Shown here: in pieces, positions 1 to 56,319 of the stretch
How the letters are laid out: the number at the start of each line of letters is the position of its first letter
Numbering within the stretch: position 1 is the first letter of the stretch
Source: an uncultured Spirochaetota bacterium
GTDB lineage: Bacteria; Spirochaetota; UBA4802; UBA5550
Length of the DNA: 56,319 nucleotides
Assembly: GCA_937872225.1 (NCBI GenBank)
Contig: CALMRZ010000076.1
Coordinates: 1-56,319, forward strand
Direction of reading: 5' to 3'
Made by a program: the position numbers and the translations under genes
Notes under the pieces: model-generated
Told to the model about the DNA's origin: nothing
Databases searched by the model: none
What the model saw: the letters and a program-made list of their open reading frames with translations, nothing else

Positions 1-1157
1 GACGCGAAGTCCCGCTTGAGGGCCTTGCCGATGAGGACGCTCTGGTAAAAACCGCCGGTGTTGACCGTGTGCTCTTTCTCGTCAACTTCATACGATTCGT
101 CCTTCGGGTGCTCCATCCCAAGGTCGATAAGTCCGCAGGATTCCCGGTAATAGGTGTTGTAGATGCTCCTGAGTTTTGCGTACTTGGCATCATCGAAGTT
201 GATATGGATCTGGTATGCTTTCCTGCACGGTATCGCGTTTAAAATTTTGGATACGGCCTCGATGTCCTTGTTCCTGAACTTCGGATCCGGGCGCGATTCG
301 GAATCCTTGGACATGTATTTCCTGTCATGACCCGGCATGTACATCACAATGGAACGGTTGTTCCAGCGGAGAAAGCAGCGGATCATCTCCTTCATTGCTT
401 TCTTGTGTTTGTACCAGCCAGGATTCACCACGGGTTCTATATATTCAGAGTACAGCGGCAGCTGCAGGAGGGAAAGGTAATAGTTTTTCCCCAGCGTTTG
501 TTTCACTTCAGCTATGTACTTCCGATATTCGGAAAAAGCGATTTGCTGCAGCATGGCCCTTCGGGAGCCCAGCCGGGAAGACCGCCACTCTTCGATGAAT
601 TTTTTGAATCCTTCTTCATTCAGGCCTGCGGCGCTGTAGATCCAGCTGGAATATACCAGCACCATCGAATTGGCGTCCTGTTCCTGGGTCCATCCCCCGA
701 ATGACAGAATCAGGAGTCCGTCGTCCTTGAGATAATAGGAGGCGAGGTTCCGGATCATGCTGGCCGTGGTGATGTTGAGAATCAGGGCCTCGGAGGTGAA
801 GGTTCCCATGACCAGGCCGGTCATCTGTTCAACGACCTCCGGGATCAGGCCCCAGGCCATGCTGCTGTCGCCGACCAGGAGGATGTCGCATGACTTGGGT
901 CCCTTTGCCAGAAGCGGCATTTTTTCCAGATCCAGCTGCGTGCCCGTCATGCACCCGGCGTTTTTCGTGAAACCCATGTCCAGCCCGTAGCGCGCCCCTG
1001 TTTTCCTGAATTCATCGTAAAAAGGATTCTCGGTGATATCGTTCTTCGCGCGCTGTTCCTTTTCATGCCCCACATAGGCGGTCTGGAGAAAAACCGACAG
1101 CAGGGATCCCGCCAGGAGCGTCACTATGACGAAAACAATTATGTTTCTCGAACTCAT
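1..1157 (-). CDS. SGNH-like acyltransferase partner of MBOAT (partial)
   Basis: The reading frame starts at ATG 1157 and is still open at the window edge, giving about 385 residues with the C-terminus missing. Residues 5-25 form one hydrophobic N-terminal segment (signal anchor or signal peptide). A GDSSMAWG stretch at about residues 96-103 looks like the block I serine motif of SGNH hydrolases and of AlgX/AlgJ/DltD-type proteins. The start is eight bases beyond the stop of the MBOAT gene, and its ribosome binding site AGGTG overlaps that stop, so the two are translationally linked. MBOAT proteins of the AlgI/DltB type pass acyl groups across the membrane to such partners. Role in O-acylation of an exported polymer is inferred; the substrate cannot be told. 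Confidence 0.7.
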   Translation of the reverse strand, partial: MSSRNIIVFVIVTLLAGSLLSVFLQTAYVGHEKEQRAKNDITENPFYDEFRKTGARYGLDMGFTKNAGCMTGTQLDLEKMPLLAKGPKSCDILLVGDSSMAWGLIPEVVEQMTGLVMGTFTSEALILNITTASMIRNLASYYLKDDGLLILSFGGWTQEQDANSMVLVYSSWIYSAAGLNEEGFKKFIEEWRSSRLGSRRAMLQQIAFSEYRKYIAEVKQTLGKNYYLSLLQLPLYSEYIEPVVNPGWYKHKKAMKEMIRCFLRWNNRSIVMYMPGHDRKYMSKDSESRPDPKFRNKDIEAVSKILNAIPCRKAYQIHINFDDAKYAKLRSIYNTYYRESCGLIDLGMEHPKDESYEVDEKEHTVNTGGFYQSVLIGKALKRDFA

Positions 1158-1165
1158 GGATTCAC

Positions 1166-2545
1166 CTAAAACTTGAAGTAGATAAAGGGCTGATCCTGTC
1201 CGGGGAAGATAAGCGCAAGCAGGAGCAGCACGCAGAGAATGATGATCACATGGGGTTTATTATTGACCTCGGGGAACCCCTGCTCATCCACGGTGTAGAA
1301 CTTGACCCAGTGATCGATGATCAGGAATCCGAATACCAGGACAAGGGGCAGAAACGCGACCGCTGTGCTCATCCTGAAATTCAGTGAATTGTACCCGAAC
1401 ATCCTGACCAGAAGCTTCGCGGCATTCTTAACGTCCAGGCGGAAAAAGGTCGCCGCGGCGGCGAAAAGAAGGAAGGTGATAAACCGCCTGACGATATAAT
1501 TAATGCGCGTGTATCTTGTGCCCAGGGCGTCCTCAATCGAAATTATGACGCCCTGTATCGATCCCCACACAATGTAATTGAGGCCGGTGCCGTGCCAGAT
1601 GCCGGAAACGATAAAGGTCAGCACCAGGTTCAGGTATTTCCGCGCCTTGCCGCTCCTGCTCCCCCCCAGGGGTATATACACATAGTCCCTGAGCCAGAAG
1701 GAAAAACTGATATGCCACCGGCGCCACAGCTCGCCGAAGGACGACGCGATATAGGGATAGTTGAAGTTGGCCGGAAGCCTGAACCCCAGGAGCAGGGAGA
1801 ACCCGATGGCCATGTCGCTGTAGCCGCTGAAATCGCCGTAAATCTGGCCGAGGAACCCGATCATGGTGGCCCAGGCCTCATGGATGTCCATCCGGTCAAC
1901 GCCGAAGATCAGGTTCCAGTTGACGTATGACCCCAGGTTGTCCGCAATAAGGAGCTTCTTGATGATGCCGGAAGCTATGAGCACGGCGCTGAGAGAGATC
2001 GTTTTCGTGGTAACGGGCTCCCGTTCCTTCAGGTATTTGAAAAAATTCCCTCCTCTCAGGATGGGGCCGGAGGAAATGGTCGGCCAGAAGGTAATGAAAA
2101 TCAGGGCATCGAACAGGGTCTCCGGCGGATCGGCGTTGTTCCGGTATAGGTCGATGAAATAGCCGATGACCGTGCAGGTGAAAAAGGAGATGCCCAGGGG
2201 GATAAAAACGTTGAACATGGCGGAAATGTTTTTCGTTACCATCACCACGAACACGTAGTAGTATTTGAAGAACGCCCACACCAGGACCAGCAACGCCACC
2301 AGGAGGCGGAGGAGCACTACCGAGCGGTTCCGGTGCAGGGCAGCGCCGGCGTACCTGACCAGGACCGCGTATCCTATAAGGATAAAAACGGCGGGCGGAT
2401 ACCAGAGTGCGTACATGAGGAGCGAGCTGGCCGCGACAATGATATTCAATACAGCCGTCCTGTCCTTGAAGAACCGGTAACAGATGAAATAGAGGGCGAA
2501 AAAAATGATCAAAATAACGGCTGTGAGATTCGATGTAAAATCCAT
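1166..2545 (-). CDS. MBOAT-family membrane O-acyltransferase (AlgI/DltB-like)
   Basis: A 459-residue polytopic membrane protein with about ten hydrophobic segments. The conserved MBOAT features are visible: FGELWRRWHISFSFWLRDYV in the middle and the active-site histidine motif SGIWHGTGLNYIVWG in the second half. Length matches AlgI-type proteins (about 460-520). The family moves acetyl or other acyl groups from the cytoplasm to a periplasmic acceptor, for example alginate, teichoic acid or another polysaccharide. It is first in a two-gene operon with the SGNH-like protein downstream. No polymer synthesis genes are in view, so the acceptor is unknown. An AT-rich stretch upstream (about 2546-2580) has a TATAAT-like box on the minus strand but no good -35 element. 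Confidence 0.88.
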   Translation of the reverse strand: MDFTSNLTAVILIIFFALYFICYRFFKDRTAVLNIIVAASSLLMYALWYPPAVFILIGYAVLVRYAGAALHRNRSVVLLRLLVALLVLVWAFFKYYYVFVVMVTKNISAMFNVFIPLGISFFTCTVIGYFIDLYRNNADPPETLFDALIFITFWPTISSGPILRGGNFFKYLKEREPVTTKTISLSAVLIASGIIKKLLIADNLGSYVNWNLIFGVDRMDIHEAWATMIGFLGQIYGDFSGYSDMAIGFSLLLGFRLPANFNYPYIASSFGELWRRWHISFSFWLRDYVYIPLGGSRSGKARKYLNLVLTFIVSGIWHGTGLNYIVWGSIQGVIISIEDALGTRYTRINYIVRRFITFLLFAAAATFFRLDVKNAAKLLVRMFGYNSLNFRMSTAVAFLPLVLVFGFLIIDHWVKFYTVDEQGFPEVNNKPHVIIILCVLLLLALIFPGQDQPFIYFKF

Positions 2546-2701
2546 TTTTGATTACAATTATAATGTTGTTTTAATTTTTTTATGCAGATCGGCGTGCACG
2601 CTACACGCTAGGGCATTAAAAAATCATTGTCAGAAAAGACATAGACTGCCGCACCTGCCAACACAGATATCGCATCGGATGATAAAAACATCGAAGATGC
2701 G

Positions 2702-2725
2702 GGGGCCGGGGGATAACCCGGCCCC
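2702..2725 (-). terminator. GC-rich hairpin downstream of clpB
   Basis: A perfect 9-bp inverted repeat (GGGGCCGGG / CCCGGCCCC) with a 6-base loop lies about 30 bases past the clpB stop, in the 209-base gap before the MBOAT gene. There is no immediate T-run on the minus strand, so intrinsic termination is probable but not certain. Confidence 0.5.
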
Positions 2726-2754
2726 GATCTCACCGGAGCGGGGCCGGAAGGAGG

Positions 2755-5337
<2,583 letters not shown>

Positions 5338-5523
5338 CTCGGTCACTCTCCCTAAAAATCTTTTTCAGTACCGGAGGCTCGGACACGGCCGCACCTCAGG
5401 CGGCCATGGCATAGCCCCTCCACTAGATGCACGGATAGCGGTTGCACCCCTATCTCATGACACCTCGACAAATAATGCAAGGATTAAAAAGCAAAAGGTA
5501 AGAAACATTTACAGGATACTATT

Positions 5524-5552
5524 AAAATAAATAAAAAAAAACCGATCGTCAA
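5524..5552 (-). promoter_or_regulatory. possible clpB promoter
   Basis: On the minus strand TTGACG (5552-5547) and TATTTT (5529-5524) are separated by 17 bases in an A/T-run-rich stretch about 190 bases upstream of clpB. The -10 match is weak. The leader between here and the gene contains nothing I recognise as a heat-shock operator. Confidence 0.3.
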
Positions 5553-5597
5553 GGGGGGATTGCAATAATTTGATCAGCGTCGATGAAGGAACATGAA

Positions 5598-5618
5598 CCC
5601 CCGCCGGACGGGCGGGGG
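5598..5618 (-). terminator. GC-rich hairpin after the secreted-protein gene
   Basis: CCCCCGCC and GGCGGGGG pair perfectly around a 5-base loop, 15 bases past the stop of the minus-strand gene ending at 5634. Flanking GATGAA/TTCATC can extend the stem imperfectly. There is no T-run, so this is terminator-like rather than a clear intrinsic terminator. Confidence 0.5.
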
Positions 5619-5633
5619 CTGATTCATTCATCG

Positions 5634-6155
5634 CTACAGGCTCTTCATCCGCTCGCCGACGGTTTTGGCAAGCTCCTGGATGTAGTGAAAATTCTCGATG
5701 TCATCGACGAAGAATATGATGGCCATGTTGTCCTTCGTGATCATCAGGGCCCGGTCGTTGTTGTAGCCGACGAATTCAGACATTTTCTTCATTTCCTGCT
5801 GCGCGTCCCTCATGCTGTTATACAGGATGACATAGCAGACGATGTCGTCGCCGAGGGGCGTCTTCTTGTTGGCGATGATGGAAACATGGATGCCGGCGAT
5901 CCTGTTGAAGTCCCCGCCCGGATAGATCTTGTCCGCCAGCCTCTTGATGGCGGCCCTGTCCATCAGCCACGGGTTGCCCTTCAGGGTGCTCCGGTAGGGC
6001 GCCGGGACCGTGCCGTACATGAAGCCCTCCGGGATATCGGCATTGGTCAGCTTCACGGTATCAATGGCGTTTATTTTCAGCTGGGAGTTACCTTTTAATT
6101 CCGTGAAGAGAATAAAGGAAAGGAGAATGCAAATGGACAGTATGGCTTTTTTCAT
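5634..6155 (-). CDS. small secreted protein, unknown family
   Basis: A 173-residue protein starting at ATG 6155, chosen because GGGAGA lies just upstream and because an N-terminal signal peptide (MKKAILSICILLSFILFTEL) then begins the protein; the longer frame from 6203 would bury it. There is no lipobox cysteine, so it is probably periplasmic or secreted. The mature part is a mixed alpha/beta sequence with no motif I recognise. It stands alone between clpB and the FTR-like gene, with a terminator-like hairpin behind it. Function unknown. Confidence 0.75.
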   Translation of the reverse strand: MKKAILSICILLSFILFTELKGNSQLKINAIDTVKLTNADIPEGFMYGTVPAPYRSTLKGNPWLMDRAAIKRLADKIYPGGDFNRIAGIHVSIIANKKTPLGDDIVCYVILYNSMRDAQQEMKKMSEFVGYNNDRALMITKDNMAIIFFVDDIENFHYIQELAKTVGERMKSL

Positions 6156-6573
6156 GGGAATCTCCCGATTGTGAATAATTCCGCACGGCGCAGGGCCTTG
6201 CACCGCTTCATTGATAGTATCGGAATTTCAGGAGGGCATCTTAAGGATTTTATTCCGGGCCCATGGCCGGAACATACACGCCATAAAGCGCCCGATACGT
6301 CATGGCCTTTTCAAATGAGACTTGTCCGGTGTCATTGAAAGAGTGCAATTCAATTGATAGAGAGGATGTCACTTCTGCGGCACTTGATTTTGCTCCCGTA
6401 ATACCTGAAAACGGCACCGGTACTGAATCATTTCCCCGTGACAAGGCCGGACACGGGCAACACTATCTTATCCAGAATATCGTCGATGCGCTTCTCGGAA
6501 AAGGAACATGCCCAGGCACCGGTCATACTGCGGCGCGGACCAGCAGGGTGATGGACGAAATGGTAAAGGATTA
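6156..6573. other. intergenic, no convincing gene
   Basis: Between the secreted-protein gene and the FTR-like gene (both minus). Short frames on both strands lack ribosome binding sites and family resemblance. It presumably holds the promoter of the gene ending at 5634. I see no repeat or clear hairpin. Confidence 0.5.
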
Positions 6574-7089
6574 TTACATGAACCGTTCGAAGCGGTCCTT
6601 GTCGGCCTTGCAGATGGGGCAGACCCCGGGGGGCTCCTCCCGGGCGCAGAGATAGCCGCAGACCTTGCAGCGCCACACCGGGAGGCTCAACCCGGCGGAC
6701 GGCTTCTGCCGCGCGGCATCGATCTCCGCCAGCGCCCGCTCCTCTTCCGGCGGACGGCGCTCCGGTATCGGCTGCAGGTCCTTCTCCCCCTTCACTATCC
6801 GCTCGGACACGTAGAGCCCGCAATAGCAGGCGTCGAACTCGGCAAGATCGCTGTCCCGGTAGTCGCAGGGGCAGATGATGTCCAGATCATCCCGCCTGTT
6901 CCCAGAGGCAAGCCTGCAGGGACAGGCGCGGTACCCGTACCGTTCTTCATTTACGATAAGACCCCGGACCAGTTCCTTCGTAAATTCGACATCAGGACCA
7001 AGGTGGTAGCCTGCCTTTTCAGCTTCATCGAAAAGCTTTTTATACAGCCTGTCAACGGCTTCCGGTGAAACGGCGCGCTCCCCGGTCAT
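6574..7089 (-). CDS. ferredoxin:thioredoxin reductase catalytic subunit-like protein fused to a rubredoxin-like domain
   Basis: A 171-residue protein. Residues 1-100 match the FTR catalytic (beta) subunit: three CxC pairs at Cys56/58 (ACPCR), Cys73/75 (ICPCDYRD) and Cys88/90 (ACYCGLYVS), which in FTR supply the 4Fe-4S ligands and the redox disulfide. Residues 139-171 form a rubredoxin/zinc-ribbon-like tail with Cys141, 144, 157 and 160. FTR passes electrons from ferredoxin to thioredoxin-type disulfides; the tail may be an electron entry module. The start codon overlaps the end of the upstream glutaredoxin gene by four bases, so the glutaredoxin is the likely partner. The variable-chain FTR subunit is absent, as in many anaerobes. 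Confidence 0.88.
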
Positions 7090-7367
7090 TTTACCAGCCC
7101 CCTGATCTTTTCCTCGTCAAAACCGATAATGCATTCATGGTCATTGATGACCAGGGTGGGAAAGGAACACCGGGGATTCCACTGGCGTATGTTGTCCTTG
7201 ACGATGGCATTCTCGGCGCTTTCCAGGAGATCCACGTAGACATAGGAATATGCAAGCTTCAATTCATCCAGCAGACTCTTGGCCTTTTTACACCATATGC
7301 AGGTGCTGAGGGCGTACAGGGCTATGGTTCCAACATTCTTTCCATCAACATGGGTCATTTCGGCCAT
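7086..7367 (-). CDS. glutaredoxin-family protein
   Basis: A 93-residue thioredoxin-fold protein with the redox motif CIWC at residues 23-26, preceded by an IALYALST strand, and the cis-proline region [17 protein letters not shown]. Length is typical of a glutaredoxin. GGAG lies ten bases before ATG 7367. It is first in an operon with the FTR-rubredoxin fusion (4-base overlap), so it is probably reduced by ferredoxin rather than by glutathione. The operon is divergent from nrdD across a 454-base AT-rich gap, which suggests it may supply electrons to the ribonucleotide reductase (inference). Confidence 0.88.
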
Positions 7368-7821
7368 ATAAGGGATTCTCCTTTATTTATTCATTATTAT
7401 ATTTCATTATCTCATGATTTCTTTTTAAATCTTCATTAGTATTACTCTAGTTTACATTAATTGCATAGAGAAAACCACCAAATAAGTGTAATTTCAATAA
7501 AAAAAGACCTGCTTCATAACTAGCAATGATAATTATGATATTATATAGAAGTGAAAAGATATCATCAGCTATTTTTAGAAAGAAGCTAAATTATTTCCAG
7601 TCTGCATTGTTTGGACTGAAAATTCCAAAAATTTTTTATAGCGACATAATATTTTTAATTGACTTTTTATTGTGAGAGGCTATATAAGATTAATAGCAAA
7701 TTACTTGTATTATGTCACATTAGATTTTCACTTCCCGAGTCGAAAATATTTTTCTGTATTTCCGTATATTGTTTTATTTTGTATATGCAAATTTAACCGC
7801 TACTGATTCCGGAGATTCCAC
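7368..7821. promoter_or_regulatory. AT-rich divergent control region between glutaredoxin and nrdD
   Basis: A 454-base stretch, far more AT-rich than its neighbours, with no gene on either strand. It holds an imperfect palindrome at about 7596-7622 (CAGTC and GACTG arms, 11-base centre, flanked by T and A runs), which may be an operator or hairpin. I could not find a convincing NrdR box. The nrdD ribosome binding site GGAG is at 7811-7814. Confidence 0.45.
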
Positions 7822-9855
7822 ATGGCTGACGGTTCCCAATCCAATTTCATACGAAAACGGGACGGCAGGATAGTCCCTTTCAACCCCGAAAAAATAACCG
7901 ACGCCATCTACAAGGCCGCCCAGGCGGTGGGCGGCAGCGACCGCGCCACGGCCCAGGCCATCTCCGATTCCATTATTGGCATTTTAACCATCATCTACAA
8001 AGACGGCCGGATCCCCACCGTTGAAAACGTACAGGACCTGGTCGAAAAAATGCTCATCGAGCGGGGCCATGCCAAGGTCGCCAAGGCCTACATCCTCTAC
8101 CGCGAGCAGCACCGGAAGATCCGCGAAGGGAAAAGCCTCCTCACCGAAGGCCTTGAGCTGATAGAAAGCTACCTGGACCGTTCCGACTGGCGGGTTAATG
8201 AAAACAGCAACATGAGCTACTCCCTCCAGGGGCTGAACAACCACATAGCCACCGCCGTGACCGCCAAGTACTGGCTCGAGCGGATATACCCCCCGGAGAT
8301 CCGCAACGCCCACGTGAACTGCGATTTCCATATCCATGACCTGGGGCTCCTCTCGGCCTACTGCGTCGGATGGGACCTGCGCGACCTTCTCATTCGCGGC
8401 TTCGGCGGCGTGGCAGGCAAGGTGGAGAGCAGGCCTGCCAAGCATTTCCGGAGCGCCCTGGGCCACGTGGTCAATTTCTTCTACACCCTGCAGGGTGAGT
8501 CCGCCGGCGCCCAGGCCTTTGCCAACTTCGACACCTACCTGGCTCCCTTCATATGGTACGACAAGCTTTCGTATGAAGAAGTCAAGCAGTCTCTCCAAGA
8601 GTTCATCTTCAATATGAATATCCCCACCAGGGTCGGGTTTCAGACCCCCTTTACCAACGTGACCCTGGACCTCACGGTGCCGTCCAACATCGCCGGCGAA
8701 CATGTCATCATCGGCGGCGAAGCGCAGGAAAAGACCTACGGCCAGTTCCAGGACGAGATGGACATGTTCAACATCGCCTTCGCCGAGGCCATGTCCGAAG
8801 GGGACGCCAAGAACAGGATCTTCACCTTCCCTATCCCCACCTACAACATCAGCAGGGACTTTGACTGGGACAACGCCAAGCTCGACCCGATGTGGGAGAT
8901 GACCGCCAAGTACGGCATACCCTACTTCGCCAACTTCATCAATTCGGACATGGACCCGGAAGACGCGCGCTCCATGTGCTGCCGCCTGCGCCTTGACAAC
9001 CGCGAGCTGCGGAAACGCGGCGGCGGGCTCTTCGGCGCCAATCCCCTTACCGGGAGCATCGGCGTGGTCACCATCAACCTGCCGCGCATAGCCTACGCGT
9101 CCAAGAACGAAGGCGACTTTTTCGAGACCCTCGAACGCCTCATGGCCCTGGCGAAAAGCTCCCTGGAGATCAAGCGCAAGGCCCTGGAGAATTTCACCGA
9201 GAACAATCTTTATCCGTACACCAAGCATTACCTCTCAGCCATCTACGAGCGGAACAAGAAATACTGGATCAACCATTTCTCGACCATCGGCCTCATCGGC
9301 ATGAACGAGACCTGCCTGAACATGCTGAACGCGGACATCGCCACGATCGAAGGGAAAGAGTTCGCCCTGAAGGTCCTCGACTTCATGCGCAACCGCATCA
9401 TGCAGTTCCAGGAGGAGACCGGCAACTTCTACAACCTCGAAGCGACCCCCGCGGAGGGCGTCAGCTACCGCTTCGCCATGCATGACCGGAAGCTTTTCAA
9501 GGACATCAGGACATCGGGCACCCAGGAGCCCTATTACACCAACTCGGTCCACCTTCCGGTGGGGCACACGGACGATCTCTTCGACGTCCTCGACCACCAG
9601 GACGAGCTGCAGACGAAATTCACCGGCGGCACGGTGGTACACCTCTTCCTCGGCGAAAAGATCAATGACGTCAGCTCGGTCAAGATGCTGGTGAAAAAGA
9701 TCGCCGAAAACTATTCGCTTCCCTATTTTACCATCACCCCCACCTTCAGCGTATGCCCGGTCCACGGGTATATACCGGGGGCGCACAAATACTGTCCCTA
9801 TGACCATTCCCAGGACGAGCTGATAGAACACGGTATTGAAGTTGACGGCGCGTAA
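7822..9855 (+). CDS. nrdD: anaerobic ribonucleoside-triphosphate reductase body, lacking the glycyl-radical tail
   Basis: A 677-residue class III ribonucleotide reductase that makes dNTPs from NTPs without oxygen. An ATP-cone allosteric domain opens the protein (about 5-95: IRKRDGRIVPFNPEKITDAI). The active-site region has MCCRLR with Cys386/387 followed by KRGGGLFGANPLTGSIG, resembling the Thermotoga-type enzyme. The sequence stays family-like up to TPTFSVCPVHGYIPGAHKYC but stops 24 residues after that point, before the universal RVxGY glycyl-radical motif. That motif is encoded by the next ORF (10044-10208), in another frame. The usual CxxC zinc pairs are also reduced to CPVH and CPYDH. Start ATG 7822 has GGAG seven bases upstream. 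Confidence 0.93.
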   Translation: MADGSQSNFIRKRDGRIVPFNPEKITDAIYKAAQAVGGSDRATAQAISDSIIGILTIIYKDGRIPTVENVQDLVEKMLIERGHAKVAKAYILYREQHRKIREGKSLLTEGLELIESYLDRSDWRVNENSNMSYSLQGLNNHIATAVTAKYWLERIYPPEIRNAHVNCDFHIHDLGLLSAYCVGWDLRDLLIRGFGGVAGKVESRPAKHFRSALGHVVNFFYTLQGESAGAQAFANFDTYLAPFIWYDKLSYEEVKQSLQEFIFNMNIPTRVGFQTPFTNVTLDLTVPSNIAGEHVIIGGEAQEKTYGQFQDEMDMFNIAFAEAMSEGDAKNRIFTFPIPTYNISRDFDWDNAKLDPMWEMTAKYGIPYFANFINSDMDPEDARSMCCRLRLDNRELRKRGGGLFGANPLTGSIGVVTINLPRIAYASKNEGDFFETLERLMALAKSSLEIKRKALENFTENNLYPYTKHYLSAIYERNKKYWINHFSTIGLIGMNETCLNMLNADIATIEGKEFALKVLDFMRNRIMQFQEETGNFYNLEATPAEGVSYRFAMHDRKLFKDIRTSGTQEPYYTNSVHLPVGHTDDLFDVLDHQDELQTKFTGGTVVHLFLGEKINDVSSVKMLVKKIAENYSLPYFTITPTFSVCPVHGYIPGAHKYCPYDHSQDELIEHGIEVDGA

Positions 9856-9920
9856 TGTCGATATATAAAAGAGGGGATATCCGACATAATCCGGACGCCC
9901 CTGGAGTTTGAGTCACATCC

Positions 9921-9997
9921 ACCCATCCCCACGGAGGGGGGGGTTGATGGCTATGACTTATCTTTAAGTCCCCTGCCGGGGGATTTAGGGAGGATAA
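9921..9997. repeat. dispersed C/G-rich repeat, copy 1
   Basis: Contains the core CCCCTGCCGGGGGATTTAGGG preceded by a GGCTATGACTT-like block; both parts recur at 28027-28105, and the core recurs inverted at about 29130. It sits in the gap between the nrdD body and the glycyl-radical ORF, so its insertion may have split the gene. Confidence 0.6.
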
Positions 9998-10043
9998 TCA
10001 GAGACATTATAAGTAAATCTTATACTATTTGAGGAGATGCATG

Positions 10044-10208
10044 ATGAGCAAGAAAGAATTAAAGGTCCCGGTTGAAGTGTATTCACGCGTTGTCGGCTAT
10101 TTCCGGCCTGTCAATCAGTGGAACAAGGGGAAGCAGGAAGAATTCCGCGAAAGAAAAGTCTACCGCGTGGAGCAGACGCCGGTTTATGAATATCAGAGGA
10201 ATATATAA
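10044..10208 (+). CDS. stand-alone glycyl-radical peptide of the anaerobic ribonucleotide reductase
   Basis: A 54-residue ORF that is nothing but the NrdD C-terminus: EVYSRVVGYFRPV with the radical glycine at residue 18, followed by NQWNKGKQEEFRERK. In ordinary NrdD this is fused to the body. Here a stop codon, about 190 bases and a dispersed repeat separate them, and the frame differs. GAGGAG at 10031-10036 is seven bases before ATG 10044 (ATG 10041 is also possible, adding one Met). It overlaps the start of nrdG by 23 bases, so it is translated with the activase. The likely role is a second subunit that docks on NrdD and carries the radical, like the GrcA spare part of pyruvate formate-lyase. 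Function is inferred from motif and position. Confidence 0.85.
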   Translation: MSKKELKVPVEVYSRVVGYFRPVNQWNKGKQEEFRERKVYRVEQTPVYEYQRNI

Positions 10209-10884
10209 AACTTCGCTGATCGACTACCCGGGCAAGATCAGCGCCGTGCTGTTCACCGGGGGATGCAACCTGCGCTGTCGGTACTGCCACAATCCCGACC
10301 TTGCCGGCAACTGGCAGGAGATGCCTCTTTCCAGCGACGAGGACACCCTCGACCTTCTCAGGAAGAGGAAAAACCTCATTGACGGTGTCACCATTTCCGG
10401 CGGTGAGCCAACGCTGTCGAAAGACCTTTTTTCCTTCGTGGAAAAGATCAAAGAACTCCAACTGGCGGTAAAGCTCGATTCCAACGGCCTGCAGCCCGGG
10501 GTCATCAGGAACCTCGTCGCCGGAGGTCTCTTGGATTACGCCGCCATAGACATTAAAACATCGCCGGAAAAATACCGGCTCCTCACCGATTCCGATGTGG
10601 ATTTCAGCAACATCGCCGAGAGCATCGAGGTCCTGAGAACAAGCGGTATCGACTACGAGGTACGCACGACCTGCGTGCCGGCCTATGTCACCATGGAAGA
10701 CCTGGCCAGCATCAGGGACGCCGTCGGCAGGGTCAGAAAATATTTCCTGCAGCAGTTCCAGCGCGAGGCGCGTCTCCTGGACAGGGCGTGGGAAGTCATC
10801 GAGCCGTACCCGGTGGAAACGCTCCGGCAGTTCAGGGATTTCATCCTCACCTTCGCCGACCGGTGCGAGATACGGGGCATCTGA
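10186..10884 (+). CDS. nrdG: anaerobic ribonucleotide reductase activating enzyme (radical SAM)
   Basis: A 232-residue radical SAM protein with the cluster motif CNLRCRYC (Cys27, 31, 34) and the glycine-rich TISGGEPTL SAM-binding strand. It cleaves SAM to abstract a hydrogen from the radical glycine of NrdD. Start ATG 10186 gives the natural N-terminus MNIRGIYKTSLIDYPG; a longer frame from 10072 runs through the overlapping glycyl-radical ORF and is rejected. The overlap suggests coupled translation with that peptide, its substrate. Length is in the pyruvate-formate-lyase-activase-like NrdG range rather than the short E. coli NrdG (about 155), which fits the Thermotoga-type reductase. Confidence 0.92.
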   Translation: MNIRGIYKTSLIDYPGKISAVLFTGGCNLRCRYCHNPDLAGNWQEMPLSSDEDTLDLLRKRKNLIDGVTISGGEPTLSKDLFSFVEKIKELQLAVKLDSNGLQPGVIRNLVAGGLLDYAAIDIKTSPEKYRLLTDSDVDFSNIAESIEVLRTSGIDYEVRTTCVPAYVTMEDLASIRDAVGRVRKYFLQQFQREARLLDRAWEVIEPYPVETLRQFRDFILTFADRCEIRGI

Positions 10885-10929
10885 CAGGCAACGACTCCCT
10901 GCCGCCACAGACACCAACCGATACTTCGG

Positions 10930-11535
10930 CTACTTTTTCAACATGCCACGGATAAACTGCCGCAATCCTTCCGCCAGTTCATCCTGTATATCCTTGAACT
11001 TGCCCCCCTGGAACATGAAAAAATCAAAACCCATCATCATCTTGATGAGGGCCCGGGACGTTAAGGGTATATTTTGAATTGAAAATAGACCGCTCTTGTT
11101 TCCTTCTGTCAGTATATTTTCAATCAGCTGCTGCTCATAGCGCATATAATCGTCGAGGGCCATCATGATGAAGGAATACCGGAGAAAATATTCCTCTATT
11201 ACCCCCTTGTAGAAATCCCACAGCTTGTAGATTTTTTTTATCCTGGTGGCGAAATATACCATCAGCTTGTCCTGCGGATTCTTTTCTTTGCCGATGGCCT
11301 CGATAAGGGCCTCCTTGATCTGTTCACCCTCATAATGCACCACCGCCCTGATAAGCTCTTCACGGTTGTCGAAATAGTGGTAGAGGGAACTTTTTGTCTT
11401 GTTTAATGTCTTGGCGATCTCTTCCGTGCTTGACTTGCGCCATCCCATCTTGGAGATCACTTCACGTGATTTCTTGATAATTTCCAGTTTTACATCTTCT
11501 TTTGTTTTTGTTGTCTTTTTTTTTCTCTGGGTCAT
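10930..11535 (-). CDS. TetR/AcrR-family regulator divergent from the isoprenoid cluster
   Basis: A 201-residue TetR-type repressor. The N-terminal DNA-binding helix-turn-helix lies at about residues 15-65 (ISKMGWRKSSTEEIAKTLNK, then TKSSLYHYFDNREELI), after a very lysine-rich first 15 residues. The C-terminal two thirds are a helical ligand-binding domain without further hints. It is transcribed away from the U32/cyclase/MEP block across a 307-base AT-rich gap holding a perfect palindromic site, so it is the probable local regulator, perhaps sensing an isoprenoid intermediate (inference). Confidence 0.9.
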   Translation of the reverse strand: MTQRKKKTTKTKEDVKLEIIKKSREVISKMGWRKSSTEEIAKTLNKTKSSLYHYFDNREELIRAVVHYEGEQIKEALIEAIGKEKNPQDKLMVYFATRIKKIYKLWDFYKGVIEEYFLRYSFIMMALDDYMRYEQQLIENILTEGNKSGLFSIQNIPLTSRALIKMMMGFDFFMFQGGKFKDIQDELAEGLRQFIRGMLKK

Positions 11536-11842
11536 GATTGTTTGCTCTACCCGCTAATTTTTTATTTTTATTGTTACCAATACCGCCAATTAAGCTCTAT
11601 TTTTCTATATATTCATTCAAATTGTCAATATGGCGATGTCAAGTTATAAACTTTATGCATCACATTAGCCAAAAAAAAATCCCATCCAGGCGCATTTGCT
11701 GATCAATTATGACCTATCGCAAATTTTTTTGCAAATTTTTTTAAAAAAACAGTTGAAAAAAATAAGGCTCTGCAACTATTGAACGATTCATATTTTTGTT
11801 AAATTGATAAATCGTTCAAATATTGACGCCGGGGAGGAACCC
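11536..11842. promoter_or_regulatory. divergent AT-rich promoter region of regulator and isoprenoid cluster
   Basis: Very AT-rich, with a direct repeat GCAAATTTTTTT at about 11719-11743 and a possible plus-strand promoter TTGAAA (11753-11758) and TATTGA (11777-11782), spaced 18 bases. The -10 overlaps the left arm of the palindrome at 11779-11819. A CATTCAAAT element at 11614-11622 resembles the right operator arm with one mismatch. Confidence 0.5.
11779..11819. promoter_or_regulatory. 10-bp palindromic operator, probably for the adjacent TetR regulator
   Basis: TTGAACGATT (11779-11788) and AATCGTTCAA (11810-11819) are perfect inverted repeats with centres about 31 bases apart, three helical turns. 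The site overlaps a possible -10 box and ends 23 bases before the first structural gene. The same half-site (ATTTGAACG) appears again at 15273-15281 upstream of dxs. Confidence 0.6.
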
Positions 11843-13171
11843 ATGAAATTTTCAGTAGCCTGCAGCTTTGATGATGCCCTGCTTGAAGGCCTTGCACCGT
11901 ATCCCGTTTACGAACTTTACGGGAAACTGACATCCGATTATTTCGGCGGAGGAAGGCCGTCGTTTTATCTGCCTTCGATCGACAAACAGAAATGTGCCGA
12001 TTTCGTAAAGAAGACCCATGAGAAAGGGATGGAATTCAACTACCTGCTCAACGCATCAACCATGGGCAACATGGAATATACCAGCGAGGGCCAGCGCGAA
12101 ATAAATCATCTCCTGGGATGGCTCAATGAGATCAAGGTTGACTCGGTGACTGTCGCCAACGTATTTTTCCTGAAGCTTATCAAACGCCGGTATCCGAATA
12201 TTAAGGTCCGCGTCAGCTCGCACCGTTATACCGACAATCCAAGAAAAATACGGTTCTGGAAGGACGCCGGCGCTGACTGCATCGTCATATCAGAGGTGAA
12301 CATCCATCGGGAGTTCAAGGAGCTTGAAGCCATGCGCAAGGCCGCGGGCGAAACCGTAGAGCTGTCTCTCATAGTAAACAATTGGTGCCGTCAGGACTGC
12401 GCTATCGCGGGGAACCATGCCGTGGGATTGTCCGCCGCATCCCAGAAGAAGTCAAAGGGCTTTCCCCTTGATTTCTGCTCCCTCTACTGCAATCAGATGC
12501 GCCTTGCCGAGCCGGTGCATTACATCCGCGCCAACTGGATACGGCCCGAAGATCTCCATATCTACGAGGAGATGGGCTACGTTAATTTCAAGATCGTTGA
12601 GCGGAACACGCCGACAGCCATACTGCTGGACCGGGTCAAGGCCTACCATGACCGGAAGTACGACGGCAATTTATTATACCTCTTCCAGAATTACGCATAC
12701 CCATTGGATAAATTTTCCGAGCGGGACAAGGACGCCTTTTCCCGCAAGAGACTCCTGAAGTATTTCATCAGGCCGAAGGCGGTCAATCTCATCAAGTTCC
12801 TCAAGGTGGTCAAGTTCGGCGAAACGGGAAGCGTTCTTTTCCCCCTGCGGGGTGCAAACCCGGTTTATATCGACAACCGGAAGCTTGACGGCTTCATCGA
12901 CTTTTTCCACAAGAACAGCTGCAAGGCGCGGGACTGCGAAACATGCCGCTACTGCCACCGGTGGGCCGAAAAGGCCGTACAGATAGACCCGGCATGGAAG
13001 AAGGAGATGAACGTCATCTATGATGAACTCCTCGAAGAGATCTACAGCGGGGGATTCTGGGAAGGATATATGGATACGGCGCGAAAGGCCGTTTCAAAGG
13101 CAAGCCCGGAAAGTCAGGCAATCTTTGGCGATATCAAGAATTTTTCCCGTGTTCTGAAAAGCATGGACTGA
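11843..13171 (+). CDS. U32-family (peptidase-like) Fe-S protein
   Basis: A 442-residue protein of the U32 family, named for collagenases but including the O2-independent hydroxylation proteins UbiU/UbiV and the RNA hydroxylation proteins RlhA and TrhP. Residues 30-260 form the TIM-barrel part. Cys182, 186, 212 and 216 (NNWCRQDC and DFCSLYC) form a four-cysteine set like the 4Fe-4S site of UbiU/UbiV. A second set, Cys360, 365, 368 and 371 (CKARDCETCRYC), suggests another metal site. Start ATG 11843 has GGGGAGG upstream; the longer frame from 11804 would begin within the operator. It is first in the isoprenoid block, 33 bases before the cyclase. A role in modifying the cyclase substrate or product is inferred; protease activity is unproven. 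Confidence 0.82.
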   Translation: MKFSVACSFDDALLEGLAPYPVYELYGKLTSDYFGGGRPSFYLPSIDKQKCADFVKKTHEKGMEFNYLLNASTMGNMEYTSEGQREINHLLGWLNEIKVDSVTVANVFFLKLIKRRYPNIKVRVSSHRYTDNPRKIRFWKDAGADCIVISEVNIHREFKELEAMRKAAGETVELSLIVNNWCRQDCAIAGNHAVGLSAASQKKSKGFPLDFCSLYCNQMRLAEPVHYIRANWIRPEDLHIYEEMGYVNFKIVERNTPTAILLDRVKAYHDRKYDGNLLYLFQNYAYPLDKFSERDKDAFSRKRLLKYFIRPKAVNLIKFLKVVKFGETGSVLFPLRGANPVYIDNRKLDGFIDFFHKNSCKARDCETCRYCHRWAEKAVQIDPAWKKEMNVIYDELLEEIYSGGFWEGYMDTARKAVSKASPESQAIFGDIKNFSRVLKSMD

Positions 13172-13204
13172 GCAAGGCCGTGATTATCAAAAGGGGGGAC
13201 GATC

Positions 13205-15205
13205 ATGAAGTCACAGGTTCTTTCACTGTTCGCTGAAAAAGAGACAGAGTCAATTGAAACCGTTATCAAAAAAGGCATCGATTACCTTGTATCCATCCAG
13301 GATGAAAAGGGGTGCTGGATAGGGGATTATGGCGGACCCATGTTCCTCCTGCCGATGCATATCAGCGTCTGTTATATAACCGGTGAACCCATTCCGGAGG
13401 AGGACCGGCTGGGATTTACACGGTATCTGTTCAACGTTCAGAACGCGGACGGCAGCATCGGCCTCCACGCCGAAGACGAAGGCTGCATGTTCACCACAGT
13501 GCTCTGCTACGCATCCCTTCGCATACTCGGCGTTGCAAGAAACAACCCTGACATGGAGAAAATGAGAGGCTGGATCATTGCCAACGGGACAGCCCTGGGA
13601 GCCGCAAGCTGGGGTAAGTTTTTTCTCTGCCTTCTCAATCTGTATCCCTATGAAGGGATCACCCCACTCCTGCCAGAGCTCTGGGCCCTCCCCTCGTTCC
13701 TCCCCTTTCACCCTTCGAAACTCTGGTGCCATGCCCGCCAGGTCTATCTGCCCATGGCATTCCTCTACGGGATACGGGCCCGCATACCGGAGAACAGCCT
13801 CATCAGGGAGATACGCCGTGACATCTATGATACTGATTACAACGCCATTGATTTTGACAACTACAGAAATTACGTTGCCTCCGTTGACAACTACCGGCCT
13901 TTCAGCCGGCTCCTGAAGATGATCAACAGGATACAGCTGTTCTACGAAAAACATCATTCTATAAAATTCCGCGATCATGCCCTCTCGGTACTATTCGAGC
14001 ATATTCTTTTTGAAGACAGGGTAACAAACTATATCGACATAGGACCCGTCAACAGCGTCTTGAACACCCTGGTGCATTATTATGATGATCCGGGAGGCCA
14101 TCACTTTAAAAAAAGCTTCATATCCCTCATGACCTATCTGTGCGAAGGCCATGACGGGAAAAAGATGAACGGCTACAATTCGACGGCACTCTGGGATACG
14201 GCCTTTGCCGTTCAGTCTCTGTTCTCGACCGGTCTTGAAAAAGATTACGAGGCTCCCCTGAGAAAAGCCTACAGCTTCATCAGGAACAACCAGATACTGG
14301 AGGATGTGCCGGATCATAAGCGATATTACCGCCACCGGTCCCGCGGCGGATGGCCCTTCAGCGATCGGGAACACGGATGGCCCATTACCGACTGCACCGC
14401 CGAAGGTCTCAAAGCCGAAGGCCTGCTCCGCGGAGCCTTCGCCATCGATCCCTCCGTGCCGGCAGATCTTCTCGAAGACGCCGTACGTCTCATCCTTTCC
14501 TTCCAAAACAGCGACGGCGGATGGGCAACCTATGAAAAACAGCGGGGCGGGACATGGCTTGAGCTGCTGAATCCATCGAGCGTCTTTGGGGATATCATGA
14601 TTGATTATTCCTATGTGGAATGCTCCTCATCCTGCATCCAGGCCCTGGCACGAATCAAATCGAATTACAGCGGCGAACTGCGAAGAAAGATAGACCGTGC
14701 GATCTCACGGGGAGCCCTTTTTCTGAAAAAGATACAGAGGCAGGACGGCAGCTTTGAAGGATCATGGGCCGTCTGTTTTACCTACGGCACCTGGTTCGGC
14801 GTGTGGGGCTTACTCGCTGCCGGCGTTCCTGTTGACGCTCCGGAGATCCAAAGGGCCTGTAGTTTTTTACTGTCCCGCCAGAACGATGACGGCGGCTGGG
14901 GAGAAAGCTACCGCAGCTGCAAGGAACGGCGCTGGATAAACCATGATACAAGCCAGGTGGTCAACACCTCATGGGCTCTTATGACCCTCGTAAAGGGAGG
15001 ATGGGGATCGTCTCTTTCTGCGAAGCGAGCGGCCGATTTTATCATAGGCCGTCAGATGGAAAACGGCGATTGGCCGAGGGAATCCCTGGTCGGCGTTTTC
15101 AATAAAACCGCTTTGATCAATTACGAAAATTACCGCCGTTATTTTCCCCTTTGGGCACTGGGCCTCTATCGTGGGGCATTCGTGCCAGGAATAGAAGAAA
15201 TCTAA
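13205..15205 (+). CDS. oxidosqualene-cyclase-type triterpene cyclase
   Basis: A 666-residue membrane-associated (alpha/alpha)6 barrel cyclase with several QW repeats (for example QNADGSIG, QNSDGGW, QRQDGSFEGSW, QNDDGGWG). It resembles lanosterol/cycloartenol synthases more than hopene cyclases: LPSFLPFHPSKLWCHARQVY, FGDIMIDYSYVECSS and CFTYGTWFG all follow the oxidosqualene cyclase pattern. The catalytic acid motif is DCTAE (Asp396-Glu400), the epoxide-protonating type, not the DxDD of squalene-hopene cyclases; the activating Cys397 and the Cys of VECSS are both present. The substrate is therefore probably an epoxide such as 2,3-oxidosqualene, yet no squalene synthase or epoxidase lies in the window. 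It is slightly shorter than eukaryotic enzymes (about 730), mainly at the N-terminus. The product is not predictable. Confidence 0.9.
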   Translation: MKSQVLSLFAEKETESIETVIKKGIDYLVSIQDEKGCWIGDYGGPMFLLPMHISVCYITGEPIPEEDRLGFTRYLFNVQNADGSIGLHAEDEGCMFTTVLCYASLRILGVARNNPDMEKMRGWIIANGTALGAASWGKFFLCLLNLYPYEGITPLLPELWALPSFLPFHPSKLWCHARQVYLPMAFLYGIRARIPENSLIREIRRDIYDTDYNAIDFDNYRNYVASVDNYRPFSRLLKMINRIQLFYEKHHSIKFRDHALSVLFEHILFEDRVTNYIDIGPVNSVLNTLVHYYDDPGGHHFKKSFISLMTYLCEGHDGKKMNGYNSTALWDTAFAVQSLFSTGLEKDYEAPLRKAYSFIRNNQILEDVPDHKRYYRHRSRGGWPFSDREHGWPITDCTAEGLKAEGLLRGAFAIDPSVPADLLEDAVRLILSFQNSDGGWATYEKQRGGTWLELLNPSSVFGDIMIDYSYVECSSSCIQALARIKSNYSGELRRKIDRAISRGALFLKKIQRQDGSFEGSWAVCFTYGTWFGVWGLLAAGVPVDAPEIQRACSFLLSRQNDDGGWGESYRSCKERRWINHDTSQVVNTSWALMTLVKGGWGSSLSAKRAADFIIGRQMENGDWPRESLVGVFNKTALINYENYRRYFPLWALGLYRGAFVPGIEEI

Positions 15206-15272
15206 AAGGACACCATCAGATGCAGTGCAAACCTGCAACAAAGGACAATTACCTGTATACAAATATTTTAAC

Positions 15273-15281
15273 ATTTGAACG
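15273..15281 (+). promoter_or_regulatory. repeat of the operator half-site upstream of dxs
   Basis: ATTTGAACG is identical to the reverse complement of the right arm of the operator at 11779-11819, extended by one base. It is followed by an AT-rich stretch and ATTGATATCAAT, a short palindrome. It may be a second binding site of the same TetR regulator, but a full paired arm is missing. Confidence 0.35.
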
Positions 15282-15387
15282 CTATGATAATTTGTTAATT
15301 AATAGTATTGATATCAATCTGCCTGCACCCAGCATGTTGCACGTGATTAAACATAGATATATAGAAAATCCTGGAAGGAGGAACACC

Positions 15388-15414
15388 ATGTACAGCCGGT
15401 TTATATCTCCCTGA
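15388..15414 (+). CDS. 8-codon leader ORF upstream of dxs
   Basis: ATG 15388 is preceded by a perfect Shine-Dalgarno AAGGAGG (15375-15381) at the ideal six-base spacing and encodes MYSRFISP before TGA. A hairpin follows at once: GCTTCC (15416-15421) pairs with GGAAGC (15442-15447) around a self-complementary CCTTCGAAGG. The rest of the 356-base cyclase-dxs gap (15206-15561) has no gene. A strong ribosome site on so short an ORF, ending in Pro-stop and next to a hairpin, suggests translational or transcriptional control of the MEP genes, but chance is possible. Confidence 0.4.
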   Translation: MYSRFISP

Positions 15415-15561
15415 TGCTTCCATGCCTTCGAAGGGCGGCCAGGAAGCCACGTACCAAAAACAGAGGAATGGCGCACGGAAATATTCGTCCCGTCAGTGCC
15501 ATTATTCATTAATTCATAAGCCTCGGTTTATGAAGGAGCGGTAGCTATTAATAAAAACATT

Positions 15562-17445
15562 ATGAAAGCCATGCATACACTATTAAATAGTATTAATTCA
15601 CCGGATGACTTAAAGAGACTCGCGCCGGATTCACTCTCACAGCTGAGCGGCGAGATCAGGGATGTTATGATCAGCACGGTTTCGCGCAACGGCGGCCACC
15701 TGGCTTCAAGCCTTGGAGCGGTAGAACTTTCAATTGCACTTCATCGCGTTTTCGACAGTCCCCGCGACAAAATTATCTGGGACGTCGGCCATCAGAGCTA
15801 TCCGCACAAGCTGCTGACCGGCCGCCGTGACCGGTTCACGACCCTGCGCATGCATAACGGCATATCAGGTTTTCCCGATCCCTTCGAAAGCAGTCATGAT
15901 CCTTTTTCCGGCGGACATGCCGGCAATTCGATATCCGCAGCGATGGGCATGGCCCTGGCGGGAAAGCTGGGGGCAAAGGACTTTACGTCGATAGCCGTTA
16001 TCGGCGACGGATCGATCGGATCCGGCATGGCCTTCGAAGCCATGAACCATGCCGGCCACATGGGTCTGAAACTGATCATTATACTGAATGATAACGGGAT
16101 GTCCATATCGCCGAGCGTGGGATCCCTTTCCCGGCTTCTCGGACAGATCCGCACAGCGCATCTTCCATGGCGTGATGCTGAAACTGCAGCGAGCCAAGGT
16201 CAGGACGCCCATCCCTGCATGGACACGGGTACACCCAGTGACGAGAATCTCACCCGGGCAGAAACGATCCTTGACACCCTCGGCTTCACCTATGCGGGCC
16301 CCCTGGACGGCCACAACATCCATGAACTGGAGGCGGCTTTGCTGAATATCAAGGAAACCATGACGAGGCCTGCCGTGGTGCACATTATCACGAAGAAGGG
16401 CAAGGGTTACGGCCCGGCGGAAAACGATGCAGTCGCCTTCCACGGCATATCCCCGAAAAAGAAAAAAAGCGCCGCGCCTACCTATAGCAGCGTTTTTTCC
16501 CGCACCCTCACGCGCCTCATGAATGAAAATGACCGGATCGTGGCCATAACCGCGGCAATGAAGGAGGGGACGGGCCTTGCCGAAGCCGCGCAGCAATTCC
16601 CCGACCGGGTCTTCGATACCGGCATGAGCGAACAGCACGCGGTCACCATGGCGGGCGGCCTGGCAACGCAGGGATTCCTGCCGATTGTCGCCATATACTC
16701 GACCTTCCTGCAGCGGTCCTATGACCAGATCGTGAACGATGTGTGCCTTCTCCGCCTGCCGGTTGTTTTCGCCATAGACCGGGCCGGTATCGTCGGTGAT
16801 GACGGCAAAACCCATCAGGGAGCCTTTGATGTTTCCTATCTCCGGAGCATTCCCAACATGATCGTGTCAGCCCCGAAAAACGAAAATGAACTGCAGCATC
16901 TCCTGTATACCGCCGTTAATGCCGGCCGTCCCATGGCGGTCCGCTATCCGCGCGGAAACGGCGATGGTGTTTCTCTCCAGAGCGATTTCAGGAAGATCCC
17001 CATCGGCAGAGGGGAGCTCCTCAGAAAGGGGAACGACATGGCGATCATCGCCTTCGGCTCCGCAGTAAATCCTGCGCTGACCGCTGCGGAGATCCTCGGC
17101 GAGATGGACATTGAATGCGCCGTCGTTAATGCCAGGTTCGCCAAACCCCTTGATGAAGAACTTATCACGGGTGTGGCCCGGAGGACCGGGCGGATACTTA
17201 CTGTGGAGGAAAACGCTACTGCCGGGGGCTTCGGGAGCGCTGTAGCGGAACTTCTGTCGGCAGAGAGCATCCCCGTGAAGGTGAAATGCATAGGCATCCC
17301 CGACCGGTTTATCGGCCACGGGACCCAGGACCTGATCCGGGCGGAGCTCGACCTGGATGCAGATGGCATTGTCCGTCGGGCCAAGCAGTCGTTCCCCGAA
17401 CTTCTCTTCAATGTTGTTGATCATAAAATGGAGAACATAAGCTGA
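15562..17445 (+). CDS. dxs: 1-deoxy-D-xylulose-5-phosphate synthase
   Basis: A 627-residue thiamine-diphosphate enzyme that condenses pyruvate and glyceraldehyde 3-phosphate, the first MEP step. The N-terminal HVGHQSYPHKLLTGRR-like block (here DVGHQSYPHKLLTGR), the TPP/Mg motif GDGSIGSGM...NDNGMS, the central transketolase domain with GMSEQHAVTMAGGLA, and the C-terminal domain (from about 490) are all present; the length is standard. ATG 15562 is used, but AAGGAG at 15533-15538 is 23 bases away; an in-frame ATT at 15547 sits eight bases from it and could be a rare start. It overlaps the polyprenyl synthase by one base (TGATG). Confidence 0.96.
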   Translation: MKAMHTLLNSINSPDDLKRLAPDSLSQLSGEIRDVMISTVSRNGGHLASSLGAVELSIALHRVFDSPRDKIIWDVGHQSYPHKLLTGRRDRFTTLRMHNGISGFPDPFESSHDPFSGGHAGNSISAAMGMALAGKLGAKDFTSIAVIGDGSIGSGMAFEAMNHAGHMGLKLIIILNDNGMSISPSVGSLSRLLGQIRTAHLPWRDAETAASQGQDAHPCMDTGTPSDENLTRAETILDTLGFTYAGPLDGHNIHELEAALLNIKETMTRPAVVHIITKKGKGYGPAENDAVAFHGISPKKKKSAAPTYSSVFSRTLTRLMNENDRIVAITAAMKEGTGLAEAAQQFPDRVFDTGMSEQHAVTMAGGLATQGFLPIVAIYSTFLQRSYDQIVNDVCLLRLPVVFAIDRAGIVGDDGKTHQGAFDVSYLRSIPNMIVSAPKNENELQHLLYTAVNAGRPMAVRYPRGNGDGVSLQSDFRKIPIGRGELLRKGNDMAIIAFGSAVNPALTAAEILGEMDIECAVVNARFAKPLDEELITGVARRTGRILTVEENATAGGFGSAVAELLSAESIPVKVKCIGIPDRFIGHGTQDLIRAELDLDADGIVRRAKQSFPELLFNVVDHKMENIS

Positions 17446-18470
17446 TGAAACTACCGGACGTTTTCAACAAATACCGCGATGTCATAGACGCGGACTTGAA
17501 GGAGGTCCTGACGCCCTTTGACCTCCCGTTGTACAACATGATGCGCTACCACCTTGGATGGACTGACGCCGAAGGCCGTCCGACGGCAAACGGATCCGGG
17601 AAAGCGCTCCGTCCCACTCTCTGCCTCCTTGCCTGCGAGGCCGGGGGGGCGCCCTTCGACCGGGCGATACCGGCTGCAACCGCCGTGGAACTGGTGCACA
17701 ACTTTTCCCTCATCCATGACGACATCCAGGACGATGACAGCGAGCGCCGGCACCGCCCCACGGTCTGGAAAATATGGGGCAAGCCCCAAGCTATCAACGC
17801 CGGCACCGCGATGAACATTCTGGCCAATGTCGCGCTGATGCGGTCAGAAGTCAGGGGCCTCACAACGGAACAGTGCCAGAGCATGAGGTCGCTTCTCGAC
17901 GAGGCCACCCTGCATCTGATCGAGGGGCAGTATCTCGACATCAGTTTTGAGGGGAGGGATGACGTCACCATCGAAGAATATCTGACCATGATCAAAGGCA
18001 AAACAGCAGCCCTCATAGCCTGCTCGATGGAACTTGGCGCCCTGGCCGGGTCCGGGGACTGGCAGTCGGCGCGGAAGCTCAGGGAATTCGGCGAGTGCCT
18101 GGGCATAGCCTTCCAGGTGCGCGACGACATTCTCGGCATATGGGGTGATCCCGGCAAGACGGGCAAGAAGCAGGGGAACGATATCAGGCAAAAAAAGAAA
18201 TCCCTCCCTGCGGTATGCGCCCTGTCCGAGGGGGATTCCAAGCACAAAGCTACCGTCGCCACCATCTATGGAAAAGAAACGGTCACCGACGATGACGTGG
18301 GGATCGTTCTCGATATCATGAATCGGATGAAGATACAGGAACGCGTTCAGGCAGTGGTGGATGATTACTGCGGCCAGGCCGGCTGCATCATCCAGGGGGC
18401 AGGCATAGACGAGAGGAACACGGCTTGTTTCGAAGAGATTCTTCATTACCTGACGGCCAGGGATTATTAA
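17445..18470 (+). CDS. short-chain polyprenyl diphosphate synthase
   Basis: A 341-residue all-helical trans-prenyltransferase that joins IPP to allylic diphosphates. The first aspartate-rich motif is DDIQDDDSERRHRP (Asp92, 93, 96) and the second is RDDILGIWGDPGKTGK, the DDxxGxxGD form seen in IdsA-type synthases, followed by GNDIRQKKKSLP. A phenylalanine five residues before the first motif (FSLIHDD) favours a C15-C20 product, so FPP or GGPP. FPP would feed squalene for the cyclase. Start ATG 17445 overlaps the dxs stop, indicating coupled translation. Confidence 0.93.
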   Translation: MKLPDVFNKYRDVIDADLKEVLTPFDLPLYNMMRYHLGWTDAEGRPTANGSGKALRPTLCLLACEAGGAPFDRAIPAATAVELVHNFSLIHDDIQDDDSERRHRPTVWKIWGKPQAINAGTAMNILANVALMRSEVRGLTTEQCQSMRSLLDEATLHLIEGQYLDISFEGRDDVTIEEYLTMIKGKTAALIACSMELGALAGSGDWQSARKLREFGECLGIAFQVRDDILGIWGDPGKTGKKQGNDIRQKKKSLPAVCALSEGDSKHKATVATIYGKETVTDDDVGIVLDIMNRMKIQERVQAVVDDYCGQAGCIIQGAGIDERNTACFEEILHYLTARDY

Positions 18471-18490
18471 ACAGACAGGGGTATATCGGC

Positions 18491-19540
18491 ATGAAAGCCA
18501 AGAACGTATCATCTATCAGCATAATGAGCAAGCGCAAGACGGAGCACATTGAGATTTCCCTTGAGAAAGATGTTTCCTTCAGGGATCTCACAGCCGGATT
18601 CGAGAAATACCGTTTTATCCACCAGGCCCTGCCGGAGATGGACCTGGACCAGGTGGACACGGGTGTAAGCCTTTACGGAAAGCATCTCAGCGTGCCGCTG
18701 CTGATATCCTCGATGGTGGGGGGAGTGGATGAGGCGACGGTGATAAACCGGAACCTGGCGGAAGCTGCCCAGTCCCTTGGACTGGCTATGGGAGTCGGAT
18801 CACAGCGATGCGCCATCGAAGATCCATCGGCAGTGCCTTCCTTTCAGGTACGTGACGTCGCACCGGACATCCTTCTCTTCGCCAATGTTGGCGCGGTCCA
18901 GCTTAATTACGGCTTCGGACCCGACCAGTGCCGCAGGGCGGTGGACATGATAGAGGCCGATGCCCTCTTCCTCCACCTTAACCCCCTTCAGGAGGCGATC
19001 CAGCACGAAGGAAACACCCGCTTCGATGGTCTCCTGAAGAAAATAGAATCTCTCTGCCGTTCCCTCTCAGTGCCCGTGATAGCCAAGGAGGTCTGTTTCG
19101 GCATATCGGAAACGGCGGCACGGCAGCTCGCCGACGCCGGAGTCAGCGGCATCGATGTCGCCGGAGCCGGCGGGACGTCGTGGAGCCAGGTTGAAAAATA
19201 CCGGTCTCTTTCCAAATCCGCCTACGACGTGGCCGATACGTTCGCGTCATGGGGCATACCGACGGCGGACTCCGTCGTTATGGCGAAACGGGGGGCCCCG
19301 GACCTGCCGGTCATCGCCAGCGGCGGCATACGTACCGGAATAGACGCCGCCAAGGCCGTCGCCCTCGGCGCCAGCGCCGCAGGCATCGCCCTGCCCCTCC
19401 TGAAGGCGGCGTGCGAATCACCGGAAGCGGTGCAAGGCGCCCTCCGGGAGATCATCGAAACATTCAGGATTGCCATGTTCTGTTCCGGGGTACGGAACAT
19501 CGCGGCTCTCCAGAAAACAGAACTCATAAAAACAATGTAG
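18491..19540 (+). CDS. fni: type 2 isopentenyl-diphosphate isomerase
   Basis: A 349-residue FMN-dependent TIM-barrel enzyme that interconverts IPP and DMAPP. Family motifs are clear: the N-terminal RKTEHIEISL, SSMVGGVDEATVINRNLAEA, GVGSQRCAIEDP, the Q/HLNPLQEAIQ stretch binding substrate and Mg, and the C-terminal phosphate-binding VIASGGIRTGIDAAKAVALG. Start ATG 18491 has AGGGG nine bases upstream; the longer frame from 18425 overlaps the preceding gene and is rejected. A type 2 isomerase alongside MEP genes balances IPP and DMAPP from IspH. Confidence 0.95.
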   Translation: MKAKNVSSISIMSKRKTEHIEISLEKDVSFRDLTAGFEKYRFIHQALPEMDLDQVDTGVSLYGKHLSVPLLISSMVGGVDEATVINRNLAEAAQSLGLAMGVGSQRCAIEDPSAVPSFQVRDVAPDILLFANVGAVQLNYGFGPDQCRRAVDMIEADALFLHLNPLQEAIQHEGNTRFDGLLKKIESLCRSLSVPVIAKEVCFGISETAARQLADAGVSGIDVAGAGGTSWSQVEKYRSLSKSAYDVADTFASWGIPTADSVVMAKRGAPDLPVIASGGIRTGIDAAKAVALGASAAGIALPLLKAACESPEAVQGALREIIETFRIAMFCSGVRNIAALQKTELIKTM

Positions 19541-19554
19541 GGGGTATCACAACC

Positions 19555-20049
19555 ATGACACATTCACATGCCTTTGCAGAGGATATGTTTCAGATTGAAG
19601 ATTATTCAGCGGAAAGCGAAGAACGTCTCTCCCATGTTGATCCGTCCCGAAGGATCCTCCTTATTTCACACTGCCTGCGAAGCAGCGCCGTATGCAAGGC
19701 TTCCATCGAAACCTGGGGCATCGACTGCGTAGAGTGCAATCCCCGCTGCCAGGTGAACCTGCTGCGCCGGAAGGCCCTTGACCTGGGTTACCAGGGCGTA
19801 TGCGTCGCCCCCGGCGGATCCATGGCACTCAAGTACGTGAAGGAACAGAGGCCGGCGGGAATCGTCGCCGTTGCCTGCATGAAGGAGCTCGAGGAGGGGA
19901 TCGACAATGTTGCCAGACTGGCCGGATCCGGTATAGAGGCGCCGCCCATCGTCGTGGTGCCCCTCACGAAGGACGGCTGCGTCAACACCGAGGTCAACGT
20001 CCAGATGGCGTATGATAAAATTTCAATCGGGTGCGCTGCACAATCATGA
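19555..20049 (+). CDS. DUF116-family cysteine-rich protein
   Basis: A 164-residue protein with the DUF116 pattern: ILLISHCLRSSAVCKA, ECNPRCQV, VCVAPGGSMALKYV and IVAVACMKELEEGI. Several conserved cysteines (in SHC, AVC, DCVEC and RC) suggest a metal or Fe-S site. The biochemical role of DUF116 is not established to my knowledge. It starts at ATG 19555 after GGGGG, 14 bases past the isomerase, and overlaps dxr by four bases (ATGA), so it is made with the MEP enzymes. It could serve Fe-S enzymes IspG/IspH or act on an isoprenoid; neither is shown. Confidence 0.8.
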   Translation: MTHSHAFAEDMFQIEDYSAESEERLSHVDPSRRILLISHCLRSSAVCKASIETWGIDCVECNPRCQVNLLRRKALDLGYQGVCVAPGGSMALKYVKEQRPAGIVAVACMKELEEGIDNVARLAGSGIEAPPIVVVPLTKDGCVNTEVNVQMAYDKISIGCAAQS

Positions 20050-21206
20050 AACGGATAACCATACTGGGATGCACCGGAAGCATCGGACTGCAGACCCTCG
20101 ATGTCATTCGAAGAAACAGGAACGACTTTGCCGTGGCCGGACTCTGCTGCCATTCCAGCATTGACATCATGGAGCGGCAGATAGCCGAATTCGGCGTAAC
20201 ACTGGCGGCGGTCTTCGACGAGGATCGGGCGCGTGAACTGCGGCGCAGAACCGGCATCGAAGTGCTGACCGGTCTCGAGGGCATCATAGAACTGGCGGAA
20301 CTTGACCGGGCTGACATGGTGCTGAACGCCCTGGTCGGCAGCATTGGCATACTCCCCACCGAGGCTGCAATCAGGAGCGGCAAAGATGTGGCGCTGGCGA
20401 ACAAGGAGACCCTTGTCTCCGCCGGCGATATCATCATGGCCCGGGCGCGCGAAAAGGGCGTTTCGATCCTGCCGGTCGATTCCGAGCATTCAGCCCTGTT
20501 CCAATGCCTCAACGGCGAGAACCATAAAGCGGTACGGAGGCTTCTTCTCACCTGCTCCGGCGGCGCCTTCCGGGACACGCCCCATGAAGAGCTTCAGCAC
20601 ATGACGGCGGAGGACGCTCTGAAGCACCCAAGCTGGAATATGGGACCCAAGATCACCGTTGATTCCGCAACCCTCATGAACAAGGGGTTCGAGGTGATCG
20701 AGGCCCGCATGCTCTTTGATACGGATTACGACGCCATCGACGTGGTGATTCATCCCCAGAGCATCATCCATTCACTGGTGGAGTTCGTGGACAATTCCGT
20801 GCTGGCCCAGCTCGGCTATCCTGACATGCGCCTCCCCATACAGTACGCCCTCACCTATCCGGAGCGTACCTCTGCGGAACCGGCTCCCCTTGACCTCGCC
20901 GCACTCGGGGCGCTGACCTTCAGGTCACCGGACCTTGACCGGTTTCCCTGCCTGGCCTACGCCATTGAAGCGGGTAAAACCGGCGGCACCATGCCCTGCG
21001 TCCTGAACGCCGCCAACGAAGCTGCGGTGCAGGCATTCCTTGCCGGCAGGATAGGGTTCATGGATATTGCCGCTCTTGTCAGAGAGGCCCTTGACGGCCA
21101 CGCGCCGTCAGCCAGGCCGGACCTGGATGAAATCATAGAACTGGACCTGCGCATCAAGCGGGTCATGGCCGAAAAGCTGCAGGTCGGAGACCCCTGCCAT
21201 GGCTGA
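20046..21206 (+). CDS. dxr: 1-deoxy-D-xylulose-5-phosphate reductoisomerase
   Basis: A 386-residue NADPH enzyme making 2-C-methylerythritol 4-phosphate. The nucleotide-binding GCTGSIGLQTLDVIRR opens the protein; the metal and substrate region LPVDSEHSALFQCL, the flexible loop (CSGGAFRDTP) and HPSWNMGPKITVDSATLMNK follow, all characteristic. ATG 20046 overlaps the DUF116 stop by four bases; an upstream in-frame ATG at 20031 is unneeded. It overlaps ispF by eight bases. Confidence 0.97.
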   Translation: MKRITILGCTGSIGLQTLDVIRRNRNDFAVAGLCCHSSIDIMERQIAEFGVTLAAVFDEDRARELRRRTGIEVLTGLEGIIELAELDRADMVLNALVGSIGILPTEAAIRSGKDVALANKETLVSAGDIIMARAREKGVSILPVDSEHSALFQCLNGENHKAVRRLLLTCSGGAFRDTPHEELQHMTAEDALKHPSWNMGPKITVDSATLMNKGFEVIEARMLFDTDYDAIDVVIHPQSIIHSLVEFVDNSVLAQLGYPDMRLPIQYALTYPERTSAEPAPLDLAALGALTFRSPDLDRFPCLAYAIEAGKTGGTMPCVLNAANEAAVQAFLAGRIGFMDIAALVREALDGHAPSARPDLDEIIELDLRIKRVMAEKLQVGDPCHG

Positions 21207-21708
21207 TACCGCTTCCCTCATTATACCCGATATCCGGACCGGCTTCGGCATGGATTCACATCGCTTTGCCGCCGGGGATACAAAGAAGCTTATCCTGGGT
21301 GGCGTTGAAATCCCGGGTGAACCGGGATTCGAGGCGAACTCCGACGGCGATGTCGTGTTTCACGCCCTCTTCAACGCCGTGTCCCAGGCCCTGGGCGAGG
21401 GGTCCATCAGCTATTTCGCCGACCCTCTCTGCCGTAAGGGCGTCACCGACAGCGGCGAATATCTCGCGGTGATCCGCGATATCATGGGACAGCGCGGTTA
21501 CGCAATCGGAAACATCGGCATTATGCTGGAAGGGAGCAGGCCCCGCATCGCCGGCCGTGAAGGTCCGATGAAGGACCGGATTGCCGGCATCTTTACTATC
21601 ACCCCCGACCGGATAGGCATTACCGCAACATCAGGGGAAGGACTTACCGATTTCGGCAGGGGCCTGGGCATGCAGTGCTTCTGCGTCGTCACACTGCAGA
21701 GGAAATGA
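21199..21708 (+). CDS. ispF: 2-C-methyl-D-erythritol 2,4-cyclodiphosphate synthase, divergent
   Basis: A 169-residue homotrimeric zinc enzyme that cyclises CDP-ME 2-phosphate. The zinc motif GMDSHRF and the later NSDGDVVFHAL are present, so the three metal ligands (Asp, His, His) are kept. Two departures are visible: the usual HSDGD reads NSDGD, and the normally invariant GxxFPDTD block reads SYFADPLC. The C-terminal substrate loop TATSGEGLTDFGRG also differs from the common TTEKLGFTGRG. It overlaps dxr by eight bases. Probably active but specialised or a second copy. Confidence 0.92.
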   Translation: MADTASLIIPDIRTGFGMDSHRFAAGDTKKLILGGVEIPGEPGFEANSDGDVVFHALFNAVSQALGEGSISYFADPLCRKGVTDSGEYLAVIRDIMGQRGYAIGNIGIMLEGSRPRIAGREGPMKDRIAGIFTITPDRIGITATSGEGLTDFGRGLGMQCFCVVTLQRK

Positions 21709-21712
21709 CATC

Positions 21713-23347
21713 ATGAAACTGAGAAGCTATGCGAAAATCAATCTCACCCTCGATATCCTGGGGAAAAGAGACGACGGCTACCATGAGCTGGAAAGCGTGT
21801 TCCAGCAGGTGAACCTGTTTGACGACATCATCATTCAACCAAGGGAAGACGGCGCGATCCATGTCACCGCCACGAGCGATGAAATAGCGGGCCGGAACAA
21901 CATATGCTACGGCGCCGCCCTCAGGCTCAAAGAGGAGACAGGCCTTACACAGGGGGTGGACATTGGTATCACAAAGAGGATACCGATGGGCGCCGGCCTG
22001 GGCGGCGGCAGTTCCAATGCAGCAGCCGTGCTGAAAGGGATGAACCACCTCTTCCGCCTGGGGCTGGACCGCGAAGAACTGTCCCGCATCGGCGGCGCTA
22101 TCGGGATGGATGTTCCCTTTCATCTTCAGGGAGGCACCTGCATCGGCAGGGGACGGGGGGAAATCATCGAGCCGCTTAAGCCGCTCCCGAAGCTCTACCT
22201 GGTCATCGTGTATCCCGGATTCAGCATCAGCACCAAGGAGGCCTACGGAACCCTGCGCTATGACAGGACCGGAACAACAAGGAGCACCTCCGCCTTCAGG
22301 CGCGATTATGACCTTCGCCATATCCATAACGATTTTGAATATTCCATCATCGATCGCTATCCCGAAATCGGCGCCATCAAAAAATCTCTGGGAAACCATG
22401 CACTCCTGTCCGGCTCAGGGTCCTGCGTCTTCGGCATCTACCAAGACCCTGATGAGGCGAAACGCTATTACGAGCTAATGCGGCACACGTATGAATCCGT
22501 GTTCATCACCGAGACAATTAACAAGAAAATCTTTTTTGCGGATGCGATGGGTTTTTGCGGCGGAGTGAAGCGGGCCCTCGACGGAATCTCACAGCTCGGC
22601 ACCGGAGGCACCATCCAGGTCCTGGGAAACCTCGTTCACAATGAGCAGGTAACACGACGGCTCCGCGAACAGGGAGTGCGGTTCATCAGCGACCATAAGG
22701 CGGCCGAGAACGGCACGGTCGTCATCTCCGCCCACGGCGTATCGGACAGCACGCAGAAGGAGCTCGGCGACCGGGGACTGCCGGTGGTAGACCTCACCTG
22801 CCCTGTGGTGAAGTCACTGCAGGAGATCACCAAGCAGAAGGAACGGGAGGGTAAAACGATCATTATACTCGGCGATGCAGAGCATCCGGAAATCCGGGGA
22901 GTGACCGGAAACTTATCTCGCTTCAGGGTCGTCCGCGGCGCTGAGGAGATAACCGGCGCCGACCTCCCCGCGGGCGCCTTCATTGCATCGCAGACGACCA
23001 TGGATACCGCGCACTATGATCAATTCAAGGAGACAATGCGCGCCCTGCGCAGCGACATCGAGGCAGCCGATTCGGTGTGCCACGCAACGCGCAAGCGGCA
23101 GTCAAGTGCCCAGGACCTTGCCGGCCGTTCGGACCTCGTTCTTGTCATCGGCGGAAGCATTTCAGCAAACACGAAACGCCTTCTTGACGTATGCCGCAGG
23201 AGCACGCGGGCGCTCCAGATTGAAAGCGACGAGGAACTGGACCCGGAATGGTTCGCTGACTGCGAACGGATCGGGATAACCGCGGGGGCGTCAACGCCCG
23301 ACTGGGTCATTGAATCCGTGGAAAGCAGGCTGCGATTATTATTGTAA
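21713..23347 (+). CDS. ispE-ispH: fused CDP-ME kinase (IspE) and HMBPP reductase (IspH)
   Basis: A 544-residue bifunctional protein in one unbroken frame. Residues 1-265 are IspE, a GHMP kinase phosphorylating CDP-methylerythritol: SYAKINLTLDILGKRDDGYH and the ATP loop GAGLGGGSSNAAAVL. Residues 272-544 are IspH, the 4Fe-4S enzyme that reduces HMBPP to IPP and DMAPP: FADAMGFCGGVKRAL (Cys282), DLTCPVVK (Cys363) and SVCHATRKRQ (Cys456) give all three cluster ligands, with SAHGVSD, ASQTTMD and TAGASTPDWVI also conserved. The linker is only about seven residues. IspE and IspH catalyse non-consecutive steps (4th and 7th). It begins four bases after ispF. Confidence 0.96.
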   Translation: MKLRSYAKINLTLDILGKRDDGYHELESVFQQVNLFDDIIIQPREDGAIHVTATSDEIAGRNNICYGAALRLKEETGLTQGVDIGITKRIPMGAGLGGGSSNAAAVLKGMNHLFRLGLDREELSRIGGAIGMDVPFHLQGGTCIGRGRGEIIEPLKPLPKLYLVIVYPGFSISTKEAYGTLRYDRTGTTRSTSAFRRDYDLRHIHNDFEYSIIDRYPEIGAIKKSLGNHALLSGSGSCVFGIYQDPDEAKRYYELMRHTYESVFITETINKKIFFADAMGFCGGVKRALDGISQLGTGGTIQVLGNLVHNEQVTRRLREQGVRFISDHKAAENGTVVISAHGVSDSTQKELGDRGLPVVDLTCPVVKSLQEITKQKEREGKTIIILGDAEHPEIRGVTGNLSRFRVVRGAEEITGADLPAGAFIASQTTMDTAHYDQFKETMRALRSDIEAADSVCHATRKRQSSAQDLAGRSDLVLVIGGSISANTKRLLDVCRRSTRALQIESDEELDPEWFADCERIGITAGASTPDWVIESVESRLRLLL

Positions 23348-23370
23348 AAGCGAATCAGAGGAACGGATCT

Positions 23371-24438
23371 ATGCGTGATACTTCATTGCAGATAAAAGTC
23401 GGGAATGCCGTCATCGGCGGCAGGCATATCCCGATTCAGACCATGATCAAGAACCGGGTCACTGACGTTGACCGGACTCTCGGCAAGATCGAGGCCCTTG
23501 CCGCCATCGGATGCGACATCGTCAGGATCACCGTGCCGGATATGGCCGCGGTCCAGGGGCTGCGCCGCGTATTAAAGCACTCGGTGCTGCCCATCGTTGC
23601 GGACATACACTTTGACTACCGCCTGGCGATCCTCGCGGTGGAGGCCGGCGTGCACAAGGTCCGCATAAACCCGGGCAACATCGGCGACGAAAGCAAGGTG
23701 CACAAAGTCATCGACTGCCTGAAGGAACACCGCGTCCCCGTCAGGATCGGCATAAACGGCGGGTCCCTGCCGAAGCGCCTGAAACCGCGCTTCAGGGATC
23801 CCGTGCAGGCGATGATCGAGGCCGCCCGGGAGGAAACAGGATACTTTGAGCGGCGGGGGTTCCGCGACATCATCCTCTCCTTCAAGTCCTCATCCGTCAT
23901 GGAGACCATCAATGTCAACCGCCTTGCCCGGCAGATTTTCCCCTATCCGTTCCACATCGGGGTTACGGAAGCAGGGGACCTCATCGACGGTACCGTCAAG
24001 AATGCCGCGGGAATCGCAGCGCTCCTCCTCGAGTATGTCGGCAACACCATCCGCGTCAGCCTCACCGCCCCGGAGGAGGAAGAGGTCATCGTGGCAAAAA
24101 AGATACTGGAGGCAGTGGGACGGAGGGAATCATCATGCGAGATCATCAGCTGTCCCACCTGCGGCAGGACCGACGGAGATATCGGCCTCATGGTGCGTAG
24201 CATCAAGGATACTCTGGCAGGAAAGGCGCTGAGAAAACATCTGAAGATAGCCGTCATGGGGTGTGTTGTCAACGGCCCCGGCGAGGCGGAGCATGCTGAT
24301 TTCGGCGTCGCCTGCGGAAAGGGTAAATCGATTCTTTTTAAGAACGGAACTAAATTAAAAGTGGTTCAGAATGACGACATCATGGACGAGTTGATGCTGA
24401 TGCTGGATGAATACACGATCGATTCCCCGGGTGCCTGA
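23371..24438 (+). CDS. ispG: 4-hydroxy-3-methylbut-2-enyl-diphosphate synthase
   Basis: A 355-residue TIM-barrel plus Fe-S domain enzyme converting MEcPP to HMBPP. The N-terminal half holds GCDIVRITVPD, ADIHFDYRLA and VRINPGNIGD. The cluster ligands are CPTC near residue 265 and the Cys of VMGCVVNGPGEAEHADFG, whose Glu is the fourth ligand. It ends the plus-strand isoprenoid block. Electrons must come from flavodoxin or ferredoxin. The opening QTMIKNRVTDV replaces the common QSMTNTDT, so it is a somewhat divergent member. Confidence 0.95.
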   Translation: MRDTSLQIKVGNAVIGGRHIPIQTMIKNRVTDVDRTLGKIEALAAIGCDIVRITVPDMAAVQGLRRVLKHSVLPIVADIHFDYRLAILAVEAGVHKVRINPGNIGDESKVHKVIDCLKEHRVPVRIGINGGSLPKRLKPRFRDPVQAMIEAAREETGYFERRGFRDIILSFKSSSVMETINVNRLARQIFPYPFHIGVTEAGDLIDGTVKNAAGIAALLLEYVGNTIRVSLTAPEEEEVIVAKKILEAVGRRESSCEIISCPTCGRTDGDIGLMVRSIKDTLAGKALRKHLKIAVMGCVVNGPGEAEHADFGVACGKGKSILFKNGTKLKVVQNDDIMDELMLMLDEYTIDSPGA

Positions 24439-24459
24439 TCTGTGATAATACTGAATGAA

Positions 24460-24490
24460 AGTCCTCATCGCGCCGGTGCGACAGAGGACT
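24460..24490. terminator. hairpin between convergent ispG and the 489-residue gene
   Basis: AGTCCTC and GAGGACT form the outer 7-bp stem, and TCGC/GCGA an inner stem. It lies between two convergent stops and overlaps the stop codon of the minus gene, so it could end transcription both ways. No long T-run. Confidence 0.45.
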
Positions 24491-25958
24491 AAGCCCTGCC
24501 CATTTCAGACAGGCCCTTGCTGATTTTTGCGTGGGTCTCGTTCCAGGCTTCCTGGAGGATGGCTATTTTCTTTCCCAGGACCCCGGACTTGTCAAGGGAG
24601 CTGTTGTTGATCTTGTATGCGGTATCCACGAGGGCGCTCCGGACGGCGGCGCTGTTGTCCTTGATTGACTGGATCAGTTCCCGGGCCATCTGCCTCGAAA
24701 TATACAAGCGGGTTCCCTTGCGGTCAGTTATCTGGTTGCTCCGGTGTTCCGAAACGGCCAGGGCCTGGGAGTAATTCCGTGTGAACTCCTTCACGGCGGG
24801 GAGCATGTCCGTCATCGGCTTCAGAAGGACCGCCGATGCCGGCGACTTCTGCAGCTCCTTGTTTAAAAAGTCGACCACCAGGACAAGGGAGTTCCGGACA
24901 TACTCGGAAACGAACTTGAGGGACATGTTGAAGGTACCGGGCGAGTGAAAAAGATATCTCTCCTGCTCAGACCCGGCAAGGCCGGTCGCCGCGGCCCCGA
25001 TCTTCGGCATGGGCCGCCCCTGCGGGTCCCCCATGTAGCACAGGTCCTCAAGTATCTCTTTCAGTTCCTTGGGATCAACCGATGCGGCCTTATCCTTTTC
25101 AAGGGACCGTATCGCGTCAAGGGCCCCCTGGGTGGCGGCAGCATAGCGCCTGGCCAGGTCCCGGAGGTTCCACTCGCCGATTATATTTCCGACAATTTCA
25201 TCGAACCTGGCCGGCGTGATGTTCCGCGTGTGCATTAGGGCGTTCCGAAGGCCCATCTGCTGCATCATCAGGATGATAAGCTCCCCGATCTCCTTGTCGC
25301 CCATGGGTTTGCGGTTTATCTTTATGTTCATCTCGAGGAAATAGCCTATGCTCGCCTTGAAATTGTGAAAGGCCTCGCCGCTTGTCGCAAAGACATTGTC
25401 CCGGGAGATAAGCTCGCCTATCCTGGCGTTGATCCGGTGATAAAAGAAGATGTCGTTCACGTCGTTCAGGAACATGCGGAGAACCGGCTCCGCGCTGTAG
25501 AGGAGCGTCCGCTCCCATCCCTTCAGCTCCTCTTCCAGCTTGCGGGCATAGATGTTGTTTTTCCGCGAATGGCCGAGGGAGGCATAATTCGGGTTCTGCT
25601 CCAGGTTGATCCGGTCCTGATCGGCAATCTCCTTTCTCAGGGCCTCGATCATGGCGGTGAGATGGAATTTCTCCAGATAACGCTCGTTGAAAAAACCCAG
25701 GATCTCCTGGTACGCATAGGTATCGCCCACCTTGCCGCTGGTGAAGGCCCGGACCATCCGGTAATACCGCTCGATTTCCGCGGCAATCTCCTCAATTTTT
25801 TTGCGGATGACCGCGTCGCCGGCCCGGGTCCCCTTCTCGTAGGAGAGCTGCGTCAGCCGGTTAACGACATCCAGCAGCTTGTCCCGTTTCTCGTCGGCCG
25901 TCCTGAGCTTGCCGCTCAGGTACACGCCGGCATGGTAGGTGTCACCCGATTGTCTCAT
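24489..25958 (-). CDS. helical cytoplasmic protein of unknown function
   Basis: A 489-residue, mainly alpha-helical and highly charged protein with no signal peptide, membrane segment or motif I recognise. Stretches such as KRDKLLDVVNRLTQLSYEKG and EIAAEIERYYRMV suggest helical bundles or coiled coil. Its start overlaps the stop of the SCP2-like gene by four bases, so the two are co-translated. It may work with that lipid-binding-type protein, but nothing in the sequence proves a function. Confidence 0.75.
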   Translation of the reverse strand: MRQSGDTYHAGVYLSGKLRTADEKRDKLLDVVNRLTQLSYEKGTRAGDAVIRKKIEEIAAEIERYYRMVRAFTSGKVGDTYAYQEILGFFNERYLEKFHLTAMIEALRKEIADQDRINLEQNPNYASLGHSRKNNIYARKLEEELKGWERTLLYSAEPVLRMFLNDVNDIFFYHRINARIGELISRDNVFATSGEAFHNFKASIGYFLEMNIKINRKPMGDKEIGELIILMMQQMGLRNALMHTRNITPARFDEIVGNIIGEWNLRDLARRYAAATQGALDAIRSLEKDKAASVDPKELKEILEDLCYMGDPQGRPMPKIGAAATGLAGSEQERYLFHSPGTFNMSLKFVSEYVRNSLVLVVDFLNKELQKSPASAVLLKPMTDMLPAVKEFTRNYSQALAVSEHRSNQITDRKGTRLYISRQMARELIQSIKDNSAAVRSALVDTAYKINNSSLDKSGVLGKKIAILQEAWNETHAKISKGLSEMGRA

Positions 25959-26326
25959 TTTTTTCCGAGCTTCATCATTTCGGTGACGACCCCGGTAAAG
26001 GCAAGGGCCAGATTGGCGTCCCCCTGGAGCTTCAGCGAGCCGTCCTGGAGGGCCCCCATGAAGGCCTTGTTGTTGCCCGAAGCCATGACCCTGAAGGCGG
26101 TGGCGGCGTCCTTCCAGACCAGGGATATTTCCGCTTTGGGAAAGTCGCCCCTGCGGGACTCGATCCCGCCGTTATTGAACGTGAAAAAACGTCCCCTAGC
26201 ACCGTCCTCGGTCTTTATGACCATGGTATAGTTTTTTTCCATCAGCTTTTTCTTGAATTCAGGATACTTCTTTGCGGCCCTTTTTAATTTAACTTTCAGA
26301 ACAAACAGCAACAGTGAAAAACGCAT
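25955..26326 (-). CDS. SCP2 sterol-binding-domain-like protein
   Basis: A 123-residue protein resembling the SCP2 fold: RFFTFNNGGIESRRGDFPKAEISLVWKDAATAFRVMASGNN, then KAFMGALQDGSLKLQGDANLA; the GxLKLxGD end is the most typical part. SCP2 domains bind sterols, acyl-CoAs or other lipids in a hydrophobic tunnel. Start ATG 26326 has AAAGGAG upstream; the longer frame from 26482 has none. Its position just beyond a triterpene-cyclase cluster is suggestive, but the genes are convergent with that cluster and are a separate unit with the 489-residue protein. Confidence 0.7.
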   Translation of the reverse strand: MRFSLLLFVLKVKLKRAAKKYPEFKKKLMEKNYTMVIKTEDGARGRFFTFNNGGIESRRGDFPKAEISLVWKDAATAFRVMASGNNKAFMGALQDGSLKLQGDANLALAFTGVVTEMMKLGKK

Positions 26327-26541
26327 ACGGATCTCCTTTAAAAGAATATAACACCGCCGAACCACATGGTCACCGGTTCCATTTTCCTTTTTCGGAAATA
26401 AATTATCAAGTTTATTCGATGGCGTATGATAAAAAAAACGCTGCTGCCCGGACCACGGCAGCCGATATCTGAGTCCGGCCATTGATCATCATCTTTCGGC
26501 TGGACGGCGTCCAATCTTTTTAAAAAAAATCTGCTTTTTCC

Positions 26542-26572
26542 TTGACTCTCAAACATAACATTGTTATGTTTG
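26542..26572 (+). promoter_or_regulatory. promoter with overlapping 11-bp palindromic operator
   Basis: TTGACT (26542-26547) and TATGTT (26565-26570) are 17 bases apart. CAAACATAACA and TGTTATGTTTG (26550-26572) are perfect inverted repeats around one central base, covering the spacer and the -10. This is the geometry of a TetR-family repressor site; the second gene of the operon is a TetR regulator. A ribosome site AAGGAGG follows before ATG 26645. Confidence 0.75.
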
Positions 26573-26644
26573 GCACAATTAAGCCATGCCTGCTGATTAT
26601 ATGCAATTATTAACTAACCAATTAAAGTAAAAAGGAGGAACCCC

Positions 26645-27370
26645 ATGTCTATCGTATCCTGGTCAAAAGATGAAAATGTAGCCATCATATCCATGAACAA
26701 CGGTGAAAACAGGCAGAACCTCGACTTCGCCATTGCCATGAACAACGCGATTGACGAAATTGTGGCCGATAAAACGATCCAGGCCCTGATCCTCACCTCG
26801 AGCGATGAAAAAAACTTCTCGCAGGGTGTCGATGTCGCGTGGATGGGCCCCCTCTTCATGAAGAAGGAACTGCAGCCGATAAAGGACTTCATGTATAAAA
26901 TGAACGATGTATTCAAAAAACTGATGCTTTCGCCCATGCCGACCATAGCGGCCATTAACGGCCATGCCTTCGGGAACGGCGCGATCATAGCATGCGCCTG
27001 CGACTTCCGCTTCATGCGCGCCGACAGGGGCTTCTTCTGTTTCCCCGAAGTCAACGTCGGGATACCCCTCCTCTACGGCATGAACGCCTTCGTAAAAAAA
27101 GCCGTTCCCCTCTACAAGCTCGTCGAGATGCAGTTCGGCGGAAACCGCTACGGGGCGCCGGAGCTTGAGCAGTTCCACATCATCAAGAAGGCCTGCGCGA
27201 ACCAGGAGGAGCTGATGAAGGAGAGCCTGGCCTTCGCCCGGACCTTCCAGAAAAAGCGCGGCATCCTGGGCGAAATGAAAAAACGGATGTACAAGGACAT
27301 CATCGACACGATGGACTCCATGGACGCCAAGCACTCCATCGAGCCGGCGTTCCTCATGATACCGGATTAA
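26645..27370 (+). CDS. enoyl-CoA hydratase/isomerase-family protein, isomerase-like
   Basis: A 241-residue crotonase-fold protein. The oxyanion-hole loops are visible (SSDEKNFSQGVDV and AAINGHAFGNGAIIACACDF). Of the two catalytic glutamates of hydratases, only the one in FCFPEVNVGI is present; the position of the other holds Ile (GNGAIIA instead of GGGxE). One-Glu members are typically delta3,delta2-enoyl-CoA isomerases, and the FRFMRADRGF stretch resembles plant-type enoyl-CoA isomerases. It is first in the palindrome-controlled block with a FadH-type reductase downstream, which fits removal of double bonds during beta-oxidation of unsaturated acyl chains. Confidence 0.85.
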   Translation: MSIVSWSKDENVAIISMNNGENRQNLDFAIAMNNAIDEIVADKTIQALILTSSDEKNFSQGVDVAWMGPLFMKKELQPIKDFMYKMNDVFKKLMLSPMPTIAAINGHAFGNGAIIACACDFRFMRADRGFFCFPEVNVGIPLLYGMNAFVKKAVPLYKLVEMQFGGNRYGAPELEQFHIIKKACANQEELMKESLAFARTFQKKRGILGEMKKRMYKDIIDTMDSMDAKHSIEPAFLMIPD

Positions 27371-27422
27371 TGACGGCGCCGGCCCGGGGCCGCCCTGAGC
27401 CCCCGGCGCGGAGCGAAGAACT

Positions 27423-28025
27423 ATGAGAAAAAACAACCGGGAACGGATTCTTAAAACGGCGCGGCAGCTTCTCCCCCGCTACGGCTACAACGGCATCTCG
27501 ATCCGCGCCATAGCGGAGAAGGCGAAGCTGACCACCGGCGCCATCTATTTCCACTTCAAAGACAAGATGGACATCTACAAGACCATCTGCTTTGAAGCCA
27601 TTGACATGCTCATAGCCAATTTCCGCGAACGCATGGAAAGCCGGAAAACTCCCAGCCAGAAGCTCATTTCGACCTTTGACTCGTATATCGACTTCTTTTA
27701 CAACCACCAGGACCATTACAATATCCTCATGGAGTACAAGGCCCATTATGATCCCGACGTGAAGGACGATCATCTCGAGGTGACGAAGAAATTGAGCGAA
27801 ATGTACGAGCTGATGGAGGAGACGATCCGCGCCGGCATCCAGGACGGCTCCTTCCGGGAGATCGACCCGCGCATGCTCTCGGTGCTGCTCGCGGCCGTGA
27901 CCGAGGGGATGCTGCAGCTCAAGAAGCTGGGCATCTTCGACTACATGAAGATCAGCGACGAGAACTTCCGGAGGTTTATGGGCGATACCATCGGCAGGGG
28001 CATCCTGAACGAACGGGTGAAATGA
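27423..28025 (+). CDS. TetR/AcrR-family regulator of the acyl-CoA block
   Basis: A 200-residue TetR-type protein. The N-terminal helix-turn-helix is residues 5-55 (RERILKTARQLLPRYGYNGI, SIRAIAEKAKLTTGAIYFHF, then KDKMDIYKTI). It is the second gene of the unit, 52 bases after the isomerase-like gene, so autoregulation through the palindrome at 26550-26572 is likely. Fatty-acid regulators of this family respond to acyl-CoA; that is inferred here from gene context. Confidence 0.9.
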   Translation: MRKNNRERILKTARQLLPRYGYNGISIRAIAEKAKLTTGAIYFHFKDKMDIYKTICFEAIDMLIANFRERMESRKTPSQKLISTFDSYIDFFYNHQDHYNILMEYKAHYDPDVKDDHLEVTKKLSEMYELMEETIRAGIQDGSFREIDPRMLSVLLAAVTEGMLQLKKLGIFDYMKISDENFRRFMGDTIGRGILNERVK

Positions 28026-28026
28026 G

Positions 28027-28105
28027 GAATCACCCCCCAGAGGGAGGCTTATGACTTGAACTGAGCAAAAAGTGCCCCCACGGGGATTTAGGGGGCTTTT
28101 GTAAG
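28027..28105. repeat. dispersed C/G-rich repeat, copy 2
   Basis: Same layout as 9921-9997: a GGCTTATGACTT block followed by GCCCCCACGGGGATTTAGGGGG. It fills the gap between the TetR gene and the first NMO-like gene. Its hairpin-forming core could weaken readthrough. Confidence 0.6.
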
Positions 28106-28139
28106 GATATAACGACTACAATTGCCAGGAGTAAATAGA

Positions 28140-29123
28140 ATGAAAACAAGAATCACCGAAATGTTCGGGATCGATTACCCGATCATCTGCGGCGCGATGA
28201 TGTGGCTGTGCAAGCCGAAGCTTTGCGCCGCGGTATCGAACGCTGGCGGCATGGGCAACCTCACCGCCGGAAACTACGAAAACGAGGAGCAGTTCCGCGA
28301 AGCAATACGCGAGACCAAAAAGCTCACGGACCGGCCCTTCATGGTCAACGTGACCATACTTCCCTCGGTGCACATCACCGCGGAACACCACAAGATGTAC
28401 CTGCGGGTCTGCGCGGAGGAAAAGGTCGCGGGACTGGAGATATCCGGCACGCCCCTGGAAAAGGCGGCCGGCAAGGACTACATCGAGATGCTCAAGAAGG
28501 CGGGCGTGAAGCTTTTCCATAAAGTCGGCTCGGTGCGCCATGCCGTACACGCGGAAAAGACCGGCTATGACGGCATCTACGCCGCCGGCATCGAGGAGGG
28601 GGGCCATCCCCTGAATGACGACGTGACCACTATGGTGCTCACGCCGCGCATCGTCGAAGCGGTGAAGATCCCCGTGGTGACCGTGGGCGGCGTCGCCAAC
28701 GGCCGCACCATGGCGGCCGCCCTCGCCCTCGGGGCCGAGGCCGTGATGATGGCGACCCGTTTCGTAGCCACAAAGGAATGCGAGGTGCACGACAACATCA
28801 AGCAGGAGCTCGTCAGGCGCCAGGAAAACGAGACGACCCTGATCTGCAAGTCCATCGGGCTCCAGGGACGCGCTATTAAAAACAAGGTCGTCGAGGACGT
28901 CCTCGCCGTGGAGGCGAGGGGCGGCGGCCTCGGCGAGCTGATCCCCCTTATAGCGGGGAAGCGCGTCAAGGAGGCGTGGGAAACGGGAAACGTCGACCTC
29001 GCGCCGATGATGATGGGCCAGTCGGTGGGCCTGGTGAAGGACATCCCCACCTGCAAGGAACTCATCCAGCGCATGGCCGCCGAAGCGAAAGAAGAAATCG
29101 AACGGGTGCGGAAGATATTCTGA
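28140..29123 (+). CDS. NAD(P)H-dependent flavin oxidoreductase, nitronate monooxygenase-like (copy 1)
   Basis: A 327-residue FMN TIM-barrel protein of the nitronate monooxygenase/FabK group. It opens with TRITEMFGIDYPIICGAMMW, has the substrate-side EEGGHPLNDDV with the family histidine, and the FMN phosphate site VTVGGVANGRTMAAALALGAEAV. Start ATG 28140 follows AGGAG. This broad family oxidises nitronates or reduces enoyl substrates; the pairing with FadH and an enoyl-CoA isomerase points to acyl-CoA reduction rather than nitronate detoxification (inference). A second, diverged copy follows 187 bases on. Confidence 0.88.
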   Translation: MKTRITEMFGIDYPIICGAMMWLCKPKLCAAVSNAGGMGNLTAGNYENEEQFREAIRETKKLTDRPFMVNVTILPSVHITAEHHKMYLRVCAEEKVAGLEISGTPLEKAAGKDYIEMLKKAGVKLFHKVGSVRHAVHAEKTGYDGIYAAGIEEGGHPLNDDVTTMVLTPRIVEAVKIPVVTVGGVANGRTMAAALALGAEAVMMATRFVATKECEVHDNIKQELVRRQENETTLICKSIGLQGRAIKNKVVEDVLAVEARGGGLGELIPLIAGKRVKEAWETGNVDLAPMMMGQSVGLVKDIPTCKELIQRMAAEAKEEIERVRKIF

Positions 29124-29129
29124 GATTAT

Positions 29130-29270
29130 TTAGAAACCCCCTAAATCCCCCGAAGGGGGGCTTGTCGCTCAGTATAATTCAGCCCCCTCCGGGGCCAACG
29201 CATTCGGCACATCCTGTGCCTGCGTTGGCATCAGCCTCATCCTGAGAACGCGGGTTGGGGGGCTTGCAAA
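29130..29270. repeat. dispersed C/G-rich repeat, copy 3 (inverted and extended)
   Basis: Begins with ACCCCCTAAATCCCCCGAAG, the reverse complement of the core at 28069-28092, and includes a CCCCCTCCGGGG hairpin and an inverted pair around CAACGCA/TGCGTTG. It occupies the gap between the two NMO-like genes. Confidence 0.55.
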
Positions 29271-29310
29271 GGCAAGAGATAAAACGGCAAACAAAAAACC
29301 AGGAGAACAT

Positions 29311-30348
29311 ATGATGGAAACAAGAATCACCAAGCTTTTCGGAATTAAATATCCGATCATCCTGCCGGGTATGAGCTGGATCAGCGTGCCCGAGCTCGTG
29401 GCGGCTGTCTGCAACGCCGGCGGCATCGGCTGGCTCGCCACCGGACCGCTCACCACCGACCAGACCAGGGAATCGATCAAGAAAATCCGCAAGCTTACGA
29501 ACAAGCCCTTCGGCGCGGGAGCGACCCTGCTCATGCCGGGCGCGAAGGAGAATGCGGAAGTCCTCCTCGAGGAGCAGGTACCGGTCATCAACGTCTCCCT
29601 CGGGAAATGCGACTGGATCGCCGAGCGCGCCCACAAGTACGGCGGCAAGGTCATCGCCACGGTCACAACGGAGAAGCATGCCCTCGCCGCGGAGAAACAG
29701 GGAGCTGACGCCCTGCAGGTGACCGGGAACGAGGCGGCGGCCCACGGCAGCCAGGTCACCACCCTGGTCTTGACACCGGCCATCGTGAAAGCGGTAAAGA
29801 TACCGGTGGTATCCATCGGCGGGTACGCCGACGGGCACGGCCTGGCCGCGGCCCTGGCCCTGGGGGCGGACGCCATCGGCATGGGCACCCGTCTTTCCAT
29901 GACCAAGGAAAGCCCGGTCCACGAGACCACCAAGAAGGCCCAGCTGGAAGCGAGCATCGACGACACGATCTATTCAAACCGTTTTGACGGACTCTACTGC
30001 CGCGTGCTCAAGACGCCCCAGGCCGAAAAATCGATCAGGCAGGGCATCAACCTGTTCAGGGCCATGATCGCGGGGCCGCGGATAGCGAAGGAAATGAAGC
30101 TGCCGCTGTTCAAGCTCATGCTGGGAATGCTGGCCCAGCCGCAGAACATGATGAAGCTCGCCCACATGGCCACCGCCTTCGACAAGATAAAATGGGCCAC
30201 CGAGAAGGGCGACCTGAAATACGGCGTGCACCTGACCGGCCAGATACAGGGACTCATCAACGACCTCCCCACGGTCAAGGAAGTGATAGAACAGACCGTG
30301 AAGGAAGCGAAAGAAGTATACAAAAAAATGGGGACTCAACTGAAGTGA
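29311..30348 (+). CDS. NAD(P)H-dependent flavin oxidoreductase, nitronate monooxygenase-like (copy 2)
   Basis: A 345-residue paralogue of the previous gene: TRITKLFGIKYPIILPGMSW at the start, EAAAHGSQVTTLVLTPAIVK with the family histidine, and the FMN phosphate loop VSIGGYADGHGLAAALALGAD. It has a C-terminal extension of about 20 helical residues. ATG 29311 or 29314, after AGGAG. The GGH of copy 1 is AAH here, so the two probably differ in substrate. Function in unsaturated or modified acyl-CoA metabolism is inferred from neighbours. Confidence 0.88.
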   Translation: MMETRITKLFGIKYPIILPGMSWISVPELVAAVCNAGGIGWLATGPLTTDQTRESIKKIRKLTNKPFGAGATLLMPGAKENAEVLLEEQVPVINVSLGKCDWIAERAHKYGGKVIATVTTEKHALAAEKQGADALQVTGNEAAAHGSQVTTLVLTPAIVKAVKIPVVSIGGYADGHGLAAALALGADAIGMGTRLSMTKESPVHETTKKAQLEASIDDTIYSNRFDGLYCRVLKTPQAEKSIRQGINLFRAMIAGPRIAKEMKLPLFKLMLGMLAQPQNMMKLAHMATAFDKIKWATEKGDLKYGVHLTGQIQGLINDLPTVKEVIEQTVKEAKEVYKKMGTQLK

Positions 30349-30368
30349 CCTTTCACACTGCAGACCAT

Positions 30369-30518
30369 TTAGAGTGCATCACAAAACCTGGGATGCACTC
30401 TAAGCGGTACAGGAGGTACCGCCATTTTCAGAAGCAAAGCGCGGGAAAATGAAGGCTTTCGGGAGCTTTGCTCTCGAAAGCCGATGTCCCAAAACTACAT
30501 GGATGTAGGTTTTGGGAC
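30369..30518. repeat. array of four consecutive stem-loops upstream of the fadH-like gene
   Basis: Hairpin 1: 30369-30380 with 30392-30403, perfect 12 bp, 11-base loop. Hairpin 2: GCGGTAC 30404-30410 with GTACCGC 30416-30422. Hairpin 3: 30454-30465 with 30471-30482, 12 bp with one G-T pair. Hairpin 4: 30486-30500 with 30503-30518, one bulge, 2-base loop. The ends resemble each other inverted (AGAGTGCATCACAAAACCT against AAAATGCGTCCCAAAACCT, 15 of 19 alike), as in a small palindromic mobile element. The ribosome site AAGGAGG follows directly. Confidence 0.7.
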
Positions 30519-30536
30519 GCATTTTAAGGAGGATGT

Positions 30537-32540
30537 ATGTTTGACAATCTTTTCAGCCCCATAACCATCAACAAGACCGTCGTCAAGAACCGGATAGCCT
30601 ACCCGTCCCTGGGACTCCTGTATTCATACGACGGTAACGTTAATGACCGGTATGTCAATTTCTTCGCCGAGCGCGCCAGAGGCGGCGCCGGCATCGTCAC
30701 CGTGGGGCCCGTCGGTTTCGACGAGGTCGGAAGCGGCAAGGTGATCCTTGTCCTCGATTCCGACGACAAGATACCGGACTATGCCAGGCTTACATCCGCC
30801 ATCAAGAAGGAAGGCGCCCTGTCGTGGATCCAGCTCTTCCACGCCGGCGCCTATTCCTATTCGAAATTCATGGGAGGCCCGGACCCGATCGCCCCTTCTC
30901 CGATATATTCCAAGTATTCAAAGCTGGTGCCCCGGGAAATGACCCTGGACGACATCCGGGAGGCGCAGGAAGGCTTCGTGAAGGCGGCGGTGCGGGCCAA
31001 GGAGGCCGGCTTCGACGGCGTCGAGATCATCGCCTCCGCCGGGTACCTCATCACCCAGTTCCTGTCGCCCCTGAAGAACCAGCGCACCGACCGGTACGGC
31101 GGGAGCTTCGAGAACCGCGTCCGCTTCCCCCGGGAGATACTGGAGATGATGCGCGCGGCCCTGGGGCCCGATTACCCGATATCAATCCGCATGGCGGGCA
31201 ACGACTTCGTGGCCGGCAGCAACACCAGCAGCGAGACCCCGGCCTTCGCGAAGGTATACGAAAAGGCGGGCGTGGACCTCATCAGCGTCACCGGCGGCTG
31301 GCACGAGGCGCCGGTGCCCCAGCTCCCCATGGACGCGCCGCGCTCGGTCTACTCGTACCTGGCGCTGAACGTCAAGCGGGAGGTATCGGTGCCGGTGAGC
31401 GCCTCCAACCGCATCACCGACCCGTTTTCCGCGGAGCAGCTCATCAAGGACGGATACTGCGACATCGTGAACCTTGCGCGGATCCTCATCGCCGACCCCT
31501 ACTGGCCGAAGAAGGCGGAGGAAGGGCTCTTCGACGAGATACGCCCCTGCGTCGCCTGCAACCAGGGCTGCACGGACAGCATCTTCAGCGGCAAAGCGGT
31601 CTACTGCATCGCCAACGCCCGGGCCGGGTACGAAGGGGAACGTACCATTGTAAAGGCGAAAGCTCAGAAAAAGATCATGGTCATCGGCTCCGGACCCGCC
31701 GGCCTGGAGGCAGCGGTCCGTTCCGCCGAGGCGGGACACGCCGTGGAGCTGTACGAGAAAGCGGACCGGATCGGCGGACAGCTCTGGATCGCCGGCGCGC
31801 CTCCCCACAAGCATGAGATCTGGGAGCTCATCGCCTACTATGACGCCATGCTCGACAAGTACGATATCGACGTGAATCTCGAGACCGAAGCGACCATCGA
31901 CCTCATCAGGGAACGAAAGCCGGACCACGTGTTCGTGGCCGAAGGGGCGGAGCCGGTCAAGCCCCGCATCGACGGCATTGACGACCCGAAAGTGGTCTCC
32001 GCCTGGGAGGTGCTGGCGAACGACCCGATGCTGGGAACGAACATAGCCATTATCGGAGGCGGCGCCGTGGGCCTCGAGACGGCGGAATTCCTCGCCGCCA
32101 AGGGGACCCTCCCCGCCGAAGCGATGCATTTTCTCTTCCTGTACGAGGCGGAAACGGTCGAGCGCCTGCGGGAGCTCTGCACCCGCGGCACCAAGAAGGT
32201 GACCGTGTTCGAGATGCTCCCGAAAGCTGCTGCCGAGGTCGGCCGTTCGACCCGGTGGGTCCTCATGGGAAGCGTGAAACGCTACGGCATCGAGGTCATA
32301 ACCGGGGCGAAGGTGAACTCCCTCAAGGGCGGGGCGGTCGTGTACGAGCACGGAGGAAAAACCGAATCACGGCAGTTCGATGCAGTCGTGAATGCCGTGG
32401 GATCGCGGTCGGTGAGGACAATCGCCGATGCCATTGAGAAGAGCGGGATTCCCTTCACGGTCATCGGCGATTCGGTAAAGCCGGCCCGGATCGACAAGGC
32501 GATCCATGACGCCTTTCTGGCGGTCATGAACCTGAAATAG
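30537..32540 (+). CDS. fadH: 2,4-dienoyl-CoA reductase-type Fe-S flavoenzyme
   Basis: A 667-residue three-cofactor enzyme like E. coli FadH, which reduces the 2,4-dienoyl-CoA formed from unsaturated fatty acids. Residues 1-335 are the FMN barrel with the FadH catalytic pair: Tyr170 in SAGYLITQFL and His256 in GGWHEAPVP. Cys338, 341, 345 and 357 (CVACNQGC...YC) bind the 4Fe-4S cluster. From residue 373 (MVIGSGPAGLEAAVRSAEAG) an FAD/NAD(P)H domain follows, with a second Rossmann motif IAIIGGGAVGLETAEFLAAK. Related 2-enoate reductases are alternatives. It closes the palindrome-controlled block, behind the four-hairpin array. Confidence 0.9.
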   Translation: MFDNLFSPITINKTVVKNRIAYPSLGLLYSYDGNVNDRYVNFFAERARGGAGIVTVGPVGFDEVGSGKVILVLDSDDKIPDYARLTSAIKKEGALSWIQLFHAGAYSYSKFMGGPDPIAPSPIYSKYSKLVPREMTLDDIREAQEGFVKAAVRAKEAGFDGVEIIASAGYLITQFLSPLKNQRTDRYGGSFENRVRFPREILEMMRAALGPDYPISIRMAGNDFVAGSNTSSETPAFAKVYEKAGVDLISVTGGWHEAPVPQLPMDAPRSVYSYLALNVKREVSVPVSASNRITDPFSAEQLIKDGYCDIVNLARILIADPYWPKKAEEGLFDEIRPCVACNQGCTDSIFSGKAVYCIANARAGYEGERTIVKAKAQKKIMVIGSGPAGLEAAVRSAEAGHAVELYEKADRIGGQLWIAGAPPHKHEIWELIAYYDAMLDKYDIDVNLETEATIDLIRERKPDHVFVAEGAEPVKPRIDGIDDPKVVSAWEVLANDPMLGTNIAIIGGGAVGLETAEFLAAKGTLPAEAMHFLFLYEAETVERLRELCTRGTKKVTVFEMLPKAAAEVGRSTRWVLMGSVKRYGIEVITGAKVNSLKGGAVVYEHGGKTESRQFDAVVNAVGSRSVRTIADAIEKSGIPFTVIGDSVKPARIDKAIHDAFLAVMNLK

Positions 32541-32545
32541 CGGCC

Positions 32546-32947
32546 CTATTCATAGGCCTGGTACACGACATAGAGGGCCGCGGCGATCACCAGCTCAACG
32601 GCAAGGATGAGGACCCACGCGGAGAAAAAAGGCCGGAAGTGGATCCCGCTGGTGCCTATCGTCAGTCCCCAGACGAACTTGGTGAGGATGATCCTCAGCA
32701 GCCAGCAAAAGAACACCACGATACTTGCCGTGGCAATGGCCTTTTTTCTGGCGAAGGCCAGAAGGCCGACGATGAGAATGATCCCGCACACCAGGTCTAC
32801 GGCCCCGAAAATGATTTCCAGATAATAATTGTCGTTCAGGGTAAAAACGCTCTCCTGGAGCTGCGGAACCACCCCGATGATACCCAGTGCGATAAAGAAC
32901 AGGCCCAGGGTCAGCCTGAGTATTTTGACGGAAACCACTCTGTTCAT
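32546..32947 (-). CDS. four-helix membrane protein, DoxX-like
   Basis: A 133-residue integral membrane protein with about four hydrophobic segments (LRLTLGLFFIALGIIGVVPQ; IIFGAVDLVCGIILIVGLLA; TASIVVFFCWLLRIIL; AWVLILAVELVIAAALYVVY). Start ATG 32947 follows AAGGAGG; the longer frame to 33118 reads through a dispersed repeat. Size and topology recall DoxX/DUF-type small membrane proteins, but no diagnostic motif is seen. It converges with the fadH-like gene. Confidence 0.75.
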   Translation of the reverse strand: MNRVVSVKILRLTLGLFFIALGIIGVVPQLQESVFTLNDNYYLEIIFGAVDLVCGIILIVGLLAFARKKAIATASIVVFFCWLLRIILTKFVWGLTIGTSGIHFRPFFSAWVLILAVELVIAAALYVVYQAYE

Positions 32948-33324
32948 GGTGCCTCCTTGTGAATTTGTGGTGCTCCCAGTCCCATGGGGGGCACCAGAAA
33001 AATCTTTTTTGGTGCTATACTTGTTGCCAACCGTCATTTCGAACGAAGCGAGAAATCTTTTTACAGGGTTTCTCCTCGCTATGCTCGCAGAAATGACAGT
33101 CAGATGCATGCCCCTCAAGGGTACAGGGGGATACAGCTTAAAGCATGGTAGTATTATTTATTCCCTGTGTGTTACAACGATGAGGCAATACAAAGCAAGC
33201 ATTTTTTTTCAAACCGCATGCCATACATTTCTGAAGCAGGGCATTGTAAACAGGCGTAAAGTTATTGAAAAATTCACCATTCCTTCATACATAGTCTCGA
33301 ATTGCGGATTGAAGATTCCCCGCT
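32948..33324. other. intergenic region carrying a dispersed palindromic repeat
   Basis: This 377-base gap has no gene. It holds an inverted repeat at 32991-33015 (GCACCA / TGGTGC with A and T runs) and the palindromic repeat at 33032-33098. The rest presumably contains promoters for the two divergent genes. Confidence 0.5.
33032..33098. repeat. dispersed palindromic repeat (GTCATT...AATGAC type), copy 1
   Basis: CGTCATTTC with AAGCGAG on the left faces CTCGCT with GAAATGACA on the right, giving an imperfect stem of about 25 bp. A related element with the same outer GTCATT and GAGCGAAGCG arms is at 41453-41546. Confidence 0.6.
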
Positions 33325-34311
33325 GTGGACAACAATGCCATGCCGGAAAAAACAACCCTATCATCGCGGATCACATCGAACGATGACGGTATAAGCCTCG
33401 TTGATTTCCTCTGTTCCCGCTTTAAATACCATGACCGCGACCGGTGGACCGGGATCATTCTCGAAGGTTCCGTCACCGTCAACGGCGCAGCAGCAAAGCC
33501 TGAGCGTGTCCTTAAAAAAAATGACGTTGTTTCCTACGCGGTCGAGCTCCGGGAGCCGCCGGTTGACACGGGGATAACGATCCTTCATGAGGAAGATTCC
33601 TTTCTCGTGGCAGGCAAACCGGGGAACCTTCCCTCCCACGCCGACGGCAACTTCATCAAGAACACCTTTATTTACATTCTACGGCGGCGCATGGGCGACG
33701 CGGGACACAACGGCCCGGTCAAGCTGGTGCACCGCCTGGACAGGGAAACGAGCGGCATCATGGTCGTCGGCAAGACGGACAGCGCGCACCGCGTACTGGT
33801 GAAGCAGTTCGAGGAAGGGACCGTCGAAAAGGAATACCGTGCCGTGGTCCGGGGAACGGTCGCCGATGACGCCTTCGAAGTCGGCGGCGCCATAGGCCCC
33901 GACGGGGGAAGCGCCGTATCAATCAGGAGGAAGGTGGTGCCGGAAGGGACGCCCGGCTCCCGGCCCGCTTTCACCCGCTTCGAGGTGATCGAGCGCTATG
34001 CCGGCGCCACCCTGCTCCGCTGCCTGCCCGCCACGGGACGCACCAACCAGATCCGCGTGCACCTGGACCATGCGGGGCACCCCCTTGCCGGCGACAAGCT
34101 CTACGGCAGGAGCGATGAACAGTTCCTCGAATTCGTCCGGCGCGCCCGCCGGGGCATCTTCGAACCCCTTCCTTGGATGGAGGCGCCCCGGCACCTGCTC
34201 CACGCATATAGGCTTGGCTTCAGACATCCCGTCACCGGGGAACGCGTGTCCTTCGAGTGCCCCATGCCTGATGATATGAAGCTGTTCATAGATAAAAACC
34301 GGCAGGAATAA
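33325..34311 (+). CDS. RluA-family pseudouridine synthase
   Basis: A 328-residue RNA pseudouridine synthase. An S4-like RNA-binding segment (about 20-75, RDRWTGIILEGSVTVNGAAA) precedes the catalytic domain with VHRLDRETSGIMVV, whose Asp attacks uracil C1', and GRTNQIRVHLDHAGHPLAGD near the end. It modifies rRNA or tRNA uridines; the exact target (RluC/RluD class or another) cannot be told. The frame opens with GTG 33325; ATG 33340 is an alternative and neither has a clear ribosome site. Confidence 0.93.
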   Translation: MDNNAMPEKTTLSSRITSNDDGISLVDFLCSRFKYHDRDRWTGIILEGSVTVNGAAAKPERVLKKNDVVSYAVELREPPVDTGITILHEEDSFLVAGKPGNLPSHADGNFIKNTFIYILRRRMGDAGHNGPVKLVHRLDRETSGIMVVGKTDSAHRVLVKQFEEGTVEKEYRAVVRGTVADDAFEVGGAIGPDGGSAVSIRRKVVPEGTPGSRPAFTRFEVIERYAGATLLRCLPATGRTNQIRVHLDHAGHPLAGDKLYGRSDEQFLEFVRRARRGIFEPLPWMEAPRHLLHAYRLGFRHPVTGERVSFECPMPDDMKLFIDKNRQE

Positions 34312-34323
34312 AATCTTCAACGC

Positions 34324-34767
34324 TCAGGGATGATACACCGCCACTTCGGTCAGCCCGTCGGCGACGACATAGGCCCGCACGTCTATCTGGAACATCGCCA
34401 TCGACGGCGAGCTGAAAAATCCCGCCAGGCCCGGCAGCCGGGCGGCGTGGTCCTCCAGCTTCCGCGACCGGTCCTCCCCGGACAGTTCATGGGCCTCTCC
34501 CATCACGGTGATCGCCTGGGACCTGCTGAAATCCTTCGGATTGCATATCCTGCTGTCGATTATGAGGGAAATGTTCGGATTGTCGGCCAGGTTGCGGTAC
34601 TTGGTGGTGTTGTTCGGCGTCGCGAAATAGATCTGTTTCAGGTCCGGCGAATAGGAAAACGCCACCAGACTGGTGTAGGGCTGGCGGTCCATGACGGTGG
34701 CCAGCACGCCGGTCGCCTGCGACTCCACCATCAAACGGATCTTATTTTTCACGGTTTCTTCACGCAT
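34324..34767 (-). CDS. pyridoxamine 5'-phosphate oxidase-like flavin-binding protein
   Basis: A 147-residue split-barrel protein of the PNPOx-like superfamily: ATGVLATVMDRQPYTSLVAF, IYFATPNNTTKYRNLADNPN, then ISLIIDSR, a pattern that binds FMN or F420. The N-terminal helix and barrel have the usual lengths. Substrate unknown; many such proteins are general stress or flavin reductases. Its start overlaps the end of the DUF523-DUF1722 gene by eight bases, so they form an operon. Confidence 0.85.
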   Translation of the reverse strand: MREETVKNKIRLMVESQATGVLATVMDRQPYTSLVAFSYSPDLKQIYFATPNNTTKYRNLADNPNISLIIDSRICNPKDFSRSQAITVMGEAHELSGEDRSRKLEDHAARLPGLAGFFSSPSMAMFQIDVRAYVVADGLTEVAVYHP

Positions 34768-35710
34768 GGTTCCTCAGCTTGAGCTCCAGCGGATGGGGTT
34801 CCAGGTAATACTGGCCGGCCAGGTATTCTTCGCCGTACTTGCGCACGTAATGCCTCACCAGGGTAACCGGCACGATGAGGGGAACGAGCTCCCGCCGGTA
34901 CTGCCCGATCACCTCCCCGAGCTCCTTTTTTTCATCGGCACCCAGACGGTCCCTGAAATACCCCGCCATGTGCTCGAGAACGTTCACGTTTTTTTTAACC
35001 GTCGCCGGACATTTCAACGCCTCCATGAACAGGGTCTCATAGCGTCCGATGAAATCACCGCGCCCCATTTCCCTGACCCGGGCGACCAGCTTGCCCATCT
35101 CCTTCTGCTTCGCCGGGCTGTGCGCCATGAGCAGGTACTTGTGCCTGGCGTGGAAGCCGATAATGGCCGCCGGCCTGCCGTCACGGGCGCACTCCTCCTT
35201 CCAGCGGTCATAGGCGAAGAGCCGCACGATGAAATTCTCTCTCAGCGCCATGTCGTGGAGGCGCCCCTCGTCCTCCACCGGGACAAGGGGAAAGCGCTCC
35301 ATGAAGGCCCTGGCAAAGAGGCCGGACCCGCTTTTCCGGGAATTCCCCTTTTCGTCATAGACCTTGACCCGTTCCATCCCGCTTGAGGGCGAACCGCTCT
35401 TGAAGATGAAACCGCGAAGTTCCGCCTTCTCGAGCTCCCGGAGCCTCCCGCCGATCCACCGGTTCATCACGCCGGTAAGGTCCTTCCCCGTCTTCTGCGT
35501 CACCAGGCGGGGCGCCGCCGGATCGCCCGTGAGCCGCATGGCCTCCCGGGGGACACCGAAACCCGCCTCAAATTCGGGACACACCGGCACGTACTCGACG
35601 AACCTGCCCAGCGTGTCGGCGAGAAAATGGTCGAGCTTGTGCCCGCCGTCATAGCGCACCTTCTCGCCGAGTAGGCATGAGCTGATGCCCACCCTGATTT
35701 TGCCGCTCAT
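34760..35710 (-). CDS. DUF523-DUF1722 protein with a missing cluster cysteine
   Basis: A 316-residue two-domain protein. Residues 1-150 are DUF523, the fold of TudS thiouracil desulfurases: SSCLLGEKVRYDGG (Cys12) and VPVCPEFEAGFG (Cys44). The third cluster cysteine, normally in SPSCG, is serine here (SPSSG, Ser110), so an Fe-S cluster with three Cys ligands cannot form as in TudS. Residues 185-310 are DUF1722 (HKYLLMAHSPAKQKEMG and VPLIVPVTLVRHYVRKYG). Start ATG 35710 is chosen because the conserved core starts there; the frame runs to 35878. Function of this fusion is unproven. Confidence 0.85.
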   Translation of the reverse strand: MSGKIRVGISSCLLGEKVRYDGGHKLDHFLADTLGRFVEYVPVCPEFEAGFGVPREAMRLTGDPAAPRLVTQKTGKDLTGVMNRWIGGRLRELEKAELRGFIFKSGSPSSGMERVKVYDEKGNSRKSGSGLFARAFMERFPLVPVEDEGRLHDMALRENFIVRLFAYDRWKEECARDGRPAAIIGFHARHKYLLMAHSPAKQKEMGKLVARVREMGRGDFIGRYETLFMEALKCPATVKKNVNVLEHMAGYFRDRLGADEKKELGEVIGQYRRELVPLIVPVTLVRHYVRKYGEEYLAGQYYLEPHPLELKLRNHA

Positions 35711-35844
35711 GTCATAAATATACACCGGTCTTCGTCCCATGACAATAAAATTTGCGAATTCCTGCCATCCGGCGGATAGTATGGTCCCACGGGGACTGCC
35801 GCCGGTGTCCGCCTCACGGCATCGCCCGCGGAGAAACCCGTGAA

Positions 35845-37101
35845 ATGTTCTTGACCTTGCTTTATACAACCGGTCCAACTGTGTACCAGCTTACAGGACT
35901 GGTGGCTCCGATGCTCGGCAGGCGTCAAGAAAAAAGACCCGGCGATTACCAATCAACATCACCCTATGCCGCCGAACTGCGGAAGAGATTCCCATTCCTG
36001 CTTTTTTCCGGCGAGATCGAGTCTGAATTCAGGAAATCCTACTGTAAAATGATCAGACCCCAGTTCATCAGCGCCCTTATCGCCGCCTTCATCCTCATTG
36101 TCGCCTTTGAAATCATGGACCATGTGTTTATCCCTGACCGAAGGGTCATCTGGACGACCGTTGTGAGGTTCGGCGTCATACTGCCGGTCCTCGCCCTGTC
36201 CGGCCTCGCCTCCACGGTAAAGCGGTTCCAATTTGCCATATTCCCCCTCGTCTTCGCATCATCCCTCGTGGGCGGACTGGGGATAATCGCCATTTTCCAT
36301 ATCAATTATCACAGTGCCGGCTATGTCAGGTACGAGTCGCTGATCCTCACCACTGCCATCGTCTATTTCCTGTCGGGCCTCCTCTTCCGGATGAGCCTGG
36401 CCTGCTGCGGCCTGGTCATGGCGGCGTATTTCGCGGTTGCCGTCCTGACCGGCGTGTCCGCTCCGGTCATAGCCTCCAGCGGCCTGTTCCTGGTGCTCAT
36501 GAACGTAATCGGCGCCGGCGGATGCTATATCATAGAGCGGGCCATCCGGTCGAACTATCTCCACCGGAAGATCCTGAAGGAAATGGCCGAGCATGACGGC
36601 CTTACCGGCATATACAACCGCCATACCTTCAATGAAAATTACGGAAGGCTCTGGCGGCAGGCCGTCCGCGACCGCAAGGCCGTGGCGGTGATAATGATCG
36701 ACGTCGACCAATTCAAGCAATACAACGACACCCGGGGTCACCTCGCGGGGGACCGGTGCCTGATACAGATCGCCGGGGCCCTGGCCCGCTATGAGCGGCG
36801 CCCCCTTGACATCGTGGCCCGTTTCGGCGGCGAAGAATTCGTCGTGGTACTCTACGACACCGACGCGAGCCATGTCCGCGACGCGTCGGAACAGATCCGC
36901 GCCGGCATCGCCGATCTCCGGATAGAGCACGGGAGCTCCGATGCCGGCCCCTTCGTCACTGTAAGCGTCGGGAGCGCCATCATGGTCCCCGGACCCGCCA
37001 TCGAACCCCAGTGGCTCATCAGGCTGGCGGACGAGGCCCTGTATCGCGCCAAGGGCCTCGGACGGAACAGGGTTGAAATGTCCAGCGACTATCAGGGATA
37101 A
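35845..37101 (+). CDS. membrane-bound diguanylate cyclase
   Basis: A 418-residue protein with about six membrane segments (roughly 70-245) and a C-terminal GGDEF domain. The active site reads GGEEF, the DGLTGIYNRHTFNENY entry motif is intact, and an RPLD allosteric I-site lies exactly five residues before it, so activity with product inhibition is expected. It makes cyclic-di-GMP, which controls motility, adhesion and polysaccharide export. The start is uncertain: ATG 35845 has GGAG eleven bases upstream; ATG 35911 is an alternative. The membrane part is not a sensor domain I can name. Confidence 0.88.
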   Translation: MFLTLLYTTGPTVYQLTGLVAPMLGRRQEKRPGDYQSTSPYAAELRKRFPFLLFSGEIESEFRKSYCKMIRPQFISALIAAFILIVAFEIMDHVFIPDRRVIWTTVVRFGVILPVLALSGLASTVKRFQFAIFPLVFASSLVGGLGIIAIFHINYHSAGYVRYESLILTTAIVYFLSGLLFRMSLACCGLVMAAYFAVAVLTGVSAPVIASSGLFLVLMNVIGAGGCYIIERAIRSNYLHRKILKEMAEHDGLTGIYNRHTFNENYGRLWRQAVRDRKAVAVIMIDVDQFKQYNDTRGHLAGDRCLIQIAGALARYERRPLDIVARFGGEEFVVVLYDTDASHVRDASEQIRAGIADLRIEHGSSDAGPFVTVSVGSAIMVPGPAIEPQWLIRLADEALYRAKGLGRNRVEMSSDYQG

Positions 37102-37129
37102 ACCTGCCGCAGCCCTGGCCAAATATTTC

Positions 37130-37157
37130 TTTACAAACGTGGCCGCCGTGGTATCAT
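37130..37157 (+). promoter_or_regulatory. possible promoter of the small membrane protein gene
   Basis: TTTACA (37130-37135) and TATCAT (37152-37157) are 16 bases apart, 83 bases before ATG 37241, within the 139-base gap after the diguanylate cyclase gene. Confidence 0.4.
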
Positions 37158-37240
37158 CATGTAATCCGTGTCTCTCTTTGAAGCAGGGTGGAACGTCACT
37201 ACTCCTTTTGCATCACACGAAAAAGTTACGTGAGGAAGCC

Positions 37241-37642
37241 ATGATGATATTGAAATATGCCCTCCTCTGGATACCGCTGGTCTTCATCGCCATTATAAAT
37301 GGCGCGATCCGGGACTTCACCTACAAGGGCGCCATGGGCGAGCTGGCCGCGCACCAGCTCTCGACCCTGACCGGCATTATCCTCTTCGGGATATACATAT
37401 GGGCCATCGGCTTCAGGTGGAAGCTCGACTCTGCCCGCCAGGCCGCCGCGGTCGGCCTCCTGTGGCTCGCCCTCACCGTGGCCTTCGAATTCCTCTTTTT
37501 CCATTATGTGGCGGGCCATTCCTGGTCGGTCCTGCTTGATGCCTATAACGTCTGCGAGGGAAAGGTCTGGGTGCTGGTCCTGATCTTTGTCGCCGCTGCT
37601 CCATACCTCTCCCACTTGATTCACAAGAAGCGGTCATCATAA
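37241..37642 (+). CDS. small four-helix membrane protein
   Basis: A 133-residue polytopic protein with four hydrophobic segments (ALLWIPLVFIAIINGAIRDF; TGIILFGIYIWAIG; AAVGLLWLALTVAFEFLFFH; VWVLVLIFVAAAPYL). Start ATG 37241 follows GAGGAAG. The NGAIRDFTY and HQLSTLTG stretches look conserved-type, but I do not recognise a named family. Thirty-three bases before the glycogen phosphorylase gene, with which it may be co-transcribed; no functional link is evident. Confidence 0.75.
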   Translation: MMILKYALLWIPLVFIAIINGAIRDFTYKGAMGELAAHQLSTLTGIILFGIYIWAIGFRWKLDSARQAAAVGLLWLALTVAFEFLFFHYVAGHSWSVLLDAYNVCEGKVWVLVLIFVAAAPYLSHLIHKKRSS

Positions 37643-37675
37643 TTCTCGGTCTACCTATTAAGGAAGGGAAATCGT

Positions 37676-40165
37676 ATGCCCAGAAAACAAGCGGACGGTT
37701 CAAAGCTCACCACCACGACGAACGAGCTCCAGGGGAGAGACGTCGAATCCCTTAAGAAATCCTTCGTTCACCACATGGAATATTCCCTGGCCAAGGACGA
37801 GTTCTCCGCCACCAGGCACGACTGCTTCAAGAGCCTGGCCCTCCTCGCCCGGGACCGCCTCGTGGAGCGGTGGATCCAGACCCAGCAGGCCTATTACCGG
37901 GACGACGCGAAGAGAGTCTATTACCTGTCCTTGGAATTCCTGATGGGCAGGGCCCTGGGGAACTGCCTGATAAACGAGGGGCTGTACGACGAGGCCGGGC
38001 AGGCCCTCCGCGAACTCGGCCATGACCTGGAGGAACTCCGGGAAGTCGAGTGGGACGCCGGTCTCGGCAACGGCGGCCTGGGACGCCTCGCGGCCTGCTT
38101 CATGGACTCCATGGCGACCCTGGGGCTGCCGGCCTACGGCTACGGCATCCGGTACGAATACGGCATCTTCTTCCAGCAGATCGTCCAGGGGTACCAGGCC
38201 GAGACGCCGGACAACTGGCTCCGCTACGGCAACCCCTGGGAGTTCGAGCGGCCGGAGTACCTGTACCCGGTGAAGTTCTACGGCAGGGTCAACCAGTACT
38301 ACGACGAGAAAGGAAGGTTTCGAAGCGACTGGGTCGATGCGGATGAAATCATGGCCATGGCCTACGACTCGCCCATCCCCGGGTACCGCACCGACACGGT
38401 CAACACCATGCGCCTCTGGTCAGCCAAGTCGACGAGGGACTTCAACCTGGACTATTTCAACCACGGCGACTACCACCTGGCCGTGGCGGACAAGGACCGC
38501 TCGGAGATCATCTCCAAGGTGCTCTATCCCAACGACAACGTCATCCAGGGCAAGGAGCTGCGCTTCAAACAAGAATACTTCTTCGTGTCCGCGACGCTGC
38601 AGGACATACTCCGCCGGTACAAGAAGCACCACGGTTCATTCGCTCAATTCGCGGACAAGGTGGCCATCCAGCTCAATGACACGCACCCGGCCATCGCCAT
38701 ACCCGAGCTCATGCGCATCCTCGTTGACCAGGAGGGGCTGTACTGGGAGGAGGCATGGGAGATCACGGTGAAGACCTTCGGCTACACCAACCACACCATC
38801 CTCCCGGAGGCGCTGGAGCAGTGGCCGTTGAGCCTCATCGAGCGGGTGCTGCCGCGCCACATCCAGATCATCTACGAGATCAACCGGCGCCTGCTGCGGG
38901 ACATCTGGGAGGCATACCCGAACGATAACGGCCGCCTTGCCAGGATGTCGATCATCGCCGAGGGAGCCGAGAAACAGGTGCGGATGGCCATCCTGGCCAT
39001 CGTCGGGAGCCACTCCGTCAACGGCGTCGCCGCCCTTCATACCGAGATATTGAAAAACAGCGTGTTCCGGGATTTTTACGAGCTCTGGCCGGAGAAGTTC
39101 AACAACAAGACCAACGGCATCACCCAGCGCCGCTGGCTTAAACTGTGCAACCCGAAGCTTTCTTCCCTCATATCGTCCAGGATCGGCGATGGCTGGACCA
39201 CGGACCTCTTCGAGCTCAGGAAGCTCGTTCCCCTGGCCGACGACGCCTCGTTCGGTGAGGAATGGCGCAAAGTGAAAATGGAAAACAAGAAGTTACTGGC
39301 GGGGTACATCTGGACCCACAACAAGATCCGGGTCAACGTCAATTCGATCTTCGACTGCCACGTGAAGCGCATGCACGAGTACAAGCGGCAGCTCCTGAAC
39401 GTGCTCCACGTGATCACCCTGTACAACCGGATTACCGGCGGGAAGGGGCCGGTTACCCCGCGGACCGTCATATTCGGCGGCAAGGCCGCCCCGGGTTATT
39501 TCTTCGCCAAGCTCGCCATTAAGCTCATCAACTCGGTCGCGGAGACGGTCAACAACGACCCCCGGGTGGGTGAAGCGTTGAGGGTCGTGTTCATACGCAA
39601 CTACTGCGTGTCCAACGCGGAAAAGATAATCCCCGCCGCCGACCTCTCCGAGCAGATATCCACCGCCGGGACCGAGGCCTCCGGCACGGGAAACATGAAA
39701 TTCGCCCTCAACGGCGCCCTCACCATCGGCACCATGGACGGGGCCACCATCGAGATACGGGAAGAGGTGGGCGACGACAACATTTTCATTTTCGGACTGA
39801 CGGCGGACAGGGTCGCGCAGATGAAAACACAGGGGTACGATCCCCGGCGCTACTATGACGCCAGCGAGGAGCTGCGCCAGGCCGTGGACATGATAGGCAG
39901 CGGTTTTTTCTCCCGGGACCAGCCGGACCTCTTCCGTCCCATTGTGGAGGCTTTATTCTCCCCGAACGACCAGTACATGCGCCTCGCCGATTATGAATCA
40001 TACGTCCGGTGCCAGGACCGGGTGAGCAGCGCCTATCTGGACCAGGTGGCTTGGACCCGTATGTCCATACTGAACGTGGCGGGGATGGGCAAGTTCTCGA
40101 CGGACCGCACCATCGGCGAGTACGCCCGGGACATCTGGGGCGTCACGCCGGTGCGGGTGAAGTGA
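37676..40165 (+). CDS. glgP: glycogen/alpha-glucan phosphorylase
   Basis: An 829-residue GT35 enzyme that releases glucose 1-phosphate from glycogen or maltodextrin. The PLP-lysine region [20 protein letters not shown] is intact, as are [20 protein letters not shown] in the N-terminal domain and [18 protein letters not shown]. Length is typical of the family (about 800-840). It suggests that the organism stores glycogen; no other glycogen genes lie in the window. A good AGGAAGG site is upstream of ATG 37676. Confidence 0.97.
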
Positions 40166-40174
40166 TCCGGGCCC

Positions 40175-41146
40175 TTACCGGGAAACCTTGTAGATCGTAT
40201 AGACGCCGTCGTCACGGTAATGGTAGTAGAGGTTCTTCCGGTCATGGGAAATCGAGGGGGCCTCGACAAAGCCGGAAAGGGCGGCTATGCGCTCGGGCTT
40301 GCCAAAGGGCTTTGCCAGGGAGGTCCTCTTCGCCACCAGTATCTCCGGCAGGCACGTGCACTGGTTGAAGCGGGTAAAAAAGAGCTCCAGGCCGTCGCTG
40401 CTGATAGACGGCGCGTATTCCAGCCGGTCCTCGGTATTGACATTCTTCACGATCTCCGCCGTGGCGGCGCTGACGTTCAAGTCGCCGTTGACCATGCGCG
40501 CCATCCCTATATCGGACCTGTCCGGGATGTTGCCGCCCTTGAAATGTGCGTCGGCAAAGTAGAGGGTGTTGCCGTCAGGGCTGATCTCGGCGTCCATGAC
40601 CATCCAGCCGGGGGTCTGCCGGTAGATATTGCCGGGCTGGACATCCAGGTCCAGTACAGCGCCGTTCAGAAAATTGCCGCTGAAAAGGCTGGCATGGTCA
40701 TAATGGTAGCGGCGCTGTGAAATGAAGTAGAACCGGCCCTCCAGGTCCATGCTGGGGACCGCGTCAAGGTGCGGGGGATTGCCGTTGGCCCGTTCGATCT
40801 TTCCCACCAGATCAAAGGTGATATCATTGACCCTGCGCGCGTAATAGAGGCTGGTGTCCTTCCCGTCATTGAGGCTGTTGAAAAACAGGTAGCTGCCGTC
40901 CCTCGTGATGAAAGGCTCCATGGCATGGCCGTCAAAACCGTTGATGGTCACCTTCTGTGGCCGTGAAAACTCATTGTTTTCCTTTAATGGCTCATGGCTG
41001 CTCTCGCACGCCGAAGAAACGGTCTTTCTGCCACCCCCGCCGCGGTCATGGTGGCTGGCGCACCGCCAGTAAAACAGGCCTATGAGGAAGAGGAAAAACA
41101 GGAAGCAGATCCGGTATAGCATTAACGGTTTTTTTGAGGTATTCAT
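40175..41146 (-). CDS. exported beta-propeller (PD40/TolB-like) protein
   Basis: A 323-residue protein with an N-terminal hydrophobic segment (LYRICFLFFLFLIGLFYWRC) and repeated propeller strands such as EPFITRDGSYLFFNSLNDG, DAEISPDGNTLYFADAHF and YAPSISSDGLELFFTRFN, each with the SxDGxxLyF core of PD40/WD40-like blades. The Cys ending the hydrophobic stretch could be a lipobox, though the preceding residues fit poorly. Start ATG 41146 (or 41152) is a guess; no strong ribosome site. It faces the glycogen phosphorylase gene convergently. Ligand unknown. Confidence 0.8.
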   Translation of the reverse strand: MNTSKKPLMLYRICFLFFLFLIGLFYWRCASHHDRGGGGRKTVSSACESSHEPLKENNEFSRPQKVTINGFDGHAMEPFITRDGSYLFFNSLNDGKDTSLYYARRVNDITFDLVGKIERANGNPPHLDAVPSMDLEGRFYFISQRRYHYDHASLFSGNFLNGAVLDLDVQPGNIYRQTPGWMVMDAEISPDGNTLYFADAHFKGGNIPDRSDIGMARMVNGDLNVSAATAEIVKNVNTEDRLEYAPSISSDGLELFFTRFNQCTCLPEILVAKRTSLAKPFGKPERIAALSGFVEAPSISHDRKNLYYHYRDDGVYTIYKVSR

Positions 41147-41570
41147 AAGCATACATCCATCCATATCACTCAGGTCAGCGTAGCAAAGCCCCTCGTTCCC
41201 CGCCGGGATATAGAATGGCGCGAACAAAAAAGTTGCGCCTTCCAAATGAAAAACCCCTTTTTTGGGGGGGTTGGGAGGGGTCTTGAAGCGACCCGTTCTA
41301 TTTTTATGTACAACCGACGAAATATACAAAAACGAGACTTCATCGGCAACAAAAGTTATCGATTTTTTTTGAATTTTTTTTGACTTAACCAGGTATTATA
41401 GAATACCTTGATTCAACATTAGTGACATAATGTCGTATACATATTCGTCACGCTGTCATTGCGAGGAGCGAAGCGTCGAAACAATCCAGTAGTGATGCAA
41501 TTATTAATACCGCAGTGGCGGAACGTCGCTTCGCTCTCGTTGACAGAACCTGGGCAATGGTTGTAATTAA
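41147..41570. other. intergenic region with repeats and a short palindrome
   Basis: No gene. Holds a C/G-rich repeat fragment at about 41250-41285 (AAACCCC...GGGGGGTTGGG, of the kind elsewhere in the window), an 18-base palindrome AGGTATT/AATACCT at 41391-41408, and the palindromic element at 41453-41546. The palindrome could be an operator for either divergent gene. Confidence 0.45.
41453..41546. repeat. dispersed palindromic repeat, copy 2
   Basis: CTGTCATTGCGAGGAGCGAA on the left pairs with TTCGCTCTCGTTGACAG on the right, including GAGCGAAGCG/CGCTTCGCTC, around an AT-rich centre. The same family as 33032-33098 by its outer arms. Small non-coding elements of this shape are often MITE or REP-like. 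Confidence 0.6.
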
Positions 41571-42701
41571 ATGACAACTATTTCACCTGAAGACAAACGG
41601 CTCGTCTCCCTGGACCTGTTCCGCGGCCTCACCATGGCACTCATGATCCTGGTCAACAACCAGGGCAACTGGAACGCCGTGTTCCCGGTTTTCCGTCATG
41701 CCGCGTGGAACGGATGGCTTGGCGCTGACACCGTGTTTCCCTTTTTTCTCTTTGCCGTGGGCGCAAGCATTCATGTTTCTTTATCCGCTCTTCTCGCCGC
41801 GGGAACACCGCGCAGGGCTTTGATTGTCAAGGTCGCCCGGCGCACTGCCGTACTCATAGCCCTGGGGCTTTTTCTGAACCTCTTCCCCTCTTTTGATTTT
41901 GGAACGTTCAGGATACCGGGCGTGCTCCAGCGGATCGGTCTCTGCTATTGTTTTGCCTCAATCACATATCTGTACGCCGGCGAACGGGCAAGGCTTTTCA
42001 TAACCATGGCCATCATCGCAGGGTACGGCGTACTTCTCCTCTGGGTCACACCGGAGGGTTTCGGGCAGGGGTCACTCGAACCCTGCTGCAATCTCCCCGG
42101 CTTCATCGACCGGGCCCTCTTCCCCGGCCACACCTATGAACATGCCCCGGTGCCCGGCTTTGATCCGGAAGGCCTTGTATCCACGGTGCCCGCCATTGCC
42201 AGCACCATGATCGGCGCCTGTGCCGCACAGATGCTCCGGGTTTCCGCGGCGGACACGACAGGGCGATGGTTCCTTCCCGGTTCCGGCCTGCTGCTTGCCG
42301 CGGCCGGCGCTGCCCTGGGCCTCATCATTCCGATAAACAAAAACCTCTGGACGCCAAGCTACATCCTCTTCATGGGGGGCCTCGCGCTCACGGTACTGAG
42401 CGCGGCTCATTATATCTGCGATGTCAAAGGATTCCGCCTCCCCGCAGTGCCCTTCCTGGTCCTGGGAAGGAACGCCCTGCCGGCGTATCTCCTCTCCTCC
42501 CTGGCGGGGAAGGCCATGATCTCGTTCCATGTCCCGGACCAGGGCACGCCGGTGACCGTTAAGAGCTTCATCTTTACCCATGCCTTCGCTCCCTGGTTCA
42601 CGCCCTCAGCGGCCTCCCTGGTCTATGCGGCGGCCTTTCTCCTTTTCTGGTGGGTCATAATGTATATTTTATACCGGAAACGTATTTTCATAAGTCTGTG
42701 A
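41571..42701 (+). CDS. membrane protein of the HGSNAT/DUF5009-like acyltransferase family
   Basis: A 376-residue protein with about ten membrane segments. The opening KRLVSLDLFRGLTMALMILV and LGADTVFPFFLFAVGASIHV, followed by R-rich loop and the LQRIGLCYCFAS helix, match the family that includes heparan-alpha-glucosaminide N-acetyltransferase and bacterial DUF1624/DUF5009 proteins. These are thought to transfer acetyl groups to sugars across the membrane. The start ATG 41571 has no strong ribosome site and follows the repeat at 41453-41546. Substrate unknown. Confidence 0.85.
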   Translation: MTTISPEDKRLVSLDLFRGLTMALMILVNNQGNWNAVFPVFRHAAWNGWLGADTVFPFFLFAVGASIHVSLSALLAAGTPRRALIVKVARRTAVLIALGLFLNLFPSFDFGTFRIPGVLQRIGLCYCFASITYLYAGERARLFITMAIIAGYGVLLLWVTPEGFGQGSLEPCCNLPGFIDRALFPGHTYEHAPVPGFDPEGLVSTVPAIASTMIGACAAQMLRVSAADTTGRWFLPGSGLLLAAAGAALGLIIPINKNLWTPSYILFMGGLALTVLSAAHYICDVKGFRLPAVPFLVLGRNALPAYLLSSLAGKAMISFHVPDQGTPVTVKSFIFTHAFAPWFTPSAASLVYAAAFLLFWWVIMYILYRKRIFISL

Positions 42702-42822
42702 GGATTGATCCCCCCGTCCCACGAAGGGGCCATGTATAAGAAGAATATCACACTATATTATTCAATTGACAGGACATGCGGTGTTTCATAAGTTTTTTCA
42801 AATAAAACACAGGGGATAGTTC

Positions 42823-43098
42823 ATGAAAAAAATCTGCATTATTACCGCGGCATTATCAATAGCCTTCGTATCAATGACAGTCATGGCCGAAAACAAGGGA
42901 AGGGGAAAAAAATGCTTTGCCGATACTGATTGTTCCTTCGAGCAGACATGCACGGACGGCGCCTGCGTGAAGAAAAAAGAATTTGATTTCGGCAGTTCAG
43001 GCAAAAGCGGAGAACCCTGCGATAACGACGCGGATTGCATAAATTCAGGCACGTGCGTGGAAGGCACCTTCGGCAAAAAGGTCTGCTCCGGAAATTAA
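42823..43098 (+). CDS. small secreted cysteine-rich protein
   Basis: A 91-residue protein: a signal peptide (1-22, ending VMAENK) and a mature part with eight cysteines in two similar units, KCFADTDCSFEQTCTDGACV and PCDNDADCINSGTCVEGTFG, each with a CxxDxDC...GxCV pattern. Such repeats resemble disulfide-rich domains of exported proteins. Start ATG 42823 follows GGGGAT. Disulfide folding in the periplasm or outside is expected. Function unknown; no partner gene is obvious. Confidence 0.8.
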   Translation: MKKICIITAALSIAFVSMTVMAENKGRGKKCFADTDCSFEQTCTDGACVKKKEFDFGSSGKSGEPCDNDADCINSGTCVEGTFGKKVCSGN

Positions 43099-43141
43099 GG
43101 CGATCCGGCTGCGCACAGCATTACCTTTACAGGACAGTCAT

Positions 43142-44542
43142 ATGTTCGAATATTTTTTCAATCCACGGGGGGTCGCCATCATCGGCGCGACCGACAGCCA
43201 ACTCAAGGGAGGATTCCACCTTGTGCGGAACGCCAAGGCGGGCTACCGGGGCGCCATCTACCCGGTCAATCCCAAGTATAAGGATATCCTCGGCCTTCCC
43301 TGCTATCCGGACATAGACTCCATCCCGGAGAACTTCGACATGGCGGTCTATTTCATCCCGGCACAATTCCTCCCGGACACCATCCGCGCCTGCGCCGCCA
43401 GGGGCGCCCGGGGGATCATCATACAATCCGCCGGCTTTTCCGAGGTCGGGCCCGAGGGGAAAAAGCTCCAGGAGGAGAGCGTCGCCCTGGCGCGGGAGCT
43501 CGGCATCAGGCTCTGGGGCCCCAACTGCATGGGCTACCTTGACGGCCACTCCCGGAACGTCTTCTCCTTCATGTACTCCGACAAGTGGACCACCCTCATG
43601 AAGCCGGGGAACGTCTCCCTCATCGTGCAGAGCGGCATGCTCTCCGCCGGCTTTCTCCTCATGATGATGGACCGCGGCGGCATCGGCTTCAGCAAGGTCT
43701 GCTCCATCGGCAACAAGTGCGACCTGAACGAGACGGAGCTCCTTGAATACCTTATTGACGATCCGAACACCGGGGTCATCGGTTGCTACCTGGAATCGAT
43801 CATCGACGGCAGAAAATTCATGGAGCTGGCCAGCGCAACGGACAAGCCCGTGGTGGTCCTCAAGTCCGGGCGGAGCGAATCCGGCGCGAAGGCCGCCATG
43901 AGCCACACCGCCAGCCTCTCCGGCTCGGCCGCCGTGTATGCCGGCGCCTTTCGCCAGGCGGGGGCCATCCAGGTCTACGACATGCACGAACTCATGGACA
44001 TGGTGCGGGGCTTTTCCAAGACGGTCGCGTACCGTCCCGGCGGCAGCACCGCGGTCATGACCTTTTCCGGCGGCGCGGGCATCGTCACCGCCGACCTCCT
44101 GGAAGACCGCGGCATACGCCTGGCCGATCTCTCACCGGAAACCATGGCGGCGCTGAAGGAGCTGTTCCCGCCGTGGATGGACCCGTCGCACCCGGTGGAC
44201 CTGTGGCCCGCGGTGGAGCAGAACGGCGCCGCCAGGGTGTACGTCGGCGCGGCCGAGGCCCTGATGAAGGACCCGGCCGTGGATTCCCTGGTGCTGGAGA
44301 CGTTTGCCTGGGAATTCGGCAAAACCGATTTCATTGTCGCTATCGGCGATTTAAAGAAGAAATACGGCAAGCCGGTCGCGGTGTGGCAGGTCGGCAGAAG
44401 CCCGCTGAACGAGCAGTTCCGCAGCGCCTGGGAAGATGCAGGGCTCCCCGTGTTTGAAGAGATAAGCCGCTGCGCCGCATTCCTCGACGCGGTAAAGAGA
44501 CATTTCATCCGGAAACAAGCCCTGGGGCATACCGGCAATTAA
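43142..44542 (+). CDS. CoA-binding acyl-CoA synthetase (NDP-forming) alpha-type protein
   Basis: A 466-residue protein matching the alpha part of ADP-forming acetyl/acyl-CoA synthetases. Residues 1-130 are the CoA-binding Rossmann domain (FNPRGVAIIGATDSQLKGGF, then GRAxYPVNPKY). Two succinyl-CoA-synthetase-like domains follow, with the phospho-histidine motif SHTASLSGSAAV. The ATP-grasp beta part is not fused and not found nearby, so a separate subunit is needed or the protein has another role, such as in protein-acetyltransferase-like regulation. ATG 43142 follows a weak AGGA site; it is separate from the Cys-rich gene before it. Confidence 0.88.
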   Translation: MFEYFFNPRGVAIIGATDSQLKGGFHLVRNAKAGYRGAIYPVNPKYKDILGLPCYPDIDSIPENFDMAVYFIPAQFLPDTIRACAARGARGIIIQSAGFSEVGPEGKKLQEESVALARELGIRLWGPNCMGYLDGHSRNVFSFMYSDKWTTLMKPGNVSLIVQSGMLSAGFLLMMMDRGGIGFSKVCSIGNKCDLNETELLEYLIDDPNTGVIGCYLESIIDGRKFMELASATDKPVVVLKSGRSESGAKAAMSHTASLSGSAAVYAGAFRQAGAIQVYDMHELMDMVRGFSKTVAYRPGGSTAVMTFSGGAGIVTADLLEDRGIRLADLSPETMAALKELFPPWMDPSHPVDLWPAVEQNGAARVYVGAAEALMKDPAVDSLVLETFAWEFGKTDFIVAIGDLKKKYGKPVAVWQVGRSPLNEQFRSAWEDAGLPVFEEISRCAAFLDAVKRHFIRKQALGHTGN

Positions 44543-44631
44543 CTAAAAATCTACTTGACGATCCTTCTTAAATAAGGCTAACCTAAGGAGTTTTTTTCAA
44601 ATACAATGGCATACAAGGAGGACCCGAAACA

Positions 44632-45048
44632 ATGAAGCATGCAAAACTGTTATTGATCGCCTTACTCGCCTTCAGCCTGTCTCTCTCCTACACCAAGGGC
44701 GCGAACGCAAAAGACGACAAGGAGCGCAAAGGTAAAAAGGAATCCCGGATGGAGCGCCATGACGACAAGAAAGACAAGCGCATGGAGCGCCGCGACGACC
44801 GGGACGACAAGCAAAAGAAAGACAAGAAGAAAAAAGGAAAGCACAAAAAAGGAAAGAAACTGGATAAAAAAAGCAGGCTCACGAAGGAAATGAACAAACA
44901 CAACGAGCGCATCGCCAAGATCGACCGCCTGAAAGAGATCGCCGATGAAAAGAGAGACAAGGCCCTCAGGAATAAGGCCGACCAGCTCCGTGACAAGGAA
45001 ATGAAGCGCCACCGGAAGGCGCTTGACCGGATCGATAAAGCTAATTAG
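44632..45048 (+). CDS. exported lysine/aspartate-rich basic protein
   Basis: A 138-residue protein with a signal peptide (1-26, ending SYTKGANA) and a mature part made almost wholly of K, D, E and R, with KKDKRMERRDDRDDKQKKDK and a later helical heptad-like stretch (KEMNKHNERIAKIDRLKEIA). It is probably a periplasmic or surface protein, disordered in the first half and coiled coil in the second. Start ATG 44632 follows AAGGAGG. The strongly basic charge contrasts with the acidic lipoprotein made next. Family unknown. Confidence 0.75.
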   Translation: MKHAKLLLIALLAFSLSLSYTKGANAKDDKERKGKKESRMERHDDKKDKRMERRDDRDDKQKKDKKKKGKHKKGKKLDKKSRLTKEMNKHNERIAKIDRLKEIADEKRDKALRNKADQLRDKEMKRHRKALDRIDKAN

Positions 45049-45075
45049 CACAGTACACACAACAGGAGAAAAACC

Positions 45076-45333
45076 ATGCTCAATAAAACAATGATCATGC
45101 TGGCGGCGATTTCCCTTGCGGTCTTCTTCGGCTGCAAGAAGCTGGAAGAAAGCGGCATTACCATAGACAAGGCCATCACGGTCCTTGAATACGCCAAAAC
45201 GGCGAAGCAGCTGATCAACGCGGGAAATGCCAACGATATTGCCGGTGAGCTCATGAAGCAAATCGACAATGACAAAGGAGGCGACGAGGAGGCGGACGTT
45301 GAGGAAGAAACGTCCGAGGAGGAAGCCGAATAA
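45076..45333 (+). CDS. small acidic lipoprotein
   Basis: An 85-residue lipoprotein: signal peptide and lipobox VFFGC with Cys20 as the acylated residue, then a helical stretch (SGITIDKAITVLEYAKTAKQ) and an acidic tail (DEEADVEEETSEEEAE). It begins 27 bases after the basic exported protein and ends just before a 12-bp hairpin, so they form a two-gene unit. An electrostatic partnership between the two is possible (inference). No known family. Confidence 0.75.
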   Translation: MLNKTMIMLAAISLAVFFGCKKLEESGITIDKAITVLEYAKTAKQLINAGNANDIAGELMKQIDNDKGGDEEADVEEETSEEEAE

Positions 45334-45360
45334 ACAACTCCCCCAGACACACGGCAAAAG

Positions 45361-45392
45361 ACAAAGGCGATGTCCACGGGCATCGCCTTTGT
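45361..45392 (+). terminator. hairpin ending the basic/acidic exported-protein unit
   Basis: ACAAAGGCGATG (45361-45372) and CATCGCCTTTGT (45381-45392) form a perfect 12-bp stem with an 8-base loop, 28 bases past the lipoprotein stop. The T-run is lacking, but the stem is strong. Confidence 0.7.
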
Positions 45393-45503
45393 CATGAATA
45401 AAATGATTGCCATGAAACACCGGCGGTGTATTCATGAATTATCCCGGCATCAACCATCCCATAACCGCGAGGTACGGTCCTGGAAACCCAGAAAAAAGAT
45501 GTC

Positions 45504-46259
45504 ATGGCCTTCACCGACGGCGCGTACCGGACCCGTACCGACACCCTTGCCGTTGAATCATCCCTTTCCATAGTTATAAACGGGAAAACGGCCTATTACT
45601 GCATGAGAACGCCCGGCATGGACCGGGAACTGGCCCTGGGCCTCTGCTTCAGCAATGGAAGGATCCGTTCCGCCGACGATCTGAAGAACCTCGACCAGCC
45701 CGATGGATCGACTGTCGCCATGGACATCCCCGGATCCCCGGCGGGCACATCCGACGAAATAGGGATAATCAGGAGCTCCGCCGGTATTGTCTCCAAGGAC
45801 CGGGATTCAATCCCCTCCTTTTCTGAGACCGGCGACCTCCATGACATCCGGTTCAATTCCCGGATGCTCTTCAATCTTCAGGAGGATTTCTCCTCCAGGC
45901 AGAACATTTTCAGGGAAACCGGGGCAACCCACGCCGCGGCGTTCTATGATGAAGGGGGGCTGCCCCTGGCCTTTGCCGAAGACGTGGGCAGGCACAACGC
46001 TCTGGACAAGTGCATCGGAAAACTGCTCCTGGAACGGGGACTTTCCCGGGCCGTCTTCTGCATCCTCTCGTCAAGGCTCAGCTACGAGATGGTGATGAAG
46101 GCCGCCCGCGCCGGCATACGGGTCACCGCCGGGGCCTCCGCCCCCACTGCCTTCGCGGTGGACTTCGCCAGGTCCAAGGGCCTGACCCTGGTTGGATTTC
46201 TGCGGACCGGCCGCTTCAACGTCTATTCCGGCCAATGGCGCGTCGACACTTCCGTATAG
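45504..46259 (+). CDS. FdhD-family protein without the catalytic CxxC
   Basis: A 251-residue homologue of FdhD, the sulfurtransferase that passes sulfur to the molybdenum cofactor of formate dehydrogenase. Conserved family segments are clear: ELALGLCFSNGRI, ATHAAAFYDEGGLPLAFAEDVGRHNALDKCIG and SSRLSYEMVMKAARAGI. The loop that normally holds CGxCG reads SSAGIVSKD (residues 91-99), so both sulfur-carrying cysteines (Ala93 and Val96 here) are missing. Sulfur transfer by the known mechanism should not work. No formate dehydrogenase genes are in the window. Start ATG 45504 has only a weak ribosome site. Confidence 0.9.
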   Translation: MAFTDGAYRTRTDTLAVESSLSIVINGKTAYYCMRTPGMDRELALGLCFSNGRIRSADDLKNLDQPDGSTVAMDIPGSPAGTSDEIGIIRSSAGIVSKDRDSIPSFSETGDLHDIRFNSRMLFNLQEDFSSRQNIFRETGATHAAAFYDEGGLPLAFAEDVGRHNALDKCIGKLLLERGLSRAVFCILSSRLSYEMVMKAARAGIRVTAGASAPTAFAVDFARSKGLTLVGFLRTGRFNVYSGQWRVDTSV

Positions 46260-46297
46260 ATTGCGCCGCTCCCCCCTGACACGCTTTTTTCAGCAAA

Positions 46298-46318
46298 GGG
46301 CTAAACAGTTTAAAGCCC
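46298..46318 (+). terminator. hairpin after the fdhD-like gene
   Basis: GGGCTAAAC and GTTTAAAGCCC pair with a two-base bulge around a single A, 39 bases past the stop. Weak but well placed. Confidence 0.45.
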
Positions 46319-46383
46319 CGGTACGATACTATAGATAGCGACATAACCGTTTCAAACCGCAACTTCGCGCCGGGAGTTCTGTC

Positions 46384-49047
46384 ATGAAAAAAATCCATAT
46401 CACCGCGTCAATCCTGATGGTCCTGATCTTCATGGGCAATTCCGGTGCCTTTGTCGAGAAGCGGCACCAGTGGTGGGAGGTCCGCCTCAGGGAACTCGAA
46501 GCCGAAAAAGCAAAGCTCCAGAAAACAGCCGTCCTGGACCGGCAGGTCCTCGGCATCATCGAACATGAAATGGACAGGGCCCGCGACATCATCGCCGTAT
46601 TTGAAAGCGAGATGCGCAACGACGGGTCCCTGACCCACGAAACCCGGACCATGACCGGCGAGGATCTCGCCGCCGAGGCCCGCACCACAGTGCCGCCCCT
46701 TTACGCCCTCCACCTCCTTGGGGCCCTGGTGCATGAAGGGGGGACCGGCCCCGCCGCGGCAGCCGCGCGGGAAGAGGTTGAAAAACGTTTAAGCGCAATG
46801 ATCCGAAATTACTTTGGCGAAGAAAGCCCCGGCCTGGTCAACCGGATCATGGAGAAGGATATCACCGGCTATGAATGGAAGACCATGGCCATGGAATATT
46901 CCATCGGCACCATGATGGCCTCCAAGAAAGCCAGGCTCGATCATGCCATTGCCGATGTTGCCGGCAGGATGTCCCTTGCCCTGAAGGAAAAAGAGTACCG
47001 GGCCAACGGCAGGGAACTGCGGCTCCTCGCGATAAAGGTAACCGGCGAGTATCTCGCAGAATGCAGCGCCCGCGATCTACCCCACGACAGCGCGGCCCTG
47101 GAGGCCTCGTGGACCTGGAGAAGGATAGAGGCGAACCTTGCGAGGGACTTCAGCTCGTGCAAAAAAATCATTGCCCTAGTGCGCGATCCCGCCCTTACGC
47201 GCGGCGCGGCTTCCCTTGAACGCATCATGTATTATCACCGGAATCCCGCCGACATGGAATCGCTGTTATTCAGGGGACAGCGGCCGCAGCCGGGCGCCGC
47301 CGGGTCGGCCGCGCAGAACGGGAAACGGTGGCCAGCCGGCGCCGTTATAATGGATATACCGGCCCCGGTCAACGCGGCCGCCGTTATGGATGACATAGAC
47401 AGGATTCGCCGCGGAGCCGTCGGCGCCATTACCGGCAGGGAAGACGAACAGTATTTTACCGGCCTCGAAAAAAGCATGGCCGCGGCCGTCAGCCGCCACA
47501 GCGCCGCGGTAAAGAACCGCTTATTCCGCGAAGAGGAGCGGGTGCGCCTCCTCAGGATGAAGGGGGGGGGGAACCTGCAGGTCGCCAATGAGAAAGAATT
47601 CCTTGAAGCCAGGAGACAGTTCACCGATACCATTGCCCTCATCGACAACTATGTGAAAAAATCAATGGCATGCGTTGCCGTTGTTTCAGAAGGAAGAACA
47701 ATCAGCAGCGGCGCCATAGTGGATTGGTACCGGTACCGTCTCCAGAGAAGCGAGGAATATCTCCGCTTTGCCGCCGCGATTGTGAATGAATGCTCGCGCC
47801 TTTCTTTCGTCGAGGACCCCCGTGTTCATAAACAGTACGCTGATTCCATGTCCAGGGTCGGCCCCTTCCTCAACTCCATCGTGACGGTACGCGCCCTGGA
47901 GCGGGGCGACCAGACGCACCTGACGAAACGAGACATGGGGACCATCCGGGAACTCAAAGCCGTCTTCAACGCGACAGCCGGTTCCATCAGGGCGGACATA
48001 AGCTCTTCCCATGGAACGTACCTCGCGAAGCGTTCCGCAACAGACGGGATTGCCAGGAAGGGCAGGGAACACCTGAAGGAAACCATCGCCCAGGATGAAA
48101 TTGACGGGCTCTTCCGTCATGCCGTTGAATGCGTCGAGCTCTTTGAACAATACCGGTACGGCGAAAAGTCGCTCTTCCAGTACGCGGACCTGTACAGGGC
48201 CTTTTTGAAGCAGGCGCGCACCGGGAACCCGTCGGAGGGGCTGTGGCTCTCGCTGAAAATGAATTCCCTGCTGGTTTCTCTTGATCATTTTGACGGCGGC
48301 AGGGTCGCCCGGGAACTCGCCACGAAACAATACCTCCAGAAAGAGGCGAAAACCTCCCTGGCGCGCCTCGCCACCATGCTGGAATTCTATAAAAAGAACA
48401 ACGTGACCTTCAAGGACGCCCCGCAGCCGGCGGAAATTGCCTCGCTGGAGAAACGGATCAGCGCAGCACCGATGGTAAAGATAGATTCCTGGGTGATGAA
48501 TGAAAGCAACTACCGGGAAATCGATAAAAACGCCGCCCGCAAACTCTCTCTCATCCTGAACCGCAGGGAGCTTTCATCGGTAAGCAGCAAGGCCGGGGAA
48601 GGGAAAAACCAGTCACAGCCGCTGCCGGTGATTTCCCTCAACGAGCCGGAGCTATCACTGACGCTGCCCCGTGGCTGGGAAGAAGACACCGTGGGCGAAG
48701 CGGACACATACCAGGGAATCGTCAAATCCTTCCACAGCGGTGACGGGAACTCCTCCGTTCGGCTGGTCAAGCTCGCCCTGGACAGCGGTGACATGAAGGA
48801 CGCTGCCGAGGGATGGATGGAGAAATCGGGGTGCAAACTCGTGGAAAAAAGATGGCAGAAGGCCGGCGACGTTGACTGCCTCTGGATCCTGTCGCGGGAC
48901 AGGAATAAAAACATCTTCGAGACCTGCGCCATTTCCCGGGACGGGTACGCGGTCCTGATCAGCGGCAAGACCAGCCGGAACAGCTATGCTGTTTTCAGGA
49001 TCCAGTTCAGAAAGATAATCAATTCACTGCAGATGGAAACGCTGTAA
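46384..49047 (+). CDS. large exported protein of unknown function
   Basis: An 887-residue protein with a signal peptide (MKKIHITASILMVLIFMGNS). The mature part up to about residue 740 is alpha-helical and strongly charged, rich in stretches such as RLRELEAEKAKLQKTAVLDR that look coiled-coil. The last 130 residues are different, beta-rich (LSLTLPRGWEEDTVGEADTY and ISRDGYAVLISGKTSRNSYA), resembling a small PsbP/DUF1795-like ligand domain, though I cannot confirm that. No catalytic motif is seen. It stands alone between hairpins. A periplasmic scaffold or surface protein is possible. Confidence 0.75.
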   Translation: MKKIHITASILMVLIFMGNSGAFVEKRHQWWEVRLRELEAEKAKLQKTAVLDRQVLGIIEHEMDRARDIIAVFESEMRNDGSLTHETRTMTGEDLAAEARTTVPPLYALHLLGALVHEGGTGPAAAAAREEVEKRLSAMIRNYFGEESPGLVNRIMEKDITGYEWKTMAMEYSIGTMMASKKARLDHAIADVAGRMSLALKEKEYRANGRELRLLAIKVTGEYLAECSARDLPHDSAALEASWTWRRIEANLARDFSSCKKIIALVRDPALTRGAASLERIMYYHRNPADMESLLFRGQRPQPGAAGSAAQNGKRWPAGAVIMDIPAPVNAAAVMDDIDRIRRGAVGAITGREDEQYFTGLEKSMAAAVSRHSAAVKNRLFREEERVRLLRMKGGGNLQVANEKEFLEARRQFTDTIALIDNYVKKSMACVAVVSEGRTISSGAIVDWYRYRLQRSEEYLRFAAAIVNECSRLSFVEDPRVHKQYADSMSRVGPFLNSIVTVRALERGDQTHLTKRDMGTIRELKAVFNATAGSIRADISSSHGTYLAKRSATDGIARKGREHLKETIAQDEIDGLFRHAVECVELFEQYRYGEKSLFQYADLYRAFLKQARTGNPSEGLWLSLKMNSLLVSLDHFDGGRVARELATKQYLQKEAKTSLARLATMLEFYKKNNVTFKDAPQPAEIASLEKRISAAPMVKIDSWVMNESNYREIDKNAARKLSLILNRRELSSVSSKAGEGKNQSQPLPVISLNEPELSLTLPRGWEEDTVGEADTYQGIVKSFHSGDGNSSVRLVKLALDSGDMKDAAEGWMEKSGCKLVEKRWQKAGDVDCLWILSRDRNKNIFETCAISRDGYAVLISGKTSRNSYAVFRIQFRKIINSLQMETL

Positions 49048-49058
49048 TTATATTCTCT

Positions 49059-49086
49059 GCTGGGGCCCGCCATGCCGTGCCCCAGC
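49059..49086 (+). terminator. hairpin after the 887-residue exported protein gene
   Basis: GCTGGGGC (49059-49066) and GCCCCAGC (49079-49086) form a perfect 8-bp stem with a 12-base loop, 12 bases past the stop codon. A short T-rich stretch follows. Confidence 0.6.
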
Positions 49087-49234
49087 GGGCTTGCTTTCGA
49101 TAAAAAATCCTTTATAAAATCCGGCCATTTTTATTTCTCAAAAAAATACATATTTTTTGCGCCTTTTTTATTTTCCCGACACTACCCTTGTATAACAGAC
49201 TTGATCTGATAAAATGTAATTTTTGGAGGAATAT

Positions 49235-50950
49235 ATGCGTAATCTTCAAATAATTTCCCTTTTCGTAATCATTGTTTTCCAGGCGGGATGTTTTAACGCC
49301 TTTTCAAGCAATGATTCCAAGGACAAGAACCTGCTTACCGCCCTGATCGTGGCGGCCGGAGGGCTGATTCCCGGCGGTGACGAAGGTACACCGTCAGTAT
49401 CGGTAACCAGTATCAAAAACAACGGGGTATTGAAAAGCGGCTTTATTTTCGGTTCTGCCTCTAACTCCGGCACAGCAACTATCACTACGGTTGAAGTTTC
49501 CCTTGACGGCGGCGCGTACCAGGCAGCGACCGGCACCACGGTATGGAACTACCAGATGCCGACCGGGGTCAATATCTGGAAAGACGGGACAGAGCACACC
49601 ATCAGCGTCCGCTCCGTCAACTCTGCATCCGTCTATTCCGATGTGACCACTCTCACTGTGCGCAAGGGCGTCAACTGCGATGTGAACGGCGATGGCTACC
49701 AGGACATGGCCGTGGGAGCTCCCCGGTACAACAGCAAGCAGGGCCGAGTATATATCTACCATGGAAGTCCCGCAGGTACCGGGACCTCTTCATCAAAGAC
49801 CCTGACCGGTGAAAACACCGCAGATCAATTCGGTGTGTCCCTGGTTTTAGGTGATATAAATGGCGATGGCTATTCTGATTGTGTTGTCGGTGCCAGCGGT
49901 TATAATTCAAAAACTGGCCGCATCTATGTTTATTTCGGGAGTACCGATGGAATCAATTCAACAAGTTCACCACCATCTCAAGCCAGGGATGGTGCCACTT
50001 CAGCCGAAAACTTCGGCGGACCATTAGACATCGGTGATGTAAATGGCGACGGCTATGAAGATCTCGCAGTGGGAGCACCGCAATATAATACAAACTGGGG
50101 GCGTGCCTATATTTACCATGGCGCTTCTTCAGGCATATCAGCATCGGCTAATCAGACCCTTACCGGCGCAAGCGGCAGTCACTTCGGCGGGAAACTGGTC
50201 ATCGGCGACACCAATGGTGACGGCTATGGCGAACTTGCTGTTTCAGCACCCACAACGACAAATGGTAATGTATACATGTTCAACGGCAGTGGCACCGGGA
50301 TAGGATCAACGGCATCAAAGACATTGACCGGGGAAAATTCCGGTGACAGCTTTGGATTTTCCCTTACCCTTGGCGATATCAATGGTGATGGCTATGGTGA
50401 TCTTGTTGCGAGTTCTCCCTTTTATAGCAGCGGGACAGGCCGCTTGTATATATTTAATGGAAGCTCTACCGGGATCGATGACGTTTCAACTCCGCTGCAT
50501 ATAGATGCAGAAGCCGCCGGCATCTATCTTGGATCATCAATGACACTGGGTGATGTCAATAGGGATGGTTACCTTGATCTTGTTTATGACGCGCCTGGTT
50601 TTACATCAGGGACTTTCACTATGGCGGGCCGGGTATACGTACATCATGGAACAGGTACAGGACTTAATGTAACCGCGTCACAGACCCTGACGGGAGGAGC
50701 AACAAATATGTGGTTTGGCTTCTCCGTAGCCCTGGGCGACATCAATGGCGACGGATATGACGATCTGGCTGCTGGCACACCCTATCCTGATACTAATACC
50801 GGTATTGTCAATCTGTTTCATGGCAGCAGCACCGGCATTGCTTCATCGTCATCACGGACCCTCACCGGTGAAGGTACCAATAACGGCTTCGGCTATTCAG
50901 TGTCGCTTGGTAATATTGAAAGTGATGATTGGAACAGCATAAACTTTTAA
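49235..50950 (+). CDS. FG-GAP beta-propeller lipoprotein
   Basis: A 571-residue surface-type lipoprotein. Start ATG 49235 follows GGAGG; the in-frame 49223 start is rejected. Lipobox IVFQAGC ends the signal peptide. Residues 45-140 form a beta-sandwich-like domain, then seven FG-GAP repeats of about 57-60 residues follow, each with a calcium loop such as DVNGDGYQD, DINGDGYSD or DINGDGYDD and a GRVYIYHG-type strand, as in integrin alpha chains. Seven repeats make one closed propeller. It likely binds a matrix or surface partner in a calcium-dependent way. Codon use looks more AT-rich than in neighbours, as for a fast-evolving or transferred surface gene. Confidence 0.93.
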   Translation: MRNLQIISLFVIIVFQAGCFNAFSSNDSKDKNLLTALIVAAGGLIPGGDEGTPSVSVTSIKNNGVLKSGFIFGSASNSGTATITTVEVSLDGGAYQAATGTTVWNYQMPTGVNIWKDGTEHTISVRSVNSASVYSDVTTLTVRKGVNCDVNGDGYQDMAVGAPRYNSKQGRVYIYHGSPAGTGTSSSKTLTGENTADQFGVSLVLGDINGDGYSDCVVGASGYNSKTGRIYVYFGSTDGINSTSSPPSQARDGATSAENFGGPLDIGDVNGDGYEDLAVGAPQYNTNWGRAYIYHGASSGISASANQTLTGASGSHFGGKLVIGDTNGDGYGELAVSAPTTTNGNVYMFNGSGTGIGSTASKTLTGENSGDSFGFSLTLGDINGDGYGDLVASSPFYSSGTGRLYIFNGSSTGIDDVSTPLHIDAEAAGIYLGSSMTLGDVNRDGYLDLVYDAPGFTSGTFTMAGRVYVHHGTGTGLNVTASQTLTGGATNMWFGFSVALGDINGDGYDDLAAGTPYPDTNTGIVNLFHGSSTGIASSSSRTLTGEGTNNGFGYSVSLGNIESDDWNSINF

Positions 50951-50982
50951 TCATTTAATATCATTAAACATATAGGCATAAA

Positions 50983-51013
50983 TAAAAAAGCGGCGATTTT
51001 CATTGCCGTTTTT
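50983..51013. terminator. bidirectional terminator between convergent genes
   Basis: AAAAAAGCGGC and GCCGTTTTTT pair around a short loop, with one bulged G, giving a T-run on each strand. It lies between the stops of the FG-GAP gene (+) and the aat gene (-). Confidence 0.8.
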
Positions 51014-51016
51014 TAT

Positions 51017-51703
51017 TTATGGCAGCATATCCTTCCAGCTCCCCTGCAGCGTTTCCCCCTGCAGCCCTTCCTTCAGGACATCCAGGTATTCCTCCCGGTC
51101 GATGTGGACGGCGCCCAGGCTCTCCAGGTGGGCCGTGTACACCTGGCAGTCGATGATGACGAAACCGAGTTCCGTGAGCTTCCGCACTAAGGTTATAAAG
51201 GCCGCCTTGGAGGCGTTGTCCGCCCTGGCGAACATCGACTCCCCGAAAAAGCATTTGCCCAGGGAGAGGCCGTAGAGCCCGCCGGCCAGCTCGTCCCCCT
51301 GCCAGGCCTCCACCGAGTGGGCGATCCCCAGTTCATGGAGGCGCACGTAGGCCTCCAGCATCTCCTCCGTGATCCAGGTGCCCTGCTCCCTCCGGCGGGG
51401 CTCACGGCACCCCTCTATGACGCCGCGGAAGTCGTTGTCGCAGGTGACGCGAAAGACGTTTCTCCGGAGCACCTGGCGCATGGTCTTCGACACGTAGAGG
51501 TCATCGGGGAAGAGGACGAAGCGGGGGTCCGGCGACCACCAGATGATGGGGTCTCCCTCGGAATACCAGGGGAAGATGCCGCGGCGGTAGGCCTCGATAA
51601 GCCGTTCCGGCGACAGGTCGCCCCCCACGGCGAGGATGCCGCTTTCCTCCGCCAGGCGGACCGGCGGAAAGATTATTTCTTCATTCAAAGCGAATATCGG
51701 CAT
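51017..51703 (-). CDS. aat: leucyl/phenylalanyl-tRNA-protein transferase
   Basis: A 228-residue enzyme adding Leu or Phe to N-terminal Arg/Lys of proteins, marking them for ClpS-ClpAP. Family signatures are complete: [57 protein letters not shown] and [17 protein letters not shown]. The start is set at ATG 51703 ([14 protein letters not shown]), where the family begins; upstream ATG 51742 is possible. It implies an N-end-rule pathway; ClpS is not in the window. Confidence 0.96.
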
Positions 51704-51854
51704 GGCTGTTGACGCGCCCGTCCAGGGACTTTTTTTTCGCATGATGATAGTAGCATCGCGCCGGAAATAATCCAGCAAAAATTTTCAGCGGCCGTTATAA
51801 ATACATTGATCTCTGGCGGGGAAGCGTCCACAGTACTACCATCGAGGTGGTCCC

Positions 51855-52793
51855 GTGCCGATCATTGTGAAATTCATCCTGTTCCAGCTTCTCATCCTCA
51901 TCCCCTTCTCCGCCGGGATCATCGTGAAAAAATATTTCGCCGATCCCGCGGCAACATCGAAAAAAATCATCATGGTGAACCTCATGGTGCTGGAGCCGCC
52001 GGTGATCCTCTGGACCATCTGGGGCCTGACTATAAGCCCGGAGCTGGCCTTTCTCCCGGCCGCGGGCCTTCTCATGGTGCTGGCCGGTCTGTTCGCCGGA
52101 AACATCCTGGCGCCCCTGCTCGGGCTGGAGGGGGCGGGCAGAAAGACCTTCATCATCAGCTCGTCCCTGGCTAACCACGGCTTCACCATGGGCGGCTTCA
52201 TCTGCTACATTTTTCTGAAAGAAACCGGCCTCGGCCTTTCCTCTATCTTCATCAGCTATTTCGTCCCCTACACCTTCCTGGTCATCTTTTCCTACGCAAG
52301 GGCCGGTGCCGGCTCGCGGTACCGCGCCGGCCTGCGGGACTTCCTGGCCAGCTACCAGAATATGCCGCTGTACGCGGCCCTGGCGGCCCTGGCCCTTCTC
52401 CTGTCCGGCGTGCGCCGGCCCGCCCTGGACCCGCCCCTGGAGCCACTCATCATGGCATCGGTGGCGCTCTACTACTGGACCCTGGGGCTCACCGTGAACA
52501 TGAAAGAAATCTTGCCCCTCCGCGGCGAACATGCCGCCCTGGCAGCGGTCAGGTTCCTTGTCATACCCGGGCTGGCATGCCTTCTGCTCCTGGTGGTTCC
52601 CATGGGAGGGGACATTAAAACAGTGATCCGCATCCAGTCCTTCATGCCCGCGGCGATCTATTCAGTGGTGACATCGGTGCTCTTTGACCTGGACCCGCGC
52701 CGGGCCTCATCCCTCTTCGTGGTCAACACGCTGCTGTTTATCCTTATTGTGGTGCCCGCCATGGTGCTCCTGCGCCAGGCGGGGGTTTGGTGA
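51855..52793 (+). CDS. AEC-type (auxin efflux carrier family) permease
   Basis: A 312-residue membrane protein with about ten hydrophobic segments, split by a charged loop near residue 155. The second half resembles the first in arrangement (MVLEPPVILWTIWGLT near 50, IMASVALYYWTLGLTVNM near 210), as in transporters with inverted repeats. AEC-family proteins export organic acids or related compounds. GTG 51855 is the start, after GAGGTGG. Substrate unknown; the assignment is by topology and general resemblance. Confidence 0.75.
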   Translation: MPIIVKFILFQLLILIPFSAGIIVKKYFADPAATSKKIIMVNLMVLEPPVILWTIWGLTISPELAFLPAAGLLMVLAGLFAGNILAPLLGLEGAGRKTFIISSSLANHGFTMGGFICYIFLKETGLGLSSIFISYFVPYTFLVIFSYARAGAGSRYRAGLRDFLASYQNMPLYAALAALALLLSGVRRPALDPPLEPLIMASVALYYWTLGLTVNMKEILPLRGEHAALAAVRFLVIPGLACLLLLVVPMGGDIKTVIRIQSFMPAAIYSVVTSVLFDLDPRRASSLFVVNTLLFILIVVPAMVLLRQAGVW

Positions 52794-52801
52794 GGCGCCG
52801 T

Positions 52802-53143
52802 TCATCGGCGCTTGCGGAACCAGCCGAGGAGAGCCCTGATCCTTCCCTTCAATGTGCGGCCCTCCCTCCGGAGAAACTCCTCCCCGCCTTGAGTCAGGGG
52901 ATAGCCGCCGATATACAGGAGCCCGACAATGTCGTCAAAACGCCTCTTGATGACCAGGACATCCCCGTCGAGATACCCCACATCGATGAGCTCAAGGATC
53001 GTGAGGGCGTCCCTGTCATGTATCAATTCCACGGGAAGCATGGAAGACCCGGACCCATGATACAGGTCCATGAGCCGTGTCACCGCCGGATAATATGCCC
53101 GCCGGCTTTTCTGGAGTTTTTTTATTTCCTTCTTATAATCCAT
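52802..53143 (-). CDS. small cytoplasmic protein, unknown
   Basis: A 113-residue basic protein without signal peptide: a helical start (KEIKKLQKSRRAYYPAVTRL), a central mixed region with LDGDVLVIKRRFDDIVGLLY, and an Arg-rich C-terminus. No family recognised. It runs convergent to the permease gene and follows the SGNH hydrolase gene by about 60 bases on the same strand, so it may share that transcript. Confidence 0.6.
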   Translation of the reverse strand: MDYKKEIKKLQKSRRAYYPAVTRLMDLYHGSGSSMLPVELIHDRDALTILELIDVGYLDGDVLVIKRRFDDIVGLLYIGGYPLTQGGEEFLRREGRTLKGRIRALLGWFRKRR

Positions 53144-53206
53144 CTGCTCAGTCTGTGATCCCTATGCTCTTCGCAATCCCTTCTTGGAGCCGGGCCGGTG
53201 CCGGCA

Positions 53207-53818
53207 TTAATTACCCCGGGCGAACTCAGCCCTGATGGCTTCCGCCATCAGGCGGTAGCCCTCCACGTTGGGGTGCACCATGTCCATCTGGACCAGGCTC
53301 CGTATATCGGTCCCTTCGGCCATCTTCTTTTTCCAGTACAGGTGCACCGGGGCAATGGGAAGGTTTTCCTCCCTGGAAAGCTCGATGAGCCTGCTGTAGA
53401 AATTCTCGGCCATGAAATCCTGGTCCTGGTGCATGATCGGCACTGACGTCACGAGGAGGATTTCCGCGTCCGTGTCCGCCCTGATATGGTCGACCATAGT
53501 CCTGACCGTGTTCTTGAACTGAACCGGGGGAACGCCGGTGAAGGCGTCATTGAGGGCAAACTGGATGAAAACCAGGTCGGGGTCGCAGTCCAGCACGTCC
53601 TCGCGGAGTCGGAACAATCCCCCCTGCGCCGTGTCCCCCGGTATGCCGCGGTTTAATATCGTCACGTTGCTTTTGGGGAAATCCGCCCTCAGCATTTCGG
53701 CGATAAAATCGAGATACCCTTTTCTCACCATCCAGCCCTGCGTCAGGGAATCACCGATGGCGATGATCTTGAGGGGATCTCCCGATGCCAGTTTCTGAAT
53801 CGATTTCTTTAACTTCAA
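53207..53818 (-). CDS. SGNH/GDSL-family hydrolase
   Basis: A 203-residue esterase or lipase of the SGNH family. All four catalytic blocks are visible: GDSLTQG (Ser, block I), GIPGDTA (Gly, block II), LNDA (Asn, block III) and DMVHPN (Asp and His, block V). No signal peptide, so probably cytoplasmic, like TesA-less arylesterase-type members. Substrate unknown. The start ATG 53818 is at the natural N-terminus. Confidence 0.92.
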   Translation of the reverse strand: MKLKKSIQKLASGDPLKIIAIGDSLTQGWMVRKGYLDFIAEMLRADFPKSNVTILNRGIPGDTAQGGLFRLREDVLDCDPDLVFIQFALNDAFTGVPPVQFKNTVRTMVDHIRADTDAEILLVTSVPIMHQDQDFMAENFYSRLIELSREENLPIAPVHLYWKKKMAEGTDIRSLVQMDMVHPNVEGYRLMAEAIRAEFARGN

Positions 53819-54180
53819 GGCCCACTCCTCTGCCGTATAGAGCCACTATGTCAGCCGCCAGGCTGATTCCGCCATTTTGCAACTGCTATTTCATGCAGTA
53901 AACCATATTCTTTTTCAACCATGGCGTTAAATATGACAATTTGGCCGATAAATGAATAAATTTATATATTAATAAAGCAAAAATTATACATTTTTTTTTG
54001 ATATATAAATATTAATATTGATTTTAGATATACCCTGTTGTAACCTAATACCCTGCCATAAAAATAATATGTCCATGAGACTGTATGTTTAAACGGGCCG
54101 TGTATCCCAGGTAAGGGTGATTCAATCTACCTCACAGTTGAATTATCATTACCGCAAGTCAATTACCATGGGAGCTGACT
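53819..54180. promoter_or_regulatory. AT-rich divergent region between the SGNH hydrolase and PadR genes
   Basis: A 362-base gap, very AT-rich around 53930-54070, with no gene on either strand. The padR ribosome site GGGAG is at about 54170. TTGAATT/AAGTCAATT near 54137-54161 is a weak palindrome that could be a PadR site, but I see nothing firm. Confidence 0.4.
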
Positions 54181-54690
54181 ATGAAAATCGAAATCACTAT
54201 CCTGGGTCTTTTAATGGAAGAAAACCTTTACGGGTACGAGATAAAGAAGAAGATCGTGGAACGCCTTGAAGACTACGTGGACATCAAATTCGGCTCCATA
54301 TACTATGCCATAAAAAAGGCGGTGGATAACGGCTGGGTCAAGCGGGTCGGCACCGAGAAGGACAGCGGGAACCCCGAACGCTACATCTATGAAATAATGC
54401 CGAACGGGAAAAAGTATTACAAGAAGCTCCTGAAGCAGTATTTCGACAAGACCATGATCCACTTCGACATAGACATCGTCCTCATGTTCATAAATTACCT
54501 CACCGACGAGCAGAAGAAACAGTTTGTCGAGCAGCGGATGTCGATGCTCAAGGACAAGGTCGAAGCCATCAAAAAGAAAATCGACGAGGATAAAACGCAG
54601 TCAGGGGAGCAGTCCTACCACGAGATCTTCACCTACCTGGAGCACCACCTGAAAGCGGAGATGAACTGGCTGAAATCGCTTAACTGGTAG
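54181..54690 (+). CDS. PadR-family transcriptional regulator
   Basis: A 169-residue winged-helix regulator. The N-terminal PadR domain is clear: ITILGLLMEENLYGYEIKKK, then FGSIYYAIKKAVDNGWVKRV and GNPERYIYEIMPNGKKYYKK. The C-terminal part (about 90-169) is helical and probably gives dimerisation and ligand binding. PadR proteins usually repress a neighbouring transport or stress gene; the target is not evident here. It converges with the cyclic-nucleotide-binding protein gene. Confidence 0.92.
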   Translation: MKIEITILGLLMEENLYGYEIKKKIVERLEDYVDIKFGSIYYAIKKAVDNGWVKRVGTEKDSGNPERYIYEIMPNGKKYYKKLLKQYFDKTMIHFDIDIVLMFINYLTDEQKKQFVEQRMSMLKDKVEAIKKKIDEDKTQSGEQSYHEIFTYLEHHLKAEMNWLKSLNW

Positions 54691-54702
54691 GTCCCGCCGG
54701 CG

Positions 54703-55764
54703 TCAGAGGCTTTTCATCATATCGTCCAGGAAATCGGCCTTTTTTTCCATGACAATGTCTTCAAGCCTGTTCTTGAGCTGGTTTAGGTCATGGTGGGCCC
54801 GGTGCGACAGTACCGCGCGCCTGTCCCCGCCGGCGGCTTCTTTATCGAAGAGCTGCTCCGCCAGGGACTTGTTCACCGCCTCGATGCGCGCGACGTTGTA
54901 ATAGTGCCTCCGCGCCAGGGTGGTGGCGATGCTGGTCAGAAAATCCTTCTGTTTTTCCGCGACGCTCTTCAGGTCCTCCTTCCTGATCCTGGTCAGGACG
55001 ACGGTGTTTTTCGCCTTCAGCGTGGCGGCGCGTTTTTCCCCGAGAAGGAGCGCCGTCTCGCCTATCACGGTCCCCGCCTGGTCGATCGAGCTGATCCTGC
55101 TCCCCTTCATGATCACGTCTATGGCGCCGCTCTTGAGGATGTACATTTCACTCCCGGGGGTATCCTCCTCGCATATGACCGATCCGCGCTGGTATTCAAC
55201 GTCCATCTCGGAGAGCGCCGCGACGGTGGTCATCGTGGCCGCCTCGGTCGACTTGCAGTATGCCTCTCCCTTTTTATTGGTGAGGGTGTCGGCGTATTCC
55301 TCTATGAGATCCTTGAGCCAGGGGAGCCGCCGCTTGTCATACTCCTGCCGGAGCCGGTCAATGATCGTGTAATAGGCAACGGCATACTCGCGGGTTTTTT
55401 TCTCCTCTCCCTCAAGATCATCCATGTTCTTCTGAAGTATCTGGCCAGTCAGCAGCACCTGTTTTGCCAGGACCATGGCGACATTGAGGGCGAATGAATA
55501 GGTGGCAAGGCCCGGCATGAATTTTTCAATCGGTATCCTTTTGACGGCGCTGCTTCCCTCGGCGACAGCGGTTTCAATGCGGCCGGTGTCCGTGTCCAGG
55601 AGACGAGACATGATGATTTCAGTGGCGCCGATGATGAGGTTGCTGCCGCTGATGGCGTACTTGTCGACGTTGGACAGGTAAAAGTAGACTGAGCCTTCAC
55701 TGAGGAAATATACGGAGTCTGCCGCCCCGGTGGCGGCATACAGCTTTACATACGTCCCGCTCAT
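54703..55764 (-). CDS. cyclic-nucleotide-binding-domain protein
   Basis: A 353-residue protein. Residues 185-290 are a cNMP-binding (Crp-like) domain: GSVICEEDTPGSEMYILKSG, SIDQAGTVIGETALLLGEKR and AATLKAKN, the phosphate cassette GETALL-RAA being recognisable. The first 100 residues look like a degenerate second copy (GSVYFYLSNVDKYAISGSNL). The middle (about 110-170) is helical. No DNA-binding domain, so a signal-responsive regulator of another kind. It follows the receiver protein gene by 28 bases on the same strand. Confidence 0.85.
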   Translation of the reverse strand: MSGTYVKLYAATGAADSVYFLSEGSVYFYLSNVDKYAISGSNLIIGATEIIMSRLLDTDTGRIETAVAEGSSAVKRIPIEKFMPGLATYSFALNVAMVLAKQVLLTGQILQKNMDDLEGEEKKTREYAVAYYTIIDRLRQEYDKRRLPWLKDLIEEYADTLTNKKGEAYCKSTEAATMTTVAALSEMDVEYQRGSVICEEDTPGSEMYILKSGAIDVIMKGSRISSIDQAGTVIGETALLLGEKRAATLKAKNTVVLTRIRKEDLKSVAEKQKDFLTSIATTLARRHYYNVARIEAVNKSLAEQLFDKEAAGGDRRAVLSHRAHHDLNQLKNRLEDIVMEKKADFLDDMMKSL

Positions 55765-55792
55765 TGTTATAGGTTTCGCCGTAAAAGGCCGG

Positions 55793-56152
55793 CTATCCCA
55801 GTAAGCCCTTGATGGTTTTCAGAAGTTCTTCCTTGTCGAAGGGCTTCTGGACATATGCCGATGCGTGTATCGCCTGGTCATTCATCTTAATCGTTCTTTC
55901 ATTGAGGGCCGAAATCACGATGATCCTGGCCTTCGGATCATATTCGCTGATGGCCTGCACCGCCTTCATCCCGTCGAGGCCGCCCATGGTAATATCCATT
56001 GTCACGAAATCCGGCCTGAGGGTTTTGTATTTCTCAATGCCGTCAGCGCCGTTGTCCGCCTCGTCAAGAATTTTGTGTCCGCCGCTTTCAAGGGAATCGC
56101 GGATAATTTTTCTCATGAATTTGGAATCATCAACAATCAATGCAGCTGCCAT
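55793..56152 (-). CDS. single-domain response regulator (CheY-like)
   Basis: A 119-residue receiver domain with the acidic pair (LIVDDSKFMRKI), the phospho-acceptor Asp in FVTMDITMGGLDG, the Thr/Ser of VISALNE and the Lys of VQKPFDKEEL. No output domain, so it works by protein contact, as CheY does. Start ATG 56152 has AGGTG upstream; the longer frame from 56221 lacks a site. It shares a transcript with the cNMP-binding protein. The kinase is outside the window. Confidence 0.93.
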   Translation of the reverse strand: MAAALIVDDSKFMRKIIRDSLESGGHKILDEADNGADGIEKYKTLRPDFVTMDITMGGLDGMKAVQAISEYDPKARIIVISALNERTIKMNDQAIHASAYVQKPFDKEELLKTIKGLLG

Positions 56153-56319
56153 CGCATACACCTGAAAAAGGGGTTTAGTGTCACTTGTGAGCAATTCTAT
56201 AATAATATTGATAATGATCAATAACTTTTATTAATTTCAGGATAATATTCTGATCCGGCCGTATTACATGGCCGGAAAGGGTTTCAGGCATAGTTCTTGA
56301 CAGCAATACTCACTATCTT
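56153..56319. other. right edge of the window
   Basis: AT-rich promoter-like stretch for the receiver gene, then a hairpin CCGGCC/GGCCGG at about 56255-56275. No gene can be called before the edge. Confidence 0.4.

What the first reader, a model, noticed from the sequence alone, without database searches (positions are those of the whole stretch)
13205..15205. Oxidosqualene-cyclase-type enzyme with no epoxidase, next to MEP genes
The acid motif is DCTAE and the VECSS cysteine is present, both typical of epoxide-opening lanosterol/cycloartenol-type cyclases rather than DxDD hopene cyclases. No squalene epoxidase or squalene synthase is in the window, and nearby genes look anaerobic. Such a cyclase in an anaerobe would need an oxygenated substrate made without O2, or would use an unusual substrate.
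Basis: partly seen in the sequence, partly recalled or inferred. Interest (0 to 1): 0.8.

Follow-up and report, generated by a model that had tools for sequence, protein, structure and literature searches.

The report
Sterol-type cyclase paired with oxygen-free oxygenase
A largely anaerobic spirochaete carries a sterol-ring-forming enzyme without the oxygen-using enzyme that normally prepares its substrate, and right beside it sits a gene from a family that adds oxygen atoms without O2; the same pairing recurs in other bacteria that lack the oxygen-using enzyme, which points to a so far undescribed way to start sterol-like lipid synthesis without air.

Summary
Confirmed: 13205-15205 encodes a genuine oxidosqualene cyclase (OSC) with an intact active site, including cycloartenol-type residues. 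The genome has no squalene epoxidase (SE) and no squalene/phytoene synthase by Pfam search. The key point lies one gene upstream: 11843-13171 encodes a U32-family protein, the superfamily of prephenate-dependent, O2-independent oxygenases (UbiU/UbiV, TrhP, RlhA). In 345 Spirochaetota genomes, U32 and OSC occur in exactly the same four. In 56 OSC-bearing Myxococcota genomes, U32 adjoins OSC in 4 of 5 that lack SE and in 0 of 51 that have SE. Outside the spirochaetes the U32 gene almost always neighbours a chorismate mutase-DAHP synthase gene, which makes prephenate, the proposed oxygen donor. [quoted passage not shown] Best explanation: U32 replaces SE, giving 2,3-oxidosqualene without O2 for the OSC. 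The oxygen-transfer step is inferred, only about two independent switches exist on the OSC tree, and the spirochaetes' squalene source is unexplained. I found no description of this in the papers held. If true, sterols would not require O2 for their first oxygenation, which bears directly on sterane biomarkers.

The parts
13205..15205 (+). oxidosqualene cyclase homologue, 666 aa; catalytic Asp396-Cys397 (DCTAE, bases 14390-14404) and Cys473 (VECSS, bases 14615-14629); cycloartenol-type residues Tyr/His/Ile at human LSS positions 381/449/453
11843..13171 (+). U32-family protein, 442 aa, 33 bases upstream of the OSC, own Shine-Dalgarno sequence (GGGGAGGA); cysteines 182/186/212/216 and 360/365/368/371; proposed O2-independent, prephenate-dependent oxygenase
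10930..11535 (-). TetR-type regulator, divergent from the U32-OSC unit; 64% identical in the same place in G001 (L026)
11779..11819 (.). inverted repeat TTGAACGATTCAT / ATAAATCGTTCAA just upstream of the U32 gene; possible regulator site; similar half-sites with different spacing in L026
15562..17445 (+). 1-deoxy-xylulose-5-phosphate synthase (dxs), follows the OSC in three congeners
17445..18470 (+). polyprenyl diphosphate synthase; NFSLIHDDIQDDD first Asp-rich motif without the two-residue insert, so GGPP-type by motif (inference)
18494..19540 (+). type 2 isopentenyl diphosphate isomerase
19558..20049 (+). DUF116 protein, conserved in the spirochaete clusters
20031..24438 (+). dxr, ispF, ispE-ispH fusion, ispG

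Best explanation
The U32 gene and the OSC gene form one functional unit that starts sterol-like triterpenoid synthesis without O2. The U32 protein (probably Fe-S) takes the place of squalene epoxidase: it transfers an oxygen atom, most likely from prephenate, to squalene to give the 2,3-epoxide. The OSC then opens that epoxide with its Asp-Cys acid and makes a tetracyclic protosterol, cycloartenol-type by active-site residues. Shown here: the OSC and its intact pocket; the adjacency and co-occurrence of U32 and OSC; the absence of SE where they are adjacent; the chorismate mutase neighbours of U32 outside the spirochaetes. Inferred: that U32 acts on squalene, that the product is the epoxide, and that prephenate is the donor. 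Open: where the spirochaetes get squalene, since they lack squalene synthase.
For: (1) 345 Spirochaetota genomes: U32 and OSC in exactly the same four, not in three congeners (hypergeometric 1.7e-9, not corrected for kinship). (2) 195 Myxococcota genomes: U32 at 60% identity or more in 11, of which 10 have OSC (56 of 195 overall; 1.7e-5). (3) Among the 56 OSC genomes SE is missing in only 5; U32 adjoins OSC in 4 of these and in 0 of 51 with SE (1.4e-5). In 41 of the 51 SE lies within 10 kb of OSC, the neighbourhood that U32 holds in SE-less genomes. SE-less G073 and G059 (other samples) also carry U32 on the OSC contig. (4) U32 sits next to a chorismate mutase-DAHP synthase gene in nearly all non-spirochaete loci; prephenate is required by TrhP/RlhA-type U32 proteins (PMC6599085) and is reported as the O donor in UbiU/V-dependent hydroxylation (reviewed in PMC11574389). 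(5) In G368 and G526 the order is CM-DAHPS / U32 / GGR-type reductase / OSC, with HpnC/HpnD-type genes nearby; [quoted passage not shown] PMC12004948). (6) OSC pocket unchanged from SE-dependent OSCs. (7) G010, G073, G368, G370 and G526 have no heme-copper oxidase gene, while all ten SE-bearing genomes tested do. (8) Precedents: TrhP/TrhO and UbiUV/flavin hydroxylases are U32 / O2-dependent pairs for one reaction (PMC6599085, PMC6747719).
Against: No activity data. On the OSC tree the SE-less, U32-linked rows form one region with only two switches, so the association has few independent replicates. The U32 proteins lack the CX6CX15CX3/4C motif of most characterised U32 oxidases (PMC6747719). 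A sister U32 clade with a C-terminal extension occurs in SE-bearing genomes away from OSC, so U32 may have another role or be a backup. The spirochaete genomes have no squalene synthase and no CM-DAHPS beside U32. Two SE-less OSC genomes show no close U32: G517, and G074, whose OSC contig is cut.
Confidence: 0.55

Rival explanations
1. The U32 protein oxygenates a different molecule of the same pathway (the cyclised product or another isoprenoid), and the epoxide is made by an unrecognised epoxidase encoded elsewhere.
For: U32 proteins are known to hydroxylate aromatic rings and pyrimidines, not alkenes (PMC6747719, PMC6599085); a sister U32 clade persists in SE-bearing OSC genomes; GGR-type flavoproteins sit in some of the clusters.
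Against: The adjacency of U32 to OSC is seen only in SE-less genomes. The flavoprotein has reductase motifs, is frameshifted in G073, and is absent from the spirochaete, G066, G370 and G059 loci as read.
Confidence: 0.2
2. The cyclase acts on a non-epoxidised or different polyprenoid (plain squalene, or a GGPP-derived C20 or meroterpenoid chain), and U32 hydroxylates before or after; in the spirochaetes this would explain the missing squalene synthase and the GGPP-type prenyl synthase.
For: No PF00494 in any of the four spirochaete genomes; prenyl synthase motif of GGPP type; MEP cluster around it.
Against: The pocket matches SE-dependent OSCs at the residues checked, including the Cys533 and Asp455-Cys456 equivalents. 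The non-spirochaete relatives keep squalene-synthesis genes and FPP-type synthases beside the same pair.
Confidence: 0.15
3. The spirochaete takes squalene or 2,3-oxidosqualene from neighbouring organisms and only cyclises it; U32 is a co-transferred passenger.
For: No SQS and no SE in four genomes of 90-98% completeness.
Against: U32 is 83% conserved among congeners, more than the OSC itself (69-73%), and is retained next to OSC across phyla, unlike a passenger. It does not explain the Myxococcota genomes that make squalene and lack SE.
Confidence: 0.07
4. Artefact: incomplete assemblies hide SE and SQS, or the contig is a contaminant.
For: These are metagenome assemblies; completeness is not given for the Myxococcota sets.
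Against: Same gene order in three congeners and a second genus; SE missing in all four spirochaetes; the OSC contigs of G370 (204 kb) and G526 (62 kb) carry no SE.
Confidence: 0.03

Closest known systems
Bacterial oxidosqualene cyclases of myxobacteria and methanotrophs (Wei et al. 2016, PMC4919349)
   Same: Family, fold, DCTAE acid motif, Cys533 equivalent, Ile453 cycloartenol-type residue; nested in the myxobacterial OSC clade
   Different: Those reported come with squalene epoxidase in aerobes; that study noted no anaerobe among its OSC bacteria. Here SE is absent and a U32 gene sits beside OSC
UbiU-UbiV, O2-independent ubiquinone hydroxylases (PMC6747719)
   Same: U32 domain, conserved cysteines, replacement of flavin monooxygenases in an isoprenoid pathway
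   Different: About 442 aa rather than about 300-330; one U32 gene beside OSC, not a UbiU/UbiV pair; different cysteine spacing with a second C-terminal tetrad; different presumed substrate
TrhP / RlhA prephenate-dependent RNA hydroxylases (PMC6599085)
   Same: U32 domain; prephenate dependence suggested here by the chorismate mutase neighbour; exists as the O2-independent half of a pair
   Different: Only 20.9 bits to the TrhP model (cut-off 534); no CX6C motif; linked to OSC
Squalene epoxidase (PF08491)
   Same: Proposed reaction, and position near OSC in SE-bearing genomes
   Different: O2- and FAD-dependent and unrelated in sequence; absent where U32 adjoins OSC
Bsr, bacterial C-24 sterol reductase of the GGR family (PMC12004948)
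   Same: The GGR-type gene between U32 and OSC in G368/G526 has YxWxFP and the active-site Cys
   Different: Not found in the spirochaete locus; activity untested

Membership tests
oxidosqualene cyclase | homology over both toroid domains, closer to OSC than to hopene cyclase | tested here: met
   TIGR03463 718 bits against TIGR01507 262; 1w6k E 6e-188. Note: below the TIGR03463 cut-off of 851, over that of TIGR01787
oxidosqualene cyclase | epoxide-activating Asp-Cys with second Cys, His232, Tyr503, Trp387/581, Phe444/696 equivalents | tested here: met
   all present in the window protein
oxidosqualene cyclase | cyclises 2,3-oxidosqualene | not testable with these tools
   needs expression and GC-MS
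canonical aerobic sterol pathway | squalene epoxidase in the genome | tested here: not met
   none in G000, G001, G002, G010
canonical aerobic sterol pathway | squalene synthase or HpnCDE | tested here: not met
   no PF00494 in the spirochaetes; present in G059, G066, G073, G368, G370, G526
U32 (peptidase U32) superfamily | PF01136 domain and U32 barrel fold | tested here: met
   (43 bits, cut-off 22.4); profile search hits 5d88 E 1.8e-11; Foldseek best hit 5d88 E 2.6e-10, but the model is poor, pLDDT 52
characterised U32 oxidases (UbiU, UbiV, TrhP, RlhA) | CX6CX15CX3/4C or UbiV CXnCX12CX3C cysteine motif | tested here: not met
   C182-x3-C186-x25-C212-x3-C216 plus C360-x4-C365-x2-C368-x2-C371; a separate subfamily
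characterised U32 oxidases (UbiU, UbiV, TrhP, RlhA) | need for prephenate | tested here: inconclusive
   chorismate mutase-DAHP synthase adjoins U32 in relatives but not in the window; no biochemistry
characterised U32 oxidases (UbiU, UbiV, TrhP, RlhA) | [4Fe-4S] cluster | not testable with these tools
   conserved cysteine tetrads only

The most novel reading that the evidence does not exclude
An O2-independent route to 2,3-oxidosqualene and hence to sterols exists in anaerobic or low-O2 bacteria of at least two phyla: a new U32 oxygenase takes oxygen from prephenate to epoxidise squalene for a cycloartenol-type cyclase.
Probability: 0.5. Interest if true: 0.97.

Novelty: new variant of a known kind. 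Interest (0 to 1): 0.9.

Why it matters
Sterol synthesis is taken to need O2 from the epoxidation of squalene onward, and fossil steranes are read as signs of local O2. Wei et al. (PMC4919349) rested that reading on finding no OSC in anaerobes and said an alternate pathway in an anaerobe might yet be found. The U32-OSC pair gives a named, clonable candidate for it, and it would be a new substrate class for U32 oxygenases: an alkene rather than an aromatic ring or pyrimidine. The question becomes directly testable with two genes.

Tried and rejected
Hopene cyclase: rejected by model and structure scores. SE hidden elsewhere in the genome: none. Highly divergent SQS: searched at E up to 10, nothing in G000-G002 and only a 12.5-bit hit in G010. 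GGR-type flavoprotein as the epoxidase: it has reductase motifs, is not in all clusters, and is frameshifted in G073. AlphaFold of the U32 protein from six sequences gave a poor model (pLDDT 52), so no active-site geometry is argued from it. Phylogenetically independent pairs: only two, too few for a test. Paper searches for U32 with squalene or OSC found nothing; bioRxiv and most subscription journals are not held, so an existing report cannot be excluded. The 2024 PNAS paper on an organic O donor was not held and is cited only through a review.

Full report
Observation. The ORF at 13205-15205 is a complete 666-residue oxidosqualene cyclase homologue. Its nearest solved structure is human lanosterol synthase (E 6e-188), not hopene cyclase (E 8e-47). 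Aligned to human lanosterol synthase, the catalytic residues I checked are kept: the equivalents of D455, C456, E459, C533, H232, Y503, W387, F444, W581 and F696. Tyr, His and Ile at 381, 449 and 453 are the residues that go with cycloartenol in the literature (PMC4919349 for Ile453, the other two from general knowledge). So the substrate is predicted to be an epoxide, most simply 2,3-oxidosqualene.

Genome. The window is contig 76 of a 4.69 Mb assembly, 97.7% complete. Loci that match two congeners carry the titles Spirochaetes bacterium RBG_16_49_21 and RBG_13_51_14 (matched by sequence). Neither squalene epoxidase (PF08491) nor squalene/phytoene synthase (PF00494) is found in this genome or in the three other spirochaetes that have the cyclase. 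Its only heme-copper protein lacks the HPEVY motif of O2 reductases, but congener G002 has a normal COX1. The genus is therefore best called anaerobic to facultative.

The neighbour. The gene just upstream, 11843-13171, is a U32-family protein (PF01136). Characterised proteins of this superfamily, UbiU/UbiV, TrhP and RlhA, are needed for O2-independent hydroxylation of ubiquinone precursors, tRNA and rRNA; prephenate dependence and [4Fe-4S] clusters have been shown for members (PMC6747719, PMC6599085, PMC11574389). The window protein is a separate subfamily: 442 residues, two cysteine tetrads with spacings unlike the characterised ones, and only a trace of similarity to TrhP. A profile search and a fold comparison both lead to the U32 structure 5d88, although the predicted model is poor.

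Co-occurrence. In a sample of 345 Spirochaetota genomes the U32 protein (E up to 1e-60) and the OSC are found in exactly the same four. In 195 Myxococcota genomes the U32 protein at 60% identity or more is in 11, of which 10 have OSC, against 56 of 195 overall. Of these 56, only five lack SE: G066, G368, G370, G526 and G517. The first four have U32 beside OSC, with at most one gene between; none of the 51 SE-bearing genomes does. In 41 of the 51, SE lies within 10 kb of OSC. G073 (Black Sea, 150 m by its record name; U32 about 9 kb from OSC) and G059 (U32 and CM-DAHPS divergent from OSC) are two more SE-less genomes with U32 on the OSC contig. Thus U32 stands where SE is missing.

Prephenate. 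In nearly every non-spirochaete locus U32 is beside a chorismate mutase-DAHP synthase gene: G526, G368, G370, G066, G059, G365, G467, G376, G422, G466, G061, G062 and G069; in G073 it is beside the OSC instead, and G077 is the exception (domains). Chorismate mutase makes prephenate. In G368 the reading order is prenyl synthase, CM-DAHPS, U32, GGR-type reductase, OSC, the last four with junctions of a few bases, and HpnC/HpnD-type and mevalonate genes on the other strand. [quoted passage not shown] PMC12004948), which suggests a real sterol side chain. The spirochaete loci lack the CM-DAHPS and GGR genes and are instead embedded in MEP genes.

Trees. SE-less, U32-linked OSCs form a grade at the base of one OSC clade, with an SE-bearing myxobacterial crown nested inside; the label needs two changes. 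The U32 tree splits into an OSC-adjacent group and a group from SE-bearing genomes with a C-terminal extension (support 93/93; one change in all 200 bootstrap trees). The second group, also mostly beside CM-DAHPS, may be an anaerobic backup or do something else. Because there are few switches, the statistics above are not independent observations, and the direction of change is not settled.

Mechanism. The flavin-dependent SE and the flavin hydroxylases of ubiquinone synthesis both deliver an electrophilic oxygen from O2 (general knowledge). In ubiquinone synthesis U32 proteins replace the flavin enzymes; TrhP and TrhO form another such pair. I propose a third pair: U32 instead of SE. Epoxide formation on an alkene by a U32 protein has not, to my knowledge, been shown for any member and is the main inferred step.

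Open problem. The spirochaetes have the pair and an unchanged OSC pocket but no squalene synthase. Uptake of squalene, an unknown synthase, or a different chain are all possible. Confidence that U32 supplies the oxygenated OSC substrate is 0.55 overall, higher for the Myxococcota than for the window's own organism.

Literature. No paper held links U32 or prephenate with squalene or OSC. Wei et al. (PMC4919349) explicitly state that no OSC-bearing bacterium in their study was an anaerobe and that an alternate anaerobic pathway might be discovered.

Noticed in passing
window 21713-23347: ispE and ispH are fused in one 544-residue ORF (GHMP kinase followed by LytB), an unusual joining of two MEP steps
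   Followed up: no
L088 2698-6925 (G073:C30): A second, more distant U32 protein (37-39% identity) lies between two B12-binding radical SAM proteins, on the same contig as the OSC cluster of a Black Sea deltaproteobacterium; it may make further O2-independent lipid modifications
   Followed up: partly
L147 / G419:C24:92003-93211: A U32 protein of the same distant type (35% identity) in a Myxococcota genome without OSC
   Followed up: no
L160 948-2369 (G000:C28) and L161 (G066): Divergent heme-copper oxidase-like proteins that lack the HPEVY motif (WFWWGLDLIADGLVLI instead); possibly NO-reductase-like, class unclear
   Followed up: partly
window 19558-20049: DUF116 protein conserved in the spirochaete isoprenoid clusters, directly upstream of U32-OSC in G010; function unknown
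   Followed up: no
L090 1648-5763, L088 7663-11529: Large cysteine-rich proteins a few kb from the OSC clusters in G066 and G073
   Followed up: no
window 11779-11819: Inverted repeat TTGAACGATTCAT/ATAAATCGTTCAA between the TetR gene and U32; possible operator
   Followed up: partly
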